Source: Flavobacteriales bacterium (lineage in GTDB: Bacteria; Bacteroidota; Bacteroidia; Flavobacteriales_D; Crocinitomicaceae). Taken from it: a stretch of 64,000 nt of DNA. The translations under genes were made by a program, and so were the position numbers. The stretch covers positions 19,501-83,500 of the forward strand of contig JADFAL010000030.1 of assembly GCA_015665275.1 (NCBI GenBank), written 5' to 3'. Below the pieces are notes generated by a model. It saw only the letters and a list, made by a program, of their open reading frames with translations, had not been told where the DNA came from and ran no database searches. Position 1 is the stretch's first letter, and every line of letters begins with the position of its first letter. Shown in pieces: positions 1-64,000 of the stretch.

Positions 1-1
1 T

Positions 2-76
2 ACAGGGTCAGAATTTGGTCTGCGTCAATATGCCACTGGCTGGGGAGGAGGAACCACACTTCGGGTTTATAATTAA
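2..76 (+). CDS. 3' end of an unidentified gene (partial)
   Basis: The second frame is open from the window edge to a TAA and would encode a 24-residue C-terminus with a glycine-rich stretch (GWGGGTT). The other plus frames give less protein-like sequence. Nothing can be said about function; the rest lies outside the window. Confidence 0.4.
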   Translation, partial: TGSEFGLRQYATGWGGGTTLRVYN

Positions 77-107
77 TCGACTGCATCCAACATTTTAAAT
101 CATTCCG

Positions 108-115
108 TACTTTTG
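108..115 (+). promoter_or_regulatory. Bacteroidota -7 promoter box for the ferredoxin gene
   Basis: TACTTTTG matches the Bacteroidota -7 consensus TAnnTTTG exactly and lies 19 bases before the ferredoxin ATG. No convincing -33 TTG is visible. This motif occurs by chance fairly often, so support comes mainly from position. Confidence 0.5.
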
Positions 116-134
116 TGCTGGATAACACATTATT

Positions 135-455
135 ATGGACGAAATAACCGTAACAATAATTGATAGAGAAGGAAAATCTCACGAATTGATAGCTCCAACG
201 GACATGAACATGAATATCATGGAAGTGTGTCGGTCGTATGAACTACCGGTTAAAGGAGAGTGCGGAGGAATGGCAATGTGCGCAACATGCCAGTGTTATT
301 TGGAATCGGAAACAGATCTTCCAGAACAGAGCGACGACGAATTGGATATGCTGGATCAAGCCTTCCATGTGGAAGATAACAGCCGATTGGGATGTCAGAT
401 TCAAATTTCCGATGAAATCGACGGGATTGTCCTTCGTTTGGCTCCTGAAGAATAA
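135..455 (+). CDS. Adrenodoxin-type 2Fe-2S ferredoxin
   Basis: A 106-residue soluble electron carrier. The cluster ligands are visible as C-x5-C-x2-C (GECGGMAMCATC, around residues 42-51) plus a later Cys in RLGCQI, the spacing of adrenodoxin/putidaredoxin-type ferredoxins. Length and acidic composition fit the family. In Bacteroidota such ferredoxins are thought to serve Fe-S assembly or monooxygenase partners, but no partner gene is adjacent. The stop codon abuts the stop of the convergent outer-membrane gene with no spacer. The ATG is favoured by the TAnnTTTG box just upstream. Family assignment is firm; the physiological partner is unknown. Confidence 0.88.
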   Translation: MDEITVTIIDREGKSHELIAPTDMNMNIMEVCRSYELPVKGECGGMAMCATCQCYLESETDLPEQSDDELDMLDQAFHVEDNSRLGCQIQISDEIDGIVLRLAPEE

Positions 456-1232
456 CTAAAAAGCAAATGCCGCTCCTACGTGTAATTGAAAAAACGTTTC
501 ATTGCGTTTTTCTTTCACAAGAAGATCCATATCTAACTGACCCGGCTGGTTAGGCTGGATTGGAAACCTTCTAACGAAATTGGCATTATATCTCAATCCG
601 TATGAGATTACAATCATTTCGGTAATTGGAGTACGCATGTTAATCTGGTACATCACGGTCACACCAGACCATCGATCCGTGTAATCAAGTATGGTATTTA
701 ATGGAGTTATCAATGAGTCAGAAGGCAAAATAGGATTGACTATATAATCCTTCTCAATCATTCGCGTTGATGTGTATCCCACACCTAGTTGATGACTAAG
801 ACCGATTGGAAGAAGGTTCGAACGACTTGAAAATTCGAATTTTGGCATAATCGTAAAGGTGTTCAAATTGATCGCTTCGTGGCGCATTTCCACAAATTCC
901 GTGTATTCGAACGATCCCGTACTAAAACTCAAATCAATAAAATCTTCCGCAGCCATGTTTTGGTATTCCAATCCGTACTCAATGCCTAGACCAATCTGAT
1001 TCGAGAATGCGTGCATCACTCCGATACGAACACCTGAATCAAATATGTTTCTTCCTTCAGCCAAGCCGGAACCTTGTTTCTTATAAAAGGTATTGCTGTT
1101 GAACCAACCACTAACTATTGGCCAAGATCCATGACCTTGAACCTCTAAAATGGTTTTCTTTCCATATAGTCCAGTGTTTTGGCTAAAACACAAGGACGGA
1201 ATAAATATGAGTAGCGCTAATAAATATCTCAT
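456..1232 (-). CDS. Predicted outer-membrane beta-barrel protein
   Basis: 258 residues with a clear signal peptide (MRYLLALLIFIPSLCFSQ) and alternating amphipathic strands ending in a C-terminal phenylalanine (HVGAAFAF), as in outer-membrane beta-barrels. I do not recognise a named family. The ATG overlaps the stop of the preceding M48 protease gene by one base (TAATG), so the two are translationally coupled and this is the last gene of a leftward operon. A role as an envelope partner of the protease is possible but unproven. Confidence 0.7.
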   Translation of the reverse strand: MRYLLALLIFIPSLCFSQNTGLYGKKTILEVQGHGSWPIVSGWFNSNTFYKKQGSGLAEGRNIFDSGVRIGVMHAFSNQIGLGIEYGLEYQNMAAEDFIDLSFSTGSFEYTEFVEMRHEAINLNTFTIMPKFEFSSRSNLLPIGLSHQLGVGYTSTRMIEKDYIVNPILPSDSLITPLNTILDYTDRWSGVTVMYQINMRTPITEMIVISYGLRYNANFVRRFPIQPNQPGQLDMDLLVKEKRNETFFQLHVGAAFAF

Positions 1233-3442
1233 TAGTTGGTTTTTAAGGAGTCAAACAAACTGTAAATATGCGCTCCGAAAACATGTTTTCTCAAAGTGCT
1301 TCTGAATTCATGGCTGAGAACACCGACGATTTTACCCGTCTCAAGACTCAAAACGATCATGTTGATTTCTGCTTGATTTCCCATGAAAAACTTAATTGGA
1401 AAATATACGGGAATGGAAGGGAAAAACATGATTGAATATAAGGTTCCCATGGTAGCGAAATCTGGTACATAGCCATGTGTGGCAACAGAGTACATGACAT
1501 ATGGCGTTCCAAATTTTGTCCTAACATCGTTCACCAATTGATAATCGACAGGGAAGGTCGTAACGTCAGAATTGTTCGCCGACTGCTCCAGATAATTCAT
1601 CAGAATGCAACGGTCGTTGTATGATTGCGTGCCTTCTTTTTCAATCGTTGATCTATCCAGATGAGATACTTGCATTTCGGATTTTCGCGCCGCAATATCG
1701 ATGCTCTCTCGAACAGACTCCTGCGTTTTTTCAGATTTTACGAATTTGATACCTGTGGCGCCATATTTAAGAACGATGGGTTCCATGGAGATTAGATAGT
1801 CAACATCTTCATTTGTATTCACGTTCCCTTTTCGTTCTTTCTCTTGATCGTAGTAATAACGCTCTTTTGCAGTCATACGACTGTAGGCTTCATCCTCTTC
1901 TTCTTGCTTTTTGAATTCTTCGTTGTACTCATTGTACTTATCTAAGAATGCCTCATCGTTCATGAGGTCAGGAATAAGGTAGATATGAAAGTCTGAAGAA
2001 TCAGGAGTGGCTGCATCATCCACAGATTTTTTGCCTTTGATTCGATCATACTTGCTCAATTCCTCTTTCTTTTCCTTGGTGCTAGTTGTGTCTGATTCTT
2101 CAACCGGCGGAAGGCTATTCACATAAGCAGTTCGCAAGCAAACATTTGCGTAGTCTTCCAATTCGAATCGCTCGGTATTGGCAACGGTCCAAATCATTTT
2201 GTCGTAAATCGCACCAATTTCCTTATCCTCTGGATGCTTCTGGTGCGAAGTTGCTACTTGACGCACACACATAGTAATCAGTTGGGACTTCGACATCTCT
2301 TTGATGAAGTGGTGCACATTTGCAGAGGCACCTTCCAGTTCTGATTTCCGATTCACTACGCTGAAAATGGAATTGTCTAGTCGGTATTGTAAAATTCCTT
2401 GCCACGCTTGTGCTTTCATTCGTTGCAAGAACATACTTTCCGGATAATCTCGTTCCAATAAGAAAATGGTATACAGGGCATCGGCATACTCGGCTTCGTG
2501 CACGTTGATTCTCACAACTTCAAATCGGGCGATTTCTCGAACTTCCTTAAACCGCTCTTCCCCTAGTTTATAGACATCTGTTTTCCAGCTTTTGATTTTA
2601 GCAATCTCCTTTTCAATGCGATCTTTTCTCGTTTTAATGTTGGGGTGTGAGCTTCGGGAATCGTCTTCGTCTTCCACAGCCTCAATTTCATATGGCTCCG
2701 TTGGGAAAAGGTATTCTGGAACGAAAAGTGTATCAAAAGCTTGGAAGTACTCATTAGGCACTTGTACTTCGTCGAAGGGCAGGTATGAGTACAACAGTAC
2801 ATTGAAAGTAGGAACGATTTCATCTTTGGAGTATCCTGCACCAGCGTACATTGCCAGTCCAATTTCGTCTGCTTCTAATTCATTGTCCTTAGAATGTACG
2901 CTCATTTGTTCAATGCTCGCCGATCTGTTTTCTCGCTGATAACTATACGACCCCAGTACGTGCTCCTTTTGATAATGGGCAATTTCGTGAGCCAATACAT
3001 ATGCAAGTTGCGCTTCGCTGGTAATTTGTGAAAGTAATCCTGTTGTTACAAAAACGACGCCTTGTTCCGTTGAAAATGCATTTGTTGCGTTGGACTTAAT
3101 TGTGTAAAAACGCAATTCACGGAAGAGTTTCTTGTCTTTTACCATTAATTTTTTGGCAACATCCTGAACGTATTCGGTAATCGGATCTCCGTAAATAACC
3201 GACCCAGAATGCATCAACGCGTCCACCATGTAGTTGGTTTTGGTATAGAATGCTTTCTTTTCACTCTGTGACATGTCGGTGAAATTCTCTTCCAGATCTT
3301 CCTCTAACTTTTCATACGTACGGAGCGTAAAGTCTTCAGGAGTTGGTCCAGAAGAAAGCAATGTCGTATAGTTATTGAAATCGACTTGTGCGGATAAGTT
3401 CCATGCAAGCAATGCTATAAGAACAGACAATAAATGTCTCAT
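1232..3442 (-). CDS. Secreted M48-family zinc metallopeptidase with long C-terminal extension
   Basis: 736 residues. A signal peptide (MRHLLSVLIALLAWNLSAQ) precedes an M48 peptidase domain with the zinc motif HEIAH at about residues 152-156 and a downstream ELEADEIG segment supplying the third ligand. Members such as BepA/LoiP act in the periplasm on outer-membrane proteins. Here the peptidase is followed by roughly 450 residues of charged, mostly helical sequence (KKQEEEDEAY and similar) that I cannot assign, much longer than the usual M48 C-terminal TPR part. The gene lies 16 bases after nadE and overlaps the following outer-membrane protein gene by one base, suggesting an envelope quality-control role. 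Confidence 0.82.
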   Translation of the reverse strand: MRHLLSVLIALLAWNLSAQVDFNNYTTLLSSGPTPEDFTLRTYEKLEEDLEENFTDMSQSEKKAFYTKTNYMVDALMHSGSVIYGDPITEYVQDVAKKLMVKDKKLFRELRFYTIKSNATNAFSTEQGVVFVTTGLLSQITSEAQLAYVLAHEIAHYQKEHVLGSYSYQRENRSASIEQMSVHSKDNELEADEIGLAMYAGAGYSKDEIVPTFNVLLYSYLPFDEVQVPNEYFQAFDTLFVPEYLFPTEPYEIEAVEDEDDSRSSHPNIKTRKDRIEKEIAKIKSWKTDVYKLGEERFKEVREIARFEVVRINVHEAEYADALYTIFLLERDYPESMFLQRMKAQAWQGILQYRLDNSIFSVVNRKSELEGASANVHHFIKEMSKSQLITMCVRQVATSHQKHPEDKEIGAIYDKMIWTVANTERFELEDYANVCLRTAYVNSLPPVEESDTTSTKEKKEELSKYDRIKGKKSVDDAATPDSSDFHIYLIPDLMNDEAFLDKYNEYNEEFKKQEEEDEAYSRMTAKERYYYDQEKERKGNVNTNEDVDYLISMEPIVLKYGATGIKFVKSEKTQESVRESIDIAARKSEMQVSHLDRSTIEKEGTQSYNDRCILMNYLEQSANNSDVTTFPVDYQLVNDVRTKFGTPYVMYSVATHGYVPDFATMGTLYSIMFFPSIPVYFPIKFFMGNQAEINMIVLSLETGKIVGVLSHEFRSTLRKHVFGAHIYSLFDSLKTN

Positions 3443-3458
3443 ATTTAGCGTTTTGTAG

Positions 3459-4232
3459 TTATTTCAATGTTACCGGAATCTTGCAAACGGGAATCGGTAT
3501 CATTTTATGCTTGTTGGCATTGTGGAACTTCTGGTATATTTCCAAAACTTCTTTTTGCCGTTTGTTTAAGTCTTTGGGATCGCCACTGAATTCCATAGCC
3601 CATTCCAATTCAGGATAGCTAGCACCAATTTGGTCCTCATCGTTTCGATCGTCATCCCATAGGCCATCAGTCGGTTTGGCCACAATAATTTCTTGAATAA
3701 CACCAATCTCGCGGGCCAAATCCCAGACATCAGACTTTGTCAGATCAGCGATAGGGTTCATATCTACACCTCCATCACCGTATTTGGTATAGAAACCAAC
3801 GCCGAAGTCTTCCACTTTGTTTCCGGTTCCTGCTACCAAACAGAACTCCGATTGACCAATACCGTACAAAGTACTCATCCTTAGCCGCGATCGTGAATTT
3901 GCCATAGCCAAACGATCCTGCCTTGCTTTTTCCGGCATAGTTGATTCAAATGCTTCGAATACAGAGGTAAGATCAATGTCCATCCCAATTACATTCGGAA
4001 AGCGTCGTTCCAAATCTGCAATGTGGTTCATGGCACGATTGTACTCTTCACTGGATTGCCGAATCGGCATACTTAGAACGATGGTTTTCTTTCCGGTCTG
4101 TGCGCACAATGTTGATGTCACAGCAGAATCTACACCACCGGAAATTCCGATAATAAAACCAGACAGCCCGGCTTTGTCGCAATAATTGCTAAGCCAGGCT
4201 GAAATATATTTTGCTACTTCTGGAGTATTCAA
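3459..4232 (-). CDS. nadE: NAD synthetase (ammonia-dependent type)
   Basis: 257 residues. Catalyses ATP-dependent amidation of nicotinic acid adenine dinucleotide to NAD+. The PP-loop SGGVDS is at residues 31-36 and the conserved KVEDFGVGFYTKYGDG segment is present. There is no N-terminal glutaminase domain, so it is the short form. The gene starts 3 bases after the outer-membrane barrel gene and shares that leftward operon. Synteny of nadE beside gldB is a known feature of flavobacteria, although here gldB is divergent across another gene. Confidence 0.93.
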   Translation of the reverse strand: MNTPEVAKYISAWLSNYCDKAGLSGFIIGISGGVDSAVTSTLCAQTGKKTIVLSMPIRQSSEEYNRAMNHIADLERRFPNVIGMDIDLTSVFEAFESTMPEKARQDRLAMANSRSRLRMSTLYGIGQSEFCLVAGTGNKVEDFGVGFYTKYGDGGVDMNPIADLTKSDVWDLAREIGVIQEIIVAKPTDGLWDDDRNDEDQIGASYPELEWAMEFSGDPKDLNKRQKEVLEIYQKFHNANKHKMIPIPVCKIPVTLK

Positions 4233-4235
4233 ATC

Positions 4236-5051
4236 TTAGAAAAGAATAGAAAGTTTCAGCATCAATTGTGATTGACGTGCTTGATTCGAGAAGTTGATAT
4301 CTGCTCCTTCATCGTTATTTACAACAGAAGTGAACAAAGTTGTTTTGTTTGCATCACGATCTAAAAATAAGGGTGTAAATCCGTAGTAGAAACCGATTTC
4401 AGCAACCAAAGAAGTAGAACCAACAAAGTTCCATTCAGCACCACCAGCTGCACCAACTGCCGACTTGAAAATCAACATCTCTCCGCTTGCTTCCATGTTC
4501 TCTTGAACCACAGCAGTTGGAGTTCCAATTGGAATTTCAGGATCTAAATCCACGCCAGTATCGTTGTATTTATTAGAAAGTAGGATGCTGTTTCGCAATC
4601 CGAACTTTCCAAAATAACGGAAGTAACCAATGAAGTTCGTTCGGAACATTAACATGGTTGGAATGGTTAAGTAGGTTACACGTTGACGACGCTCGATCAA
4701 TTGAAACAATTGTGGGTTCGTTGCGTTCGCAACATCACCTTGTTGCAAAATTTGCTTGTCACTATACCAGTAATATACGGGCTTAGTACCGTTGCTAAAG
4801 CGAAGACGCTCGAAATCAAATTCAGCACCTGTTGTGAATGCAATAGTTTCGGTAAGTCCAATGTTTACGTTTGCACCAAGTGTCATGTCTGATCCAACAC
4901 CAAGGCTAGCCATTCGAGTTGTTCCCATTGCCTGGAAATTCATTCCTGGTCCAAATACGAGCCCTGCTTGGTATTTTTTACCAGCCGCATCCTGCGCCAT
5001 AGCAGAAGTTGACAAGGCAACCATCGCCAAACCAAATAAAAGTCTTTTCAT
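4236..5051 (-). CDS. Outer-membrane beta-barrel protein (PorT-like size and architecture)
   Basis: 271 residues with signal peptide (MKRLLFGLAMVALSTSAMAQ), glycine/aromatic-rich amphipathic strands and a C-terminal MLKLSILF, typical of 8-10-stranded barrels. It broadly resembles the PorT/OMP_b-brl group, some of which serve type IX secretion, but I cannot assign it to SprT/PorT. It is the first gene of the leftward operon with nadE and the M48 protease. A TAnnTTTG box (TAATTTTG on the minus strand) lies 28 bases upstream and supports this start. Confidence 0.72.
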   Translation of the reverse strand: MKRLLFGLAMVALSTSAMAQDAAGKKYQAGLVFGPGMNFQAMGTTRMASLGVGSDMTLGANVNIGLTETIAFTTGAEFDFERLRFSNGTKPVYYWYSDKQILQQGDVANATNPQLFQLIERRQRVTYLTIPTMLMFRTNFIGYFRYFGKFGLRNSILLSNKYNDTGVDLDPEIPIGTPTAVVQENMEASGEMLIFKSAVGAAGGAEWNFVGSTSLVAEIGFYYGFTPLFLDRDANKTTLFTSVVNNDEGADINFSNQARQSQLMLKLSILF

Positions 5052-5079
5052 AACAGAGAGATTAATGTGTTGAATTACC

Positions 5080-5106
5080 CAAAATTACTACGTTTTCTTA
5101 ATTTTG
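5080..5106. promoter_or_regulatory. Back-to-back divergent -7 boxes between barrel/nadE and gldB operons
   Basis: Two exact TAnnTTTG matches point away from each other: TAATTTTG on the minus strand at 5080-5087 (barrel/nadE operon) and TAATTTTG on the plus strand at 5099-5106 (gldB). With only 11 bases between them, the -33 region of each promoter would overlap the other box, so the promoters probably compete. Confidence 0.5.
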
Positions 5107-5126
5107 GTATACGAAATTAGTGATTA

Positions 5127-6146
5127 ATGTTGACTAGAAAAAACCTTTTTTTACTTCCAATTCTGAGCCTTTTATTGCTGGCATGTGACAGCAATCCCCT
5201 TGATGTGGATGTTTCTGATGTAAAGTTGGAAATCGACTATGTAGATATGCGCACCGCCATGCACGATTATAAAGGAGCTAAATTGATGAAAACACACGCT
5301 CGATTCAAGAAAGAAATCCCAGACATTTACAATTATTTCCTAGGAGCATGCATGGGATTTAAGGAAGGCTATTCGGATTCTACGTTTGAAGCTTCGATGC
5401 TTAATTTCCGCAAGGATGAAGGTGTTAAGCTGTTCGAAGGTGAAATTGATGTAAAATTCAAGAAGTTAAAACCGATTGAAGAGAAGCTTACCGATGGATT
5501 CAAACATCTTAAATACCACTTGCCGAGAGACAAAATGCCGACGCATATCGTTTTTATGAATTCCTTGTTTCGATCAAGCGTTTGGGTAACCGAGAACGAA
5601 ATTGGTATTGGATTGGGGAATTATCTTGGAGCGAGTTCCAAAACGGTCAAAAAAACTGACCCAACGGTTATGTATCAATGGATGCGCAAGGCAATGAGAA
5701 GAGAATATCTCGAACGCGATGTGGTTGAAAATTGGGTGAGAACGCACTTAATTGAGGAAAAAGATTTGAATTTGGCCAGTGATCTCATCTATCACGGTAA
5801 AGTAATGTACTTGATTAAAGCGGCGTATCCTGAAATGCACGATCGTCTTGTGCTGCGATATACAATGGCACAATGGAAGTGGGCAGAGAAAAATGAAAAA
5901 GGTTTCTGGGACTACCTGATGCAGAATCAGATGTTCTACAAGAATGAGGAAATCACCAAAATGAATTTATTCAATCAGGGGCCAAAAACGCCCGGACTTC
6001 CAATTGAAGGTTCTCCTGATCGAATGGGTAAATTCCTCGGATACAAAATTATTTGTGACTATATGGAAGAAACAGAAGCTACTGTATCACAAATGATTAA
6101 AGCAGATTACAAGAAAATTTTACAGAAATACAAACCAGAGGAATAA
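5127..6146 (+). CDS. gldB: Gliding motility lipoprotein GldB
   Basis: 339 residues with a lipoprotein signal peptide (lipobox LLLAC at about residue 20). The body matches the GldB family, a lipoprotein required for gliding motility in Flavobacterium and thought to act with the Gld/T9SS machinery at the inner or outer membrane. Assignment rests on overall sequence pattern and on synteny: gldC follows after one base and nadE is close by, as in other flavobacteria. The ATG lies 20 bases after a TAnnTTTG box. Confidence 0.85.
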   Translation: MLTRKNLFLLPILSLLLLACDSNPLDVDVSDVKLEIDYVDMRTAMHDYKGAKLMKTHARFKKEIPDIYNYFLGACMGFKEGYSDSTFEASMLNFRKDEGVKLFEGEIDVKFKKLKPIEEKLTDGFKHLKYHLPRDKMPTHIVFMNSLFRSSVWVTENEIGIGLGNYLGASSKTVKKTDPTVMYQWMRKAMRREYLERDVVENWVRTHLIEEKDLNLASDLIYHGKVMYLIKAAYPEMHDRLVLRYTMAQWKWAEKNEKGFWDYLMQNQMFYKNEEITKMNLFNQGPKTPGLPIEGSPDRMGKFLGYKIICDYMEETEATVSQMIKADYKKILQKYKPEE

Positions 6147-6147
6147 G

Positions 6148-6498
6148 ATGGAGGATGATAAAATAGTGAAGACATCAAAGGTGTCAGTGGAAGTTGGATT
6201 GAATGCGAACAACCTTCCAGTTAAAATGCGTTGGACGGCACCGGACGGTTCCATTGAGAATGCTCCGACGAAAGCGATGTTGCTTTCATTGTGGGATCCC
6301 AAAGACAACAATACGATGAAAATCGATTTGTGGACCAAGGACATGTCGGTTGAGGAGATGAAACAATTTTTTCATCAAACGCTTTTAACGCTTTCGGACA
6401 CGTTTGAAAAAGCCACGGGAGAACATAATATCAGTGAAGATTTGCGTGACTATTGTTTTCACTTTGCTGAGAAAATGAACATTTTACCCGAGGAATAA
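6148..6498 (+). CDS. gldC: Gliding motility protein GldC
   Basis: 116 residues, soluble, no signal peptide. The pattern TSKVSVEVGLNANNLP near the N-terminus, WTAPDG, and a C-terminal FHFAEKMNILPEE is characteristic of GldC, a small cytoplasmic protein encoded with gldB and needed for normal colony spreading. It begins one base after gldB and overlaps the next gene by one base (TAATG), so all three form one operon. Biochemical role is unknown. Confidence 0.87.
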   Translation: MEDDKIVKTSKVSVEVGLNANNLPVKMRWTAPDGSIENAPTKAMLLSLWDPKDNNTMKIDLWTKDMSVEEMKQFFHQTLLTLSDTFEKATGEHNISEDLRDYCFHFAEKMNILPEE

Positions 6499-7286
6499 TG
6501 GTTCAAGGGAATTTGACAAAAATGAAAAGCTCGTTGGAAGATGAGGTTGAATACCGTTTGATGCTTTCGGAAGAGGTTCGCATGAACGATTTCATTGGGA
6601 AAGCTTTGAAAATCGAGTTCACAGGGACCATTAACTGCCAGAACTGTGGGAAGGTTACCAAGAAAACATTTAGCGATGGATTCTGTTATTCGTGTTTTAC
6701 AACTGCTGCTCAAGCTGCGGAATGTATTATTCGCCCAGAGTTATGTCGGGCACATTTGGGTGAAGGACGCGACCCAGAGTGGGAAGAAAAGCATCACAAT
6801 CAACCACATATTGTGTATTTGGCCGCTTCCAGCGCTATCAAAGTAGGGATTACGCGAGCGACACAAGTGCCAACCCGATGGATAGATCAAGGTGCTTCGT
6901 CTGCGGTAATACTGGCTGAAACGCCCAATAGATATGAAGCGGGAAGAATAGAAGTGGCGATGAAATCCCTCTATACCGATAAAACATCTTGGCAGAAAAT
7001 GTTGAAGAATGAAATCGATGAGGAGATTGACTTGTTAGATGAAAAATGGTCGCTTGAAGATCAATTGCCAGGTGACATTCTCGAATACTTCTCTGAAGAC
7101 GAAACCCTGTGGGAAATGAATTTTCCTGTTTTAGAGTACCCCGAAAAGATAAAAAGTAACTCGCTCGACAAAACCCCGATTGTGGAAGGTGTTTTAAAAG
7201 GAATCAAAGGACAGTATTTATTGTTCGAAGGTGGACAGGTTTTTAATGTCCGAAAGCACACAGGATATCATGTACAAATCTCTTAG
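6498..7286 (+). CDS. DUF2797-type protein: zinc finger plus GIY-YIG-like segment
   Basis: 262 residues. Near residues 49-70 there is a CxxC...CxxC pair (CQNCGK, CYSCF) suggesting zinc binding. The stretch HIVYLAASSAIKVGITRA around residues 103-120 resembles the core of GIY-YIG nuclease-like folds, and the order agrees with the DUF2797 family. Function is unknown. Its ATG overlaps the gldC stop by one base; an internal Met at residue 9 is an alternative start. The kelch gene downstream begins inside its last 17 bases. The tie to gldBC is positional only. Confidence 0.7.
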   Translation: MVQGNLTKMKSSLEDEVEYRLMLSEEVRMNDFIGKALKIEFTGTINCQNCGKVTKKTFSDGFCYSCFTTAAQAAECIIRPELCRAHLGEGRDPEWEEKHHNQPHIVYLAASSAIKVGITRATQVPTRWIDQGASSAVILAETPNRYEAGRIEVAMKSLYTDKTSWQKMLKNEIDEEIDLLDEKWSLEDQLPGDILEYFSEDETLWEMNFPVLEYPEKIKSNSLDKTPIVEGVLKGIKGQYLLFEGGQVFNVRKHTGYHVQIS

Positions 7287-8544
7287 CATACTTGCATTTC
7301 TTGCGTCATTCCAAGTTGGGGCGCAGAATTGGAATTGGACCGAATTGAGTCCGATGCCTTTCAGATCAGCAAATAATGCCGTTTGTGAGGCGGTGGTCAA
7401 TGGAAATGAATACGTGTATTCGTTTGCCGGAATTGACACCTCTAAAGTTTATACAGGGATTCACAATCGCAGTTTCCGGTATGATGCAGCCGCAGACAGT
7501 TGGACTGAGATTGCACCCTTGCCAGATTCTATGACAAAGATTGCAGCCGCGGCTTCCTATGTTGATGGGAAGATTTATATCATTGGTGGGTATACTGTAT
7601 TTGCGAATAGCAACGAAGTCTCTTCGGAGCGCGTGCATATTTATGATCCGGCAACAGATACATACGAAACAGACGGCGCGCCCATTCCAGTAGCTATTGA
7701 CGATCAGGTACAATGTGTTTATAAAGACAGTTTAATTTTCGTTGTGACCGGATGGAGCAACACTGCAAACTTCCCAACGGTTCAGATTTACGATCCTTCA
7801 TTGGATCAATGGCAAAACGGCACTTTCGTACCAACGACATTTCAATACACAGCATTTGGCGCATCAGGATACATAATTGGAGATACTTTGTATTACCATG
7901 GTGGCGCTGCCGGAGGCTCGTTTGCGGCAAGAAAATTTATTCGTAAAGGCTATATCAATCCAGCCGACCCTACAGATATTACATGGGAACTCATGGGAGA
8001 GGCACCGGGTGACGCTGGATATCGTGCGGCTTGCAGTGGGACAGATGATCGCGTTTTTTGGGTAGGTGGCTCGCCGACATCGTATAATTATGACGGTATA
8101 GCTTACAATGGTTCTGGAGGAGTAGATCCTTCAGCCAGAATTCTACATTTCAACCCATCAGATTCAACATATTTAGATGAAACTACACAACCATACGGTG
8201 TCATGGATTTACGCGGAATCGCTAAGTTGAGCAATAATCGATGGATTATTTGTGGCGGTATGGACACGAATCAAGTAGTTTCTAATAGAACGTTTTTATT
8301 GGAAAGCAACAGTCTTGATCTTTCTGAACAAGCCATTAATTTGTTGAGCGTAGCCCATGGAAATAATGGAGTAACGATTGTCGCACCCGAACCAACTGCC
8401 TTTGAAGTACTAGATCTTTCGGGGAAAGTGGTGAAGAACTATAATGCCTCCTTGGAAATTCAGTTGTATTATGATGACTTCATGGCCGGGATGTACCTCA
8501 TTCGTTGGAAAGGCGGAGTCCAGTCTATTCAGATTCACTATTGA
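7270..8544 (+). CDS. Secreted kelch-repeat protein with T9SS-like C-terminal tail
   Basis: 424 residues from the chosen ATG at 7270, which places a signal peptide (MYKSLSILAFLASFQVGAQ) at the N-terminus; the longer track ORF starts upstream and lacks this logic. Successive kelch motifs are visible (YVDGKIYIIGGY, GDTLYYHGGAA, NRWIICGGMD), predicting a six-blade beta-propeller. The end (VLDLSGKVVKNYN...GMYLIRWKGG) resembles a type A T9SS sorting domain, implying export to the cell surface. It overlaps the DUF2797 gene by 17 bases and the convergent histidine kinase by 7 bases. Ligand unknown. Confidence 0.8.
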   Translation: MYKSLSILAFLASFQVGAQNWNWTELSPMPFRSANNAVCEAVVNGNEYVYSFAGIDTSKVYTGIHNRSFRYDAAADSWTEIAPLPDSMTKIAAAASYVDGKIYIIGGYTVFANSNEVSSERVHIYDPATDTYETDGAPIPVAIDDQVQCVYKDSLIFVVTGWSNTANFPTVQIYDPSLDQWQNGTFVPTTFQYTAFGASGYIIGDTLYYHGGAAGGSFAARKFIRKGYINPADPTDITWELMGEAPGDAGYRAACSGTDDRVFWVGGSPTSYNYDGIAYNGSGGVDPSARILHFNPSDSTYLDETTQPYGVMDLRGIAKLSNNRWIICGGMDTNQVVSNRTFLLESNSLDLSEQAINLLSVAHGNNGVTIVAPEPTAFEVLDLSGKVVKNYNASLEIQLYYDDFMAGMYLIRWKGGVQSIQIHY

Positions 8545-9764
8545 TCTTCCATAATACCTGCACGATCAAATTGGAAGTTGAAATGGGTTCCATTTTTCTT
8601 CTCGATTTCGAAGGTTCCGTTTAGTTGCTCTGTCAATGATTCAATCAGTTCCATCCCGAAGGATTTTTTGCTTCGTTTTTTCCACATACCATTATCGCGA
8701 TAGTTGATACTAACCGTTTCGTCTCCTTGAAATTTAATTTGAATGTTGATGGCAGGAACGTCGATTTGAGGAAATGCGTGTTTCAGTGAGTTCGATATAA
8801 GCTCGTTGAAAATTAAAGCGATGGAAACCAATGATTTTGGATGCACATGATTTAACTCGCAATCTACTTCTAGGGTAATTGATTTCTTCACTTGATACGA
8901 GTGAATCAAGTCCTCGGCCAATGAATCAATATATCCTTCGAGGTCAATTTTAGAGAGGTTTTCCGAGAGATACATGCGCTCGTGGATATGGGCAATGGAT
9001 CGAACCCGATCAATGGTTTCGTTGAACTTAGTTTTAGATTCGTCGTCTTCTATTTCGTCAGATTGCAATCGAAGTAAACTTGTAATTACTTGAAGGTTAT
9101 TCTTAACGCGATGATGAATTTCACGAAGCATTACTGTTTTCTCCTGATTCTGGACTGCAACCATGGCATTTTGACTTTTTAACTCATCGTTTAGTGTTCT
9201 TAGATCATTTTCTGCCTTTCGGATCACTTTCAAAAACTGAAGAATCAAAAATCCTATCAGGGTAGAGCAAACTAGAAAATTGATCGCTAAACCAACGATA
9301 TGTCCGAATTCCAGTGTTCCAATCGATGAAAGATTGAGATTAAGACAAGCGAAAACATAATAGAATATCCCTAATGTATTAAGAGTTAATACCAAAACGC
9401 CCCAGCTTCTACCCAACATAAAAAATGTGTAGAGCGTAATGATTAAAATCCACATAACATCCACCATGTGAAATTCTTCAGTAAAGTAAATGAGGGTGAA
9501 TTGACAGAGCACTGTGCCTAACAGACAAAAAATAATTGCTACAAATCCATACTTTCTTGTTCGATAAAGAACGAGAAGAAATCCAATGACCGCGGCAACT
9601 CCAACTAGGGTCGGGTAGAACACATCCTGATTCAGTGACATGAGCATTACTGCGAGAATGGACAAAACAATGGACATGAACATGCTTACGCGCCAAGCAA
9701 GACTATAGCGTGCAAGATCATAGTGATCCGTATATTCGGTTACCGGTACTTTAAAAGGGTTCAT
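8538..9764 (-). CDS. Membrane sensor histidine kinase, HisKA_2 family
   Basis: 408 residues. About six transmembrane helices fill residues 25-180, followed by a short coiled linker and the HisKA_2 phosphoacceptor motif LREIHHRVKNNLQ (His 217/218). A HATPase_c domain follows with an N-box (ALIFNELISNSLKHAF) and a degraded G-box (YRDNGMWKKRSKKSFGMELI). There is no receiver domain and no adjacent response regulator, so it is an orphan kinase. Its 3' end overlaps the convergent kelch gene by 7 bases. The signal sensed is unknown. Confidence 0.85.
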   Translation of the reverse strand: MNPFKVPVTEYTDHYDLARYSLAWRVSMFMSIVLSILAVMLMSLNQDVFYPTLVGVAAVIGFLLVLYRTRKYGFVAIIFCLLGTVLCQFTLIYFTEEFHMVDVMWILIITLYTFFMLGRSWGVLVLTLNTLGIFYYVFACLNLNLSSIGTLEFGHIVGLAINFLVCSTLIGFLILQFLKVIRKAENDLRTLNDELKSQNAMVAVQNQEKTVMLREIHHRVKNNLQVITSLLRLQSDEIEDDESKTKFNETIDRVRSIAHIHERMYLSENLSKIDLEGYIDSLAEDLIHSYQVKKSITLEVDCELNHVHPKSLVSIALIFNELISNSLKHAFPQIDVPAINIQIKFQGDETVSINYRDNGMWKKRSKKSFGMELIESLTEQLNGTFEIEKKNGTHFNFQFDRAGIMEDQ

Positions 9765-9833
9765 ATAATTAATAGCGCGTAGTCACGAATCTAGCAATTT
9801 AATCTACAAGTCCTATACTTTTAAAACACCTGT

Positions 9834-9841
9834 TATCTTTG
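9834..9841 (+). promoter_or_regulatory. -7 promoter box directly before trmB
   Basis: TATCTTTG is an exact TAnnTTTG match ending four bases before the trmB ATG. Transcription would start about at the initiation codon, suggesting a leaderless or near-leaderless mRNA. Confidence 0.55.
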
Positions 9842-9845
9842 CACT

Positions 9846-10514
9846 ATGGGAAAGGACAAACTGCGTCGATTTGCGGCTGTAAAGTCGTTTGATAATTTTT
9901 TTGAACCCGTGATTAAGGAGCCGTTTCCAATGAAGGGGAAATGGCGATCTACCTATTTCAAGAACAATAACCCGATTGTTTTGGAACTAGGCTGCGGAAA
10001 AGGGGAGTACAGTGTAGGCTTGGCAAAACACTACTCCGACCGGAATTTTATCGGTGTCGATATCAAAGGAGCCCGAATGTTCATTGGAGCAGAGGAAGCG
10101 CTGAATAATAACATGCAGAACGTTGCTTTTCTCCGTACACGAATTGATTTCATTACAGACTATTTTGAGGAAGGAGAAATTGATGAAATCTGGTTGACTT
10201 TTTCAGACCCACAACCCAAAAAGCCGCGCAAGCGTTTAAGTTCTCCATTATTTATCGATCGGTATCGTAAAATTCTAAAATCAGGAGGCATCGTTCACAT
10301 GAAAACGGATAGCGACCTGCTTTTCGAGTATACGGAAGAGCAAATCCAATCGGAGAAGTATGAGTGTTTGGAGTTAACTTGGGATTTGTACGGCGAACTC
10401 CCTGAGAATATTGATCCTACAACTCGGGAGATTTTTCACATCAAAACACACTACGAGAAGTTGTTCACTGCAAAAGGTGCAACGATAAAGTACTGTAAGT
10501 TTAAGATTCATTAA
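9846..10514 (+). CDS. trmB: tRNA (guanine-N7-)-methyltransferase
   Basis: 222 residues. Methylates G46 of tRNAs to m7G with SAM. The SAM-binding motif VLELGCGKGEYSVGLAK, the IGVDIKGARM motif II and the FSDPQPKKPRKRLSSP motif (TrmB catalytic/substrate region) are all visible. Length matches the short bacterial form. It stands alone, with a promoter box immediately upstream and a convergent lipoprotein gene 42 bases downstream. Confidence 0.95.
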   Translation: MGKDKLRRFAAVKSFDNFFEPVIKEPFPMKGKWRSTYFKNNNPIVLELGCGKGEYSVGLAKHYSDRNFIGVDIKGARMFIGAEEALNNNMQNVAFLRTRIDFITDYFEEGEIDEIWLTFSDPQPKKPRKRLSSPLFIDRYRKILKSGGIVHMKTDSDLLFEYTEEQIQSEKYECLELTWDLYGELPENIDPTTREIFHIKTHYEKLFTAKGATIKYCKFKIH

Positions 10515-10556
10515 CCCTCCTGATAGGCAGGGAAGAATCGATTTGAAACAAAACTT

Positions 10557-11066
10557 CTAAAACAACCAGATCCAGAGAAAGGCCAATCCAACAACCCCAG
10601 CGACGGAACCTCCTGTGATGGCTGCAATTTTACCTCCGTTTCTACCATTGCGACGTGTCGTTCTTTTGTTCGGTTTGATGCTGCTTAGAACTTCACCATT
10701 TACGAAGGTCGTATCACTCGGTTCCATAGGTCTGAAATTATTGTAAGTCCCTGGGTAACCAGTAACGGTAACAGTTACGCTGTTAAATGACTCTTCGATA
10801 CTAAATCTAGGTTCTACCAAAACATCCGCCTTAGCCTTTGTAACTGCATCGAGAATGGCCAAATCTTTAATTTCAGTAACGGTACCTTTTCCAGATGCAG
10901 TTCCCGTTACACGCTTTTCACCCACATCTAAATCGGCAATTACTGGTTTTTGAATAACAGTAGGACCTTCAATATCTGTAGCTACTGCGGTGTTCGAGGT
11001 TGTTTTACAGGCTACCAACAAAAGTGCCGTGCATAAGCCTCCAATCAAAAGCTTGGTAATTTTCAT
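10557..11066 (-). CDS. Lipoprotein of unknown function with C-terminal hydrophobic anchor
   Basis: 169 residues. Lipoprotein signal peptide with lipobox LLVAC (Cys 20), a middle region rich in Thr/Val beta-strands (SVTVTVTGYPGTYNNFRP), then a basic stretch (KPNKRTTRRNGRNGG) followed by a 20-residue hydrophobic segment ending WIWLF. Having both a lipid anchor and a C-terminal membrane helix is unusual. No known domain recognised. Transcribed toward trmB; clpX lies upstream on the same strand with a 46-base gap. Confidence 0.65.
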   Translation of the reverse strand: MKITKLLIGGLCTALLLVACKTTSNTAVATDIEGPTVIQKPVIADLDVGEKRVTGTASGKGTVTEIKDLAILDAVTKAKADVLVEPRFSIEESFNSVTVTVTGYPGTYNNFRPMEPSDTTFVNGEVLSSIKPNKRTTRRNGRNGGKIAAITGGSVAGVVGLAFLWIWLF

Positions 11067-11112
11067 AGTGTAGGTTGTTTGGTTTCAGGTGTTTGATTTC
11101 CTGATTACAGAT

Positions 11113-12339
11113 TTATGCAACGCGTAACTTCGCTAATTTTGATTTTGAAAACTGCGCTTTCGCGTATTCGTATGTAACTCGGAATTCCGACTCATCTTTA
11201 GAAGGTAGAACGTACATTGCTTCGTTCAGAATTGCTTCACAGATAGAACGCAAGCCACGTGCTCCTAATTCAAATTCAATGGCTTTCTCCACGATGAAAT
11301 CAAAGACTTCTTTATCAAATTTCAATTCGATGCCGTCTAATTCGAACAAGCGCACGTACTGCTTAATCAAAGCGTTTTTCGGCTCTGTTAAGATGCGCTT
11401 CAAGCTTTCGGTACTCAACGGTTCCAAATAAGTAAGAACTGGGAATCGGCCGATCAATTCAGGGATCAAACCAAAAGTTTTGATGTCTGTTGGGTTCACG
11501 TATTTCAATAACGCCTCCTTCTCAACTTGCTCTTCGTCTGATGAAGAGAATCCGATTGTTTGACGGTTGACGCGATTTGCGATAATATTTTCAATTCCAT
11601 CGAATGCTCCACCACAAACAAATAGGATGTTGCGCGTTTCGATTTGAATCATTTTTTGTTCTGGGTGCTTTCGTCCTCCTTGAGGTGGAACGTTCACAAC
11701 TGCCCCTTCCAATAATTTTAAGAGTGCTTGTTGAACTCCTTCTCCTGATACATCTCTGGTAATAGAAGGGTTGTCACTTTTGCGCGCAATCTTGTCTATT
11801 TCATCAACAAAAACGATTCCTTGCTGAGCCGCTTCTACATTGTAGTCAGCCGATTGCAACAATCGAGAAAGAATGCTTTCAACGTCTTCTCCTACGTATC
11901 CAGCCTCTGTAAGTACAGTTGCATCCGCAATACAGAAAGGAACGTTCAACATTTTGGCAATCGTTTTAGCCAAAAGTGTCTTTCCAGTTCCTGTACGTCC
12001 AACCAAGACTACGTTTGATTTCTCAATCTCCACTTCATCACCTAAATCAACTTGATTCAAGCGCTTGTAGTGATTGTAAACTGCCACGGACAATACTTTC
12101 TTTGCATCGTCTTGACCAATCACATAATCGTCCAACTTGGTTTTGATTTCCGCCGGCTTCATCACGTTTGCCACGTGATCGCTTTTGGTGTGTGATTGTG
12201 AAACCTCTTCTTCTTTAATAATGGTATGCGCCTGCGTAACACAACTTTCACAAATGTGTCCAGTAACACCGGCAATCAGCATTCCAACTTCAGAACGCGA
12301 TCGTCCGCAAAATGAGCAACCAGCTTCTTTCTTCGACAT
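11113..12339 (-). CDS. clpX: ATP-dependent Clp protease ATP-binding subunit ClpX
   Basis: 408 residues. AAA+ unfoldase that feeds substrates to ClpP. Visible: N-terminal zinc finger (CSFCGRS...CESC), Walker A GRTGTGKT, Walker B VFVDEID, sensor and pore-loop regions ([10 protein letters not shown]). I chose the ATG at 12339 ([12 protein letters not shown]), the family's normal N-terminus; the track's TTG at 12354 lies inside a hairpin arm. A hairpin separates it from clpP upstream, and a TAnnTTTG box ahead of the hairpin suggests clpX can be transcribed on its own. Confidence 0.95.
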
Positions 12340-12353
12340 AATCTTTTTCGTCA

Positions 12354-12395
12354 AAAAGCCCTGACTTCCGTTCTATACGGACAGTCAAGGCTTTT
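12354..12395 (-). terminator. Hairpin between clpP and clpX, inside the predicted clpX leader
   Basis: Arms AAAAGCCCTGACT and AGTCAAGGCTTTT pair with one mismatch, with an inner TCCGT/ACGGA stem. Read on the minus strand the stem runs into a T-run just before clpX. It looks like the clpP terminator, yet it lies downstream of a candidate clpX promoter box, so it may act as an attenuator. Confidence 0.6.
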
Positions 12396-12404
12396 AATAT
12401 TCTA

Positions 12405-12412
12405 CAAAGGTA
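12405..12412 (-). promoter_or_regulatory. Candidate -7 box for clpX
   Basis: On the minus strand TACCTTTG matches TAnnTTTG exactly, three bases downstream of the clpP stop codon. Predicted transcription would start near 12400 and pass through the whole hairpin before the clpX ATG. Confidence 0.45.
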
Positions 12413-12414
12413 GT

Positions 12415-13083
12415 TTATTTGGCGTTGCGAAGCAATACCTCATCTACCATACCGTAATCCTTCGCTTCTTGCGATGTCATCCAGTAATCACGATCGGAAT
12501 CCTCCCAAACTTTATCATAGTCTTGTTTGGAGTGCGTAGCGATGATATCGTACAACTCTTTCTTGAGTTTCTGAATCTCACGCGCTGTGATTTCGATATC
12601 GGATGCCTGACCTTGTGCACCTCCTAACGGTTGGTGAATCATCACACGAGAGTGTTTCAACGCAGAACGCTTTCCGTCTGCACCAGCACACAATAGCACT
12701 GCTCCCATAGAAGCGGCCATTCCTGTACAAATTGTGGCAACATCAGGATTGATGTACTGCATGGTATCGTAAATTCCCAATCCAGCATACACCGAACCAC
12801 CTGGTGAGTTCATGTAAATCTGAATGTCTTTTTTAGGGTCAACAGACTCAAGGAACAACAACTGCGCGTTGATAATATTTGCTACCTGATCGTTGATTCC
12901 CGTTCCCAGAAAGATGATGCGATCCATCATCAAACGTGAGAATACGTCCATTTGAGTCATATTCATTTGACGCTCCTCTATGATGTAAGGAGTCAATGAA
13001 GACTCTATGTAATGCTCCATATGCATGCTGCTGATGCCTTGGTGCTTTGTTGCGTATTTTTTAAATTCGTTTGAATCGAACAT
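12415..13083 (-). CDS. clpP: ATP-dependent Clp protease proteolytic subunit ClpP
   Basis: 222 residues from the ATG at 13083 (MFDSNEFKKYATK). Serine protease forming the tetradecameric ClpP barrel. The catalytic Ser lies in TGMAASMGAVLL, the His in SRVMIHQPLGGAQGQ, and the Asp in the C-terminal third. The track ORF starts 57 bases further upstream at a non-canonical codon with a hydrophobic stretch that ClpP does not have, so I rejected that start. clpX follows after a hairpin. Trigger factor (tig), often next to clpP elsewhere, is about 41 kb away here. Confidence 0.94.
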   Translation of the reverse strand: MFDSNEFKKYATKHQGISSMHMEHYIESSLTPYIIEERQMNMTQMDVFSRLMMDRIIFLGTGINDQVANIINAQLLFLESVDPKKDIQIYMNSPGGSVYAGLGIYDTMQYINPDVATICTGMAASMGAVLLCAGADGKRSALKHSRVMIHQPLGGAQGQASDIEITAREIQKLKKELYDIIATHSKQDYDKVWEDSDRDYWMTSQEAKDYGMVDEVLLRNAK

Positions 13084-13190
13084 AGTCTCTATTTGTATTG
13101 TTAAGAACGTTAAAGCTAAAAACAAAGTTGGGATTGACAATAGATTTAAATTCCGAAAAAACGTTAATTGGGAGGTGTACTCAATCCTCG

Positions 13191-13198
13191 TATATTTG
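13191..13198 (+). promoter_or_regulatory. -7 promoter box before the glycosyltransferase
   Basis: TATATTTG matches TAnnTTTG exactly and ends five bases before the GTG at 13204. It decides the start: the track's TTG at 13168 would lie upstream of the transcript. Confidence 0.5.
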
Positions 13199-13203
13199 GT
13201 GTT

Positions 13204-14127
13204 GTGCGACCGGAAGATATTCGTGATAAAAGAGTTTTACTCTCTCCATTAAACTGGGGGATGGGGCATGTTTCGCGAAGCATTGGAATGATTCATCGCT
13301 TACTGAAACAGAACAACACGATTGTTGTTGCATGTGATGAAGATCAGGAGTCCGTTTATCGCATGTATTTTCCAGAGTTGACTTATGCTTCTCATCAGGG
13401 GTATCCATTTAAGTTTTCTGGGCAGGGAAATTTTGGATGGGACCTTGCAAGAAGTCTGCGGACCCTGAAATCTCGATTGAAGAAAGAAATCGAAGAAACG
13501 GAACACCTGGTTGAAACGCATCAAATAGATGTTGTTTTGAGTGATCATCGCTATGGTTTTTACTCCGAGCGCGTGCCTTCAGTATTCATTACGCACCAAT
13601 ATCATTTACCTGTTCGCGGGCTGCAATCTACAGCTAATGTCTGGCATAAAAAGCGCATGCGTCCGTTTCAGCACGTGTGGATTTTGGATTATTCGGACAG
13701 TAAATTATCCGGAAGAATGACCGTTAATAGTAACGATAAGCGTGTTAAGTTTGTTGGTCCTTATTCTCGTTTTTCGGTATACGCGAAGGGTCATGAAAAA
13801 ACAGAAGCGAACGTTGTCGTTATAAGCGGACCTGAAGTTTATGCTCAGAAATTTGCTGATGATATGGAAAAACGGTTTCCACAGGCTCTTTTTGTTTGCT
13901 CAGCGAAGATTCAACTTTCTCCTAATGTCAGAAGAGTATCGAGTAATTGGACAGAGCAAGATACAGTCATTCTTAATGCACAACGACTTACATCCCGCTC
14001 TGGCTATTCCACTATTTTGGATCTTGAAGTTCTAAAGATTCCGGCATTGCTGTACCCAACACCAGGTCAGGCAGAGCAAATCTATTTACACGATCGACTT
14101 ACGGATTGTTCTGAATATACTCCATGA
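13204..14127 (+). CDS. MurG-like (GT28-type) glycosyltransferase, C-terminus possibly shortened
   Basis: 307 residues from GTG 13204 (VRPEDIRDKRVLLSPLNWGMGH). The N-terminal PLNWGMGHVSRS loop is the acceptor-side glycine motif of GT28/MurG-like enzymes, and the C-terminal RSGYSTILDLEVLKIPALLYPTPGQAEQ is the nucleotide-sugar-binding motif. Flavobacterial homologues usually continue some 20-40 residues after PTPGQxEQ; this one stops soon after and its last 29 bases overlap the convergent DUF4476 gene, so mild truncation is possible. Donor and acceptor are unknown; not MurG itself. Confidence 0.78.
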   Translation: MRPEDIRDKRVLLSPLNWGMGHVSRSIGMIHRLLKQNNTIVVACDEDQESVYRMYFPELTYASHQGYPFKFSGQGNFGWDLARSLRTLKSRLKKEIEETEHLVETHQIDVVLSDHRYGFYSERVPSVFITHQYHLPVRGLQSTANVWHKKRMRPFQHVWILDYSDSKLSGRMTVNSNDKRVKFVGPYSRFSVYAKGHEKTEANVVVISGPEVYAQKFADDMEKRFPQALFVCSAKIQLSPNVRRVSSNWTEQDTVILNAQRLTSRSGYSTILDLEVLKIPALLYPTPGQAEQIYLHDRLTDCSEYTP

Positions 14128-14503
14128 GTTCATCCCGGTCGCTCTTGTGCGTAAAGGAATCCACAACAATTATGTAATTCGTTTTTCTATCTGTAGTCTT
14201 TTCGTAAAGCTCTTTGGCCAAAGTGAGTTTGTTATCGTCAAATGTAAAGCCATCAATAACAGTTACAACTTGCGTTGATACAAAGCAAAAGCCATTGGTC
14301 ACCAAACGAGCGCGCTGAAGTTTTTCGTCCTTAAACGTCTGATCTTTGATTTGGTCCTTCATGTTTTCAGCTTGAGCATCCGTTGCTACATTCTGACAAA
14401 GGTTAACACTTGGTACTGTCGGAGTATTAATAACGATACCATCTTCCGTAACTGAACATGCAGTTAAGCACACTAAAAATAAAGCGGAGTAAAGAATTTT
14501 CAT
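14099..14503 (-). CDS. DUF4476-like lipoprotein
   Basis: 134 residues from the ATG at 14503 (MKILYSALFLVCLTACS), giving a proper lipoprotein signal peptide with lipobox LTAC. The C-terminal half (DDNKLTLAKELYEKT...VDSFTHKSDRDELMEYI) matches the DUF4476 helical pattern. The longer track ORF starts inside a TAnnTTTG box and is rejected. Function unknown. The 3' end overlaps the convergent glycosyltransferase by 29 bases. Confidence 0.72.
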   Translation of the reverse strand: MKILYSALFLVCLTACSVTEDGIVINTPTVPSVNLCQNVATDAQAENMKDQIKDQTFKDEKLQRARLVTNGFCFVSTQVVTVIDGFTFDDNKLTLAKELYEKTTDRKTNYIIVVDSFTHKSDRDELMEYIQNNP

Positions 14504-14521
14504 GGCAATCAGTTTTAAGTT

Positions 14522-14529
14522 CAAATATA
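14522..14529 (-). promoter_or_regulatory. -7 promoter box for the DUF4476 lipoprotein
   Basis: TATATTTG on the minus strand, an exact TAnnTTTG match 18 bases before the ATG at 14503. Confidence 0.5.
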
Positions 14530-14706
14530 CAATTTCAAGAACCTTGCCAAAGAAGAATTAAGATAATAGCCTGAAAGTTCCAAGACGCACAATACAAGGA
14601 AGTACGTTGAGACTCTTGCGGTGCACTTCTTTCTCAACTACTGCTATGGAGGCAGGTATTCGCTTACTAGACGAGGCTATTTTTCAAAAGCGCAGCATTC
14701 TAGATG

Positions 14707-16845
14707 CTACTTATAAACCCTTTGCGTAGTTCCGTCGCTGTACAATCGAATCTGAACTCCTTTGAAGTCAGCATCTACTTCTTGTCCAAGAAGGTTGTAG
14801 ATTCCCATTAATTCAACGTCTCCAATGTCCCGGTTGTCAATAGATACCACTCGTGTGTGTTTCGTCTCTGTTCCATCATCGTCGAATTGAATCAATCGGT
14901 AGTAATTCATTTCGCTTTCGAAGGCAACATCGATTAACTGGTATTCGTTTACTTCGGTAGAATTTCCAACGGCATTTACAGTTCCAACTTCGGTCCACTT
15001 TTTACCATCTGTGCTTCGTTCAATTAAGAAATAATCTGCGTCTCTTTCGCTAAGTGTGTACCAATATAATAGGTTTCCTTCGGGAGCCTTAACTCCTTTG
15101 AAGTTGCCAATTTCAACCGGTAGCACGGTAATAGGACAGTTTGTTGTTGTTGAATCCCGCATTAGGAGGAGCCAAGCTTCATTCGTCGCATTATTTGCTA
15201 ATCCTGGGGTTTGATTCCCTGCAACCGTCCCTGAACTCCAGTTTGCAACATCGAAAGGGTCTCCATCATTAAACCATCCTGCGTCACCCGATCCAGACCC
15301 CGTGAACAATTTTAGATTATCCGGACCTCCTGATATTTCGCTTCCTCCGTAGGAGACACCATGGTAATAATCACCATTAGGTAGCCGCACTTGAATAGCA
15401 TCTCCGCTGTTACGTAAGCTAAGAGGATTCCATCCTGTTAGCGGAGCTGTGGCATATGTACACGGTGTATAAACCGAATCAGGAGAACTAGAAACGGGCA
15501 TCGTTGTACAGCGTTCGAACAAGGTACTTGTGTGAGGAACAACGTATAGCGAATCATTGTCGGCATCGGTTGGGTCATCAGCAGGCAAGTCTCCATTTGG
15601 ATCATCGGCATTGTAAACTACGATAACGGAACCCACCGGGATCGTAGCCCATTGAGCATCGTTGGTGAATCGGAAGTGACCTGGAGCAATGCCGGAAGCC
15701 GTACCGTCGTAATCGGCCGGTGTAGTGAACGTTGCATTGTTATCGTCAAGGATGTATTCTCGGATATCCACTGTTTCACCGCATTCTCCTGCAACAACGA
15801 ATTCGTAATATTCCTGATTTCCAGAAGGGCCATTCGACCATTCGTTGATGATTAATCCTGTTGCTGGCAATGACGGAGCACATGCATCGTTTTGATTGAT
15901 TGTGAAAACGGCACTATTGGTTCCTGTCGTTACTGGGCTATCTGAGATCACACGAATTAAATAACCCGTCCCAGTAGGCATGGTAGATGGGATGGCTATA
16001 GAAACTGATCCTGAATTTGCCGTAGAAGTCAACGTTCCGATATCTAAGGGGCTGGCAAAACTACCGCTGGCATCTGAAATTTGCGCCGTGTAAACGTTTC
16101 CACCTGTAAACGTTCCTGTTGAGGTAAATCCGACCGTTCCTGTATCATCCGTTGAAGTGTTGCACTCTACATTGAAAGGAGTTGTACTAACGGCGCCTGT
16201 AGTAATTGTATTTGTAGGGGTTGAACACGCCGGACATGTCGTGGTATGACTTCCTAGATCTGAAAAATCAGAAGTAGATTGTGTAGAAGTCCATTCTGTT
16301 GCTAAGGTTGTGAATGAGGTAGTGCTGCATGCTCCTGTTGGGTCAGAAACTCCAGTACATATGGATGCATTTCGGATATAGCTATTATTTGCTGTTCCGT
16401 TAGTTCCTGCGGCTGTCCATTCCGATCCGGGGTCACAGCCTATATCACCAAAGACATCAAGTACCGCTGATCCATCGAACAAATCATACGCATCGTCACC
16501 ATTATGGCTCAAACTTCCTGTAGTTTGATCTGCAAGGGCAAGTAAAGATGCTTGAGAAGAGCTATTGCAAACTACAAAGGTTCCACATGCAGTAATAGTT
16601 CCGGTTAGTGCAATGGAAGTAGGCGTAGTAGAACCATTCGTATAACGTCTTAATGAATAACCTGTGAGGTTGATATCCGATGCTGTTGTATTGAACAACT
16701 CAATACACTTGTCATTAGATGCTCCTTCGAGATATTCGGAAATAATGATTTGCGAGTTCCCCCAATTTGAGATTGAGATTACAAGGGTTGCAAGAAGCAA
16801 TGCAAAAAAACGAGTAGAACTGGTTGAACGTATCATAGTAATCAT
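14707..16845 (-). CDS. Secreted lamin-tail-domain surface protein
   Basis: 712 residues. A signal sequence (residues ~1-31, ending SNWGNSQ) precedes a lamin tail domain (IIISEYLEGASNDKCIELFN, continuing to about residue 130). A Ser/Thr/Gly-rich beta-sandwich region and a second lamin-tail-like segment (LIINEWSNGPSGNQEYYEFV, ~residue 328) follow. The C-terminus (LYWYTLSERDADYFLIERS...) is the fibronectin-like module common before T9SS sorting tails, and ends NLLGQEVDADFKGVQIRLY, a degenerate sorting-domain match. Predicted to be exported to the cell surface or medium. A second ATG at codon 4 is an alternative start. Confidence 0.75.
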   Translation of the reverse strand: MITMIRSTSSTRFFALLLATLVISISNWGNSQIIISEYLEGASNDKCIELFNTTASDINLTGYSLRRYTNGSTTPTSIALTGTITACGTFVVCNSSSQASLLALADQTTGSLSHNGDDAYDLFDGSAVLDVFGDIGCDPGSEWTAAGTNGTANNSYIRNASICTGVSDPTGACSTTSFTTLATEWTSTQSTSDFSDLGSHTTTCPACSTPTNTITTGAVSTTPFNVECNTSTDDTGTVGFTSTGTFTGGNVYTAQISDASGSFASPLDIGTLTSTANSGSVSIAIPSTMPTGTGYLIRVISDSPVTTGTNSAVFTINQNDACAPSLPATGLIINEWSNGPSGNQEYYEFVVAGECGETVDIREYILDDNNATFTTPADYDGTASGIAPGHFRFTNDAQWATIPVGSVIVVYNADDPNGDLPADDPTDADNDSLYVVPHTSTLFERCTTMPVSSSPDSVYTPCTYATAPLTGWNPLSLRNSGDAIQVRLPNGDYYHGVSYGGSEISGGPDNLKLFTGSGSGDAGWFNDGDPFDVANWSSGTVAGNQTPGLANNATNEAWLLLMRDSTTTNCPITVLPVEIGNFKGVKAPEGNLLYWYTLSERDADYFLIERSTDGKKWTEVGTVNAVGNSTEVNEYQLIDVAFESEMNYYRLIQFDDDGTETKHTRVVSIDNRDIGDVELMGIYNLLGQEVDADFKGVQIRLYSDGTTQRVYK

Positions 16846-16936
16846 TGACTTATAAAAAAGAACCGGATTCTTCTTCTATACCATCGATAGAGACGCGAGT
16901 CCGGATTGCGCCAAAAATTACTTCCTCTCGTAAAGC

Positions 16937-17056
16937 ATGCTCATCGGGATGTTATATCCTATTACTCTGATCATCTTTGTACTAGTAGTATTGGTGATTA
17001 CTCAAAGTTACCGCATTATCAGGGATATTCAAAAAGCAATATTAAGTGAACGTTAA
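16937..17056 (+). CDS. Candidate 39-residue single-pass membrane peptide
   Basis: Not in the ORF track. The frame encodes a hydrophobic helix (YPITLIIFVLVVLVITQSY) followed by a charged tail (RIIRDIQKAILSER), a sensible small membrane protein. It lies alone in the 407-base gap 16846-17252 between two leftward genes, on the opposite strand. I see no exact TAnnTTTG box upstream. It could be a real small protein or chance; the rest of the gap shows nothing I can name. Confidence 0.4.
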   Translation: MLIGMLYPITLIIFVLVVLVITQSYRIIRDIQKAILSER

Positions 17057-17252
17057 GAGGAGCAGGTGCAGTAGGACGTCTTTCTGGATTGCTGAATTAT
17101 TAATGGAATTGTAAAACGGTTTAGTTCGAATTGAAGTTTTCGTTTTGCAAAAAATCGTTGTGCAAAACAGGTGTTTTTTGTGGATAAAAAATAATGAATA
17201 GTTAATAAGGGTTTGACCGAATAGACCTAAAAAAAGGTGATTCCTTATATTT

Positions 17253-17741
17253 CTAGAGGTCGAGTTGCCAAAATCCGACATCGATCCACTCGTTAAACTT
17301 AAAGCCAACCTTTTCAAAATGACCGACTTTTTTGAACCCCAGTTTTTCATGTAATCGAATGCTTGCTGGATTTGGAAGTGAAGCGCCACCAATTAGTCTT
17401 TTCCAACCTCCTTCTTTCGCCAGCCGAATTATCTCTTCGTACAATGAGAATCCCATTCCTTTTCCGAAGTGTTTATGGTGCAGATAGATAGAACTTTCAG
17501 CAGAGAATCGATATGCGTCGCGTGTACGCCACTTTGCTATATAGGCGTAGCCAACAACGGTATAATCTTCCAAGATCACAATAAACGGCATTTGAAACGA
17601 TTCGGTGATCTCTTGGATTCTTCGTTCCATTTCATCTATGGTGATTTCTTCCTCTTCGAATGTAATAATGGATGTTCGAATGTAGTAGTTGTAGATGTCA
17701 GTTATTGCAGGGGCGTCTTGGGGTTGAATCGATCGTATCAA
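17253..17741 (-). CDS. GNAT acetyltransferase, phosphinothricin-acetyltransferase-like
   Basis: 162 residues from TTG 17741 (LIRSIQPQDAPAITDIYN), a typical N-terminus for the Pat/YncA subgroup of GNAT enzymes. The acetyl-CoA signature appears as HHKHFGKGMGFSLYEEI and the C-terminal NPASIRLHEKLGFKKVGHFEKVGFKF is diagnostic of this subgroup, which N-acetylates small amines or amino-acid analogues. The track start at 17795 would read through the terminator hairpin of the upstream OmpA gene, so I moved it. Substrate cannot be deduced. Confidence 0.85.
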   Translation of the reverse strand: MIRSIQPQDAPAITDIYNYYIRTSIITFEEEEITIDEMERRIQEITESFQMPFIVILEDYTVVGYAYIAKWRTRDAYRFSAESSIYLHHKHFGKGMGFSLYEEIIRLAKEGGWKRLIGGASLPNPASIRLHEKLGFKKVGHFEKVGFKFNEWIDVGFWQLDL

Positions 17742-17760
17742 AGCTTGCGTATTGAGAATA

Positions 17761-17791
17761 AAAAAAGCCCTGACGAAACCGTCAGGGCTTT
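17761..17791 (-). terminator. Rho-independent terminator of the OmpA/TPR lipoprotein gene
   Basis: A 12-bp perfect stem (AAAGCCCTGACG with CGTCAGGGCTTT, loop of four) ends in a T-run on the minus strand, 20 bases after the stop at 17812. The same stem core recurs at 55733 and, degenerate, at 12354. Confidence 0.9.
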
Positions 17792-17811
17792 CCAATATTA
17801 GAAATTCATAA

Positions 17812-19515
17812 TTACTTCACTAGTGCAGAGAATGTAGCGTCTTCTGCCCATTTCAAGAACTCACGATCTTTCATTGCTTTTGCTTTGTAAGATCCGTCTT
17901 TAGCGATAGCAGATTTCAAGTTGCTAACCACTGCAGAAAGGTTGTCTTGACGAGCAGCAGCAACCGCCATCAAGTAAGCTCCCTGTGCTGAATCAGCATC
18001 ATCGCTGTTCCCAATTGTTCCGTCAACGCTAGATGCATTTCCGTCTAACAATTGTGCCAATGCAAGGTTGAATGAAGCGTCCATAGCTCCAAGGTTGCTA
18101 ACAGCTGAAGAGTAATCTCCATTTTGGATGTCAATGATTCCTTTGTTGTAAGAAACTTCTTTCGCAGAACCAGCCTGAGCAAATAGCTTCGATGCTTGAT
18201 CGCGGTCTCCTTCAACAATATAAACAGCTCCTAAGTTGTTCTTAGCGAACTCATTTTCTTGAGCGTTGTTTGATTTTTCGAATTTCGCTTTCGCTTCAGA
18301 CATTTTGTTCATTTCGAACAATACCGCTCCAACGTTGTTAGATGTACGGTAATCTTCTGGGTAACGATCTTCAGCGATTTTGTATACACGAAGTTTTTCG
18401 TTCAAATCAGTGTAAAGATTTGCACAGAACAACAACTCTTCCAAGTTCATTGTATCAGGCATAGTCTTAGAATACTGCATCATTTCTTCATCAGAGAATC
18501 CAGTCTCGTCATATTTAGTCAAAATCTCAGCACGACGCAATTGTGGGAAAATGTTACGATCTAAGTAAGTAAATGATTTTCCAAGGTCACGCATTTTTTG
18601 CTCACGAGTATCAGGATTTTTTTCCTGCTCTAGGATACGAAGTACCAATTGCTTGTCACTCTCATCCATTTTCTCATCAGCCATCAACTCACGTTTGAAT
18701 CCGTCGTAATCTTCTCCAGATCCTTTCAATGAGTAATCTCCAGCTTCTTGTCCTTTCGTGTGCTCAGCTTTACCAGCAACTTTCATCGCTGCTTCAGAAC
18801 CTGATGTTGCACGATCAGAAGACAAGTTTGTATTCTTTCCTGTTTCTCCTTCCGGTGAAGCATGTCCAGTTACATTGAATCCAGTAACGTTAATTTTTGG
18901 ATTCTCGTTTGCCATCTCCAAGAATGCTTGAAGGTCATTGATATCATCATCACGCATTTCAGTAGAACGAACTTCTGAACGTCCTTTCAAGTAGTTGATT
19001 ACCGCAAGAGTATCTTTTGGAATCACACGCTCGAAGTTATCTTCTGCGTAACGAACGATTGGAGTCAAGTTCACCAAGTAAGGTGTAATGATACAAGCAT
19101 CGCAAATCTCAGTTGCTTCAACTTCACCTTTTTCTTTTTCTCCTTTATAGATTTTACCAGTTACCACCAACTTGGTAGCTTCCATGTCTGCTTTGTAAGG
19201 AACTTTGTCCGTGTAAGTAACACTTCCTCCAGCTTTATACTGGATAGCGTCTCCACTTCCTGTAGCTTTCTCTCCTTGAACGCGGAAAGTCTTCAATGAA
19301 GTGCTTCCTAGCGTCGGTGTAAATTCAACAGCGGCTTTTTTGTTGATTGATTTTTCAGGGAATGTAAGGTTAACAGTGATCTCCACAGAATCTCCGTGCA
19401 TTTCTAACGGATCTGGATCACATGCGTAATCGACTTCCTTTAATAGTTTACATCCGGTCGAAAAACCACCGGCAGCTATTAAAAGTGCCAATACTTTGAT
19501 GGTTTGCTTTTTCAT
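17812..19515 (-). CDS. OmpA-type lipoprotein with TPR-like repeats
   Basis: 567 residues from ATG 19515 (MKKQTIKVLALLIAAGG), giving a lipoprotein signal with Cys in FSTGC; the track's start nine codons upstream is less plausible. A beta-rich N-terminal region is followed at about residues 200-260 by an OmpA-like segment (INVTGFNVTGHASPEGE), then helical repeats resembling TPRs (NNVGAVLFEMNKMSEAKAKFEKS). This suggests an outer-membrane lipoprotein bound to peptidoglycan that scaffolds other envelope proteins. The gene is monocistronic by its strong terminator. Precise function unknown. Confidence 0.75.
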   Translation of the reverse strand: MKKQTIKVLALLIAAGGFSTGCKLLKEVDYACDPDPLEMHGDSVEITVNLTFPEKSINKKAAVEFTPTLGSTSLKTFRVQGEKATGSGDAIQYKAGGSVTYTDKVPYKADMEATKLVVTGKIYKGEKEKGEVEATEICDACIITPYLVNLTPIVRYAEDNFERVIPKDTLAVINYLKGRSEVRSTEMRDDDINDLQAFLEMANENPKINVTGFNVTGHASPEGETGKNTNLSSDRATSGSEAAMKVAGKAEHTKGQEAGDYSLKGSGEDYDGFKRELMADEKMDESDKQLVLRILEQEKNPDTREQKMRDLGKSFTYLDRNIFPQLRRAEILTKYDETGFSDEEMMQYSKTMPDTMNLEELLFCANLYTDLNEKLRVYKIAEDRYPEDYRTSNNVGAVLFEMNKMSEAKAKFEKSNNAQENEFAKNNLGAVYIVEGDRDQASKLFAQAGSAKEVSYNKGIIDIQNGDYSSAVSNLGAMDASFNLALAQLLDGNASSVDGTIGNSDDADSAQGAYLMAVAAARQDNLSAVVSNLKSAIAKDGSYKAKAMKDREFLKWAEDATFSALVK

Positions 19516-19595
19516 AGTAAGTATAATTCTAAATTTCAGCACAATAATAACAATAATTTTTCTATTGATTCGCTGATTTTTAAAACGTACTACGA

Positions 19596-20093
19596 TTATT
19601 TGCTTTCGTAGATGAGGACTGACGATTCGTCGTTACAAATGGCCATAATTTGCTTAATCGTTTTTGCCGATTTTGGATGGGTGAAATCAGGGGCAATTTC
19701 GGCTAATGGAAGCAGTACAAACTTGCGATTTTCCATCTGTGGGTGAGGGATAGTCAATGCTTCCGTCTCAACTAGCTGATTTCCAAATGTCAATATGTCA
19801 ATATCGATAACTCGAGAAGCGTAACCGGAATGCGACTTTTGTTCACGTCCAAGTTCTTTTTCAATTAACTGAAAATTGTTCAAGAGTTCAAATGGGGAGA
19901 GGTTCGTTTGTAAAGAGGCACATATATTAAGGAATTGAGCATCCGTTACAAACCCCCAAGGCTCCGTCTCGAAGTAACTTGAAGTATTAAGAATCTCACC
20001 GACTTGCGATTGAATGCGTGCTAGCGCCTCTCGGATATAGTTTTCTCGTTGGCCTAGATTGCTTCCTAAGGATAGATAGACTAAGGTGCCCAT
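19596..20093 (-). CDS. folK: 2-amino-4-hydroxy-6-hydroxymethyldihydropteridine pyrophosphokinase
   Basis: 165 residues. Transfers pyrophosphate from ATP to 6-hydroxymethyl-7,8-dihydropterin in folate synthesis. The start LSLGSNLGQRENY, the FETEPWGF segment and the signature SRVIDIDILTFGNQ with IPHPQMENRKFVLLPL are all visible. It overlaps the 3' end of gldD by 13 bases and is the last gene of the mutY-ssb-gldE-gldD-folK run. Confidence 0.93.
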   Translation of the reverse strand: MGTLVYLSLGSNLGQRENYIREALARIQSQVGEILNTSSYFETEPWGFVTDAQFLNICASLQTNLSPFELLNNFQLIEKELGREQKSHSGYASRVIDIDILTFGNQLVETEALTIPHPQMENRKFVLLPLAEIAPDFTHPKSAKTIKQIMAICNDESSVLIYESK

Positions 20094-20656
20094 TGGAACG
20101 TTTCCATAATTTTCTCCAAATCCTGTTGCAAGTAATCTAACGTTGGTTGGAGTGAATCGTAATTTGGCGGGAAATTGAACAAAACTTCTGCATAAACGAA
20201 GTGGTCTGTACTATCCGTTATGTAAAACTGAAAAGGAGTTGCGACGTCTCCTTCCAAACGAAAAAGGGTTCCAAAAACACGATCTTCATCTCGGAGAATA
20301 CTTTTATCGATGATATTCGTTGCTTTTGTTTTGTGCAAGTCCACTTCATCATTCGCGTTATTAATATAGTAGGATAGCGATTTGTTCATATCCCAGTAGC
20401 GGAAATAAATGGTTCCGTTCATTGGGCCTAATTGAATTCGGCGGTGACACTGACTATTTGAATCTCCCGGTGCTGCTTCCACTGTATATAATTCTGCAAG
20501 TTCGAATTGGTAATTACAAGAGTCTCTATATGTTTTGTAAACGTGATCCGGTAATTCTGTACGCAAATATGAAGGCGGTTTTGGAATTGGAGAGTCTTCT
20601 TCACAGGCTGTGAACAATAATAATAGAACTGGGATGATCAACAATCCTGGCTTCAT
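20081..20656 (-). CDS. gldD: Gliding motility lipoprotein GldD
   Basis: 191 residues with lipoprotein signal (LLLFTAC, lipobox) and the GldD pattern PKPPSYLRTELPDHVYKTY near the N-terminus. GldD is an essential gliding/T9SS-associated lipoprotein in Flavobacterium. Its ATG overlaps the gldE stop by four bases (ATGA), matching the conserved gldE-gldD pair, and it overlaps folK by 13 bases downstream. Assignment rests on pattern plus synteny. Confidence 0.87.
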   Translation of the reverse strand: MKPGLLIIPVLLLLFTACEEDSPIPKPPSYLRTELPDHVYKTYRDSCNYQFELAELYTVEAAPGDSNSQCHRRIQLGPMNGTIYFRYWDMNKSLSYYINNANDEVDLHKTKATNIIDKSILRDEDRVFGTLFRLEGDVATPFQFYITDSTDHFVYAEVLFNFPPNYDSLQPTLDYLQQDLEKIMETFQWAP

Positions 20657-22002
20657 ACTTCTTTCGTTTCTTCTAGTTTGATGGCTTTCACCATTTTGAT
20701 TCGTTTTTTATCGCTCGACTCAACAATTAATTGTAACGGGCCGATGGTAACCTGTTCGTTATTTTTAAGGATGCGTCCTGCTACTTCAACGACTAATCCG
20801 CCAATAGTTTCAGTTGCTTGCGTATCAATTTCTAAAAGATCTTCTGAAATGTCTAGTACTTTATAGAAATCTACCAACGCTGTTTTTCCCTCAAAAAGAT
20901 ATTCGGATTCACTGATTTTCGTGTAAACCAACTCGTCGTCGTCAAATTCATCAGTAATTTCTCCAACAATTTCTTCCAATACATCTTCCAGCGTCACGAT
21001 TCCACACGTTCCACCGTATTCGTCAACTACCATTGCGATATGGACCTTCTTTTCTTGGAAGTCTTTAAGCAAGTCGTCGATTTTTCGATTTTCCGTAACG
21101 AAGAATGGTTTGCGAATCAGCGACCCCCAATCGGTGTTTTCTTCGCCTTCCGAATTAAGAAATGGCAGAAGGTCCTTGATAAACAAAACTCCAACAATAG
21201 TATCGAATGAAGATTGGTATACTGGAAGTCGGGAATGGCCGCATTCCAGAATTTTGTCAAGAACCTCTTTATAGGTGTCAGAAATTTCCAATGCGTGAAC
21301 ATCCAATCGAGGGCGCATAATCTGTCGGACTTCTGTGGATCCGAATTTTACAATTCCTTCTAAGATTTTGTGTTCGTTATCGTCTGAATCTTCTTGTTTA
21401 GTCAAAGCAAGAGCTTGTTCCAATTCGTCAGCAGAAACATCTACTTTTCCTCTTCGCATACGTCGCTGAATAAGCGTTGTTCCAGAAACAAGTCCAGATC
21501 GAATCCAAGAAATAGGAGGGACGTTGTTGGCACGATATAAGGGACGCGCCATCATCTTAGCAAATGCCAGAGATCGTTTGTTTGCATAGATTTTTGGAAT
21601 TACTTCTCCGAAAATCAACAAGGTTAGGGTGATTACTACAAATTCTAAGAAAAACTCAGCCGTACCACTAATTCCACTGCTTTGAAGTATGCTGTGTAGG
21701 ATAGAACTGGAAAGTATTACGATGGCAACGTTCACGAAATTGTTCGTAATGAGAATAGTTGCCAGTAATTCCTGAGGTTTGTTTAGAAGTTTGTTAACGT
21801 AGCTGGCTTTCTTGCTGGCGTCATTGCGGAGGTCTTCTTTGTCGGTTGGACTTAAAGAGAAGAAAGCAGCTTCTGATCCGGAAACCAATGCGGAAATGGC
21901 AATAAGTAAGAGCAAAATTAGAAGAAAGACATAGTCTTGAATTCCTCCAAAGCCGGCGGTTGCGATATTTGAATAAGAAACGTAACTCGAGGGGTCGTCC
22001 AT
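20653..22002 (-). CDS. gldE: Gliding-motility-associated GldE, CNNM/CorC-type membrane protein
   Basis: 449 residues. A CNNM (DUF21) membrane domain with about four helices fills residues ~20-190, followed by paired CBS domains (~210-340, including RPRLDVHALE and AMVVDEYGGTCGIVTLEDVLEEIVGEI) and a C-terminal CorC/HlyC domain. Homologues transport or regulate Mg2+ or other divalent ions. In flavobacteria this gene next to gldD is named gldE and supports GldD function. The gene lies 13 bases after ssb. Confidence 0.9.
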   Translation of the reverse strand: MDDPSSYVSYSNIATAGFGGIQDYVFLLILLLLIAISALVSGSEAAFFSLSPTDKEDLRNDASKKASYVNKLLNKPQELLATILITNNFVNVAIVILSSSILHSILQSSGISGTAEFFLEFVVITLTLLIFGEVIPKIYANKRSLAFAKMMARPLYRANNVPPISWIRSGLVSGTTLIQRRMRRGKVDVSADELEQALALTKQEDSDDNEHKILEGIVKFGSTEVRQIMRPRLDVHALEISDTYKEVLDKILECGHSRLPVYQSSFDTIVGVLFIKDLLPFLNSEGEENTDWGSLIRKPFFVTENRKIDDLLKDFQEKKVHIAMVVDEYGGTCGIVTLEDVLEEIVGEITDEFDDDELVYTKISESEYLFEGKTALVDFYKVLDISEDLLEIDTQATETIGGLVVEVAGRILKNNEQVTIGPLQLIVESSDKKRIKMVKAIKLEETKEV

Positions 22003-22015
22003 GTTTTACAATCAA

Positions 22016-22465
22016 TTAAAAGGGCAAATCGTCCTGATCCTTTTTGATGATGTCGTCCACTTTTGAAGGTGCTTCAGGTGTCCCTTGAGAACTGTATGGT
22101 GCCTGTTGCCCTTGCTGCGCTTGGTCATTTCTTGAACTTAAGATTGTCAATTCGTCAGCAACTACCTCTGTTGTGTAGCGTGTATTCCCTTCTTTATCTT
22201 GCCATGATCGCTTTTTCAGCTTTCCTTCCACGTACACTTTTGCACCTTTCTTTACGTATTTCTCGACAACCTCTGCTAATCCACGCCAAACCACGATATC
22301 GTGCCAGTCTGTATTTTCAACGCGCTGTCCTGTATTGCGATCAGTATAGGTTTCAGAAGTAGCTATGGGGAAGTTGGCAACCGTTGCTCCATTTTCAAGA
22401 TGACGCACTTCGGGATCTTTACCGAGATTACCAATTAGAATTACTTTGTTTACGCTTCCTGCCAT
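22016..22465 (-). CDS. ssb: Single-stranded DNA-binding protein
   Basis: 149 residues. An OB-fold domain at residues 1-108 (VNKVILIGNLGKDPEVRH) is followed by a Gln/Pro-rich linker and the acidic partner-binding tip DDLPF. Protects ssDNA and recruits repair and replication proteins. It sits between mutY and gldE, the usual Bacteroidota arrangement, with a 40-base gap from mutY. Confidence 0.96.
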   Translation of the reverse strand: MAGSVNKVILIGNLGKDPEVRHLENGATVANFPIATSETYTDRNTGQRVENTDWHDIVVWRGLAEVVEKYVKKGAKVYVEGKLKKRSWQDKEGNTRYTTEVVADELTILSSRNDQAQQGQQAPYSSQGTPEAPSKVDDIIKKDQDDLPF

Positions 22466-22505
22466 AGGTCTGAATCTGAGATGATTAAATTAAAGGTACA
22501 AAAAA

Positions 22506-23519
22506 TTAGATTTCAAAGGTATGCTTTTCCAGATAACGATCGATAATTCTTGGGAGCGGATAATCTTGAATGTCTGCGGTATTAATAGTGACAAATCCAG
22601 TCTCCATTTTCTTTGGAAATCCTTGAAGCGTATAGAACTTCGCATGAATGTGCTGATGACTTAGTTTGTGAACAACCGTTTCCGAAACGGTAATATAATT
22701 TTTCGGGGCAGCATCCCATTTTTCGGATTCCGTTTCTATTAGCGGGAACTGATAGAGTTGTTGCCAAATTCCTTTTTCCGTTCGTTGTTCTATTAATGTT
22801 TTACCGTATTCGGTGTAGATTAAATAATGGAAGTAGCGATTTCGAACCTTGGTCTTTTTTGATTTCACCGGAAGGTCCAATTGTGTGCCTTTCACTCTAG
22901 ATTCACAAATCTCGGTGACTGGACAGAACATGCATTGAGGACTTGTAGGTGTACATACTAGTGCTCCGATTTCCATCATGGCTTGATTGTGATCCGCGGG
23001 ATTGTCCTTGGGAATAAGACTATCAGCAAGAATTTGAAAATCCTTTTGTCCTTTTGTTGAATCAATGGGGGTGTCAACATTAAATGCCCTACTCAAGAAG
23101 CGATAGACATTTCCGTCAACTACCGCCTTAGGTTCATTGAATGCGAATGAGGCGATTGCTGCCGCCGTATACTTCCCAACGCCCTTAAGTTTGATGATCT
23201 CATCGTACGTCTGTGGGAACACTCCATTTAACTCGTCTCGAATATATTTTGCTGAGAAGTGCAAGTTTCTGGCTCGACTGTAATAGCCTAGGCCTTGCCA
23301 ATCATTTAAAACATCTTGCTCGGAAGCATTGGCGAGATCCGTTGCGGTTGGATAATGATCCACAAACTTTTGGTAGTACGAACGACCTTGTTCTACTCTC
23401 GTTTGTTGCAGAATAATCTCAGACAACCAAATTTTGTATGGGTCTGACACACTGCGCCATGGAAGCTCACGCTTGTTTTGTCTATACCATTCGGTGATTA
23501 ATAGGGAGAATTTCTGCAT
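22506..23519 (-). CDS. mutY: A/G-specific adenine glycosylase MutY
   Basis: 337 residues. Removes adenine mispaired with 8-oxoG. The catalytic Glu is in LQQTRVEQ, the HhH motif is LKGVGKYTAAAIASFAF, the catalytic Asp is in VVDGNVYRF, and the 4Fe-4S cysteines are C-x6-C-x2-C-x5-C (CTPTSPQCMFCPVTEIC). The C-terminal third is the NUDIX-like 8-oxoG recognition domain. Divergent from the HU gene with a 107-base spacer; heads the ssb-gldE-gldD-folK run. Confidence 0.96.
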   Translation of the reverse strand: MQKFSLLITEWYRQNKRELPWRSVSDPYKIWLSEIILQQTRVEQGRSYYQKFVDHYPTATDLANASEQDVLNDWQGLGYYSRARNLHFSAKYIRDELNGVFPQTYDEIIKLKGVGKYTAAAIASFAFNEPKAVVDGNVYRFLSRAFNVDTPIDSTKGQKDFQILADSLIPKDNPADHNQAMMEIGALVCTPTSPQCMFCPVTEICESRVKGTQLDLPVKSKKTKVRNRYFHYLIYTEYGKTLIEQRTEKGIWQQLYQFPLIETESEKWDAAPKNYITVSETVVHKLSHQHIHAKFYTLQGFPKKMETGFVTINTADIQDYPLPRIIDRYLEKHTFEI

Positions 23520-23577
23520 TCAGAGAAAATCGGAGAATTAATTGTTGTGAAATTAACCATAAAACCAAAAAGAGGCG

Positions 23578-23585
23578 TATTTTTG
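23578..23585 (+). promoter_or_regulatory. -7 promoter box for the HU gene
   Basis: TATTTTTG is an exact TAnnTTTG match 41 bases before the HU ATG, in the mutY/HU divergent spacer. Confidence 0.5.
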
Positions 23586-23626
23586 CGGGCAAATCGAATT
23601 TTAAACATCATAAAAATCAATAAGAT

Positions 23627-23917
23627 ATGACGAAGGCAGACATCGTTGCACAAATTGTAGAAGAGACTGGATTAGAGCGTACTGAGGCATTGAAAGCGGT
23701 TGAGGCTTTCATGAACTCGGTTAAAGGGTCTCTTTCAAAAGGGCAAAATGTTTACTTGCGCGGATTTGGAAGCTTTGTAGTGAAGGAACGTGCTGAAAAA
23801 ACGGGAAGAAACATCTCTAAGAATACAGCGATTATCATTCCAGCTCACAACATTCCTTCATTCAAGCCAGCGAAAACTTTCGTTGAGGAAGTGAAATCTA
23901 ACGTGAAGGTGGATTAA
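23627..23917 (+). CDS. HU/IHF-family nucleoid DNA-binding protein
   Basis: 96 residues. N-terminal helices (MTKADIVAQIVEETGLERTEA) and the beta-arm core VYLRGFGSFVVKERAEKTGRN are the standard DNABII signature; the arm ends IIIPAHNIPSFKPAKTF. Binds and bends DNA as a dimer. Length and arm sequence fit the IHF-like HU branch widespread in Bacteroidota beside mutY. Followed by an AT-rich inverted repeat and a strong terminator. Confidence 0.94.
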   Translation: MTKADIVAQIVEETGLERTEALKAVEAFMNSVKGSLSKGQNVYLRGFGSFVVKERAEKTGRNISKNTAIIIPAHNIPSFKPAKTFVEEVKSNVKVD

Positions 23918-23932
23918 GAAATGATACTAACG

Positions 23933-23952
23933 AATTGAAAGAAATTTCAATT
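23933..23952 (+). repeat. Perfect 8-bp inverted repeat with GAAA loop after HU
   Basis: AATTGAAA, loop GAAA, TTTCAATT. A stable tetraloop hairpin 16 bases after the HU stop; it may protect the 3' end or assist termination at the larger hairpin that follows. Confidence 0.6.
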
Positions 23953-23960
23953 GGTTTTAT

Positions 23961-23968
23961 TACTTTTG
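23961..23968 (+). promoter_or_regulatory. -7 box abutting the HU terminator
   Basis: TACTTTTG is an exact TAnnTTTG match ending at the first base of the terminator stem. A transcript started from it would begin inside the 5' arm and could drive the small basic-protein gene downstream. Confidence 0.45.
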
Positions 23969-24000
23969 CACTCTCACTTTTTAGTGAGGGTGTTTTTTTT
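23969..24000 (+). terminator. Rho-independent terminator of the HU gene
   Basis: CACTCTCACT pairs with AGTGAGGGTG (one G-U) around a short T loop, followed by eight T residues. Strong intrinsic terminator. Confidence 0.88.
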
Positions 24001-24056
24001 CCTCGTAATGAGGACTTTGACTTGAAAATAGAAGTTTAACAAAATATATAGAGATT

Positions 24057-24149
24057 ATGCCAAGCGGTAAAAAAAGAAAAAGACATAAGATGTCTACGCA
24101 CAAGCGTAAAAAGAGATTAAGAAAAAATCGTCACAAGAAGAAAAAATAA
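24057..24149 (+). CDS. 30-residue highly basic protein, AURKAIP1/COX24 (mS38)-like
   Basis: Too short for the ORF track. The frame MPSGKKRKRHKMSTHKRKKR... encodes 30 residues, nearly all Lys, Arg and His, matching the short bacterial proteins annotated in Bacteroidota as AURKAIP1/COX24-domain, related to mitochondrial ribosomal protein mS38. It is likely ribosome-associated and rRNA-binding. It has its own candidate promoter (23961) and terminator (24173), so it forms a separate transcription unit between HU and rng. Identity is by composition and motif; function is known only by analogy. Confidence 0.85.
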   Translation: MPSGKKRKRHKMSTHKRKKRLRKNRHKKKK

Positions 24150-24172
24150 TTTTTCTTGAATCGTATTGAAAG

Positions 24173-24200
24173 CTTAGTAGGCGAGTCCTGCTAAGTTTTT
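24173..24200 (+). terminator. Terminator after the 30-residue basic protein
   Basis: CTTAGTAGG and CCTGCTAAG form a 9-bp stem (one G-U) with loop CGAGT, followed by TTTTT, 24 bases after the stop codon. Confidence 0.8.
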
Positions 24201-24227
24201 CTGTTTTATTAACTAAATAAGGCTTTC

Positions 24228-25778
24228 GTGAGTTTAGAATTAGTAGTCGATGCCCGAAAAGGCGGTATCGTACTTGCCTTACTCGAAGACGGAAAACTTA
24301 TTGAGTTGCATGAAGAGCAGCCTGGGAAAAACGAATACTCGGTAGGTGATATATACCTTGGAAAGGTTCGTAAAGTAGTTCCCAGTCTAAATGCTGCATT
24401 CGTTGATGTAGGCTATGAGAAAGATGCATTTCTGCATTATTTAGACCTTGGCCCACAATTCAATTCATTAAACAAGTTTTCCCGTAGTACGCTAAAAGGC
24501 AAGCAGAACGTAGCCGATCTTCTTTACTTTAAAGGCGAGAAAGACATTCCCAAGGATGGGAAAATAAACGATGTCATTTCTTCGTCAGCACCGATTTTGG
24601 TTCAGGTAGCCAAAGAGCCCATCTCCTCAAAAGGACCGAGGTTATGCGCCGAAATTACCTTAGCTGGACGTTACCTTGTATTGGTACCGTTTTCCAACAA
24701 AGTGTCGATTTCTCAAAAGATCAAAGACAATGAGGAACGCGCACGATTAAAAGAATTGATGAATGCCATCAAACCGAAAAATTTCGGTGTGATCATTCGA
24801 ACGGTAGCAGAAGGAAAGAAGGTCGAAATGTTGGACCAAGATTTGAAGAATCTGGTCAACAAGTGGAAAAATATGCATGGCAATTTGAAGGATGCGAAAC
24901 CACCTTCACGTGTGCTAGGAGAAATCGACAAGACGTCGTCTATCCTGCGCGATTTGTTGAATGCGGACTTTACCAATATCCATGTCAATGATGATGAAAT
25001 GGCGGAAAATCTCCGCGAGTACGTTTCGGGAATTGCTCCTGGACGTGAGAAAATCATTCGTCATTACGATGGAAAATTGCCAATATTCGAGCGCTTCGGA
25101 ATCAACAAGCAAATCAAGTCGTTGTTTGGTAAGAAAGTGCCGCTTCCAAGTGGAGGGTATTTAATTATCGAGCATACTGAGGCCATGCACGTTATTGACG
25201 TGAACAGTGGAAACCGAAAGGGCGCTGATGGTCAGGAAAGTAATGCTTTGGCAACAAATACCGAGGCGGCGAAAGAAATCGCCCGCGTGTTGCAATTGCG
25301 TGACATGGGAGGGATTGTTTGTATCGATTTCATTGATATGCATGACCGCGCCAATAACAAAGGATTGCATGAGGCGTTGAAGAAGGCGATGTCGAATGAC
25401 CGCGCAAAGCATAACATCTTGGCACCATCAAAGTTCGGTGTAGTAGAGATTACGCGTCAACGTGTACGTCCCGAAACGGATATCAATACTTCGGAAACAT
25501 GTCCAACGTGCAACGGAACTGGAGAAGTTCAAGCTTCCATCCTTTATGCTGAAGAGATTGAATCCAATTTGGATCACATGCTGACCGATGGAGGCGTTAA
25601 AAAATTGACATTACGCGTACATCCATATTTGGAATCCTACTTTAAGAAAGGTTTGATTTCCCGTCAGGTGAAGTGGTATATGAAGTACAAAAAGTGGGTA
25701 TCAATCCAACCGGATTCATCGAATCACTTGCTTGAATATTCATTCTTAAACGAGAACAAGGAAGAAATTACGGCCTGA
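24228..25778 (+). CDS. rng: Ribonuclease E/G family endoribonuclease (RNase G-like)
   Basis: 516 residues from a GTG start. An S1 domain lies near residues 37-125 (YSVGDIYLGKVRKVVPSLNAAFVDVG). The catalytic metal-binding aspartates are in HVIDVNSGN and IVCIDFIDM, and the zinc-link motif is CPTCNGTG near residue 430. No long RNase E-type C-terminal scaffold is present, so RNase G-like. Processes and degrades RNA. It overlaps recX by one base (TGATG). The terminator ahead separates it from the small basic-protein gene. Confidence 0.93.
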   Translation: MSLELVVDARKGGIVLALLEDGKLIELHEEQPGKNEYSVGDIYLGKVRKVVPSLNAAFVDVGYEKDAFLHYLDLGPQFNSLNKFSRSTLKGKQNVADLLYFKGEKDIPKDGKINDVISSSAPILVQVAKEPISSKGPRLCAEITLAGRYLVLVPFSNKVSISQKIKDNEERARLKELMNAIKPKNFGVIIRTVAEGKKVEMLDQDLKNLVNKWKNMHGNLKDAKPPSRVLGEIDKTSSILRDLLNADFTNIHVNDDEMAENLREYVSGIAPGREKIIRHYDGKLPIFERFGINKQIKSLFGKKVPLPSGGYLIIEHTEAMHVIDVNSGNRKGADGQESNALATNTEAAKEIARVLQLRDMGGIVCIDFIDMHDRANNKGLHEALKKAMSNDRAKHNILAPSKFGVVEITRQRVRPETDINTSETCPTCNGTGEVQASILYAEEIESNLDHMLTDGGVKKLTLRVHPYLESYFKKGLISRQVKWYMKYKKWVSIQPDSSNHLLEYSFLNENKEEITA

Positions 25779-26254
25779 TGAACTCAGGTCGTAAATATTC
25801 TCTTTTGGAGGCAAAGACGAAGCTGGAGGCGCTGTGTGCGTATCAGGAACGTTGCTCTCAAGAGTTAGATCGAAAAATGCGAACGTGGGGTCTTGATCAA
25901 GAAGATCGAGATGCCCTACTCGTAGATCTCATTACCCATAACTTTCTAAGTGAAGAACGCTTTGCGGAGGCATTCGTCTCCGGCAAGGTGAACATCAAAC
26001 GCTGGGGGAAGATCAAAATCCGTCAGCATCTCAAGCAAAAAGCTATTTCGGATTATTCTATCAAGAAAGCCTTAGAAGGCATAGAAGATGAAGTATATTT
26101 TGGCAACCTTCGTCGTCTTACCGAACATAAATATGGTACGCTCAAGGGGCCGGATGATTACAATAAGAAGGTGAAGTTGTATAGGTATTTGTCAGGGAAA
26201 GGATATGAGACGGAGTATGTGCGGGAGGTGGTAGAGGAAGTTGTAAATTCCTGA
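25778..26254 (+). CDS. recX: RecX-family regulatory protein
   Basis: 158 residues. Three-helix repeats typical of RecX are visible: LITHNFLSEERFAEAFVSGKVNIKRWGKIKIRQHLKQK and KKVKLYRYLSGKGYETEYVREVVEE. RecX inhibits RecA filament growth. No recA is in the window; the start codon overlaps the rng stop (TGATG), so it is co-transcribed with rng. Length is normal. Confidence 0.87.
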   Translation: MNSGRKYSLLEAKTKLEALCAYQERCSQELDRKMRTWGLDQEDRDALLVDLITHNFLSEERFAEAFVSGKVNIKRWGKIKIRQHLKQKAISDYSIKKALEGIEDEVYFGNLRRLTEHKYGTLKGPDDYNKKVKLYRYLSGKGYETEYVREVVEEVVNS

Positions 26255-26289
26255 TATAGGTTGTACATTATCAACATTGGGATTAACTC

Positions 26290-26967
26290 TTGAATTCTTC
26301 AATCAAACATATCTTACTATCAGTTTTATATGCTGCGCTATTTTATGTGTTTAGCATGTTAATAGGAGTTTGGCTGTTTCTCTTCGATCCATACGATTAT
26401 AACAACATCTTAGTGAGGTACGCTGACTTTATAATAGAGTCAATGGCACTTGTTATAGTTATTCTTTTCACATTACTGAACAAGACAAACCGTAGGGAGT
26501 TTACATTGAAAACTAAATGGTATTGATATGTAATTGCGATACTCTTCGGTTCCATTTTCGCATTCATTCAAGCCCCTCTGAATTGGTTCTACAATTACCT
26601 GACGGGTGATAACTATGGCATTCAGTACACCTTTGATAATTGGTAAGCATTTACATATCTCAATGTTTATTCCCACATACTTTTAGTGCCAATATCGGAG
26701 GAACTTTTTTTTCGTCAATTCATTCAGCGCAAGTTGCAAAAGTACACTTCGGCTGTCGTTGCAATTCTCGGATCAACAATTATCTTTTCTGCAGTGCATC
26801 TCCCATTTTATACGCTGCTAATGGGATATCCGGGATTTAATTTTCACCACGCCTATATTGTATTCTTCGGAGGCCTTATGCTATGCATTGTATATTACAA
26901 ATCACGTTCTATTGGTCCTGCAATAGCACTTCATATTGCTTGGAATACGATGGTAACTATTTGTTAG
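26290..26967 (+). pseudogene. CPBP (CAAX-type) intramembrane protease, interrupted by two in-frame stops
   Basis: Two track ORFs (26290-26526 and 26686-26967) share one frame, and the 159 bases between them are open except for TGA at 26524 and TAA at 26644. Read through, they give about 225 residues: several membrane helices, the glutamic protease motif SEELFFRQFIQ (EExxxR), FSAVHLPFY and a final HIAWN, the complete CPBP/Abi signature. No frameshift is needed, so the decay looks recent, or one or both stops are sequencing errors. The start is a TTG with no good alternative. CPBP members act in prenyl-protein or bacteriocin processing; this one is unlikely to be functional as written. Confidence 0.82.
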
Positions 26968-27044
26968 AAGGAATATCTCGATTTAGATTTCTCTCGTCTT
27001 TCTCTTTCTTCCCTTTAATCGTCACTTCGGTCTTCAGAAGCAAT

Positions 27045-27070
27045 GCCCCTTCTCCTCCAAAGAGGGGAGC
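27045..27070. repeat. REP-like imperfect palindrome
   Basis: GCCCCTTCTCCTCCAAAGAGGGGAGC folds as an imperfect hairpin of C-rich and G-rich arms. It lies in the 236-base gap between the CPBP pseudogene and the macroglobulin gene and resembles dispersed palindromes seen in Bacteroidota intergenic regions. Confidence 0.5.
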
Positions 27071-27098
27071 GTCCGAAAAACATTTTCAAATTCGGTTA

Positions 27099-27111
27099 TC
27101 GAGCTAGTCGA
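27099..27111. repeat. Copy of the TCGAGCTnGTCGA repeat
   Basis: TCGAGCTAGTCGA differs at one base from the 13-mer core TCGAGCTTGTCGA found downstream of pbpC at 43325. It lies just upstream of the alpha-2-macroglobulin gene. Confidence 0.45.
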
Positions 27112-27203
27112 CAAACGAATTCTCAAAAAAAACCTACGCTTAATCAAACACCCTTATAAATACGCGTGAAAGGAAGCAGATTTGAGTTATCAAAATCTGT
27201 GTT

Positions 27204-30200
27204 ATGAACCATCCGTCCAATTCGAAATCAATCAAGGGAGTTTCTTTTCCTTTCCTATTCTTTATCTTTTGTTTGTTGATCTGCATTCTCGCCTCTTGTG
27301 GAAATTCAGCCCCTGAAATCATTAAGGTAGATCCACAGTTTCGCGAGTATGTTTCGGGGTACTCTTCCGGGATGGTGGAACGCGACGAAGCCATTCGTAT
27401 CGAACTTGTTGATCCGATTCCAAGTGGAATGACTAACAAACAATTGCAAAAGTATTTCAGCATCTCTCCTGAGGTTAAAGGAGAAGTAGAGCAAATGGGA
27501 GAGCGTGTGATTCGATTCATCCCCAATAAAAAATTGCCTTCTGGACAGTTCTTTACCGCCACCTTGAATTTAGAGAAGTTCACCAAAGTAAAAGAAGGTT
27601 ACGAAGAATTTAAATTTCAATTCTCTACGTTCAAACAAGAACTTAGCGTTGAAGTAGACGGATTAGAGGCTTACAATCGACATGAGATTCGATATCAGAA
27701 ATTGACAGGTTCCATTGAAACGCGGGATTACGTAGATGAGTATCACCTGCGTAAAACCTTGACCGTTTTACTGGATGGAAAACCAATCAAATATACCCTA
27801 GAACACGATTACGGAAACGAGTATACGTTCTATTCAGACAGTATCAAGCGAACGAATGAAGCGCGGATGGTTACCGTGCGGTGGAACGGAAAATCTATTC
27901 GTTCTGAAGACAAAGGCGAACGTAAAATTAAGGTGTCCGCATTGGATGATTTCTCTGTTACGGCAGTGAATGTGCATGATGATGAAGATCAGGACATCGA
28001 AGCGCGATTTGGTGATCCAATCAAGCTAGGACAAGTATTGAACGGGCTCGTGCGTTTGGAGGATGAACAAGGAAATAGCGTAAAGGGGTTAACCTACGAT
28101 ATTGATTTCAACATTGTACGCGTGTACTTACCAAATCGATTGACCGGGAAATATACCGTGCATTGTGACGCGGGAATTAAGAACGTTGCGGATGGCAAGA
28201 TGAAGAAAGCGGTGAAGCACCAAATTCTTCTGGAGGCAGCGAAACCGAAAGTACGTTTGATTGGATCGGGATCGATTTTGCCGAACTCACAAGGATTGAT
28301 TTTCCCTATCGAGGCCATTGCATTGAAAGCGGTGGACGTGCGAATTATCAAGATTTACGAGAAAAATATCCAACATTTTCTCCAAGTAAACGATTTGGAT
28401 GGTGACGATGAGTTGACCCGCTTCGGAAAGATTATCGCCGAAAAAAAGGTGCGCTTGGATTATGATAAAACAATGGATTTGAACCAATGGAACCGTCATG
28501 TACTCGACCTAGAGAAGTGGATTAAAGCGGAGCCAGGAGCAATTTATCAGGTTGCCATTCGATTCAACAAATCATACTCAACGTGCGAATGCAATGATGA
28601 GCAAGAGAAAAAAATTGAAAAAACGGCCAGTGAAGCCTGGACGGAAAGCGATTGGCACACCTGGGGATTTGACGGCTATTCCTCTTGGGGAGGATATCGC
28701 GATCGTTCCCCTTGCGACGATTCCTATTACTATGGAGCCGCAGTGCAACGAAACATTCTAGCATCCAACATTGGGATGATGTTTAAGTTGGAGGTTGACA
28801 AGAAGTCCACGGCATTCCTTACCGATATGATTTCAGCATCTCCCATGGGGAACACGGAAGTTGCGTACTACGATTACGTCGGGAAATTGATTGCAAAAGG
28901 GCGTACGAACTCCGAAGGAATGTTCACCAAGAAATTGAAGCGAAAACCTTTTCTGATGATTGCCAAAAGTGGACGTCAACGCGGTTATTTAAAACTGGCT
29001 GATGGTAAGGCGAACTCCATGAGTAAATTCGATGTTTCCGGTGAGAATGCCCAGGAGGGAATCAAAGGGTATTTGTACACGGAACGCGGTGTTTGGCGCC
29101 CGGGAGATTCCATCTATGTGAACTTCATGTTGCAGGACAAAAAGAACAAATTGCCCGACAATCACCCAGTGAATTTTGAACTAAAAGATCCTTCTGGAAA
29201 TACCTTGTATGACATCAGTCGAAATACGCATGTGAACGGAATTTATACGTTCAGAGTCGCTACGAGAGCTGATGGAAAAACCGGAAATTATGAGGCGGAG
29301 GTTGTTGTCGGAAATTATCGTTACTCAAAGTTATTGAAGGTAGAAACGATTAAACCGAATCGCTTGAAAATTTACTTAGATGCCGATGTTGCAAACACTA
29401 AAGATTCCTGTGAAATTAAGGCGGAATGGTTACACGGAGCAAAGGCTAATGGATTGCGGGCAAATGTGGAATTACAACTGCGTCCTATGCGCACGTCTTT
29501 CAAGAAATTTAAAGGGTATCATTTTGATTCACCTATTCGAAATGGGGGCTATCAAGAGTTCACCGTCTTTGATGGAGATTTAGATAAGAACGGAATTGCG
29601 GCATTTACAAATTCTGTAGCTGAGATCTCCGAATCACCAGGAATGCTACTCGCCAATTATGTAACGAAAGTTTACGAAAAAGGAGGAGATTACAGCATCG
29701 ATAGGAAGACATCTACGTACTCGCCATATGATGCGTATATCGGTTTCAAAGCACCGAAAGGATCGGTTTATGATCGAACCTTAGAAACGGCCAAAAACCA
29801 CATTTTCAAATTCGTTTCAGTGGATTCCAAAGGGAAACTACAAGGGAAACGTAAAATTCATCTGCGCATCTACAAAATGGATAAGAACTGGTGGTATTCT
29901 GGCGATCGCAACGTGACAGCCTATAATTATCAAGAGTCGGCAGTATTATTTCGAGATACAATGCTTTACACCTACAAAGGCAAGAAGGATTTCACGTTCA
30001 GTGTGCCGAAATACGAATACGGAAACTATCTCATGGTAGCTACGGACGAAGAAAGTGGACACGAGACAGGTCAGATTGTGCGATTTGATTGGTCGTACTG
30101 GAGTCGTGCGAATAGAAGTGATGCTTCGAAAGCGACGATGTTGACCTTTTCCACAGACAAAAAAACATACACGAAAGGGGAAACGGTTCGCTTGAGCATT

Positions 30201-32723
30201 CCTTCCCCATCGAATGGACGGGCTTTGGTATCAGTAGAAACCAGCGATAAGATTGTTAAGAAATTCTGGATCGAAACAAAGGAGGGAGAAACGGTGCATG
30301 AATTCGTGACTACGGCGGATATGGCTCCGAATGCCTTCTTGCACGTGACCATGATCCAACCACACAACAGTACTAAGAATGATTTACCCATTCGCATGTA
30401 TGGTGTGATGCCAATCATGGTGGATGATCCATTTACGCACTTACACCCATCGATTGCGATGAAGGATGAAATTCGCCCGGAATCAACAGCGAGTATTAAG
30501 GTAAGTGAAGAAAACGGTCGAAAGATGTCGTATACATTGGCCATTGTAGATGATGGCTTGTTGGATTTGACGCATTTCCAAACACCCCAACCCTGGAATA
30601 CGTTCTATGCAAAAGAGGCTTTGGGGATCCAGACATGGGATATGTACGATGATGTTCTGGGTGCGTATTCAGGCAGTCTTGATCATTTACTTAGCGTTGG
30701 TGGAGGAGCAGGAGCCATTGTCGGGAATGGTCCGAAAGCAAATCGATTCCCGCCGATGGTACGTTTCCTAGGGCCATTTGAAATTCCTGCAGGAGGATCA
30801 AAGACACACAAAGTGGATTTTCCATCATACATTGGATCGGTACGTGTAATGGTGGTAGCACGAGACGAAGAGTCGTATGGAAATGCCCACAAGACGGTGA
30901 AAGTGAAGAAGCCATTGATGGTATTGGCAACGATGCCAAGAGTTCTTGGTCCAGGAGAAACGTTTTCACTTCCGGTGGATGTATTCGCGATGGAAAAGCA
31001 CATTAAGAATGTCAAAGTGACGATAGAAAGTAATGACATTTTTGTGAATGAGGACGCCACATCGAAATCGATTGAGTTTACGCAGGAAGGGGATGAAATA
31101 GTGAATTTCAAACTAAGAACGAAGGAGAAAATTGGAATTGGAAAAGTGAAGATCAAAGCCGTTTGTGGAAATGAAGTGGCAACGCAGGAGATTGAAATTG
31201 ACATCCGACCATCCAATCCATATACGTTTGATACGGAAGAATTTCAACTAGCGGGTGGTGCAAGCGCCAATGCTGAGGTGGTATTTGACGGATTGGAAGG
31301 AAGTCAGGAGGCGACCGTTTCTGTTTCTACGGTTCCACAAATGAATCTAGAGAAACGTTTGAAATATTTGGTGCATTATCCGCATGGATGTGTGGAGCAG
31401 ACTACCAGTTCTGTATTCCCGCAATTGTATTTAACTGTTCTGGAAGAACTTACAACAAAGCAAAAGGAAGAGATCACGTACAATATAAAAGCCGGAATTG
31501 AACGATTGCAATTGTTCCAGACCTACGAAGGTGGATTTGCCTACTGGCCGGGAGGATCGACTTCGAGCGAATGGGGAACAAGCTACGCGGGTCATTTCTT
31601 GCTGGAAGCCGAGCACTTGGGATACAAACTACCACCCGGGCTGAAGGATCGTTGGATTGAATACCAGAAAGATCGCGCTGCGGAATGGAACAGTTTCAGC
31701 TCTGGAAAAGGCGCTCAATTGACCCAAGCATACCGATTGTACCTGCTCGCTTTGGCTGGAAGTCCCGATGTTGGATCGATGAACCGATTGAAAGAATCGG
31801 GGAACTTGAGCACCACTGCATCTTGGAGATTGGCGACAGCTTATGGTAAAATTGGACAGTTGGAAACGGCTCGGGAGATGACAAAAAACTTAAAGACGCA
31901 AGTTTCAGCCTTCACAGAACTAACAGGGACATTTGGGTCTGAGGTTCGTGATAGAGCCATCATTTTAGAAGCACAAACTGCATTGAAACAGAACGATGGT
32001 GCTATGGCATCTATGAAGAATTTGGCGCAGAAAATGCGATCGAAAGAATGGATGAGCACTCAGGAAACTGCGTATTCGTTGATTGCAATTGGAAGGTTCG
32101 CGAAAGCGAGTTCGAATACTGCAAAATCTACCTTCTCACTTACCGTTGATGGGAAGGCACAAACTTCCAGCATCGGCAAAAAACTCGTCAACTTTAGTAT
32201 TTCAGAGAAAAATGGGAAGCGATCTCTGAAGTTGAAAAATACGGGAAGTACCTCTTTGTTCGTTACTGTAACTACAAGAAAGATTCCGAAGGTAGGGAAG
32301 GAGAAGGACAAGAATTCAAAATTAAAGGCCACCATTTCATATCAAGATATGGATGGGAAATCACTTGATCCGACGAAAATCAAACAGGGTACTGAATTCT
32401 ATGCTGTGGTAAAATTGCACAATATCACCAGTATGAATTACAACGAAATGGCTTTGAATCAGATTTTCCCAAGCGGATGGGAAGTGTACAACTCACGCAT
32501 GTTTGGTGGGCAATCCTCGGGTACGAATATTGATTATCAAGATATACGAGACGACCGCGTTTTGACCTACTATTCCTTGAATGCTTACGCGAGAACGAGT
32601 ATTAAAGTCCGATTGCATGCCACGTACAAAGGGAAATTCTATTTACCCGGTGTGTACACGGAAGCGATGTATGATCATACGATTCATGCGCAGCGTAAAG
32701 GTCAATGGGTTGAAGTTATTTGA
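27204..32723 (+). CDS. Bacterial alpha-2-macroglobulin lipoprotein (protease trap)
   Basis: 1839 residues. Lipoprotein signal with lipobox LASC (Cys about 33). Repeated macroglobulin (MG) beta-domains fill the first ~1200 residues, and the thioester motif is intact as PHGCVEQTTS (reactive Cys about 1396), followed by the helical thioester domain (YEGGFAYWPGGSTSSEWGTSYAGHFL) and a terminal receptor-binding-like domain. It is thought to trap invading proteases covalently in the periplasm, protecting the envelope when the wall is breached. Its usual partner PBP1C is encoded 8 kb away rather than adjacent. The length is typical of large Bacteroidota homologues. Confidence 0.92.
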   Translation: MNHPSNSKSIKGVSFPFLFFIFCLLICILASCGNSAPEIIKVDPQFREYVSGYSSGMVERDEAIRIELVDPIPSGMTNKQLQKYFSISPEVKGEVEQMGERVIRFIPNKKLPSGQFFTATLNLEKFTKVKEGYEEFKFQFSTFKQELSVEVDGLEAYNRHEIRYQKLTGSIETRDYVDEYHLRKTLTVLLDGKPIKYTLEHDYGNEYTFYSDSIKRTNEARMVTVRWNGKSIRSEDKGERKIKVSALDDFSVTAVNVHDDEDQDIEARFGDPIKLGQVLNGLVRLEDEQGNSVKGLTYDIDFNIVRVYLPNRLTGKYTVHCDAGIKNVADGKMKKAVKHQILLEAAKPKVRLIGSGSILPNSQGLIFPIEAIALKAVDVRIIKIYEKNIQHFLQVNDLDGDDELTRFGKIIAEKKVRLDYDKTMDLNQWNRHVLDLEKWIKAEPGAIYQVAIRFNKSYSTCECNDEQEKKIEKTASEAWTESDWHTWGFDGYSSWGGYRDRSPCDDSYYYGAAVQRNILASNIGMMFKLEVDKKSTAFLTDMISASPMGNTEVAYYDYVGKLIAKGRTNSEGMFTKKLKRKPFLMIAKSGRQRGYLKLADGKANSMSKFDVSGENAQEGIKGYLYTERGVWRPGDSIYVNFMLQDKKNKLPDNHPVNFELKDPSGNTLYDISRNTHVNGIYTFRVATRADGKTGNYEAEVVVGNYRYSKLLKVETIKPNRLKIYLDADVANTKDSCEIKAEWLHGAKANGLRANVELQLRPMRTSFKKFKGYHFDSPIRNGGYQEFTVFDGDLDKNGIAAFTNSVAEISESPGMLLANYVTKVYEKGGDYSIDRKTSTYSPYDAYIGFKAPKGSVYDRTLETAKNHIFKFVSVDSKGKLQGKRKIHLRIYKMDKNWWYSGDRNVTAYNYQESAVLFRDTMLYTYKGKKDFTFSVPKYEYGNYLMVATDEESGHETGQIVRFDWSYWSRANRSDASKATMLTFSTDKKTYTKGETVRLSIPSPSNGRALVSVETSDKIVKKFWIETKEGETVHEFVTTADMAPNAFLHVTMIQPHNSTKNDLPIRMYGVMPIMVDDPFTHLHPSIAMKDEIRPESTASIKVSEENGRKMSYTLAIVDDGLLDLTHFQTPQPWNTFYAKEALGIQTWDMYDDVLGAYSGSLDHLLSVGGGAGAIVGNGPKANRFPPMVRFLGPFEIPAGGSKTHKVDFPSYIGSVRVMVVARDEESYGNAHKTVKVKKPLMVLATMPRVLGPGETFSLPVDVFAMEKHIKNVKVTIESNDIFVNEDATSKSIEFTQEGDEIVNFKLRTKEKIGIGKVKIKAVCGNEVATQEIEIDIRPSNPYTFDTEEFQLAGGASANAEVVFDGLEGSQEATVSVSTVPQMNLEKRLKYLVHYPHGCVEQTTSSVFPQLYLTVLEELTTKQKEEITYNIKAGIERLQLFQTYEGGFAYWPGGSTSSEWGTSYAGHFLLEAEHLGYKLPPGLKDRWIEYQKDRAAEWNSFSSGKGAQLTQAYRLYLLALAGSPDVGSMNRLKESGNLSTTASWRLATAYGKIGQLETAREMTKNLKTQVSAFTELTGTFGSEVRDRAIILEAQTALKQNDGAMASMKNLAQKMRSKEWMSTQETAYSLIAIGRFAKASSNTAKSTFSLTVDGKAQTSSIGKKLVNFSISEKNGKRSLKLKNTGSTSLFVTVTTRKIPKVGKEKDKNSKLKATISYQDMDGKSLDPTKIKQGTEFYAVVKLHNITSMNYNEMALNQIFPSGWEVYNSRMFGGQSSGTNIDYQDIRDDRVLTYYSLNAYARTSIKVRLHATYKGKFYLPGVYTEAMYDHTIHAQRKGQWVEVI

Positions 32724-32873
32724 TTAGCCACTTAGATGAAGTCCTGGCGCATCAAAGGTAAAAGTGACAGTCTGTTGTGCTGATAGACGTCCTTGGTAGA
32801 GACAGTTTCGGGCGATTGTTTCTGCATAAGATTTTTAGGTTGACTGGAGGGTGCGCCCAGGCGCTATTGGGAG

Positions 32874-32955
32874 TTAGGAGTTATGAATTACTGAGTTATG
32901 GTCTTCGAGCTGCGACGTACTGAGCTTGCCGAAGTGTCGAGAAGCCGAAGCATCG
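32874..32955. repeat. Intergenic repeat unit downstream of the macroglobulin gene
   Basis: Begins with TTAGGAGTTATGAATTACTGAGTTATG, matched at 23 of 27 positions by 43249-43275 after pbpC, then a GGTCTTCGAGC segment also present there, followed by degenerate palindromic sequence (GAGCTTGCCGAAGTGTCGAG). The preceding 150 bases (32724-32873) hold nothing I recognise. Confidence 0.6.
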
Positions 32956-33824
32956 AGATATGAGTTAAAATATTTAACAGTAGAACGAGCGAAAAATAAA
33001 ATCTTGATATTGTTTTTGGTGGTCGGAGGTATCATGTCGTCTTGTATTCGAAGAAATGATTCGAGTATAGGTAAAGGTATTCGGACCTCACAATTGGAAA
33101 TGCAACATATCGTGCGGTTGGATTCAGCGGAAGTGATCCTTCTTCAAGATACACGTTCAAATCGAGCGGTATTGGATTCATTTCTTGTGGATTATGCCGT
33201 CGTGAGGAGAACAGATTCACTTTTGTCTAGAGAATGCGACTGGTACTGTTTGAAATCGTTGGTAGAGTACAATTCAGCTGTCAATTGCAGATTTATATTG
33301 ATCTTCCAAGTACGCCTTCGTTTCGCCTGAATGCTATCATGAAAAGAGGTCTGTCCAAATACAAGGATGATTTTCTTGGAAGGCTGCGTGATTTGGATGA
33401 AGACGTAGATCCCTTCATAGTTAAAGGGATGTATAGTGATTTCAGAGCGCAGTTAATTTCTGCCTATGAAGATTCCGTGCATATTAGTTTCTGTTTTGCA
33501 ATCGACGATTATTTAGCTGGCGCCCCTCATGGTAATCATTATTATCAATCATTCAATTTTGATAAAAGGACAGGGAGAGAAGTCACATTTGCTGATTTGT
33601 TTTCCGTTGAAACACCAGAGGATTCGAGTTTGATTTGCGAATTAATCAAAGCTTCCGTAGACGAGGTTGGACTTGATCCTTTCGATGTTTATGAATATGA
33701 TTTCAATTTAAATAAAGGATACGTCGTCTTTAATTTCGATGCATACGAAATAGCCTCTTATGGCTTTGGTTCAACCGAAAAGCATTGTTCGCGCGTTTCG
33801 GAAATGATCGACAATAACATTTAG
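32926..33824 (+). pseudogene. DUF4163/DUF3298-type lipoprotein, frameshifted
   Basis: The 5' part (frame of ORF 32926-33330) holds a hydrophobic segment and lipobox-like end (ILFLVVGGIMSSC). From about 33285 the coherent sequence moves to the frame of ORF 33234-33824, where TGREVTFADLF and FNLNKGYVVFNFDAYEIASYGFG are DUF3298 (RsiV-like) signatures. One frameshift near TCAATTGCAGATT would join them. No good ATG exists upstream of the signal segment, and the 5' end merges into the repeat. The gene is probably inactive. Function of intact homologues is poorly known (possible lysozyme- or sugar-binding). Confidence 0.68.
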
Positions 33825-33858
33825 CGCGCTCAATTCTTGTTGAGTATAGTTCAAAAAA

Positions 33859-33887
33859 AATCCCCGTTGAATTACTCAACGGGGATT
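33859..33887. terminator. Bidirectional terminator between convergent genes
   Basis: AATCCCCGTTGA and TCAACGGGGATT form a perfect 12-bp stem with loop ATTAC, flanked by A-run and T-run, so it can end transcription from the DUF3298 remnant and from the leftward T9SS protein gene. Confidence 0.92.
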
Positions 33888-33908
33888 TTAATATGGTGAA
33901 GTGATCTT

Positions 33909-36884
33909 TTACTTGATAACCACTTTTCTTACTGTTTTGTGTTCTCCCGCAGAAATCTTCAAGAAGTACATTCCTTCCGGTTGATTGCTCAACTGAACAT
34001 GCTGAGTGTACGCTCCTTCCACTGTTCCAGCTTCAGATGACCAAACAATGGCACCGCGAACGTCTGTCAATTCAAATGATAGATCCAATCCTTCGCTCAA
34101 GTTCATATCGATAGTGAATGAACCGTTGTTTGGGTTAGGATAAACGTCCAACGAAGTGAACATTGGTAATTCATCAACACTTACCAAGTTTGCGTTCATG
34201 TTTTGAGTTGACACATCTGTACCACAATCTCCGGTTACGGTCAGTGTAATTACGTAATCACCAGTATCTGCATAAACGTGCGTTGGATTCGGATCCGTTG
34301 AAGTGTTTCCATCTCCAAAATCCCATAAGTAACTTGTGGCATCCGTGGATGTATTTGTCAACTGAGCAGTCAAGAATGACGTAAATAAATCGAAACTTGC
34401 CACTGCCTCCGGAAGGTGTGCAACATACGTTGTAGGATTTGCCTGACCACATGATGTCGTAATTAGTACCGATAACGTCCCTTCGTTAAATGCAGTTACG
34501 GTTGGAGTTGTATTTCCTGTGTTCCATAAGTAAGTAGCATCGTTCGTTGGCTGCCATCCGCCTAAAACAAGCGAATCACCATTACAGTACCACAACGTGT
34601 CATCTTCGAACGCCAAGTTGTCCAAGCCAAGGAATTCATCTGCCCCAATGTCTGGTGTAACAGTGTCACGCGTTTGACCGTCGAAGTCAGTTGTCAACCA
34701 AGAGAATGGCATTGCACCAGCGTCTATAAATTGTCCTTGACACATATGCAAATCTTCCATTGAGTTGAAGATTGGGTCCAAAGTATCTGATGCAGTATCA
34801 AATCCGGTAGTGGTTTGCCAAGTATCAATATCATTGATGTTCGCTGTGAAGTAGAACGGAATTCCGTTCGGTGCATAGAAATTGTTGTTTTCCGATTCAG
34901 ACAATCCATTATTAACATACATCGCATATCCTGGCCCCATATTGCTTAAGATGTTGTTGTATATTTTATTGTTCGTTCCTCCTGTGATGTAGAATGCACG
35001 AGATGAGACTCCATTCGACTGCAGGTTCACACTGTTGTTGGTGATCAATTGGTTCGTACTTCCCGTGAAATAGATTCCGTAAGAAGTACTAGTACTGTTG
35101 GTGTCTCCAACATGAATCATGTTGTTGTAGTATTGAGCTGGATTTAAAGCCTGTGCGTCACAGTTGGAAGCATAGATTCCGTATCCGTATCTCATTCCGC
35201 GAACGTCATTTCCACTTATTTGTGAAGCTCCATCACAGTATACCATGTAAAGACGGTAGATAGATCCTGTGTAGAATGTACCGGGAGTGAAGATGTTATT
35301 AGAAACTTCAATGTCTTCCTGGTAATATAAGTGCGGTCCACGGTAGTAGAAATCTTGGAATGTGTTGTTACGTAACGCCGTTCCTTTTTCCAATGTCGTT
35401 GTTCCGTCACCGTACCAATACATTGAGTAAGAACCATTTTCGAATAAGTTTCCATCAAATACGTTCATACTATCGATAGATCCCCCTGCTCCAGAATAGA
35501 ACAGCGCAAAATTTGTAGAGGTTGTAGTAACGGGATTGGCAGTTCTAAAGACATTCCCATTCCAATGGTTGAATGAGGAGCCACCGGTTACTTCAAACAC
35601 ACGACCGAAAGAGGTGCCTGAATTTTGGAATGTAATGTCGTTGAAATGGAAGAAATCAGCTCCATCCATTTGTACTATATAGTTGTCATTTGTACTCGTT
35701 GAGGTGAAATCCAAAATTACTAAGGATGGATCGGCATTTTCACTTTGGATAGTCACTGTATTCGTTGCATTCATTCCAATTACTTCCGAAATGACAACTT
35801 GCTCTGTGTACGTTCCATCCTGAACATTCATCAAGACTGGTCCACAAACACCAAATGTGCTCAAGGCAGTTACTGCTTCATTAAATGTTAGAAAATCTCC
35901 TGTTGCACCGATAACGTAAGTACCGTTTAGTCCTGTAGTTGTGGTAATAGTAGTGGAATCGTTTCCATTTCCGGAAAGTGGCTCTATTACTCCGTTTGGT
36001 AAACCAGTATAAGCAGAAAGTACGTCACCGTCTGTGTACGCAACATTTCCAAGGTAAACACTGTCCGTTGCTCCAGGAGCAAGACTACCAGTCCAAACAA
36101 AAGTCGTTTGAGGTGCGGTATTCCATTCCCAATCAATGTTCACGGAAGTCAATGTATCCGTACCGTAGTTCGTCAATAGTACTTCAACAGAATCATTGAA
36201 GTTACATGTAGGAAGGGAAGGATTCAAAAATGCTGAAACACCAGCGTCTTCTGCTAGTAAGTCAAAAATATTCACATCGTCTATAGCAATGTCACTGTAG
36301 AAATTCGTTCCTGAAATGAAGCGCAAACGCACGATTACCGTGTCACCAACCCATGCGGCAAGGCTAATAGGTGGTGATTGTTGCCATTCGTTAAGGTTGT
36401 CCGTCCATGCCGGAACAATATCGTTTGTCCATGACGCACCGAAGTCATTACTTGCATCGATATGAAGTACCCCCATGGTAGAACCGTACATGTGGTACCA
36501 GAACTGAAATTGAACGTCGTTTGTTCCAACTAAGTTGATTTGCGGAGACCACAAGTTTGCTGTTCTGTTTGGATACCCTGTTCCGCTGCAGGAAGTTTCT
36601 ACATAAAGGTATTTTCCAGCACTGTTGCCAAGGGTATGATCTACTAATGGTCCAGTTGTCGATGAAGATGTTCCTCCAACATCGGTTAACCAATCAAGAT
36701 CGTCTCCGAGGTCATTGGTCCAGTTTTGGGAAAGGATACAAGATGCTCCACATCCAGTACCACAGTTTGTAAAGCTTTCGAAGTCTTGTTCGTAAGGGAA
36801 TGCATTGATTACTTGCGCATCGGTTCCACTTGCAAAGAAAATTACCGAAAGACTAAACACTAAATAGTGTAATCGATTTTTCAT
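33909..36884 (-). CDS. Large T9SS-secreted MAM/beta-helix/PKD surface protein
   Basis: 991 residues. Signal peptide (ends ASGTDAQ), then a MAM-like domain (residues ~28-210, start FPYEQDFESF), a CARDB-like Ig domain (~215-310), a right-handed parallel beta-helix (~340-720, many NNxF/I turns), a PKD domain (TSYLWDFGDGNTSTDPNPTHVY) and a type A sorting domain (LDVYPNPNNGSFTIDMNL ... GMYFLKISAGEH). Predicted to be exported by the type IX system and anchored at the surface as an adhesin or glycan-binding protein. A TAnnTTTG box lies 52 bases upstream, and a strong shared terminator follows. Confidence 0.88.
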   Translation of the reverse strand: MKNRLHYLVFSLSVIFFASGTDAQVINAFPYEQDFESFTNCGTGCGASCILSQNWTNDLGDDLDWLTDVGGTSSSTTGPLVDHTLGNSAGKYLYVETSCSGTGYPNRTANLWSPQINLVGTNDVQFQFWYHMYGSTMGVLHIDASNDFGASWTNDIVPAWTDNLNEWQQSPPISLAAWVGDTVIVRLRFISGTNFYSDIAIDDVNIFDLLAEDAGVSAFLNPSLPTCNFNDSVEVLLTNYGTDTLTSVNIDWEWNTAPQTTFVWTGSLAPGATDSVYLGNVAYTDGDVLSAYTGLPNGVIEPLSGNGNDSTTITTTTGLNGTYVIGATGDFLTFNEAVTALSTFGVCGPVLMNVQDGTYTEQVVISEVIGMNATNTVTIQSENADPSLVILDFTSTSTNDNYIVQMDGADFFHFNDITFQNSGTSFGRVFEVTGGSSFNHWNGNVFRTANPVTTTSTNFALFYSGAGGSIDSMNVFDGNLFENGSYSMYWYGDGTTTLEKGTALRNNTFQDFYYRGPHLYYQEDIEVSNNIFTPGTFYTGSIYRLYMVYCDGASQISGNDVRGMRYGYGIYASNCDAQALNPAQYYNNMIHVGDTNSTSTSYGIYFTGSTNQLITNNSVNLQSNGVSSRAFYITGGTNNKIYNNILSNMGPGYAMYVNNGLSESENNNFYAPNGIPFYFTANINDIDTWQTTTGFDTASDTLDPIFNSMEDLHMCQGQFIDAGAMPFSWLTTDFDGQTRDTVTPDIGADEFLGLDNLAFEDDTLWYCNGDSLVLGGWQPTNDATYLWNTGNTTPTVTAFNEGTLSVLITTSCGQANPTTYVAHLPEAVASFDLFTSFLTAQLTNTSTDATSYLWDFGDGNTSTDPNPTHVYADTGDYVITLTVTGDCGTDVSTQNMNANLVSVDELPMFTSLDVYPNPNNGSFTIDMNLSEGLDLSFELTDVRGAIVWSSEAGTVEGAYTQHVQLSNQPEGMYFLKISAGEHKTVRKVVIK

Positions 36885-36936
36885 AGGTTGAGATTTGATA
36901 GCAATAGTAAATACGGCGAAGTAGTTTACGACGTGG

Positions 36937-36944
36937 CAAATTTA
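36937..36944 (-). promoter_or_regulatory. -7 promoter box for the MAM/PKD surface protein
   Basis: TAAATTTG on the minus strand, an exact TAnnTTTG match, 52 bases before the ATG at 36884. Confidence 0.5.
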
Positions 36945-37019
36945 CGGATTATTATATCAATTATAAAAATCATTCGATGTGATTTGAACCGAAAGCCTAG
37001 TTACTTTTTCCGTCAGCTT

Positions 37020-37766
37020 TTACAATGCATCCAACATTTTCATAACATCCGGTCGTTTTCTAACTGATACCGGAATCAAACTCCCGTCTTTCATATTGAG
37101 GTGTCCGCCTTGGGATTTCACGTATTCTTTAATTTGGCGCGTATTGACTAAGTGGGATTGATGCACCCGGAAAAAACCTTGATCCGACAATAAATCTTCG
37201 AATTCCTTCAGCGTGCGCGTCACTACGATTTGATCTCCGTTTTTGAAGAAGAAAGTGGTATAATTCACACTGCTTTCGCAACGTACGATGGTATCGATTT
37301 CAACCACTTGGATTTTATCTTGAGAATGCAACGCGAGTCGCTCGTTCGGCTTTTGATGATTCTTTAATCTATCGTTTAGCAATTCGTACTTCGCCGATTC
37401 GTCAATGTGTGTTTCTCTGAATTTCTTCATCGCCTCTGTTAACTCATCTGGGTCGATGGGCTTCATAAGGTAGTCTATTGCAGCGTAGCGGAAAGCTTTT
37501 ATTGCGTGTGCGTCAGAGGCAGTAATGAAAATGATTTTGAAATCAATCTGAGGCAACAGATCCAGTAAATCGAAGCCGCTTCCGTCTTGCATCTGGATAT
37601 CCAGAAACAGAATATCGGGTTTGATGTTTTTTAAAAGCTTTGCACCTTCCACAACACCAGTGGCCTCTCCGATAACCTCGAAGTCTTTTGCATAGACACC
37701 CAAATCTTGCTTTAGTGTTGTTCTTGCTTGTTCAATATCATCAATAATTATTGCCTTGTAACTCAT
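37020..37766 (-). CDS. LytTR-family response regulator
   Basis: 248 residues. The receiver domain (residues ~1-120) has the acidic pair DD near the start, phosphoacceptor Asp in ILFLDIQMQDGSG and a YLMKPID lysine motif. The C-terminal LytTR DNA-binding domain carries EIDTIVRCESSVNYTTFFF and FFRVHQSHLVNTRQIKEYVKS. Its stop region lies 135 bases from the T9SS gene start, and it follows the propeller kinase by one base, forming a kinase-regulator pair. The target genes are unknown; the neighbouring surface protein is a candidate. Confidence 0.93.
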   Translation of the reverse strand: MSYKAIIIDDIEQARTTLKQDLGVYAKDFEVIGEATGVVEGAKLLKNIKPDILFLDIQMQDGSGFDLLDLLPQIDFKIIFITASDAHAIKAFRYAAIDYLMKPIDPDELTEAMKKFRETHIDESAKYELLNDRLKNHQKPNERLALHSQDKIQVVEIDTIVRCESSVNYTTFFFKNGDQIVVTRTLKEFEDLLSDQGFFRVHQSHLVNTRQIKEYVKSQGGHLNMKDGSLIPVSVRKRPDVMKMLDAL

Positions 37767-37767
37767 A

Positions 37768-40700
37768 TCAATTCAGTGGTAATCGTATAATAATTCGTGT
37801 TCCTGCTGCTTCACCGTTGTCATACAAATCTACAATTTCCAGTGGTGCAGCAATTCCTTCCTCTTTCAAATGTTCCAAGCGATCTGTAGTAACTTCCAAT
37901 GCTGTCGATTTGTGGTACGTTTCCTTGCTCTTCGAATTCAATTCCGCAGCCTTCTCTCTGCCAATTCCGTTGTCCTCTACCACACATTCTAAAATGCCGT
38001 TGCTTTCCGAGAAATGGATCTGAATCAATCCAGATTTCTCTCCTTCCGGTAAGCCGCGCATGCCATGTTTGATGGCATTTTCAACGAATGGTTGCAAGAT
38101 CATGGGAGGCAATGAAATGAAGTCCTGCTCCATGGTTTCATCTACTGTGATCTTGTAATCAAAGCGTTCTCCATTGCAGAATTGTTCGATCAATAAATAG
38201 TTTTCCAACGTTCGTACTTCCTCCTCCAGAGTGATGCTAGACTTACGCGAATTATCCAGAATCTGTCTCATCAAACGAGAGAATTTTGCTAGGAAGTATC
38301 GTGCCTCTGTTTCCTTACCGGTTCCGATTAAACTTTGGATGGAGTTCAAGGCATTAAAGATAAAATGCGGGTTCATTTGTAAACGCATTGCTTTGTGTTC
38401 CAATTCCAAGAGATCCTTTTCGAACTCTACTTCACGTTGTCGAATTCTGGCGTTTTTGCGAATCCGCTTCACCGTTATGAAATAAATGAACAATAACAGA
38501 AGGAGTATTCCGCTTCCGATAGATATGCGGAACCAAGTTGTTTCCCAAAACGGTGTAGCAACAGTAAAGTGGTAAGAGATTGGATCGCTCCAAACGCCAT
38601 CTTCGTTGCACGCTCTTATTTGGAATTGGTAGTCTCCCGGATCAAGATTGGAGTATACAATACTACGATCTTTGGATAATGGTGACCATTCAGAATCAAA
38701 CCCGTTTAGCTTCCATTGATACCGAACCATTTCCGGGCGTCTTAGGTTGATTCCAAGAAACTCAAAAGTGATGTGATTTTCATCGTAAGAAAGTTGCAAC
38801 GGACTCTTTTTTGATCCCAGGTTCTTCTCTTTTGATTGTTTGTCAGAAATCGATTCATAAAACAATTTCACGTCTTTGAATGAGAGTAGCGGAGGTTCCG
38901 GGTTACCTGCTAGTTCGTTCGGGTTGAATTGACACAAACCATTGATGGTCCCCAACCAAATTGTTCCGTCTTTGTCAAGCCACGAAGAATTTTGACAGGT
39001 TTCTACACCACTAAAACCATCTTGTTTCCCGTAATATTTGATTTGCTGAATGCTTCCATTTTTTCCAAAGATGATGTAATCAATTCCTTTTTCAGTTCCC
39101 GAGATAATGTTGCCTTCTTTGTCAATCGCTAGTAGGTAAATATTGTCTGATTTCAGCCCGTCTTGTTGCCTTAAAATCCGAACCTTCGGTTGGTAGTCTT
39201 TTGTCTTGAACATGTTCAACCCGCCATCCGCTGTTCCTACCCAAAGACGATCCAATCGGTCAAGCGCCAATGTTCGAATTTGGTTGGACGAGAGTCCTTT
39301 TTTTCCTGCATGGAAGGTAGCGCGCATTTTTCCTTGCTTCGGTAAGAAACATCCCAAACCGTCATTATCTGTTCCAAACCACAAGTACCCCTGATTGTCG
39401 AATTGGAGTGAAGTCAATCGGTTGGACGGGATTCCATCGCCAAATCCCCATTTCGTAATGACATAATTGTCATTTTGTGGTTCTACTTTTATCAATCCAT
39501 TCCCGGCCGAAGCAATCCAGATATTCCCTTCCGGTCCACGCTTGATCTGTTTGACATAAACACCCCGCAGTCCTTCAATAGCAGTGAACTCTTCGTTCTT
39601 GTAAATGTATACGCCCGAGCCGTCAGTGCCCAACCAAATGGTACCGTTTCGATCCTCCGCAATGGATTTCACTTTCACGTTAATGAATCCATTTTCGCTC
39701 GTGAAATTCTCAAATGTCCCTGATTTATAAACGCTCACTCCGCGTTGTGAATTGCCAATCCAAAGTCGGTTTTTAGAATCACGCATTACAGCGTAAATGA
39801 AGTTTCCAGCAAGCCCAGAACGGGTATCAAACGTTGCGAATTGTTTCCCCAAGAATTGGCAAACGCCCCCGCCGGAAGTTCCGAACCAAAACTGCTTTGT
39901 ATTGTCTTGTAAAATAGATCGAACATGATTGTTACTCAACCCTTCAGACTCACTTAAGGTTGTGAAGGTTTTAGCGGATTGATCGTATTGAATAACGCCG
40001 CTTCGAAGCGTTGCAATCCAAAGATTATCGGTCTCATCAACGTATATATCCAACACAGTTTTCCGGTATAGTTCCAATTGTAAATCGACGCGGAAATAGT
40101 CTTTTCCGTTGTAGCAGTACATGCCATCTCCGTACGTTCCGATCCACAAGTTGTTTTTTGAATCTTTTGAAATACAGGTGATCGCATTGCGCATGTATCT
40201 CGAGTCATCTCCGCAATAATGATGACGATCTCCTTCAATTTTGTAAAGGCCTTTATTGGTTCCGTGCCAAAGTGCGCCGTCATGTTCTATAATACTCGAT
40301 GCATCCGGTTGATCAAGGAATTTAATTTTCCCGAAGCTTAGAGAAGATTTAGTCAGATACAGAATTCCTTTGTTCGAAGCTGCTCGGATTTCGCCATTCG
40401 ATTGAAAGATGATGTCGCGCACAATTGTGTTTTCTGCAAGACGTAAGGCCGTCAATTCACCATTTTCGAAATAGGTGACACCGTTGTTGGTCCCAATCCA
40501 AATAGTTCCGTCGGGTCCTAACTTAATGCAGTTGATATAGTTATTGGAAAGCCCGTCGTTGGTGGTAAGCGTTTTGAATTCAATACCGTCGAAAATAGAA
40601 ACTCCACCTCCGCGCGTCCCTAACCATATGGTTCCAGAAGGACTTTGACACATGGCGTAAACCTGAGACTGTCCCAAGCCATCCTCAACATTGAAATTGC

Positions 40701-40773
40701 GAAAGTTGAATTGCTGTCCAACAACAATCGTTGATAGACTTAGAAATAGAACAATGATGTAAAATCGAAACAC
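37768..40773 (-). CDS. Two-component sensor with beta-propeller (reg_prop), Y_Y_Y and LytS-type kinase
   Basis: 1001 residues from GTG 40773 (VFRFYIIVLFLSLSTIVVGQ, signal sequence). I prefer this start because a TAnnTTTG box at 40792-40799 lies between it and the longer track start. Many reg_prop repeats (DGTIWIGTNNGV, NLWIGTYGDGMYCY) build two periplasmic seven-blade propellers, followed by a Y_Y_Y domain (LDPGDYQFQIRACNEDGVWS), one transmembrane helix (~residue 755) and a His_kinase/HATPase pair (LRMQMNPHFIFNALNSIQSLI). This is the layout of Bacteroidota glycan sensors, but with LytTR output. The ligand is unknown. Confidence 0.9.
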   Translation of the reverse strand: MFRFYIIVLFLSLSTIVVGQQFNFRNFNVEDGLGQSQVYAMCQSPSGTIWLGTRGGGVSIFDGIEFKTLTTNDGLSNNYINCIKLGPDGTIWIGTNNGVTYFENGELTALRLAENTIVRDIIFQSNGEIRAASNKGILYLTKSSLSFGKIKFLDQPDASSIIEHDGALWHGTNKGLYKIEGDRHHYCGDDSRYMRNAITCISKDSKNNLWIGTYGDGMYCYNGKDYFRVDLQLELYRKTVLDIYVDETDNLWIATLRSGVIQYDQSAKTFTTLSESEGLSNNHVRSILQDNTKQFWFGTSGGGVCQFLGKQFATFDTRSGLAGNFIYAVMRDSKNRLWIGNSQRGVSVYKSGTFENFTSENGFINVKVKSIAEDRNGTIWLGTDGSGVYIYKNEEFTAIEGLRGVYVKQIKRGPEGNIWIASAGNGLIKVEPQNDNYVITKWGFGDGIPSNRLTSLQFDNQGYLWFGTDNDGLGCFLPKQGKMRATFHAGKKGLSSNQIRTLALDRLDRLWVGTADGGLNMFKTKDYQPKVRILRQQDGLKSDNIYLLAIDKEGNIISGTEKGIDYIIFGKNGSIQQIKYYGKQDGFSGVETCQNSSWLDKDGTIWLGTINGLCQFNPNELAGNPEPPLLSFKDVKLFYESISDKQSKEKNLGSKKSPLQLSYDENHITFEFLGINLRRPEMVRYQWKLNGFDSEWSPLSKDRSIVYSNLDPGDYQFQIRACNEDGVWSDPISYHFTVATPFWETTWFRISIGSGILLLLLFIYFITVKRIRKNARIRQREVEFEKDLLELEHKAMRLQMNPHFIFNALNSIQSLIGTGKETEARYFLAKFSRLMRQILDNSRKSSITLEEEVRTLENYLLIEQFCNGERFDYKITVDETMEQDFISLPPMILQPFVENAIKHGMRGLPEGEKSGLIQIHFSESNGILECVVEDNGIGREKAAELNSKSKETYHKSTALEVTTDRLEHLKEEGIAAPLEIVDLYDNGEAAGTRIIIRLPLN

Positions 40774-40791
40774 GGTGCAGGTTTGGATAAT

Positions 40792-40799
40792 CAAAGATA
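40792..40799 (-). promoter_or_regulatory. -7 promoter box for the propeller kinase operon
   Basis: TATCTTTG on the minus strand, an exact TAnnTTTG match 18 bases before the GTG at 40773; it excludes the track's upstream start at 40845. Confidence 0.55.
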
Positions 40800-40888
40800 A
40801 GAAACGGATACAATTCCAATTGGAACGAATAATCAGAGGGAGCAAATTCTTCTAAGTCATGGAATTACCTTCGGTATAAAACGCCCTT

Positions 40889-43252
40889 ATGTCAGCACAC
40901 GCACTCTATGGATTCTTATACGTCCGGCGTAGGAGAAAAATTCTGCGTAGAAAGTGGTTCGTCTTTTCGTTCTGGGTATTCCTTGTTTGGTATGCTGACT
41001 GTTTGCCAGATGAATTGTTCAACGACAGTACCTCCACGGTATTGCTGGATAGTGATGGGAATTTGTTGGGAGCACATATAGCCGAAGATCAACAATGGCG
41101 ATTTCCAGAAAGCAAAACAGTCCCTTACAAGTTCAAAACGTGCATTGTTCAATTTGAAGACCGAAAATTCTACAAGCACTGGGGTGTGAGTCCTACTGGA
41201 GTTGGCCGGGCACTTCTGCAAAATCTGAAGTCGGGAGAACGGGTAAGTGGAGGAAGTACCTTGACCATGCAGTTGGTACGCTTGATGCGAAAAAATCCTC
41301 CGAGGACGTATAGCGAGAAAATGTACGAAATGATTCTCGCGACTCGGATTGAGATGCGGTATTCGAAATCGGAGATATTAAGAATGTACGCGTCTCATGC
41401 GCCTTTCGGGAACAATGTCGTTGGTTTGGATGCAGCATCTTGGAGGTTCTTCGGAAGACCGTCAAATCAGTTGAGTTGGGCTGAGTCGGCTACTTTGGCT
41501 GTTTTACCAAATGCACCAGGATTGATCTATCCAGGAAAAAATCACGACTTGCTCCGAAACAAACGAGATCGCCTATTGAAACGACTTCGGGCAATTGGTA
41601 AGATCAGTGAGTCTGAATATCGGTTGGCGCTTTTGGAATCATTGCCAGAGAAACCACATCCCTTGCCGAACCTCGCTCCGCATTTATTACAGAAATGCAT
41701 TGCAGAAGGAAAGAAGGGGCAGGTAATTCAATCACATATTCGATCGAAGGTTCAAAAAAAGGTCAATTTCTTGTTGGACAATCATACCCAATTGCTCAGA
41801 GAAAATGGAATTTATAATGGTGCGATTATGGTAACGTCGGTAGAAACGGGAGAAGTGCTTGCATATGTTGGAAATGTGGTGAGTTCTGGAAGCGAACATG
41901 CCAATCAGGTGAATTGTATCGACGCATCTCGAAGTACAGGAAGTATTATCAAACCGTTGCTCTACGGAAAGGCGCTGGAGTCAGGTACCATTGCGCCAAG
42001 CATGTTTTTGCGTGACGTACCGTCCAGATTTGGGAATTTTTCTCCGAAGAATTTCGCTGGGACTTTTGAGGGATTGATTCCTGCGAATGAAGCACTTTCA
42101 AGAAGTTTAAACATTCCAATGGTCCATCTTTTGCAACAGTATGGATTGACCAAATTTCATCGAAACCTGAAACGCATGGGGATTTCTACAATCCGCCGAA
42201 GTGCATCTCACTATGGCTTAAGTTTGATATTGGGTGGAGCTGAGGTCAATATGTTTGAATTGAATCAGGTCTACTTACGAATGGCACAGCAGTTGAGATA
42301 CACGGAGACTACGCAGTTACAATTGTTTCCTGAAGAAGAGGCTTTGATTTCTGAATTTCCTATGAATGCAGGAAGCATTTTTGCCACGTTTGAAGCGATG
42401 TTAGAGGTACGCCGACCGGATGAAGATAACAATTGGCATATGTTTGATTCGTCGCGCAAAATTGCATGGAAAACAGGAACAAGTTATGGATTCCGAGATG
42501 CCTGGGCGGTAGGTGTTACACCCGATTACGTTGTAAGTGTTTGGGTTGGTAATGCAGATGGCGAGGGGCGACCTGGTTTGACCGGAGTTCAGGCCGCTGC
42601 ACCGATATTGTTCGATATTTTTCAAACCCTACCAATTAAAACGGAGTGGTTCAAACAACCGGAATCCGAAATGGTAGCGGTGGATGTCTGTGCAGTTAGC
42701 GGTCATCGTCTTACCGAAAGCTGTGAAAAGCAAGCAAAAGCTTGGTGGCCGAAAGGTTCGCTTCAAACTACGGCATGTCCGTATCATCACAGAATTCATT
42801 TGAATAATAAAGGACAACGGGTAAATTCATCTTGTGCAGACCCCATGGAAATGACGCACGCCAATTGGATGGTCATTGCTCCGGATGTAGAAACGTACTA
42901 CAAAAAACACCATCCCTTGTACAAAGCGTTACCTCCATTTTTGTCTCAGTGTGCGGGAGCGAATGCATCGAATTCATTGTCGATTTTGTATCCTGATGCG
43001 GGACAGAAAATCTACTTGCCTATCGGTTTGGGCGGTGAGCAACAAGCCACCGTTTTCAGGTGTTCGCATTCGAATAATGTGGCGGTTCTTTTTTGGCATT
43101 TGGACGGTCAATTCATACAGCAAACTTCAGAGTTTCACGAAATCGTTCTTCGACCTGAAATTGGGAAACATTTGTTAACGGTGTATGATACGGAAGGTTC
43201 CAAGAAATCGGTTTGGGTAGAAATAGTCGAAGCCCGGAAGGAAGTTAATTAG
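40889..43252 (+). CDS. pbpC: Penicillin-binding protein 1C
   Basis: 787 residues. One N-terminal membrane helix, then a GT51 glycosyltransferase domain (FEDRKFYKHWGVSPTGVGRA, GGSTLTMQLVRL). The transpeptidase domain has SxxK in RSTGSIIKPLLY (Ser about 351), SxN in SRSLNIPM and KTG in KTGTSYGFRDAWAVG (about 528). The C-terminal BiPBP_C module ends the protein. PBP1C is proposed to repair peptidoglycan alongside alpha-2-macroglobulin, with which it normally forms an operon. Here it is alone, divergent from the propeller kinase, with repeats directly after the stop. Confidence 0.94.
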   Translation: MSAHALYGFLYVRRRRKILRRKWFVFSFWVFLVWYADCLPDELFNDSTSTVLLDSDGNLLGAHIAEDQQWRFPESKTVPYKFKTCIVQFEDRKFYKHWGVSPTGVGRALLQNLKSGERVSGGSTLTMQLVRLMRKNPPRTYSEKMYEMILATRIEMRYSKSEILRMYASHAPFGNNVVGLDAASWRFFGRPSNQLSWAESATLAVLPNAPGLIYPGKNHDLLRNKRDRLLKRLRAIGKISESEYRLALLESLPEKPHPLPNLAPHLLQKCIAEGKKGQVIQSHIRSKVQKKVNFLLDNHTQLLRENGIYNGAIMVTSVETGEVLAYVGNVVSSGSEHANQVNCIDASRSTGSIIKPLLYGKALESGTIAPSMFLRDVPSRFGNFSPKNFAGTFEGLIPANEALSRSLNIPMVHLLQQYGLTKFHRNLKRMGISTIRRSASHYGLSLILGGAEVNMFELNQVYLRMAQQLRYTETTQLQLFPEEEALISEFPMNAGSIFATFEAMLEVRRPDEDNNWHMFDSSRKIAWKTGTSYGFRDAWAVGVTPDYVVSVWVGNADGEGRPGLTGVQAAAPILFDIFQTLPIKTEWFKQPESEMVAVDVCAVSGHRLTESCEKQAKAWWPKGSLQTTACPYHHRIHLNNKGQRVNSSCADPMEMTHANWMVIAPDVETYYKKHHPLYKALPPFLSQCAGANASNSLSILYPDAGQKIYLPIGLGGEQQATVFRCSHSNNVAVLFWHLDGQFIQQTSEFHEIVLRPEIGKHLLTVYDTEGSKKSVWVEIVEARKEVN

Positions 43253-43402
43253 GAGTTATTAATTCCAGAGTTATGAGTTTATAATGAGTGATAATAATGA
43301 ATAATAAATATAGGATAACGGTCTTCGAGCTTGTCGAGAAGTCTGTTATGCGAGGAACGAATTTGTGAGATTGAATAGGGCATCTCGACAAGCTCGATGA
43401 CC
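43249..43402. repeat. Repeat copy and long inverted repeat after pbpC
   Basis: TTAGGAGTTATTAATTCCAGAGTTATG (43249-43275) is the second copy of the element at 32874. It overlaps the pbpC stop. It is followed by TCGAGCTTGTCGAG (43325-43338) and its exact inverse CTCGACAAGCTCGA (43384-43397) about 45 bases apart, able to form a long-looped hairpin. Confidence 0.65.
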
Positions 43403-43459
43403 TTCTAACTCAGAGTCGATAACCTTCTGGTTCAGATTCGATAACCTTCGAATGTGGGC
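43394..43459. repeat. 22-bp tandem repeat, about three units
   Basis: Units start at 43394, 43416 and 43438 with TCGATGACCTTCT, TCGATAACCTTCT and TCGATAACCTTCG. The spacing is exactly 22 bases; the third unit diverges at its end, just before the neighbouring gene's stop. Confidence 0.65.
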
Positions 43460-43468
43460 TCAATCCCC

Positions 43469-44845
43469 TTAAAAAACCGCCAACCTCCAAAAAGCTGCAA
43501 CCTCCTGCTTGTCTTCGTTAGGGTACGAAATTCGTAAGGTATAAATCCCGGCGGCATCAGGAGAGGGAAGCACAGCATAGTTTGCATTGGGGATGAATTC
43601 CGAATACACTTTACTTCCTCGTGAATCAAATATTTCCACCGTGAATGAAGGCTCCCGATCTTCTTCTAAGCGAATCGTGAAAGTGCTGGAAGGCAATATC
43701 GGATTTGGATAACAAACAATGGTATCCGGCTCCTCCGATTGAAAAACAGCACGATCGAAGTCAAGAAGGTACAAACCATACTTTCGATCTGAGACTAAGA
43801 TGCGTTCGGATGGAAGTTCGGAATACACACCCCAAGCTCCATTCATTTTAAACAAATCTTCATCTTCTGGATAGGTATCAAAATAACCAATCTCCTGCGG
43901 GACTTGTGGTCGAATGTCATATACTCTCAGTCCTTCATTATAATACGCTACAAATGCATAATCGTTAGTGATCATGACATTGTGCGGTACATTATCATCT
44001 TGTGCATTACTTGACGCTCTGCCTCGTACCTGAATTTCATGATTGGTATTTACTGAGCACGATTTCACCGAGGAGCCATTGGTTTCATCGGCAAAAACGT
44101 ATTTGGTTCCATCCGGGCTCAACCATCCCTGATGATTGTATCCTTGATCTTGATAAAAGTCAAAGTTTTGAAGAAAGGTAGGATTCGCAGGATCACTAAA
44201 ATCATATACACGTACACCGTCAAATCCACAATTCAAATAAGCAATATTATCTCGAACGTAGGCATCGTGCACCTCAGGAATGTCATTTGGACCTTCAAAC
44301 ATCAAAACAGGATTCAAAACATCACTTATTGAATACACTTGCATTGAAATCAAAGGCTGGAGCATCCCGTTACTGGAAGGCTGAACCGAGCAGGCATACA
44401 TCAATTCGTTCGGTTCATCGATGAACAGATTATGAACACGGGTAAAACTGGAGTCGTTTTCGTACACAACATGCACAGAGTCCGGGAGGTATTGTAAATC
44501 AACGATCTGTAGACTGCTCGTGCCTTCGTCGCATACCATAAAGGCATAGTTTCGATAGATTTTGATGTCGCGGTGCACTACAGAAGGGTGTGAATAATTG
44601 CCCTCAACGAAATCAATAAATTGGAATTGATTTTCATCCGAAATTTGAAAGAAATGAACTCCCTCGGTTGATCCCAGCATTGCATATTCTGCTCCATTAG
44701 AAGCGTAGCCCCAACAATCGCTGTAACGAAGGTCATTGAAGCCCGAAACGATGTTGTCATCTGTCCAGTTATCCAACAATTCAACATTGAAGTTACTTTG
44801 AGCAAATGAACAGAGAGGAAATAAAAGCACGAAATAGCGCCACAT
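43469..44845 (-). CDS. Choice-of-anchor B family protein with T9SS tail
   Basis: 458 residues. Signal peptide (MWRYFVLLFPLCSFAQ) and LVIVD-type propeller repeats (LRYSDCWGYASNGAEYAMLGSTEGVHFFQIS, RDNIAYLNCGFDGVRVYDFSDPANPTF) mark the choice-of-anchor B family, named because members end in different surface-anchoring tails. Here the tail (VCYPNPILPSSTFTIRLEEDR ... AGIYTLRISYPNED) is a T9SS sorting domain. Predicted surface or secreted beta-propeller of unknown ligand. Divergent from the mannose-synthase-like gene. Confidence 0.83.
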   Translation of the reverse strand: MWRYFVLLFPLCSFAQSNFNVELLDNWTDDNIVSGFNDLRYSDCWGYASNGAEYAMLGSTEGVHFFQISDENQFQFIDFVEGNYSHPSVVHRDIKIYRNYAFMVCDEGTSSLQIVDLQYLPDSVHVVYENDSSFTRVHNLFIDEPNELMYACSVQPSSNGMLQPLISMQVYSISDVLNPVLMFEGPNDIPEVHDAYVRDNIAYLNCGFDGVRVYDFSDPANPTFLQNFDFYQDQGYNHQGWLSPDGTKYVFADETNGSSVKSCSVNTNHEIQVRGRASSNAQDDNVPHNVMITNDYAFVAYYNEGLRVYDIRPQVPQEIGYFDTYPEDEDLFKMNGAWGVYSELPSERILVSDRKYGLYLLDFDRAVFQSEEPDTIVCYPNPILPSSTFTIRLEEDREPSFTVEIFDSRGSKVYSEFIPNANYAVLPSPDAAGIYTLRISYPNEDKQEVAAFWRLAVF

Positions 44846-44957
44846 GTGAGATTACAAATTTTGTTAAGGTAAAGATAGAACAATGCTTTAATACCGTTAT
44901 TGCAGCGTATTTGATTGGCTATTATTACTTATTTTAGCATCCACTTAAAAGAGCGAA

Positions 44958-45671
44958 GTGTCAGATTCTGTCATCATAATTCCCACATACAACGAAATAG
45001 ACAATGTTGAGCGTATGGTACGCAAACTGATGTCGTTGGAAAAGGAATTTGACGTACTCTTCATCGACGACTCTTCACCTGACGGAACAGCCGATACCAT
45101 TCGATCCTTGCAAGCTGAGTTTGAAGGGCGCGTTCACCTCGAAGAAAGAGAAGGGAAATTAGGACTCGGAACCGCCTACATTCATGGATTTAAATGGTGC
45201 ATTGCTGCTGAGTACGAATTCATTTTCGAAATGGATTGCGATTTCTCGCACAATCCCGATGATTTGATTCGATTGTATAAAGCTTGCGCAGAAGACGGAG
45301 CCGACGTTAGTATTGGTTCTCGATATGTGAGAGGAGGGAAGGTGAAGAATTGGCCAATGAAACGCATTTTGATGTCTTATTTTGCTAGTGTTTATGTGCG
45401 CATGATTCTTTGGATCGGTATCAAAGACACCACGGCCGGATTTAAATGCTATCGTCGCAAGGTTCTGGAAACGATTTATCTCGACGGCGTAACATTTAAG
45501 GGATATGCATTCCAGATTTGCATGAAGTACGCTGCAAAACGACACAAGTTCAAAATCACCGAAGTTCCAATCACCTTTATTGATCGTGAATTCGGAGAGT
45601 CTAAAATGTCAACAGGAATTTTCAAAGAAGCATTTTTCGGCGTTTGGAAGATGCGTGGTATGAAGCTATGA
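44958..45671 (+). CDS. Polyprenol monophosphomannose synthase-like GT2
   Basis: 237 residues from GTG 44958 (the annotated first codon; no ATG fits). GT2 family with IIIPTYNEIDNVERMV, the nucleotide-binding DDSSPDGTAD and metal-binding EMDCDFSHNP, which is the DPM1/Ppm1 pattern, and no C-terminal membrane domain. It is predicted to transfer mannose (or another hexose) from GDP-sugar to polyprenyl phosphate at the inner membrane. Its stop overlaps the dihydroorotase start by four bases (ATGA), a conserved Bacteroidota arrangement. Confidence 0.9.
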   Translation: MSDSVIIIPTYNEIDNVERMVRKLMSLEKEFDVLFIDDSSPDGTADTIRSLQAEFEGRVHLEEREGKLGLGTAYIHGFKWCIAAEYEFIFEMDCDFSHNPDDLIRLYKACAEDGADVSIGSRYVRGGKVKNWPMKRILMSYFASVYVRMILWIGIKDTTAGFKCYRRKVLETIYLDGVTFKGYAFQICMKYAAKRHKFKITEVPITFIDREFGESKMSTGIFKEAFFGVWKMRGMKL

Positions 45672-47002
45672 GTACAACATTATTGAAAGGGGGAACTCTA
45701 ATTAACGAAGGGCAGAAGTTTGAAGCCGACGTATTGATTAAAAACGGCCGAATTGAAAAAATTGCTGCATCGATAGATGGAGGAGAAGCAAGCGAAGTTA
45801 TTCACGTAGAAGGGAAATTGGTAGTGCCGGGTTGTATTGATGATCAGGTGCATTTCCGCGAACCAGGATTGACGCACAAAGGAGATATTCATTCAGAATC
45901 GCGTGCTGCGGTTGCTGGCGGGATTACTTCATACATGGAGCAGCCAAATACGAAACCTGCGGCTTTGACAATTGAGGAATTGGAGAAGAAATATTCGCGT
46001 GCTAGCGAGGTGTCAATTGCGAACTATAGCTTTAATATGGGAGCGTCGAATGACAATCTCGAAGAGTTGAAGAAAGTCAGCAAAAAGAACGTTTCGGGAA
46101 TCAAAATATTTATGGGATCGTCAACAGGGAATATGCTGGTAGATGCCCAGAGAACATTGGAGGGAATTTTCCAGTTGGATCATCAATTGATTACGCATTG
46201 TGAAGACGAGGCTACGATCAAAGCGAACCTAGAAAGTGCAAAAGAGCAGTATGGAGAGGACATTCCGATGCGTATGCATTCCAAAATTAGAAGTGAAGAA
46301 GCGTGTTATTTGAGCTCTTCATTTGCTGCGGATTTGGCCACGAAATACGGAAGTCGATTGCACATTTTCCATTTGAGTACAGCGAAAGAATTGTCTTTGT
46401 TCCGAAATGATATTCCACTTTCCGAAAAGAAAATAACATCAGAGGTATGTATTCATCACCTGTGGTTTGATGATAGCCAATACGATACGAAAGGAAGTCT
46501 TATCAAATGGAATCCGGCGGTGAAAACCGCTGCGGACCGCGAGGGACTTTGGGAAGGATTATTGGACAACCGAATTGATGTGGTCGCTACAGATCACGCG
46601 CCGCATACATTGGAAGAAAAAGATAATAAATATCTTACCGCACCTTCTGGTGGGCCTTTGGTTCAACACGCATTATTAGCGATGTTAGAACGTGCCAGTG
46701 AAGGTAAGATAAGCATGGAACGCGTTGTAGAAAAAATGGCGCATGCTCCCGCAGATTTATTCCGAGTGGAAGAACGCGGATACCTGCGCGAGGGGTATTT
46801 TGCAGATATCGTTGTGGTTGACCCTAATGCAAATACAGAAGTAACTAAAGAGTCTTTGCTTTATAAATGCGGATGGTCGCCATTTGAAGGAGAAACGTTC
46901 AAGCATAAAATTGATCGCACTTATGTGAATGGAAATTGCGTTTACGCGGATGGAAAAATTCAAAGTGATGTTTCTGGGAGCCGATTGACTTTCGACCGAT
47001 GA
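45668..47002 (+). CDS. pyrC: Dihydroorotase
   Basis: 444 residues from ATG 45668 (MSTTLLKGGTLIN); the track start lies inside the preceding gene. Catalyses cyclisation of carbamoyl aspartate in pyrimidine synthesis. The zinc-site residues are in DDQVHFREPGLTHK, the carboxylated Lys in GIKIFMGSS, His in LITHCEDE and IFHLSTAKE, and Asp in VATDHAPHT. It belongs to the larger dihydroorotase class. Four-base ATGA overlaps on both sides tie it to the mannosyltransferase and the DUF4296 gene. Gene symbol usage (pyrC or pyrX) varies. Confidence 0.92.
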   Translation: MSTTLLKGGTLINEGQKFEADVLIKNGRIEKIAASIDGGEASEVIHVEGKLVVPGCIDDQVHFREPGLTHKGDIHSESRAAVAGGITSYMEQPNTKPAALTIEELEKKYSRASEVSIANYSFNMGASNDNLEELKKVSKKNVSGIKIFMGSSTGNMLVDAQRTLEGIFQLDHQLITHCEDEATIKANLESAKEQYGEDIPMRMHSKIRSEEACYLSSSFAADLATKYGSRLHIFHLSTAKELSLFRNDIPLSEKKITSEVCIHHLWFDDSQYDTKGSLIKWNPAVKTAADREGLWEGLLDNRIDVVATDHAPHTLEEKDNKYLTAPSGGPLVQHALLAMLERASEGKISMERVVEKMAHAPADLFRVEERGYLREGYFADIVVVDPNANTEVTKESLLYKCGWSPFEGETFKHKIDRTYVNGNCVYADGKIQSDVSGSRLTFDR

Positions 47003-47391
47003 GAAATTGGATTTTCATAGTGTTGTTTTTTGTGAGTTGCTCTCCTGGAGCAGATCGATTGGAAGCACCCGAAAATCTTATCGAGAAAGATAAAATGGTA
47101 GATGTTCTTACCGAACTAATGAAACTCGAGGGACATGCAAATGCCCAATACATTCAAGTACCTCGTTACGAAAAATTGATAACCGCATCGGCCGATTCCT
47201 TATTTAAGGCAAAGGGAATTTCGCCGAAGCAATTCGAAGCATCTTTCGATTATTACGCGCATCAACAGTCTGATTTAGAAAAGATGTACGAAAAGGTACT
47301 CGACAACCTTAACCACGAGATGACGGATTTGGAATTGCAAGAGGAGAAGAAACCAAAAGTTGACTCGCCCGAGAAAAACGAAGAAAAATAG
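46999..47391 (+). CDS. DUF4296-type lipoprotein
   Basis: 130 residues with a short lipoprotein signal (MRNWIFIVLFFVSC, lipobox FVSC) and a helical body with IEKDKMVDVLTELMKLEGHA and SLFKAKGISPKQFEASFDYY, matching DUF4296, which regularly follows dihydroorotase in Bacteroidota. Four-base overlap with the dihydroorotase stop. The C-terminus is Lys/Glu-rich and disordered. Function unknown. Confidence 0.82.
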   Translation: MRNWIFIVLFFVSCSPGADRLEAPENLIEKDKMVDVLTELMKLEGHANAQYIQVPRYEKLITASADSLFKAKGISPKQFEASFDYYAHQQSDLEKMYEKVLDNLNHEMTDLELQEEKKPKVDSPEKNEEK

Positions 47392-47399
47392 TTAATGTT

Positions 47400-47987
47400 C
47401 TAAGAAGTTGTTAAGCCCAAGTCTGATATAATACTCAATTTTTCAGCTTCTCGTTTTTTTATTTCTGATTCACAGGATGCCAATTGTTCTCGCGCTTTCC
47501 TTTTTGTCCGGGAATCACCATGATCGAGGTCAATACCACCTTTCTCAATTTCATATTCTTCGATTTCTTCGTTGCATTCTATATAGCGCTCGAATTTTTC
47601 TCGATTGTCGTCGATTAGCACTTTTATCTCGTGGTAAGGTTCCTCAACACCATCATCCTGCACTGCTTCAATATATTGCCCGTAGTTTAGATATTCTTTC
47701 GCCTTCGCAGCTGCCTTTTTTGCTGCTGCCGCTTCTATTTCGCGCTGCTCATCCCGCGCTGAATTATCATCAAAGTAGAGACCGACATCTTCTCCGTCAG
47801 ATTTCACCTTGTTTTTTGCCGCCGCAAGGGGTTTGGCCTTTCCTTTTGCACCATCTTCTTCTAACCAGGTAGCACAAGTAGGGCATAAACACGCAGCTTG
47901 TCCATCACGATCTCCGGTACACCACTTGATGTCTTTAAGGCGAATGGCGTCAACTTCTGCTTTTGTAATCGTGATTCGGATTTCGTG
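47400..47987 (-). pseudogene. Cysteine-rich orphan reading frame lacking a proper start
   Basis: The track ORF 47400-47807 starts at a GTG, but the same frame is open upstream to a stop at 47988 and this part reads well as protein: ITITKAEVDAIRLKDIKW, then a Cys cluster (CLCPTC). Downstream come Ala/Lys-rich and acidic helical stretches. No ATG, GTG or TTG exists upstream of 47807 in the frame. It overlaps the 3' end of the AhpD-like gene; shifting one base there would fuse the two. I cannot name the family. It may be the C-terminal part of a broken fusion or an orphan fragment. Confidence 0.5.
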
Positions 47988-48366
47988 TCAATTCTGCAGC
48001 AAAATCACACAAGGCCAGATCCGCTTCTGAAAGCTCTAGCTTTGAATAATCATCTCGGAGTTGCTGCACTTTTTGTTCGTCTTTCCAATAATGTTTTACT
48101 GCGGCTTCATGGTGTTCTTGGCAGTATTCGCAATCGTTATTCTTGGACACCACAACAGCGATCATTTCCCGTTGCACTCGTTTCAAAGGCAATTTCCCAA
48201 ACATAATGGTCATATATAAATCCATATGATTCACAATTGACTCAGGATTTAAGCTTTGAATCATGTGCACATCTGCCAACTTACCGCGGCTATTGATGAG
48301 ATCGTCGTATATTTCTTTCAAGTGCCCTTCGGCAGATTCATATGGGATGACATCGATGTGTGGCAT
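47950..48366 (-). CDS. AhpD-like (carboxymuconolactone decarboxylase/peroxidase-related) protein, C-terminus lost
   Basis: 138 residues. The N-terminal ~130 residues follow the peroxidase-related AhpD-like family closely, including the redox motif CEYCQEHHEAA (CxxC, about residues 78-81). Full-length relatives run to about 190 residues and end with a conserved helical YFNFVNR region, which is absent. After ELTRNP the frame continues NHDYKSRS and stops, whereas the alternative frame gives ITKAEVDAIRL, similar to the family's next segment. A one-base insertion near 47970 would explain this. Likely non-functional or altered. Confidence 0.72.
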   Translation of the reverse strand: MPHIDVIPYESAEGHLKEIYDDLINSRGKLADVHMIQSLNPESIVNHMDLYMTIMFGKLPLKRVQREMIAVVVSKNNDCEYCQEHHEAAVKHYWKDEQKVQQLRDDYSKLELSEADLALCDFAAELTRNPNHDYKSRS

Positions 48367-48370
48367 AAGC

Positions 48371-49216
48371 TTATTTTACATTGACCAAAGTGGTGATATG
48401 GATGATATGATCAGATTCCGAATCCTGAACGCTGGTAATAATTTTGACGGGATTGTTTATATCGCCACTAAGTGTGAATCGAATTGGAACTCTTTTAAAA
48501 TCGTCGGCACTTTTCTTTTCTATTGTTCCCAACAGATTATCATCACGCAATAGCACAGTGCCTTTACCATCAATTATTCTCATCGGCAAAATAGGAGATG
48601 AAATACCTTCCAAATCGTGGATCATGATATAATAATCTCGGTTTGATTCTACTTCATGCGAATTGATGATCTGTTGATCTTCTTGGTTCCACAAATAAAT
48701 GGCACTATAGGAAACGTCTCTTTCCTCTAGCTTTAACTTGGGGTCTTGTTGAATACTGAATGGCATTGTGGCTACCATTTCACCTTTTCCTTTTTTATCT
48801 TGAATGCTAATTGTCGCAGTATATGGTCCATCTTCACTCGGAAGATTTGCATCAATAAATGCTATCAATTTGACGTTCTTATTGAGTATTTTCATTTCCT
48901 TGACAAGATCTTGACTACTAATAACTTCCTTACCCTTAGCATCTTTAACCGCAATACTCATTAATGGAAATATTTTACTTCCTTCTTTTTTAAACCCTTG
49001 GACATCTAGAAATTCGAAAGTCAAACGCTGCCCAAATAGTAGGTTCATTCGGTTTTCTATTTTTTCGTCTATTTTAATTTGAACTTCTTTACATTTTAAG
49101 TCCGTTCCCACTACGTTTAGTCCGATCTTCTTGTTTTCGTAATCCATGGAAAGCTTCTCCGGTTTACATCCCAGAAGAAGTGTTGTACTTAATAGCACGA
49201 GTGCAAAGAATCTCAT
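48371..49216 (-). CDS. Lipoprotein of unknown function
   Basis: 281 residues with lipoprotein signal (LLLGC, Cys 17) and beta-rich body with recurrent Ig-like strands (DGPYTATISIQDKKGKG, IIDGKGTVLLRDDNLLG). I recognise no domain. It lies 4 bases upstream of the AhpD-like gene and 6 bases downstream of ruvC on the same strand, so it shares their transcript. Predicted periplasm-facing lipid-anchored protein. Confidence 0.65.
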   Translation of the reverse strand: MRFFALVLLSTTLLLGCKPEKLSMDYENKKIGLNVVGTDLKCKEVQIKIDEKIENRMNLLFGQRLTFEFLDVQGFKKEGSKIFPLMSIAVKDAKGKEVISSQDLVKEMKILNKNVKLIAFIDANLPSEDGPYTATISIQDKKGKGEMVATMPFSIQQDPKLKLEERDVSYSAIYLWNQEDQQIINSHEVESNRDYYIMIHDLEGISSPILPMRIIDGKGTVLLRDDNLLGTIEKKSADDFKRVPIRFTLSGDINNPVKIITSVQDSESDHIIHITTLVNVK

Positions 49217-49222
49217 ATGAAC

Positions 49223-49783
49223 TTATTTTTTTCTTTCAGGATTGTTCTTCACGAAAGAACTCCAGCTAGATGATTTTGACTTGTTGTGTTCTCCAACACC
49301 TTTGGAGTAGTGATGACAAACCGCAACGGCCAGTCCATCGGTAGCATCCAGATATTTAGGCATTTCTTCGAACTTTAAGGTTTTTTGAAGCATTCCTGCC
49401 ACTTGTTCTTTCGATGCGGCACCAGATCCTGTAATTGCTTGTTTGATCCGACGCGGCGAATACTCCTCAAAAGGTAGGTTATTTGCGAGTGCAGTTGCAA
49501 TTGCTACACCTTGGGCCCGTCCTAGCTTTAACATCGACTGGACGTTTTTCCCAAAGAACGGTGCTTCAATCGCCATTTCATCAGGTTTGAATTCTTTAAT
49601 GAGTCCATCCATTCGATCGTAAATACGCTTCAGCTTGTCGGGATGCGTCGGAAGTTTTTGCAATTGAATAACGCCAAAATTGACCATTTTCAATTGTTTT
49701 CCTTGAACGTGAATAATCCCGTATCCCATGATTGTGGTACCCGGATCGACACCCAAAATTACCTTATCTTCTAAAGTTGACAT
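49223..49783 (-). CDS. ruvC: Holliday junction resolvase RuvC
   Basis: 186 residues. Endonuclease resolving four-way junctions. The acidic metal-binding residues are in [25 protein letters not shown] and the C-terminal [14 protein letters not shown]. Standard RuvC plus a basic Ser/Lys-rich tail ([20 protein letters not shown]) typical of Bacteroidota. No ruvA or ruvB nearby. Divergent from the flippase-like gene. Confidence 0.95.
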
Positions 49784-49817
49784 CTGTCACTAAAACTAGC
49801 GATTTCCAACGGATTGA

Positions 49818-50810
49818 TTGAGCATCGCTAAAGATTGGTTATCAGTTTTGTGCTATATTCAAACCATCGAAAGCGATTTGCGACATAAGAGGAAGCCAAG
49901 GGCTCGATTGTTTCTGGTTCTGAAAGTATTGCTGTTTTCCGGTGTATTGATGCTTCTTTGGTATCAATTGAATGGTGTAAAGAAAGAGGCGTGGGATGAA
50001 TTCGGTGTGAAACAACCATTAGCCTTAATTGGGTCGGTATTGCTTGTGATTCCGAATATTTGGGTTGCTTACGGAAAGTGGCTCATTACCTTGAAAACAA
50101 TTGAAATAAAGACAGATCAGCAAACGAAAATCCATGCCTTCTTTGCTGGGTTGGTAACCGGACTTCTGACGCCTAACATGATTGGAAATTTCATAGGTCG
50201 CTTCTATTATTTTGACAAAGAACATCGTGTAAATATTACTGCTTTCACAGTACTTTCGAATATTGGACAGTTTCTTGCGAGCATCACTTTTGGTGCAATT
50301 TCCGTTGTTTGGCTCGGCGAATTATTGGTTTGGCAGGATGAAGAACGATTGATGTACTTATTATTGATCATTGTTGTGGTAAGCTATCTATTTTACTTCT
50401 ACATCGATAACTTTCTTCGATTTTTCAAACGCATGAAATTCGGAGCATCGTTCAAAAAACTTCTGAAGAAAAGTCCGTGGTTTCGAACGCATATTTTGTT
50501 TTTGAGTTTCACCCGATTTGTACTTTTTACGCTTCAATTTTCATTGATGCTGGTTGCTTTCGGCGCAGAATGGAGTTTGGAATTAATCGCAGGGATTTGG
50601 CAGGTATATTTGTTGACAATGATTGCTCCTTCTTTGATTCTCGGGAAGGTCGGCGTGAAAGAATCCATCGCGTTGTTCGTTCTTGCAACCTTGGGAGTGA
50701 ATGAGGTAGCCATTCTTTTTGCATCATTGTCTATTTGGTTATTGAATACGGTTTCACCAGCTTTACTGGGATTATTAATTTGTCGTAACAGAACATGGAA
50801 ACAAGCATAG
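49818..50810 (+). CDS. Lysylphosphatidylglycerol synthase-like/UPF0104 flippase-type membrane protein
   Basis: 330 residues with about eight transmembrane helices. The motif FFAGLVTGLLTPNMIGNFIGRFYYF matches the core of LPG-synthase/UPF0104 flippase-like proteins (TPgriGe region), and SLILGKVGVKESI the second conserved loop. Members move or modify membrane lipids. The start is uncertain: TTG 49818 is taken from the track, and a TTG at 49848 is possible. The end overlaps the glycosyltransferase gene by 16 bases, suggesting that both act on one lipid-linked substrate. Confidence 0.75.
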   Translation: MSIAKDWLSVLCYIQTIESDLRHKRKPRARLFLVLKVLLFSGVLMLLWYQLNGVKKEAWDEFGVKQPLALIGSVLLVIPNIWVAYGKWLITLKTIEIKTDQQTKIHAFFAGLVTGLLTPNMIGNFIGRFYYFDKEHRVNITAFTVLSNIGQFLASITFGAISVVWLGELLVWQDEERLMYLLLIIVVVSYLFYFYIDNFLRFFKRMKFGASFKKLLKKSPWFRTHILFLSFTRFVLFTLQFSLMLVAFGAEWSLELIAGIWQVYLLTMIAPSLILGKVGVKESIALFVLATLGVNEVAILFASLSIWLLNTVSPALLGLLICRNRTWKQA

Positions 50811-51913
50811 AGTGGATCAATTATTTCCTTTGGGCATACGGGATGTTTTTCGCCCTGATTGCGCTCTTTGGTTTTTCTTTGCAACGGAACAAAGAACGCG
50901 GTTATTCAGAAGGGGAGAAGATTTCTGCCGATGAGGTTACCCTCTTAATTCCCTTCAGAAACGAATCGAAGAATTTGCCAGCTTTGTTGGAGAGTATTTC
51001 GAAACTATCTTTATTTCCAGCGGAGATCATTTTCATTAACGACCATTCAGAGGACGATTCGGTAAACCTTATACAGGTGAGCATGGAGGGGTTGCCAATT
51101 AAAATTATTCATGCCTGCGAAGGAAATAGTGGGAAAAAGAATGCCATTCGAGAAGGCGCTGTCCTTGTGGAAACAGAATTCACCTTAACATGGGATGCTG
51201 ATGTGGTTGTAGATGAGAACTATTTCAAAGTATTGGAGCGATTGTCCAAAGCAGATATGTACGTTTTGCCAGCCATTTTTTCCTCGAAGTCATTTCAACA
51301 GCATTTGTTCACGTTCGATGTGGTGGTGGCCAATGCAGTTAACACGGGATTGGCAGGTTGGAGAAGGCCCATTTTCGCTAGCGGAGCCAATTTATTGTAC
51401 CGTTCTCGTAAGTTCGAGGAATTGGATTCTATTGATAAACACGCTCATATTTCAAGTGGCGATGACACTTTTTTACTGCGCGATTTCACTAAGAACAAGG
51501 CGAAGGTCCGATTGAGTACCGAGCCGCAACTGGCAATTACTACATCAGCACCTACCACAATCAAAGCATATTTTTCTCAGCGTCTTCGTTGGGTAAGTAA
51601 AACGAATGCCTTGGGGGATTGGCTTAACACCTTTATCGCAGTAAAACAGTTAGTATTGATGATCGCCTTCGTAACCTTACTAATTTGGACTTTGTTGCAA
51701 GGATTTTGGTTTGGATTGATCTACCTTATAGCCTGCAAAACAATGACAGATTTTCTTGTTTTTAGCGCTTACTTCAAACAAATTAAACGATCTGGTTTAT
51801 TGTTGATGCTGCCCTTTGCTGAAATTTGGTTTCCGATCTATTCAATTGTACTAGCGGCAATTATTCCTTTATACCGACCCAAATGGAAGGGGAGAACGAT
51901 TGTTTCAAGTTGA
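50795..51913 (+). CDS. Membrane-bound family 2 glycosyltransferase
   Basis: 372 residues. One N-terminal helix, a GT-A domain with LLIPFRNESKNL, FINDHSEDDS, the metal-binding LTWDADVVV and the processive-type QRLRW motif (about residue 258), and three C-terminal helices. This layout is used to build lipid-linked or exported glycans. It overlaps the flippase-like gene by 16 bases. Donor and acceptor unknown. Confidence 0.85.
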   Translation: METSIEWINYFLWAYGMFFALIALFGFSLQRNKERGYSEGEKISADEVTLLIPFRNESKNLPALLESISKLSLFPAEIIFINDHSEDDSVNLIQVSMEGLPIKIIHACEGNSGKKNAIREGAVLVETEFTLTWDADVVVDENYFKVLERLSKADMYVLPAIFSSKSFQQHLFTFDVVVANAVNTGLAGWRRPIFASGANLLYRSRKFEELDSIDKHAHISSGDDTFLLRDFTKNKAKVRLSTEPQLAITTSAPTTIKAYFSQRLRWVSKTNALGDWLNTFIAVKQLVLMIAFVTLLIWTLLQGFWFGLIYLIACKTMTDFLVFSAYFKQIKRSGLLLMLPFAEIWFPIYSIVLAAIIPLYRPKWKGRTIVSS

Positions 51914-51978
51914 GAATACATTGAACAAAGATGTGCGGAACTTGTTGAAGTATCGAATTAATCGAATTACACTTTGTA

Positions 51979-52437
51979 CTACTTCGTGAATACGTGTTTG
52001 TAATACGGGTACTCCGAGCTTCCTTTGCTTATTGGTAAGTGCCAATCACTGGTAATTAGTGTATCTTCATTCACGCACCCTACAAGTGAATCACTTTCCT
52101 TGTTATTTGGAAGAATTTTGTATTTAAAACTGTTGTTCAAGTCCAAGCACAGTCCCGCTTTAAATTCAGGCAATACCAGGCGGTATTTTTCTTCTTCCGA
52201 ATTTTTAATTTGATAGATGCGCCCTTTTTCCTCAATGCGAATGCTGTAATTATCGGCATAGTTGGTTGCTGGAATAATGCTTGTAAGAACGGTGTCGTTG
52301 GCGCTGTCGTAGGTGTACTCGATAGAATACTGCCAGTTCCATGTTCCTTGCATTACAAGGCTGTCTTGTTCCAGTTTATCTTTGATACAAGAGGTTAGTA
52401 TAAGCATCAAAACGGCTGCGATAGAAATGTACTTCAT
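51979..52437 (-). CDS. Small lipocalin-like lipoprotein
   Basis: 152 residues with lipoprotein signal (LILTSC, Cys 17) followed by MQGTWNWQYSIEYTYDSAND and further beta-strands, the pattern of Bacteroidota lipocalin-like lipoproteins that start with a GxW motif. No catalytic motif. Convergent with the glycosyltransferase gene, 65 bases apart. Function unknown. Confidence 0.65.
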   Translation of the reverse strand: MKYISIAAVLMLILTSCIKDKLEQDSLVMQGTWNWQYSIEYTYDSANDTVLTSIIPATNYADNYSIRIEEKGRIYQIKNSEEEKYRLVLPEFKAGLCLDLNNSFKYKILPNNKESDSLVGCVNEDTLITSDWHLPISKGSSEYPYYKHVFTK

Positions 52438-52604
52438 AGATGGGGTGTTAGGTTAAGTAGAACAAATTAGAGAGGGAGAAGGTTACAGTAGGTGTAGGTG
52501 CAGACAGATAATTTCGGAAATATTTTTAAACATTACTAGAAAAATCAATTATTCTAATTCGCGAAATGTCGAATTTGAGCATCTTTTATGAAATATTCGC
52601 GCAC

Positions 52605-52636
52605 AAAAAAGGCTGTCCTCTAAGACAGCCTCTTAA
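52605..52636 (-). terminator. Terminator of the DUF3127 gene
   Basis: GGCTGTC/GACAGCC 7-bp stem with six-base loop, preceded on the plus strand by AAAAAA (the T-run on the minus strand), 15 bases after the stop at 52651. Confidence 0.85.
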
Positions 52637-52650
52637 AAAATCTATTTCCC

Positions 52651-53037
52651 TTAAAACGGCAAATCATCATCTTCTGATGCATCCGTTCCTCCGGAAGGCA
52701 TTGGAGATGCAGCTGGATCCAAATTCATATCTGAAGGTCCACCTTGAGGCATTCCCTGACCCATTTTCTCAATGCGCCATGCATCCAAAGTATTGAAGTA
52801 CTTCACTTCTCCCTGAGGGCTCGTCCACTCGCGACCGCGCAAGTTAAAAGAAACTTCTACCGTTTCTCCTTCTGTCATTCCGTCAATCATAGAACACTTG
52901 TCCTGAACGGCTTGGAACATGATATCCTGTGGATACATGCTTGAAGAATCTGTAATTACGAATTCACGCTTTGCAAACTTTTCGGTAACCTGAACTGTGT
53001 CTTTTATTACTTTAATTTGTCCTGTTAATTTGAACAT
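52651..53037 (-). CDS. DUF3127 protein, OB-fold-like, with SSB-type acidic tail
   Basis: 128 residues. The N-terminal domain (MFKLTGQIKVIKDTVQVTEKFAKREFVI ... VEVSFNLRGREWTSPQGEVKYFNTLDAWRIEK) matches DUF3127 and looks OB-fold-like. A Pro/Gly/Met linker leads to DASEDDDLPF, nearly the same tip as the SSB protein in this window (DDLPF). In SSB this tip docks repair and replication enzymes, so the protein may bind nucleic acid and recruit the same partners; that is inference. Monocistronic with its own terminator. Confidence 0.82.
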   Translation of the reverse strand: MFKLTGQIKVIKDTVQVTEKFAKREFVITDSSSMYPQDIMFQAVQDKCSMIDGMTEGETVEVSFNLRGREWTSPQGEVKYFNTLDAWRIEKMGQGMPQGGPSDMNLDPAASPMPSGGTDASEDDDLPF

Positions 53038-53073
53038 AATTGCTTATTAGTTTATAGTTGTTGTTTGTGTTGT

Positions 53074-53970
53074 CTATCCATTGTTGAATGCCAATAATGT
53101 CATCCAAGCTTCGTTTAATTTATCTTCTTGCAAAAGAACCTTTGCTTTTACGTGCAATTCGCGCTCTAGTTGTGAAGGATTGTCTTCTAAAGATACGAAT
53201 AAATCACTCAATTCCAGAAGTTTGTGTTCGTTAACGTCTGTCTCGTTGGGGAATTCTACAATTCCTGCCAACTGCCCCAAATCGTTCGCAGAGAGTATTT
53301 CACTCGAGCGAATATCCTCGGGAATGGCGTCGTATCCAATTCCAACGCTTGTAATTGGTTTTGTGATTTCGAACATGGAATTTTCGTCAGCACGGCAATA
53401 CCAGTTGCCTCCCATTCGAGATACCAAATCAATTTTCTTTTGATCGATTAACCCGTTTTCGTCCAACAATTCTTCGCGAATATGAATGCGTTGAACTTCG
53501 CAAATCACCAAGTTTCCGGCACCTCCTTGATCACCTAATTCTTTTACTTCGATTACCTTGCATTCGAATTGTACAGGTGCTTCCGCAACGCGTTTCGGTC
53601 GGATGGTTTCCGATGGAATGCCGGTTAAACCAGACTTTACAAATTCATCTACTTCAGGATCGAAAGGAGAACTGGCCAAACTCATTTGTTGCACCATGTC
53701 GTAATTCACCACATTGATCACTACCTCAGGTACAACCTTTACATTGTTATAGGTGTCCTTTGTTGTATTCGTGCGTCCGCTTCTGGCTGGTGAAAAAATC
53801 ATCACAGGAGGATTGGCGCTGAATACATTGAAGAAACTGAACGGTGCCAAATTGTCGTTGCCATCTGCGTCCACAGTGGAAGCAAAGGCAATGGGACGCG
53901 GGCCCACAGCACCTAGCAAGTGCTTGTGAATCATTGGGACAGGAAGATCTTTCGGATCAAAAGTTACCAT
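53074..53970 (-). CDS. Flavin reductase-like FMN-binding protein
   Basis: 298 residues from ATG 53970 (MVTFDPKDLPVPMIHKHLLG). The split-barrel FMN-binding domain is recognisable by GPRPIAFASTVDADGNDNLAPFSFFN and NPPVMIFSPARSGRTNTTKDTYNN. The C-terminal ~90 residues are extra helices. The track's TTG start at 54000 lies inside a TAnnTTTG promoter box and is rejected. Likely reduces flavin or a flavin-dependent substrate with NAD(P)H; substrate unknown. Not linked to a monooxygenase gene here. Confidence 0.85.
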   Translation of the reverse strand: MVTFDPKDLPVPMIHKHLLGAVGPRPIAFASTVDADGNDNLAPFSFFNVFSANPPVMIFSPARSGRTNTTKDTYNNVKVVPEVVINVVNYDMVQQMSLASSPFDPEVDEFVKSGLTGIPSETIRPKRVAEAPVQFECKVIEVKELGDQGGAGNLVICEVQRIHIREELLDENGLIDQKKIDLVSRMGGNWYCRADENSMFEITKPITSVGIGYDAIPEDIRSSEILSANDLGQLAGIVEFPNETDVNEHKLLELSDLFVSLEDNPSQLERELHVKAKVLLQEDKLNEAWMTLLAFNNG

Positions 53971-53997
53971 ATCGTTCGTGCGTTGAATTGCAGAATG

Positions 53998-54005
53998 CAA
54001 AGGTA
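53998..54005 (-). promoter_or_regulatory. -7 promoter box for the flavin reductase
   Basis: TACCTTTG on the minus strand, an exact TAnnTTTG match 27 bases before the ATG at 53970; it decides that start. Confidence 0.55.
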
Positions 54006-54044
54006 AGAGGAATTCAGGGCTTCTTCAAGCTGATTTTTGTCGAC

Positions 54045-54064
54045 TTATCCACAAGTTATGGACA
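54045..54064 (+). promoter_or_regulatory. DnaA box-like 9-mer and a near copy
   Basis: TTATCCACA (54045-54053) is the exact E. coli-type DnaA box, followed two bases later by TTATGGACA (54056-54064, two mismatches). AT-rich DNA follows up to the tRNA promoter. One exact 9-mer is expected by chance in about half of windows this size, so this is weak. Confidence 0.3.
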
Positions 54065-54130
54065 GTTGAACCCATTATCGAAATTCAAAAAAAATTAATT
54101 CGAGTCGTGTGTATTATTTAAATAAATCTA

Positions 54131-54138
54131 TATCTTTG
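54131..54138 (+). promoter_or_regulatory. -7 promoter box for tRNA-Leu
   Basis: TATCTTTG, an exact TAnnTTTG match, 67 bases before the mature tRNA 5' end. Confidence 0.5.
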
Positions 54139-54205
54139 CAGTCGCTTTCAGCGGAAAGCACAAAGGTTTCAAAACCTATAATTCCATTGGAATTATTGAT
54201 TTAAT

Positions 54206-54287
54206 GCGGGTGTGGTGAAATTGGTAGACACGCTAGATTTAGGATCTAGTGCCGCGAGGTGTGTGGGTTCGACTCCCTCCACCCGCA
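54206..54287 (+). tRNA. tRNA-Leu (anticodon TAG)
   Basis: Acceptor arms GCGGGTG and CACCCGC pair perfectly with discriminator A at 54287. The anticodon arm CTAGA-TTTAGGA-TCTAG gives TAG, reading CUA/CUG leucine codons. A long variable arm (class II) and the T loop GGTTCGACTCC are present. No CCA is encoded. 82 bases. Confidence 0.96.
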
Positions 54288-54297
54288 CAAAAAAAAC

Positions 54298-54328
54298 AAT
54301 GGTGTAAGATCGTCTTATGCCATTTTTT
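54298..54328 (+). terminator. Terminator between tRNA-Leu and tig
   Basis: AATGGTGTAAGA and TCTTATGCCATT pair as RNA (with G-U wobbles), loop TCG, followed by TTTTTTG. It should separate the tRNA transcript from tig, which starts 27 bases later. Confidence 0.75.
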
Positions 54329-54354
54329 GTTTAACACGAGTAAAGACTAGAGTA

Positions 54355-55710
54355 ATGAATGTAACTCGTCACGATGTAGATGCGTTGAACGCAAAACTTA
54401 CGGTAGAAATTTTGCCGGCTGATTACGAAAAGAAGGTGAACGATACCTTGGACAATTACCGTAAAACAGCACGAGTACCTGGATTCCGTCCCGGACATGT
54501 TCCAATGGGATTAGTGAAAAAGCAATACGGAAAAGCAGTTCTTTCCGAAGAATTGAACAAAGTAGTGAGCCAATCGTTGCAAGAATATATCTCTGAGAAC
54601 AAATTAGATATTCTTGGAAATCCTATACCAGCAGAAGGTGAGGATAGCTTCAAAGGGGATTTCGAAAATCCAGATACCTTTGAATTCTACTACGACATCG
54701 CTCTTGCACCAGAAGTGAACGTTCCGTTATCAGGAAAGAACAAGTTCGACTATGTTAAGGTGAAGGTTGACGATGCATTGATCGAGAAGCAAATTGAAGA
54801 TTTACGTCGCCGTTACGGAAAGTTGGTTTCCGGAGATAAGATTGGAGAAAAAGACATGGTTTTGGCTCAATTTGTTGAGTTGAACGATGACGAGACGATC
54901 AAGGAAGGAGGAATCTTGCACACTTCAACAGTTTCATTGGAGTTCGTTTCTAACGACAAAGTGAAGAAGTCATTGATTGGAAAGCAGATAGGCGATAAGC
55001 TAGTCGTAAATCCAAATGATGTTTCTCGTGGTGGCGCTGATACAGCAGCTATGTTAGGAGTTAAAGAAGACGAATTGGAAGGACTTTCCGATAAATTCCA
55101 AATGACGATCAATGAAATCAAAGTGATGGAGATGGCGGATTTGAACGAGGAGTTGTTTGACAAGTTGTTCGGTCCTGGAGCTGTAAAAGACGAGAAGGCA
55201 TTGCGTGATCGCGTGAGAAATGATTTGGATGGAATGTTCGTGAACGATTCTGACCGAATGCTGACGCGTTCTGTGTACGATAGCCTTTTGGAGAAAACAG
55301 AAGTTGAATTGCCGGATGCGTTCTTAAAACGTTGGATTCAATTGTCCAATGAGTCGAAGATCACAATGGAGCAAATCGAAGCGGATTACGAGAACTACTC
55401 AAAAGGATTGAAGTGGCAGTTGATTCAAAGTTCGATTTTCAAAGCCAACGATATCAAGTTGGAGAACGACGAGGTTATTGAATACACAAAAGGGTTGTTG
55501 GTAAACAACTATGCTCAGTATGGTATGCCCGCTCCTGAAGATGAGGAATTGACACAATCTGCGATGCAGGTATTGCAAAACCAAGAGGAAGCAAATAAGG
55601 TGTACGATATGCTTGCAGAACGCAAGTTGACGACTTACTTCAAAGAGACGGTAAAGTTGAACGAGAAGGAAGTTAGTTACGATGAATTCACCGAATTGGC
55701 TGCAAAGTAA
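54355..55710 (+). CDS. tig: Trigger factor
   Basis: 451 residues from ATG 54355 (MNVTRHDVDALNAKLTVEI). The track ORF runs back into the tRNA and is rejected. The ribosome-binding domain carries ARVPGFRPGHVPMGLVKKQYG (family GFRxGxxP signature), followed by a divergent FKBP-type domain and the helical C-terminal chaperone arms. Ribosome-associated chaperone for nascent chains. It is separated from clpP and clpX, with which it is often clustered in other phyla. A strong terminator follows. Confidence 0.94.
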   Translation: MNVTRHDVDALNAKLTVEILPADYEKKVNDTLDNYRKTARVPGFRPGHVPMGLVKKQYGKAVLSEELNKVVSQSLQEYISENKLDILGNPIPAEGEDSFKGDFENPDTFEFYYDIALAPEVNVPLSGKNKFDYVKVKVDDALIEKQIEDLRRRYGKLVSGDKIGEKDMVLAQFVELNDDETIKEGGILHTSTVSLEFVSNDKVKKSLIGKQIGDKLVVNPNDVSRGGADTAAMLGVKEDELEGLSDKFQMTINEIKVMEMADLNEELFDKLFGPGAVKDEKALRDRVRNDLDGMFVNDSDRMLTRSVYDSLLEKTEVELPDAFLKRWIQLSNESKITMEQIEADYENYSKGLKWQLIQSSIFKANDIKLENDEVIEYTKGLLVNNYAQYGMPAPEDEELTQSAMQVLQNQEEANKVYDMLAERKLTTYFKETVKLNEKEVSYDEFTELAAK

Positions 55711-55732
55711 GCCGGTTTAAGAAAATAAGAAG

Positions 55733-55763
55733 AAAGCCCTGACAGAAATGTCAGGGCTTTTTG
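55733..55763. terminator. Bidirectional terminator between tig and the NarL regulator gene
   Basis: AAAGCCCTGACA and TGTCAGGGCTTT form a perfect 12-bp stem with GAAA loop and a T-run on the plus side; the stem core is identical to the one at 17761. It can serve both convergent genes. Confidence 0.92.
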
Positions 55764-55764
55764 T

Positions 55765-56427
55765 TTATAGATTATCTAACTCAATAATACCGTGTTTTAG
55801 ACAATATATGATCATGCCTGTGGTGTTGCGTGTATTTGTTTTCTCTAGTAAATTCTTCTTGTAACCTTCTATGGTGCGCTGACTGAGGCACAAACTATCG
55901 GCAATTTCCTGTGCTGTTTTTTCATTACAAATCAACTCTAGCACCTCGTATTCACGTTCCGTAAAGGTGATTTGTTGATTGAGTTGTATAGGTTTTCGCT
56001 GCTTTACTTTTAATCCATTACGCATGATTTCTATGACTTTGTTGTCGTAGTAATGTCCATGTTCAAGTACCGCATGAATGGCTTTAGAAATCTCACTGAA
56101 TCCTACGTGTTTTAAAAGATATCCATGAGCCCCTTTTTCTATAAGGTGAAGAATTAAAGAAGGGTCTTCGTGCATGGATAGAATGATGACTTTTACAGGG
56201 ATATTTCGTGCTATAATTTCAGCCAGGGTCTCAATACCGTCCATTCCCGGCATATCCAAATCGAGAAGTAGCACTTCCGGAGTCGATGTTGATAAATCCT
56301 CCAAACAACTTACTCCGCTATTAGCAGTAAGCACTACGTCGAATGCATCTTTGGTATCCAAAAGTGCTTGCATTCCTTCACGAAATAAGTCGTGATCATC
56401 AACAATTCCAATAGTTATTTTCGACAT
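55765..56427 (-). CDS. NarL/LuxR-type response regulator
   Basis: 220 residues. Receiver domain with acidic pair in GIVDDHDLF, phosphoacceptor Asp in VLLLDLDMPGMDG and a KGAHGYLLKHVG lysine motif. The C-terminal LuxR helix-turn-helix is FTEREYEVLELICNEKTAQEIADSLCLSQRTIEGYKKNLLEKT. It follows the kinase gene by one base, giving the standard Bacteroidota 7TM-kinase-regulator trio. Since the partner kinase is interrupted, its control may be changed. Confidence 0.93.
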   Translation of the reverse strand: MSKITIGIVDDHDLFREGMQALLDTKDAFDVVLTANSGVSCLEDLSTSTPEVLLLDLDMPGMDGIETLAEIIARNIPVKVIILSMHEDPSLILHLIEKGAHGYLLKHVGFSEISKAIHAVLEHGHYYDNKVIEIMRNGLKVKQRKPIQLNQQITFTEREYEVLELICNEKTAQEIADSLCLSQRTIEGYKKNLLEKTNTRNTTGMIIYCLKHGIIELDNL

Positions 56428-56428
56428 T

Positions 56429-57202
56429 TTAAGTTGTTTTTGGAATAAGCAGAACTGTTATGCCAGGTTCGTTCGAAATAACGTTCAATTCAAAATTGAT
56501 CATTTCGGCGCGAGACATCATGCCTTGAAGTCCAAGTCCAATTCTTTCTGAGTTGGCAGTGAAGCCCTTTCCGTTATCATTAATTTCAATTGAGAATTGA
56601 TTGCCATGCGGTTGTAATTGAATTGCAATTTTAGATCCTTTTGAATGTTTCAGAGCATTGGAAAGCGATTCCTGAAAAATACGGAAAGCATGCAGTTCGG
56701 TGTTTCTATCAAATCGTTTTGAGTGCAAATTTGATTGAAATTTTATCTCGATTGTCGAATCTGGAATTTTACGCAGATAAGATTCAATGGCTTTTTCGAG
56801 TCCTAACTTTGCAAGTACTGGCGGAAACAAATTGTGGCTGATATTCTGGACAGATTCAATGGTTTCATTTAAAATTTCCATGGTAGACGTTATGGTTCCG
56901 GAATTTTCATCTTGAATACTGCCATCACTGCTTAAAATGATTTTTGCAATGGACAATTGCGCTCCAATTTCATCGTGCAGATTGGATGCGAACTGCCGCC
57001 TTTCTTCTTCTACAGCTTACAGCGTGGCATGGATCATGACTTTCTGGTGTTCAATTTGAACAAGTTGTAGTTTTTGACGTTGTGCGTTCACTTTTCGTTG
57101 ATAGAGCAACACAAACAAAATAATCGCCGTTGCAAGCACAAAGGCTAACAGCATTCCAGCAATAACTAGATCGATGAAGGCTGAATCCGTGGAGTTTTCC
57201 AT
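56429..57202 (-). pseudogene. NarX-like sensor histidine kinase with an in-frame TAA before the H-box
   Basis: ORFs 57017-57202 and 56429-56956 are in the same frame and separated only by a TAA at 57017-57019. Read through, 258 codons encode one membrane helix (LVIAGMLLAFVLATAIILFVLLY), a linker, the HisKA_3 phosphoacceptor segment EEERRQFASNLHDEIGAQLS and a HATPase domain (NALKHSKGS, DNGKGFTANSERIGLGLQGM). Relatives have a sense codon, often Glu, where the TAA stands. As written, the protein either stops after 61 residues or restarts within the H-box, so kinase activity should be lost. A sequencing error or recent mutation is most likely. Confidence 0.82.
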
Positions 57203-57828
57203 AGGCCAATGCTAATCAGTAAATAGTAAAGAGTCATGAAAATCACGTGCATGACCCAAATGGTGATGTTTAAATTATACGATAATTGCGCTACATAACT
57301 GCTAAAGTAGAACAACAGTAGATTCGATGAAAAATAGAGAAGTGCGGCGGAATTGATCCAAAATAATGGTTGATTCCAGATATTAATTCCAGAAGATGTT
57401 TTCATAATAAAGCCATACATAAAAAGCGAAATGGCAATCATAACTGCACTTTCAATGGTTCTTGGGACCCAGTTCATTTCAAATGGGTTGTGAAACACAA
57501 ACGCCTGAACGATAACTATACAAGTAAACAAAGTTGTTAGTACTACTGCCCATTTTCTTAGGTTTCGTGTAAAATAGCTTGTGAAGTAAAAAATGAGCAG
57601 GGTAAACTCCAATATGCTATAGATATGTGAAACAAGAATGTTGTTCATTTGCTTGTTCCAGAGTATCGTTGAAACTATTTGACTGACACAGGCAATTCCT
57701 GTCAATACAACAATCCATTTTTCGTTAGCGGTAAACTTGACTTTCCTCAAACCAACAATCATTGCGAAAGCAATTGGAATGAAGGCAAGATTCGGGATGT
57801 AAAACAATATGTCCTTATCTATGTGCAC
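57166..57828 (-). CDS. Seven-helix membrane protein of the kinase/regulator cluster
   Basis: 220 residues with about seven hydrophobic helices and no soluble domain. I recognise no named family, but similar 7TM proteins precede NarX/NarL-like pairs in many Bacteroidota. It overlaps the kinase start by 37 bases, implying coupled expression and possibly a sensory partner. Function unknown. Confidence 0.68.
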   Translation of the reverse strand: MHIDKDILFYIPNLAFIPIAFAMIVGLRKVKFTANEKWIVVLTGIACVSQIVSTILWNKQMNNILVSHIYSILEFTLLIFYFTSYFTRNLRKWAVVLTTLFTCIVIVQAFVFHNPFEMNWVPRTIESAVMIAISLFMYGFIMKTSSGINIWNQPLFWINSAALLYFSSNLLLFYFSSYVAQLSYNLNITIWVMHVIFMTLYYLLISIGLWKTPRIQPSSI

Positions 57829-57843
57829 TTGAGCAGTTTGAAT

Positions 57844-58233
57844 TTATTCGTCCTCAGCGTACAGTGGACTGCTTCCGCATGTTTTAGGGCACGGCAAGGC
57901 AAAATCAAAAATCCCACTTCTTTCCGCTCCTTCAATTGGGTTGATAAGGTCTAATGAATCGTTGTCTCCGTCTCCGTATTTATCAACTCCCACGGCCAAT
58001 AGTTTTATGGTCCCATCTTCTAGCATAGCAGGATAGATTTTAATATGCGTTGCTTCCAACCAGTCTTCGTTTAGAATTTGCGTAAAATCATATTTACTGA
58101 ACATGAACGATTTCGCATAGGGATTTCCTTCCGCATCTGCTAGACCTTGCCATCTCGCTGTCATATCTTTTGCATCATCTAGAAGAACAGCGTTAAATGT
58201 TCCTTTGATTTTTTTGTCGTTTTGATCTCCCAT
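57844..58233 (-). CDS. Small acidic soluble protein of unknown function
   Basis: 129 residues, no signal peptide, acidic, with VGVDKYGDGDNDSLDLINP (an Asp/Gly-rich loop that could bind Ca2+) and a C-terminal CPKTCGSS pair of cysteines. I do not recognise it. It lies 15 bases upstream of the 7TM gene on the same strand and may lead that operon. Confidence 0.6.
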   Translation of the reverse strand: MGDQNDKKIKGTFNAVLLDDAKDMTARWQGLADAEGNPYAKSFMFSKYDFTQILNEDWLEATHIKIYPAMLEDGTIKLLAVGVDKYGDGDNDSLDLINPIEGAERSGIFDFALPCPKTCGSSPLYAEDE

Positions 58234-58375
58234 GTTTTTCTTTTAAAGGAATTAAAAATTGAGCACTCTTGGTGCATAATCGAGTGATTTTAGGTAATAA
58301 TACGGTGTAATTTCGGAAAATACGGTATTCGTTAATTTGCCAATTTTTACGCTGTTTTCAAGACTTTGACCTCTG

Positions 58376-58383
58376 TATGTTTG
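58376..58383 (+). promoter_or_regulatory. Candidate -7 box for the small C2-like protein gene
   Basis: TATGTTTG matches TAnnTTTG exactly, 115 bases before the ATG at 58499, which implies a leader of about 110 bases. The leader shows no structure I can name. Confidence 0.4.
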
Positions 58384-58498
58384 TGTTGTCGAAAGGATGA
58401 GAGGCCAGTTGCAATGAATCCGGAAGCTACGCTTGTTCTAACGGCTAAACGATTATTAACACATTGTCAGATCGAAAGAAATGACATTCTAAAATTCA

Positions 58499-58858
58499 AT
58501 GAAAATGGCAACTATGTACTTACAGTCAGTAGTTTGTATTGACACATCAGAATCAGGAAAAGACGAAGTTTATGTAAAATACAGCATCGATGGAGGCTCT
58601 TCAAAAACGTACCCGAGTTCAGGATACCACTCAATGAGCGGCGATGAATACAACCCTTGGTACACGAATCTAAAATTGGAGTTCGACAGCACCGTTGAAA
58701 TCAAATTGTATGACAAAGACGACGTATCGAGCGATGATTTACTAGGTTCTCATACCTATACTACGGATGATGCGCAGTATACGGAATCACAACTGGCGAT
58801 GAATTCGGATGAAGGATCTCGTTATGTATTGGTTACAGGACCTACGGTTAAGGGTTAA
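58499..58858 (+). CDS. Small C2-like beta-sandwich protein, unknown function
   Basis: 119 residues, no signal peptide. Strands such as MYLQSVVCIDTSESGKDEVYVKYS and TNLKLEFDSTVEIKLYDKDDVSSDDLLGSHTY resemble C2-type domains, including the acidic loop KDDVSSDD that could bind Ca2+. Only six to eight strands fit, so it is a single domain. It stands alone between a candidate promoter and a clear terminator, pointing away from its neighbours. The start could instead be the Met at residue 3 or 6. Confidence 0.68.
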   Translation: MKMATMYLQSVVCIDTSESGKDEVYVKYSIDGGSSKTYPSSGYHSMSGDEYNPWYTNLKLEFDSTVEIKLYDKDDVSSDDLLGSHTYTTDDAQYTESQLAMNSDEGSRYVLVTGPTVKG

Positions 58859-58876
58859 TTAAATTTAACCTTAGTG

Positions 58877-58910
58877 AAAACCGGGATTCTATTGAGTTCC
58901 GGTTTTTTTA
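58877..58910 (+). terminator. Terminator of the C2-like protein gene
   Basis: AAAACCGG and CCGGTTTT arms close a 14-base loop and are followed by a run of T, 18 bases after the stop codon. Confidence 0.85.
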
Positions 58911-58946
58911 GTTTTGAACACTTGTTGAAGTTGGTATAGGTGTTTA

Positions 58947-60437
58947 TTAGCTAATCAAAGACTCCAAAGCAGGATAGTCTATTTTAGAATTATGCCTGGG
59001 ATCTCTTGGAATGTCCATGAATTTAATCTCATCGAAAGGAATATCCAAAGATTGTTCTAAACGATGATCAACATTTGCCCCACCTTCCAGCACTAGAATC
59101 AACTTCGAATTAATTTGAAGCAAGGTTCCCATGGTAACACCTGGTATTTGCTGCAGTCGATTTTCAATGATAAAGGGTGATAGAATTGAGTCGTTATGAT
59201 AGATCAATTGCTGGCTTCTCCCCGTTAAATACAATTCTCCACCCCATAGAAAGCCGGAGTCCCCCGTTCTATGCCATACCGTGTCTCCAACCACAATTTT
59301 GTTTTTCTTGAACGCTTCCTCATTGTTGAAGTAACGCTTTAAAACATGCGGTCCGGCCACAATTATCTCTCCTATCGTTTCGTCGTTAAGCGTGAGCGCA
59401 TCCAATTCGCTCATAGAAGCATTTGGAATCGCCGCCTCATTTATTTTAAAAATGCGCAAGTCTGTTTTGTGGTAAATATGTCCTACTGGTAATCCTACAG
59501 TCAACTTGTCTTCATTATCAATCAATTCCCCCGCTTCTATAGAACTAATCGGTTCTGATTCAGTCGATCCATAAACAATGTTTACAGCAGCCTTTGAAAA
59601 AGCATTCTTCAGCAACTTTGCTTGAGAAGGGAAAACAGGTGCGCCTCCGGTGAATACTTTATCAATTCCATTAAACACGTTTTTGTTTTCCGTCTTTTGA
59701 GCCAATTGTTCCACAATAAAAGGCGATGCAGTAATACGATTGACCTTGTGCTTCTCAATCTGGTTGACCAATTTTTGGGCGTCCATCGTTTCCGGTTTCG
59801 ACATTTTGAAATCGGCAATGACCGAAGTGCAACCTACCCCAAGGTTCACGAACAATACAATTGGTAAAACTGGCATGTCTACATCTTCAGCATTCGGGTC
59901 GATCTCGTCAAGCAGGGCGTCGAATTGTTCTTTCAAAAAACCATGCGTACGATCGGCTGCTTTTGGTCGTCCTGTGCTTCCGGTTGTAAAGGTTATAAGG
60001 GCCGAATCATTATTGGTGACTGACTGAATTTCGTGGATGTGGGAATCCTGTTTCTTTAATGAAAGCTTAATGGGAATGCGCCGTAATTCTTTTGAGAACC
60101 AAGAGAAAATTCGTGCCTTAGTAACTCCGATGAATCCCTTGCAGTCAGCAATCTCACAGCATAATTCCAGTCGTTTTTTGTTGACCCAAGCATCTAGGAA
60201 AACGGCTGTTGCACCACAATAGAATAAGGCCAAAACGATGCGGTAAAGGTCTACGCTCATTGGAACAAAAACAAGTACACGATCTCCTTTTTGAATGCCT
60301 TTTTTTCTGAAATATGCGGCCGTTTCAAGAACATCCTTTTTCAAATCGCTATACGAGATACTTGTCTTCGGATCGATGATTGCTAATCGATCTGGATGCT
60401 TTTCTGCAGTGTTAAGAAAGAGTCGAGAGATATTCAT
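58947..60437 (-). CDS. OleC-like AMP-forming acyl ligase
   Basis: 496 residues. ANL-superfamily adenylating enzyme with the P-loop ITFTTGSTGRPKAADRTHG, the A5-type VYGSTESEPISS and the RTGDSGFLWGGELYLTGRS motif. The DVDMPVLPIVLFVNLGVGCTSVIADF stretch and FTGGAPVFPSQAKLL closely recall OleC and related fatty-acid ligases rather than classic acyl-CoA synthetases. It could activate an acyl chain or form a beta-lactone. It is the last gene of the lipid-like operon and overlaps the GNAT gene by four bases. No oleA, oleB or oleD is visible. Confidence 0.82.
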   Translation of the reverse strand: MNISRLFLNTAEKHPDRLAIIDPKTSISYSDLKKDVLETAAYFRKKGIQKGDRVLVFVPMSVDLYRIVLALFYCGATAVFLDAWVNKKRLELCCEIADCKGFIGVTKARIFSWFSKELRRIPIKLSLKKQDSHIHEIQSVTNNDSALITFTTGSTGRPKAADRTHGFLKEQFDALLDEIDPNAEDVDMPVLPIVLFVNLGVGCTSVIADFKMSKPETMDAQKLVNQIEKHKVNRITASPFIVEQLAQKTENKNVFNGIDKVFTGGAPVFPSQAKLLKNAFSKAAVNIVYGSTESEPISSIEAGELIDNEDKLTVGLPVGHIYHKTDLRIFKINEAAIPNASMSELDALTLNDETIGEIIVAGPHVLKRYFNNEEAFKKNKIVVGDTVWHRTGDSGFLWGGELYLTGRSQQLIYHNDSILSPFIIENRLQQIPGVTMGTLLQINSKLILVLEGGANVDHRLEQSLDIPFDEIKFMDIPRDPRHNSKIDYPALESLIS

Positions 60438-61450
60438 AGGTCTATTCCGTAAAGTGAGTACGATTTGTAATGATCTCCCTCGTAATTGTTGGAAATGCTT
60501 ACCGAGTGGTTGTCGAGAATCATCAGTGCATGAATTACACGCTCAAAGTTTCGCTTGGCGGCAATTTGATAGGTTTTCCCGGCCAAATAGGATCCAATTC
60601 CTCGAAATTTTGTGTCCTTTTTTCTGGCAAGTGATTTAATGATCAAGGTTTTTCCAGAAGGATCGAGATAATCGGGAATTGAAAAGGAAATTGCTTGAAT
60701 TTCGCCTTCTTGATCTTCCACCACCCAAATGAGCTCCGGATCGAAATACTTCTTCAACTGCGCATATTTCTTCACAAAATCATCTTCTGCAATTGGGGTA
60801 AACAAGAAGTTCTCTTTAAATGCCTCGTTGTTGAATCTTGCCAATTTCTTCAAGTCGGATTCCAGATTATCCAAATCTATCGATCTGAATACGGCGCCAT
60901 TCTCTTTGAAGCGCTTCTCCCATTTCGTGATCCGTGCATCATCGTAGGTGAGTTGTGTATCAAGGTTGGAGATGTACGTTGCAACGTCTTGAAAACCGAA
61001 ATCTACCCAAAGCTTTCCATAGTACGCATGATGATACGGCTCCATGAAGAAGTTGGGATGCTTGTTATGATCGCTAAATCGATAACTGTTCCAAGTAGAT
61101 CCTTCCATTGGTCCAATGACATAAGCAAATCCATTTGATTTTGCATTGGCAATCGCTTTGTCTAAGAGGAATTTAGATGCTTCGGAATCTTCAATGCATT
61201 CGAAACTCCCTAGTGTGCATGCCTTTTTCTCATCAACTTCCAATCCTGGCTTAAGGTATAGAGCACACCTTGCAATGGCGTTGTCATTTTCAAGTAAAAC
61301 ATAGCAATTTGATAGGTGTTCTGAAGGAATCAGGTCGTGGCCCAAAATAAATCGCTGACTGTTCTCAGGGTACAACAGCTTAGGTAGTTCCGAGAAAAGA
61401 TGAAAATCCTTCTTACCCGGAAATGTTTCTATGATTTTGAAATTACGCAT
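60434..61450 (-). CDS. GNAT-superfamily N-acyltransferase of unknown substrate
   Basis: 338 residues. A tandem-GNAT-like fold is suggested by AYVIGPMEGSTWNSYRF at about residues 113-129 and by the acyl-CoA-binding-type RGIGSYLAGKTYQIAAKRNFERVIHALM near residues 288-315. The family, with the GPMxGSTWxxYR signature, is uncharacterised as far as I know. It lies between the OleC-like ligase (4-base overlap) and the kinase-like gene (8-base overlap), so it may transfer the activated acyl group to an amine formed in the same pathway (inference). Confidence 0.7.
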   Translation of the reverse strand: MRNFKIIETFPGKKDFHLFSELPKLLYPENSQRFILGHDLIPSEHLSNCYVLLENDNAIARCALYLKPGLEVDEKKACTLGSFECIEDSEASKFLLDKAIANAKSNGFAYVIGPMEGSTWNSYRFSDHNKHPNFFMEPYHHAYYGKLWVDFGFQDVATYISNLDTQLTYDDARITKWEKRFKENGAVFRSIDLDNLESDLKKLARFNNEAFKENFLFTPIAEDDFVKKYAQLKKYFDPELIWVVEDQEGEIQAISFSIPDYLDPSGKTLIIKSLARKKDTKFRGIGSYLAGKTYQIAAKRNFERVIHALMILDNHSVSISNNYEGDHYKSYSLYGIDL

Positions 61451-62120
61451 AGTTCAAATAGTATTCTGCAACGAGCAATACGATTGTCGCGGCAAATGGG
61501 ATGGTGAAATTATCGTATCCGCCATGAGAAATTCCTTCGGCGAAAGTCGTACAAATGGCTAGGACCATGGCTACAATTATCGCGTGCAAAATGGAGTAGT
61601 GCTCAAGTCCTATCAGAAATACGATGGAAAGTAAGAGCGCTGCGCCCATAAATGCTAAGGAACCGCTAATTGTTTTCTTTTGGCCAAATGCGCTGTAGGG
61701 TTTGTATGGATATTTCTTCCCAACATATGCAGCTATAGGATCGCACAATGCTAATGTTAAAATGGGAATGTAATACAATGCGAAATTGTCGAAGTAATTG
61801 TAGTTCAAAAAGCATCCGTAAACGATTATCGGATAAAGGATACTGCCGTTAGTTTTTCGCTCTACAGCATTGATGGAGGGTAACAATTTTAGTGGCCAGC
61901 TTACCAAGAGAATCACTAAAAAGCTTCCGCATAACGCTAATACGAACCAGTGATTTTCTAGCATTGGCGGGAAGAAGAGCGTCAGTACTCCAGTAAAAAT
62001 GTGGACTATTTTTCGCGTTATTTCTGCTTGAAAATTGAACTTGTGATACAATAATTCAGCTACTCCGAATAGAACTAGGAATGCTGTCCCCAAGATGCCT
62101 ATGTTGATCCAATTGGTCAT
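61443..62120 (-). CDS. Dolichol/phytol kinase-like CTP-dependent membrane enzyme
   Basis: 225 residues with about seven transmembrane helices. The ITRKIVHIFTGVL motif near the N-terminus and LALCDPIAAYVGKKYPYKP with GQKKTISGSLAFM match the CTP-dependent dolichol/phytol kinase (VTE5/SEC59) branch of the cytidylyltransferase superfamily. It probably phosphorylates a polyprenol or other lipid alcohol. Overlaps the DUF3419 gene by four bases and the GNAT gene by eight, so it is an integral part of the operon. Confidence 0.8.
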   Translation of the reverse strand: MTNWINIGILGTAFLVLFGVAELLYHKFNFQAEITRKIVHIFTGVLTLFFPPMLENHWFVLALCGSFLVILLVSWPLKLLPSINAVERKTNGSILYPIIVYGCFLNYNYFDNFALYYIPILTLALCDPIAAYVGKKYPYKPYSAFGQKKTISGSLAFMGAALLLSIVFLIGLEHYSILHAIIVAMVLAICTTFAEGISHGGYDNFTIPFAATIVLLVAEYYLNYA

Positions 62121-63205
62121 TTGTCTCGTTTGTCAATTTGAATTCCCATATAGAAAAATCCATTATCCTGTTTCGTCAGTGTTTTAGTCAATTCTGACTC
62201 ATTTTCGATTCCGTCGATACACGTATTGATTTTTCTCGGAACCATTAAGTTCCAGTACGCAAATCGCGCATTTGGCACGCTGTTATCAACGAGGTTTTGT
62301 GCTACATTTAGAAACAATTCCTGAGGCATGTATTCGAAAATATTGGAAAGGTTGAATTTAGAGAAGTTTTGATATTCGGCAAATGCTGCTTCCGCCAAAC
62401 CATTGAATACTACCAGTCGATCTAGATTGGATTTGATTTTTCCAAAGTTCTCTTCCCGCGCATAATGAGGAAGTTGGTCTCCGAAGTCACCTTTCATGAT
62501 AAAATGAAGAAAGTAATTGTTTTGCGCATTCGTATGACTTAGGTGCGCCGCGGCCTGCCCTAAAATAAATTCGGACACAACTACATCTACTTCTTTTAGG
62601 AATGCTGGATCTCGTCCGAAACGTCCCATCACGAATTTGCTAAAGAATAGTTTGAAAAGTAAACGCCAGCGTCTATTGTTCCATTTCTTATGGAAGAAGG
62701 ATGCCTGATCCTCATAAGACTTCGCTTCGAACAGGCGATCCACTCGTTTTCTTGGATGCACTAAGGGTAAAATTCTCCTGCGGAACAATTTAAAATAGCG
62801 CTCAAACTTGCCTTGATAAATTACGCCGTCGGCTAATTCTTGCTGTCTCGCTATCCAAAATTTTTGTAATTCGTCGGAAAGTTTTGTCTTCACTTTTTCG
62901 AACAATTCCAATCGACGCGAAGATGGTTTAAATCCTAGAAATTCAAGAAATTCTTGATACTCTAGTGTTGCGAAGGCGGCTTTTTTCAACTCGATGAGGC
63001 TCAACTGAACAGGGTTGATGTCCACCGCAACGACCAATTCGGGGCCTTCGGAAAGTAACGAGAAACTGTTATCTCCGGCGGAACCAATGGACAGTACGCG
63101 GTCTCCGGATTTGATTTGTAATCCTTCTAGTAACACATCGGCATCTTCCCAGCAATTGGCGTAGCGGATGTAGTCGTGTTGTACGTTATCTAGTTGTTCT
63201 TTCAT
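62117..63205 (-). CDS. DUF3419/BtaA-like SAM-dependent 3-amino-3-carboxypropyl transferase homologue
   Basis: 362 residues. The N-terminus RYANCWEDADVLLEGLQIKSGDRVLSIGSAGDNSFSLL and VVAVDINPVQLSLIELKKAA form the SAM-binding pattern of BtaA, which moves the aminocarboxypropyl group of SAM to diacylglycerol in betaine-lipid synthesis. No BtaB-type N-methyltransferase is encoded in the window. The active-site details cannot be judged by eye. First gene after the palindrome-bearing spacer; overlaps the kinase-like gene by four bases. Confidence 0.82.
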   Translation of the reverse strand: MKEQLDNVQHDYIRYANCWEDADVLLEGLQIKSGDRVLSIGSAGDNSFSLLSEGPELVVAVDINPVQLSLIELKKAAFATLEYQEFLEFLGFKPSSRRLELFEKVKTKLSDELQKFWIARQQELADGVIYQGKFERYFKLFRRRILPLVHPRKRVDRLFEAKSYEDQASFFHKKWNNRRWRLLFKLFFSKFVMGRFGRDPAFLKEVDVVVSEFILGQAAAHLSHTNAQNNYFLHFIMKGDFGDQLPHYAREENFGKIKSNLDRLVVFNGLAEAAFAEYQNFSKFNLSNIFEYMPQELFLNVAQNLVDNSVPNARFAYWNLMVPRKINTCIDGIENESELTKTLTKQDNGFFYMGIQIDKRDK

Positions 63206-63242
63206 AGAAATCTGCGTCTGTAGGTCCTTGTTTTATTGGAAT

Positions 63243-63277
63243 ATCGGAATATTCCGATTAAACAATATTCGAATATT
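63243..63277. promoter_or_regulatory. Two adjacent perfect palindromes, candidate operator
   Basis: ATCGGAATATTCCGAT (63243-63258, 16 bp) and AATATTCGAATATT (63264-63277, 14 bp) are both perfect palindromes 5 bases apart and share GAATATT half-sites. They lie in the 84-base spacer upstream of the DUF3419 gene and directly after the PEP-enzyme gene. An AT-rich region such as this gives some palindromes by chance, but two in tandem of this length is notable. Confidence 0.55.
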
Positions 63278-63289
63278 TAGGTTTTGCTA

Positions 63290-64000
63290 TCAAAATTCAG
63301 TATTTTCTAAAGTAGACTCTTCTACCACTTTAATCTCTCCCGTACTCCCATCCATAATCACTTCATCACCCGTTTTTAATGTTCGTAAAAGTCCCGTCAC
63401 ACTCACGATACAAGGAATTCCCATCTCACGCGAAACAATTGCAGAGTGACTCAATAGGCTTCCACGTTCCACAATAATTGCTGAAGCCGTTGGGAAGAGC
63501 GTCACCCAACCTGGATCGGTGCTGGAAGTCACTAAAATATCTCCATTTAGAGAGTCTATTTCATTTGGATCTTTCACCACGCGAACTTTTGCCTGAACAC
63601 GACCGGGGCAACATCCAATTCCGGACAAATCTCCCTCAATCGGTTCCATTTTTTCGGTAGAGTAGATGTATTCATCCGTGAAGTTGTTACCGTAAGTGAA
63701 GAATCGTTCTTCAGGATCTCGTTGCTCATGATATTCAGCAAATTCTGCTTTTCTGTCGGCAATTGTGGTTTTAATATTGCCTGGTAAAGGTGCATTTTGG
63801 AGTTGGAGAATTTCATCCAATTCCAAATAGAAAACATCACGTGGATGCTCTAGAATTCCGTCAGCCGCCAATCGTTCTCCAAGGTGCGAAAACATCGTTC
63901 GAACCATTCCAAATCCTCGCGTTCTTTCATAACGAAGGTTCTCACGATTGCTCACCAAATCACGCGCTTTTTTCAAAGCATAACGGAACCACCATCTCTT
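63290..64000 (-). CDS. PEP-utilising enzyme (PEP synthase/pyruvate phosphate dikinase-like), 5' end outside window
   Basis: The C-terminal 236 residues are visible; the frame runs open to the window edge (RWWFRYALKKARDLVSNREN), so the track's TTG start is not real. The swivelling phosphohistidine domain is clear: VERGSLLSHSAIVSREMGIPCIVSV (catalytic His) preceded by DPGWVTLFPTASAII. Such enzymes transfer phosphate via a His between ATP and pyruvate, or onto a small molecule as in rifampin phosphotransferase. Followed 84 bases later by the DUF3419 gene, separated by palindromes. The acceptor is unknown, and the ATP-grasp domain is not in view. Confidence 0.85.
   Translation of the reverse strand, partial: KRWWFRYALKKARDLVSNRENLRYERTRGFGMVRTMFSHLGERLAADGILEHPRDVFYLELDEILQLQNAPLPGNIKTTIADRKAEFAEYHEQRDPEERFFTYGNNFTDEYIYSTEKMEPIEGDLSGIGCCPGRVQAKVRVVKDPNEIDSLNGDILVTSSTDPGWVTLFPTASAIIVERGSLLSHSAIVSREMGIPCIVSVTGLLRTLKTGDEVIMDGSTGEIKVVEESTLENTEF

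Follow-up and report, generated by a model that had tools for sequence, protein, structure and literature searches.

The window, i.e. the whole stretch of 64,000 nucleotides analysed here, carries at 52651-53037 a gene for a protein of 128 amino acids (Table 1). The coordinates given in the preliminary description are correct, but the open reading frame runs on the minus strand; the plus-strand frame is interrupted by four stop codons. Its product matches the Pfam family PF11325 (DUF3127) over residues 4-90 with an E-value of 2e-26 and 92.2 bits, against a gathering score of 27 bits. In addition, the PHROG_4932 profile, annotated as 'single strand DNA binding protein', covers the full length of the protein (residues 3-128, E 5e-34). 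The sequence, MFKLTGQI...GREWTSPQGEVKYFNTLDAWRIEK, continues into a Gly/Pro/Ser-rich linker and ends in SEDDDLPF, a tail that matches the KKDQDDLPF end of the canonical single-stranded DNA-binding protein (SSB) of the window, as had been pointed out in the preliminary description. The SSB gene itself is matched by PHROG_44, likewise named 'single strand DNA binding protein' (E 2e-57), and is the best PF00436 match of the genome. Copies that are 98% and 96% identical to the DUF3127 protein exist, the latter in a Fluviicola MAG, which places the window in a Fluviicola/Crocinitomicaceae genome. The hairpin behind the stop codon is absent from the output of the automatic terminator scan. Outside the window, three tandem SSB paralogues without a tip were observed in the same genome (G000:C57:13960-15021; L353, L356 and L359; here and below, G, f, g and L are arbitrary labels for genomes, families, genera and loci).

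Table 1. Features of the DUF3127 locus and the SSB gene used for comparison.
Feature	Position	Strand	Basis
DUF3127 (PF11325) gene, SSB-like OB protein, 128 aa	52651..53037	-	Pfam and PHROG_4932
OB-fold domain, residues 1-92	52762..53037	-	AlphaFold2, Foldseek PDB, tail-free hhalign
OB elements: E2-16, E22-30, E37-44, helix 45-51, E59-72, E78-91		-	
Linker, residues 93-120, disordered, fast-evolving	52678..52761	-	pLDDT <50 over most of 95-123; entropy
SSB-type acidic C-terminal tip SEDDDLPF, residues 121-128	52654..52677	-	Sequence, conservation, synonymous codons
Flavin reductase-like gene, upstream, 36 bp gap	53074..54000	-	PF01613, E 6e-19
Terminator-like hairpin GGCTGTC..GACAGCC with T-run, just past the stop codon	52604..52630	-	Read from sequence; weak
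Canonical SSB of the window, 149 aa, tail KKDQDDLPF, tip 22019-22033	22016..22465	-	Comparison protein

When the tails were compared across the phylum, the tip proved to be present in most family members, contrary to one of the two outcomes that the preliminary description had set down as refuting its proposal. Of 85 chromosomal DUF3127 proteins, taken from 84 Bacteroidota genomes, 80 have an acidic-x-Pro-Phe end, as do 71 of 80 copies on viral contigs. Among neighbouring ORFs, 8 of 2154 have such an end, and two of these are themselves DUF3127, leaving six (about 0.3%). This background, together with the family-wide conservation, rules out a chance tail. A scan of the window's whole genome for the codon pattern of [DE][DE]xPF followed by a stop returned three sites, and the real genes among them are two, those of SSB and DUF3127. 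Among 81 close homologues, the tip is encoded by different synonymous codons (four for Pro, six for Leu, two each for Asp and Phe) with the amino acids almost fixed, and this nearly exclusively synonymous change indicates purifying selection on the tip. Column entropy amounts to 2.9-3.7 bits in the linker versus 0.3 bits for the last two residues. The xPF tip is lost in family f10, where in 4/4 genomes DUF3127 has an acidic end of the DVDDD type without PF. In family f15, the tips read DDCPF, GDAPF or GDMPF (L004, L009, L012, L013, L018, L022, L023, L025 and L027) and the SSBs keep DDLPF; residue -3 of DUF3127 drifts independently of SSB in this family. Two irregular loci were also seen: a tandem pair of DUF3127 genes whose first member has a diverged tip, EDGGVPF (L088:4625-5384, in one Crocinitomicaceae-like genome), and a gene lying in two frames, apparently through a frameshift that is either real or derived from the assembly (G077:C4:116703-116967, L165).

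The AlphaFold2 model, computed from a 64-sequence alignment, shows a five-stranded OB barrel of the order b1-b2-b3-a-b4-b5, with the helix between b3 and b4. The pLDDT of the OB block is 93-97 (about 94 for the domain), and disorder follows beyond it. The OB-fold-like domain and flexible linker that the preliminary description had proposed ahead of the tip are thus both seen in the model. In the Foldseek search of the PDB, bacterial SSBs make up 48 of the best 50 matches, with a probability of 1.00 and TM-scores of up to 0.76 by target length; the other two are chains of a trypanosome RNA-editing complex. Viral fold matches are other DUF3127 proteins and SSBs, and the only PDB sequences that score with the DUF3127 family profile are SSBs.

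An early iterative profile recruited SSB with an E-value of about 1e-11, but was set aside, since part of this score comes from the tail and linker that both families have. To rule out the shared tail as the source of the SSB match, profiles of the domains only were compared. In this tail-free hhalign comparison, residues 41-86 of DUF3127 align co-linearly with residues 57-103 of SSB (P 5e-6, probability 86%), whereas the best of 52 control families reached a P of 0.0065. The tail-free profile and fold tests rule out a convergent tail on an unrelated domain. Of the two origins that the preliminary description had left side by side, convergence and shared ancestry, the latter is favoured: DUF3127 is a divergent SSB relative by common ancestry of the OB domain, since this domain aligns with SSB without the tail and its fold matches are nearly all SSBs. 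The main difference from SSB in the global alignment is that 11 residues are deleted in the b2-b3 region, and the long ssDNA-wrapping loop is missing. The window protein gave no match to PF00436 at the Pfam gathering score of 26 bits, and this family touches only 4 of 64 DUF3127 homologues, the best with an E-value of 0.0076, under the cut-off. DUF3127 is therefore filed here as a relative of SSB and not as a PF00436 member.

On the putative nucleic-acid face, position 71 of DUF3127 aligns with a Trp of the solved SSB chain 7f25_A, which corresponds to Trp88 of E. coli SSB in the usual numbering. This position is aromatic in 82 of 85 chromosomal copies, and each of the 67 distinct viral copies has Trp there. 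Furthermore, the chromosomal copies have Arg at R69 in 80/85, Tyr or Phe at Y35 in 81/85 and Trp at W87 in 83/85 cases. The comparison of stacking aromatics with SSB covers position 71 and Y35 only, as other positions cannot be aligned safely. Such conserved aromatic and basic positions fit with ssDNA binding and would be compatible with it, without amounting to proof.

In a phylum-wide sample of 148 genomes, 84 contain PF11325, and so do 220 of the 247 genomes of the window's class, which was taken as Bacteroidia because the window belongs to a Fluviicola relative. The absence from 64/148 phylum-wide genomes implies that DUF3127 is not essential everywhere. The gene is usually single-copy and coexists with SSB in the same genome. 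Its chromosomal neighbourhood is composed mostly of housekeeping genes with few of DNA metabolism; the flavin reductase is assigned by Pfam, and aat, alaS and purD are putative names given by eye from sequence. The flavin reductase-like gene has the same position relative to DUF3127 in 77 of 80 Crocinitomicaceae-like loci, as well as in 16 other genomes, which probably reflects no more than a shared transcription unit. In seven family f15 genomes, a gene for an RNase_T-type exonuclease lies directly downstream of chromosomal DUF3127.

On viral contigs, DUF3127 is embedded in DNA metabolism. An exonuclease gene is located upstream, of the PHROG_5715 type in 32 loci and of the YqaJ/RecE type in 17, and a BT4734-like primase gene downstream in 35 loci; the ends of the viral DUF3127 gene often overlap or nearly abut the flanking genes. 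In Flavobacterium phage 11b, DUF3127 is found near Erf. No canonical SSB was detected in the three complete DUF3127-bearing phages examined, which leaves DUF3127 as their sole SSB-like gene. In 39 of the 80 viral loci (e.g. L203), the gene one position upstream of the exonuclease-DUF3127 pair encodes a conserved phage protein of about 166 aa (PHROG_21613), which from its location is a candidate ssDNA annealing protein or replication factor.

In E. coli, SSB that lacks the tip, or only its terminal Phe, no longer binds its partners, and the loss is lethal; a change of the penultimate Pro results in the ssb-113 phenotype (PMC10164576). The DUF3127 tip keeps both of these residues needed by E. 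coli SSB partners (PMC10164576), which is counted in favour of an SSB-Ct role. Comparison of the two tips within genomes is consistent with this role. In families f20, f22 and f25, the SSB tip has Ile or Val at -3, and the DUF3127 tip has likewise Ile or Val in 8/8 genomes; where SSB has Leu at -3, DUF3127 has Ile or Val in 2 of 51 genomes. At the family level, this co-variation corresponds to 3/3 vs 0/11 (P 0.003), although those families may be related to each other. The co-variation would point to a partner pocket shared by SSB and DUF3127, as supporting rather than decisive evidence.

In some lineages, DUF3127 retains the tip and SSB has lost its own. Each of five species of genus g5 has exactly one SSB gene, and the tip is gone in 5/5, with ends including SELNPEDNE, SELNPEDHT, SDLNPEDND and GDELSADEEED. 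DUF3127 was found in four of these species and ends in DDLPF in 4/4; the fifth genome is 89% complete. In genus g19, the genomes of which hold several SSBs, several canonical SSB tips have decayed (DDQAY, HLNAEDY, DGMSY, DNMGF), and every complete DUF3127 copy ends in DDLPF. The SSB tips of family f4 are eroding (DDLSF, DDLIF, DISL, DLKF), with a DLPF end on 6/6 DUF3127 copies read. Similarly, the sole SSB of G059 ends in GGSHTE and its DUF3127 retains EDLPF. As to the genomes without DUF3127, the SSB tip is intact in 14/14 of those with a single SSB, and 48 SSBs read from 51 DUF3127-less genomes carry it, the three exceptions having a second, unread SSB. The events of SSB-tip loss in the phylum sample are too few for a significant association with DUF3127 presence, and the comparison serves as a natural experiment only. 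A frameshift or assembly error behind the missing tips was rejected: in G007, G059 and G099, the tip is not recovered in any other frame, and all five species of genus g5 share the loss. The pattern in genus g5 suggests that the recruiting role may have moved from SSB to DUF3127.

SSB-type tips were also encountered on other proteins of these genomes. The codon-pattern scan of G007, the sole SSB of which lacks the tip, returned two genes only, DUF3127 and that of the exonuclease VII small subunit, XseB (L337, G007:C2:520681; PF02609, E 2e-14), which ends in TENEDLPF. A 262 aa protein of G059 with a marginal match to Abi_C, the C-terminal domain of abortive infection proteins (L345, G059:C1:1514268), has the SSB-like end SSLDDVPF, which may be due to chance or belong to a defence protein sensing the replication machinery.

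The literature searched contained no ssDNA-binding, oligomer or partner data for DUF3127. From the comparative evidence, we consider it highly probable that DUF3127 is a divergent, ssDNA-binding and partner-recruiting SSB relative, which acts beside SSB in Bacteroidia and as the phages' own SSB. The compact OB domain would bind single-stranded DNA without the long b2-b3 hairpin, and the flexible linker would bear an SSB-Ct tip, with which the protein would dock to those pockets of DNA-repair and replication enzymes that SSB also uses. In Bacteroidia, DUF3127 would then be a second, near-universal ssDNA-coating and recruiting protein alongside SSB, and for replication and recombination, phages of Bacteroidia hosts would have it as an SSB of their own. 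What the analysis shows directly is the fold class, the homology, the conserved tip and the phage and, in part, host context; ssDNA binding, shared partners and a partial transfer of the hub role are inferred. Counting against this view are the score below Pfam's SSB cut-off, the chromosomal neighbours mostly outside DNA metabolism, the lost xPF tip of family f10 and the absence of the gene from 64 of the 148 phylum-wide genomes.

Among the alternatives, a restart factor resembling PriB, i.e. an SSB-derived OB protein dedicated to one complex in replication restart or with an exonuclease and using its tip for one partner, fares best, although we regard it as improbable. PriB is indeed a small SSB-derived OB protein, and a usually single-copy SSB paralogue that lacks the b2-b3 insertion, adjoins an RNase_T exonuclease gene in family f15 and is patchy outside Bacteroidia would suit such a specialised part. 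However, PriB is generally known to lack both linker and C-terminal tip, the freely ending SSB-Ct of DUF3127 co-varies with that of SSB and so implies a shared pocket, and three phages have DUF3127 as their sole SSB-like gene. The identity of the two tips within the same cell could also be read as competition, with DUF3127 antagonising SSB for its partners and damping recruitment; this is very unlikely given that aromatic and basic residues are maintained on the side facing the nucleic acid, that phages have the gene inside their own replication and recombination cassettes, and that there would be nothing to antagonise where the SSB tip is lost. An RNA-binding, cold-shock-like OB protein with an acidic tail acquired by convergence is just as hard to credit, for although OB folds often bind RNA and most genes next to the chromosomal copies belong to metabolism or translation, the tail-free homology and fold matches point to SSB specifically and the phage setting is one of DNA recombination and replication.

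Placed among known systems, the favoured SSB relative shares with bacterial SSB (PF00436; E. coli SSB, B. subtilis SsbA, Salinibacter SSB 5odn) the OB fold, the disordered linker, the (D)DDxPF tip and the aromatic residue at the Trp88-equivalent position. In contrast to SSB, its domain comprises about 90 residues without a long b2-b3 hairpin, and it forms a separate family in the same genome. SsbB of B. subtilis and S. pneumoniae likewise accompanies the main SSB as a second paralogue that binds ssDNA, but is a close one; B. subtilis SsbB is not known to have a C-terminal tip, whereas the divergent DUF3127 has one. PHROG_4932 of Bacteroidota phages represents the same family with the same tip, although PHROGs covers the phage copies only. 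RefSeq phage records label DUF3127 copies as SSB, and the tooticki6-1 record cites PF11325; one paper describes the SSB of Pantoea phage AAS23 as having SSB and DUF3127 domains, and this was the only mention of DUF3127 in the literature searched, which yielded no paper about the chromosomal family. The phage proteins are therefore already known as SSBs by annotation, and the chromosomal family is still named DUF3127. What is new here is that the tip is conserved throughout the class, that the homology holds in a test independent of the tail, that the two tips co-vary, and that there are lineages with a tip on DUF3127 and none on SSB.

The SSB C-terminal tip is regarded as the universal and essential docking hub of bacterial genome maintenance. 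It is possible, and we propose this only tentatively, that in Bacteroidia ssDNA coating and the recruitment of repair enzymes are shared with DUF3127 and in some lineages handed over to it, so that DUF3127 would become the main or sole SSB-type hub. This reading derives from the tipless sole SSB of genus g5 and the many decaying SSB tips of families f3 and f4, where the DLPF end of DUF3127 is perfect. Combined, these results make a DUF family directly testable and would explain why Bacteroidota phages carry their own copies, and they are relevant to anyone who relies on the rules of E. coli SSB, or on inhibitors of the SSB tip, when working with Bacteroidota. If true, a second near-universal tip-bearing protein, together with lineages whose SSB is tipless, would mean that the hub function is separable from the main ssDNA-coating protein.

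Follow-up and report, generated by a model that had tools for sequence, protein, structure and literature searches.

The DNA analysed here (64,000 nucleotides, referred to as the window in the rest of the text) ends within an operon of seven genes coding for HMG-CoA reductase (HMGR), a UbiA-type prenyltransferase, a PEP-synthase-like enzyme (PPS), a DUF3419 protein, a VTE5-like protein, a tandem GNAT and an OleC-like ligase. The order of these genes is conserved far beyond chance, and we tentatively favour the view that they encode a membrane-bound pathway that would assemble an aminolipid from a mevalonate unit, a prenyl group and an aminocarboxypropyl group supplied by SAM, with a further acyl or amide step. 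No described match for the operon was found in the open-access literature. An earlier note on this DNA had announced a five-gene operon. Its five ORFs do lie on the minus strand at the positions that it gave, with overlaps of exactly 4, 8 and 4 bases, and the operon is real, but its true size is seven genes, the UbiA and HMGR genes being located beyond the window edge. Since the PPS gene is cut by that edge and is preceded by UbiA and HMGR, the operon reaches window-equivalent position ~68101. The genes are arranged as follows:

58947..60437, minus strand: OleC/PRK09274-like AMP-forming ligase, 496 aa, last gene of the operon
60434..61450, minus strand: tandem-GNAT acyltransferase, 338 aa
61443..62120, minus strand: membrane protein resembling CTP-dependent lipid-alcohol kinases of the VTE5/SEC59 type, 225 aa
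62117..63205, minus strand: candidate DUF3419/BtaA-like SAM 3-amino-3-carboxypropyltransferase, 362 aa
63290..64000, minus strand: PEP-synthase/rifampin-phosphotransferase/PigC-like enzyme, C-terminal part inside the window, 868 aa when complete
63290-65896 (window-equivalent; L002:6791-9397): complete gene of the same enzyme
65893-66825 (window-equivalent): UbiA-type prenyltransferase, upstream, outside the window
66827-68101 (window-equivalent): HMG-CoA reductase, upstream, outside the window

The UbiA gene overlaps the PPS gene by 4 bases and is separated from the HMGR gene by a single base. Gene order and strand were identical in all 80 Bacteroidota loci analysed, each of which contains at least three operon genes, and all seven genes were present in 43 of them; the median intergenic spacing ranged from -4 to 1 bases. 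Homologue distances were correlated across all seven genes (r 0.68-0.88). The operon is spread phylum-wide in Bacteroidota, and a copy that includes HMGR and is 34-41% identical was found on a plasmid of Roseinatronobacter (Alphaproteobacteria), the only plasmid copy recovered by searches with GNAT or UbiA. The gene-order conservation that the earlier note had proposed to look for thus extends far beyond one strain, across Bacteroidota and an alphaproteobacterial plasmid, and order kept in 80/80 loci rules out chance neighbours or a one-strain oddity. Occurrence is patchy, with at most 9 of 33 congeners carrying the operon in a DUF3419 search. The other plasmid DUF3419 matches that we examined belonged to BtaA-BtaB, to a different KASIII cluster or to unannotated surroundings. 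A defence system was ruled out, as PADLOC returned no defence-system match for the operon.

The presence of HMG-CoA reductase is commonly read as a sign of the mevalonate pathway. The best PDB match of the operon enzyme is the HMG-CoA reductase 6hr7 (5e-85), its catalytic residues are conserved, and the HMGRs of the operons and of the plasmid form one clade of their own. HMGR was present in 16/16 operon-bearing genomes compared to 0/7 operon-less congeners and, class-wide, in 15/16 genomes with the operon compared to 53/231 without it (p = 1.4e-8, uncorrected for phylogeny). Among the 31 operon-bearing genomes tested, 29 encode the MEP enzyme IspH and lack mevalonate-diphosphate decarboxylase (MVD), which the same search detected in 6/6 mevalonate-type genomes used as a control; the remaining two have MVD and no IspH, use the mevalonate pathway and carry an additional HMGR that falls outside the clade of the operon enzymes. 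Models of HMG-CoA synthase (HMGS) gave no match, and these models also miss several likely mevalonate-pathway users. Operon specificity and the MEP genes of the carriers rule out a housekeeping HMGR. Because the enzyme is specific to the operon and separate from the mevalonate pathway, it probably supplies mevalonate, or a compound close to it, specifically as a building block; the operon HMGR could also have undergone a change of substrate. In the carriers it seems unconnected to IPP supply and would mislead pathway annotation. An alternative isoprenoid supply appears very improbable; here HMGR would feed a non-canonical mevalonate route to IPP in which the kinases add the phosphates and the OleC-like ligase brings about decarboxylation via a beta-lactone. 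HMGR does share one operon with an OleC-like ligase and two phosphotransfer-type enzymes, and a polyprenyl synthase gene lies downstream in 4 loci, but nearly all carriers already possess IspH, both mevalonate-pathway users have their separate HMGR, OleB is absent, and such a route leaves the BtaA-like protein and the GNAT unexplained.

The operon UbiA exhibits the UbiA fold and the first Asp-rich motif. An invariant ExGRK (52/52) stands in place of what we take to be the canonical second Asp-rich motif, suggesting that the donor may be other than an ordinary prenyl diphosphate. No NCBIfam model scored above its cut-off for this protein; by profile and fold it is closest to DGGGP synthase (MjDGGGPS), with 6m31 and 7bpu as the nearest solved structures. 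This kinship and a GGGPS-family gene found in most of these genomes are consistent with an archaeal-type glycerol-1-phosphate ether lipid, in which UbiA would add the second prenyl chain, following GGGP synthase, and archaeal-type lipids in bacteria have been proposed for the FCB group (PMC7852524). We nevertheless regard such a product as highly unlikely, as the GGGPS-family gene is independent of the operon and absent from three carriers (G064, G067 and G068), and HMGR in MEP users would go unexplained. A link with GGGP synthase itself was ruled out, its gene occurring with or without the operon.

Pfam analyses upheld the family calls made in the earlier note, with matches to DUF3419 (7e-67), AMP-binding (8.7e-44, or 9e-44 when rounded), PPDK_N (1e-58) and PEP-utilizers (2e-24). 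The best PDB matches of PPS are the Rph structures 5hv2 and 5fbs (2e-60), and NCBIfam relates it to PigC/RedH and rifampin phosphotransferase, the family model of the latter reaching 289.8 bits for a cut-off of 999. No PEP-binding C-terminal domain was seen, and the catalytic-His motif LSHSAIV occurs in 65/66 homologues. The SAM-binding motifs WED and SxGDN of the DUF3419 protein are found in 79/79 homologues, and hhalign aligned the protein over its full length (99.5%, 23% identity) with a DUF3419 protein of R. leguminosarum that is linked to BtaB. A profile search by sequence gave no confident solved relative for the DUF3419 protein, the kinase-like protein or the GNAT. The kinase-like protein had no Pfam, NCBIfam or PDB match; its alignment contains invariant D127-P, K149, G153, E195, G201, D203-N204 and P208, a pattern that may tie it to the VTE5/SEC59 CTP-dependent kinases. 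The 338-aa protein matched GNAT weakly by sequence (0.014), yet its AlphaFold model (pLDDT 93.2) is that of a tandem GNAT, as the Foldseek matches to the tandem GNATs MAB_4324, MshD, VipF and a Clostridium glucosamine acetyltransferase indicate, in keeping with the earlier assignment; its motif GPMxGSTWxxYR is nearly invariant across homologues. The AMP ligase scored 335.7 bits against NCBIfam PRK09274 (cut-off 478) and 176-183 bits against OleC models (cut-offs 850-900), with T-G-x-PKAA in 53/56 and RHxxKI in 51/56 homologues. SAM, ATP and catalytic motifs are kept in homologues of HMGR, PPS, the DUF3419 protein and the AMP ligase, and neither of the outcomes that the earlier note had named as speaking against it, a gene order confined to one strain or loss of SAM/CTP/ATP-binding residues, was observed.

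The earlier note had further pointed out that BtaB, OleA, OleB and OleD are missing, and none of them is among the conserved neighbours of the operon; for BtaB-type methyltransferases, this covers 83 loci. It had envisaged an N-acylated aminocarboxypropyl lipid, with the GNAT acylating the amine. Read as an N-acylated diacylglyceryl-homoserine, this would have the BtaA-like protein make a homoserine ether on diacylglycerol and the ligase and GNAT acylate the amine, while HMGR and UbiA would be loosely linked. The full-length BtaA homology with its SAM motif and the adjoining, overlapping GNAT and acyl-ligase genes argue for it, and the GNAT may plausibly acylate the aminocarboxypropyl amine. 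Against it, HMGR and UbiA are conserved like the other genes, in the plasmid included, and the DUF3419 protein is only 23% identical to its BtaB-linked homologue. As HMGR, UbiA and the phosphotransferase are left without a job, this reading is incomplete, and we consider it quite unlikely as it stands. The broader suggestion of an undescribed lipid pathway holds, whereas the chemistry proposed with it had not accounted for HMGR and UbiA.

For the mevalonate-containing aminolipid, all substrates and all reactions are inferred, as is the assignment of the product to the lipids. HMGR would convert HMG-CoA to mevalonate as a building block rather than an isoprenoid precursor, and UbiA would transfer a prenyl chain onto an aliphatic alcohol or phospho-alcohol acceptor, like the archaeal DGGGP synthase. 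Alcohol groups would be phosphorylated by the Rph-like enzyme with ATP via a phospho-His and by the VTE5-like kinase with CTP. With SAM as donor, the BtaA-like enzyme would attach 3-amino-3-carboxypropyl to a hydroxyl group of a lipid. A carboxylate, possibly that of mevalonate, would be adenylated by the OleC-like ligase, and the tandem GNAT would form an amide. OleC accepts 3-hydroxy acids, and mevalonate is one of these. The resulting aminolipid would carry a prenyl group and an amide and, in some taxa, would be processed further into a CDP-lipid and phospholipid. CdsA and CDP-alcohol phosphatidyltransferase genes are each added to the cluster in 12 loci; because of these accessories and of the two integral-membrane lipid-type enzymes, we prefer a lipid to a small molecule. 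A diffusible prenylated, beta-hydroxy-acid or beta-lactone natural product, which we deem unlikely, would fit the kinship of PPS with PigC/RedH and rifampin phosphotransferase, the OleC-like ligase, the patchy distribution and the plasmid copy, and mevalonyl units occur in fungal siderophores; however, no conserved transporter or exporter, carrier protein, NRPS or PKS family was found near the operon.

If the aminolipid pathway is correct, it would represent a previously undescribed lipid class and a role of HMG-CoA reductase outside isoprenoid-precursor synthesis. That this lipid is a widespread membrane component with mevalonate in its skeleton, as non-glycerol backbone or linker, beside prenyl and aminocarboxypropyl groups, is possible but somewhat doubtful. 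Such a membrane-lipid class would be new in relatives of Fluviicola, Saprospiraceae, Dyadobacter and Sphingobacterium, and would extend to at least one plasmid-borne alphaproteobacterial copy.

Several known systems share parts of the operon. The ebo cluster (UbiA-297; PMC9235831) is likewise an operon conserved in Bacteroidota that encodes a UbiA prenyltransferase yet to be characterised, but every other gene differs and the EboC model scored 16.8 bits here (cut-off 250), which ruled out identity with it. With DGGGP synthase and the UbiA superfamily, the operon UbiA has fold and first Asp-rich motif in common, while it is 17% identical to DGGGP synthase and bears ExGRK at the second motif. 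The OleABCD olefin/beta-lactone pathway also uses an OleC-like AMP ligase; the operon ligase falls under the OleC cut-offs and its conserved partners include no OleA, OleB or OleD. The BtaA-BtaB betaine-lipid pathway shares the SAM-binding WED and S-G-D/C-N region and full-length homology with the operon DUF3419 protein, which differs in its low identity, its lack of a conserved BtaB neighbour and its six other conserved partners. Class I HMGR of the mevalonate pathway has the same catalytic residues, whereas the operon enzyme is operon-encoded, falls in a separate clade and occurs in carriers nearly all of which lack the lower mevalonate pathway. Finally, rifampin phosphotransferase and PigC/RedH share with PPS the ATP-grasp and phospho-His domains and the absence of a visible PEP-binding C-terminal domain; PPS in contrast lies below their cut-offs, has another middle domain and is encoded in a fixed lipid-type gene context.

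The earlier note had described a five-gene operon at 58947-64000 of the window. With gene families assigned using Pfam and NCBIfam, its five ORFs were borne out, all on a single strand, and the overlaps of 4, 8 and 4 bases proved correct to the base. All five genes are present, but the unit is longer than had been supposed. Since the window ends inside the gene for the PEP-synthase/rifampin-phosphotransferase-like enzyme (PPS), and genes for a UbiA prenyltransferase and an HMG-CoA reductase (HMGR) precede it on the same contig, the operon comprises seven genes in the order HMGR, UbiA, PPS, DUF3419, VTE5/dolichol-kinase-like protein, GNAT and AMP ligase. The completed upstream part and the borders, in which L002 denotes a stretch of the window contig, are as follows.

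Upstream part and borders of the operon
L002:11885-12214, opposite strand to the operon: flanking ORF
Before UbiA, operon strand: class I HMGR, 424 aa, 1-base gap to UbiA
Before PPS, operon strand: UbiA prenyltransferase, 310 aa, 4-base overlap with PPS
Continuing past the window end, operon strand: PPS-like protein, the fifth gene of the earlier note, 868 aa, read on the same contig
58499-58858, opposite strand to the operon: flanking ORF

The module was found in nine genus and order relatives of the window genome, whose closest named relative is a Fluviicola MAG, with some copies broken by contig ends. A scan with a DUF3419 profile, using one genome per species, returned 80 loci, nearly all labelled Bacteroidota and one labelled 'Chlorobi'. 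Conservation of gene order, one of the checks attached to the original proposal, was complete: among the 83 loci analysed, order and strand are identical in all 80 that contain three or more of the genes. The full set of seven occurs in 43 of these 80, median intergenic spacings range from −4 to 1 bases, and the seven proteins show correlated pairwise distances (r 0.68-0.88), as expected for a unit that is inherited together. Outside the seven core genes, the families that recur across the 83 loci are accessory only: an SRPBCC/polyketide-cyclase protein (18 loci), a CdsA-like cytidylyltransferase (12 loci), a CDP-alcohol phosphatidyltransferase (12 loci) and a polyprenyl synthase (4 loci). Around the operon in these loci, none of the transporter, NRPS, PKS or methyltransferase families was seen to be conserved. 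A gene of the GGGP-synthase family (PcrB; G000:C16:65394-66044 and its counterparts) is present in nearly all tested members of the genus, with or without the operon.

A copy also resides in another phylum, on plasmid NZ_CP121116.1 of Roseinatronobacter sp. S2, where UbiA, PPS, DUF3419, a kinase-like protein, GNAT and AMP ligase follow one another in unchanged order. UbiA, PPS and DUF3419 share 34%, 37% and 38% identity with their plasmid counterparts, and the plasmid kinase-like protein bears an added C-terminal domain of about 220 extra residues without a Pfam match. The PLSDB gene table lists no gene in the 1.4 kb before the plasmid UbiA, a stretch that spans the origin of the record; reading across this origin revealed an HMGR (41% identity, E = 5e-109). 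The presence of HMGR on the plasmid makes it a core member of the module in two phyla.

Operon of plasmid NZ_CP121116.1
L106:523-8507 and L107:1-850: seven-gene operon, HMGR spanning the start of the record

A DUF3419 cluster of another kind lies on the Rhizobium plasmid pMK-2 (L108:808-7146), with genes for a ketoacyl-ACP synthase III, an NAD-dependent epimerase-type reductase, an MBL hydrolase, a CoF-synthetase-like ligase, DUF3419 and an unknown protein.

In a set made up of genus and order relatives plus named carriers, HMGR was found in 16 of 16 operon-bearing and 0 of 7 operon-less genomes. Across 247 Bacteroidia, it occurs in 15 of the 16 genomes with an operon-type DUF3419 compared to 53 of the remaining 231 (P = 1.4e-8, without correction for phylogeny), and in 11 of these 15 HMGR and DUF3419 share a contig and are 3.5-4.8 kb apart. 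The MEP-route marker IspH was present and the mevalonate-pathway marker mevalonate-diphosphate decarboxylase absent in 29 of the 31 operon-bearing genomes tested. The two exceptions (G065 and G249) have the decarboxylase, lack IspH and carry two HMGRs each, one of which belongs to the operon clade. Six operon-less mevalonate-pathway controls behaved as expected, with the decarboxylase present and IspH absent; HMG-CoA synthase models fail to detect several of these controls. The operon HMGR thus seems not to serve isoprenoid supply.

In genome G073, an operon-clade HMGR is found outside the full operon, next to the kinase and to genes for a fatty-acid-desaturase-like protein, a CDP-alcohol phosphatidyltransferase and a CdsA-like protein.

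Variant cluster of G073
L129:8070-12213 (G073:C67): operon-clade HMGR and kinase with phospholipid genes

UbiA, PPS, DUF3419, GNAT and ligase are absent from the 20 kb examined here, indicating that HMGR and the kinase form a separable pair, and the recurrence of this pair amid phospholipid genes speaks for the HMGR product having a role in lipids. Elsewhere, an operon-clade HMGR stands alone in G162 (L130:9836-11092), with the other six genes absent from the 20 kb examined. A second class I HMGR clade (L132-L138, from G236, G123, G280, G253, G069, G060 and G148) has an N-terminal extension in most members (open frames of 454-612 aa) and no shared neighbourhood.

The operon HMGR retains the class I catalytic residues, and PPS retains the phospho-His motif LSHSAIV, while Pfam and NCBIfam detected no PEP-binding domain in PPS. 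The SAM-binding region of DUF3419, whose loss would have spoken against the earlier note, is retained, and the GNAT is a tandem GNAT (predicted structure, pLDDT 93). The operon is best read as encoding a membrane aminolipid pathway with mevalonate as a building block, all substrates being putative. The N-acylated aminocarboxypropyl lipid first proposed as the product could be part of such a pathway, but it leaves HMGR, UbiA and the phosphotransferase without explanation. Were mevalonate demonstrated in the lipid, this would represent a new lipid class.

The operon's PPS resembles rifampin phosphotransferase and PigC. DUF3419 shows full-length homology to a DUF3419 protein linked to the betaine-lipid N-methyltransferase BtaB. 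The AMP ligase is OleC-like, yet scores far under the OleC cut-offs. UbiA is closest to archaeal DGGGP synthase both by profile and by the fold of its predicted model (pLDDT 94), although its second motif reads ExGRK in 52 of 52 sequences.
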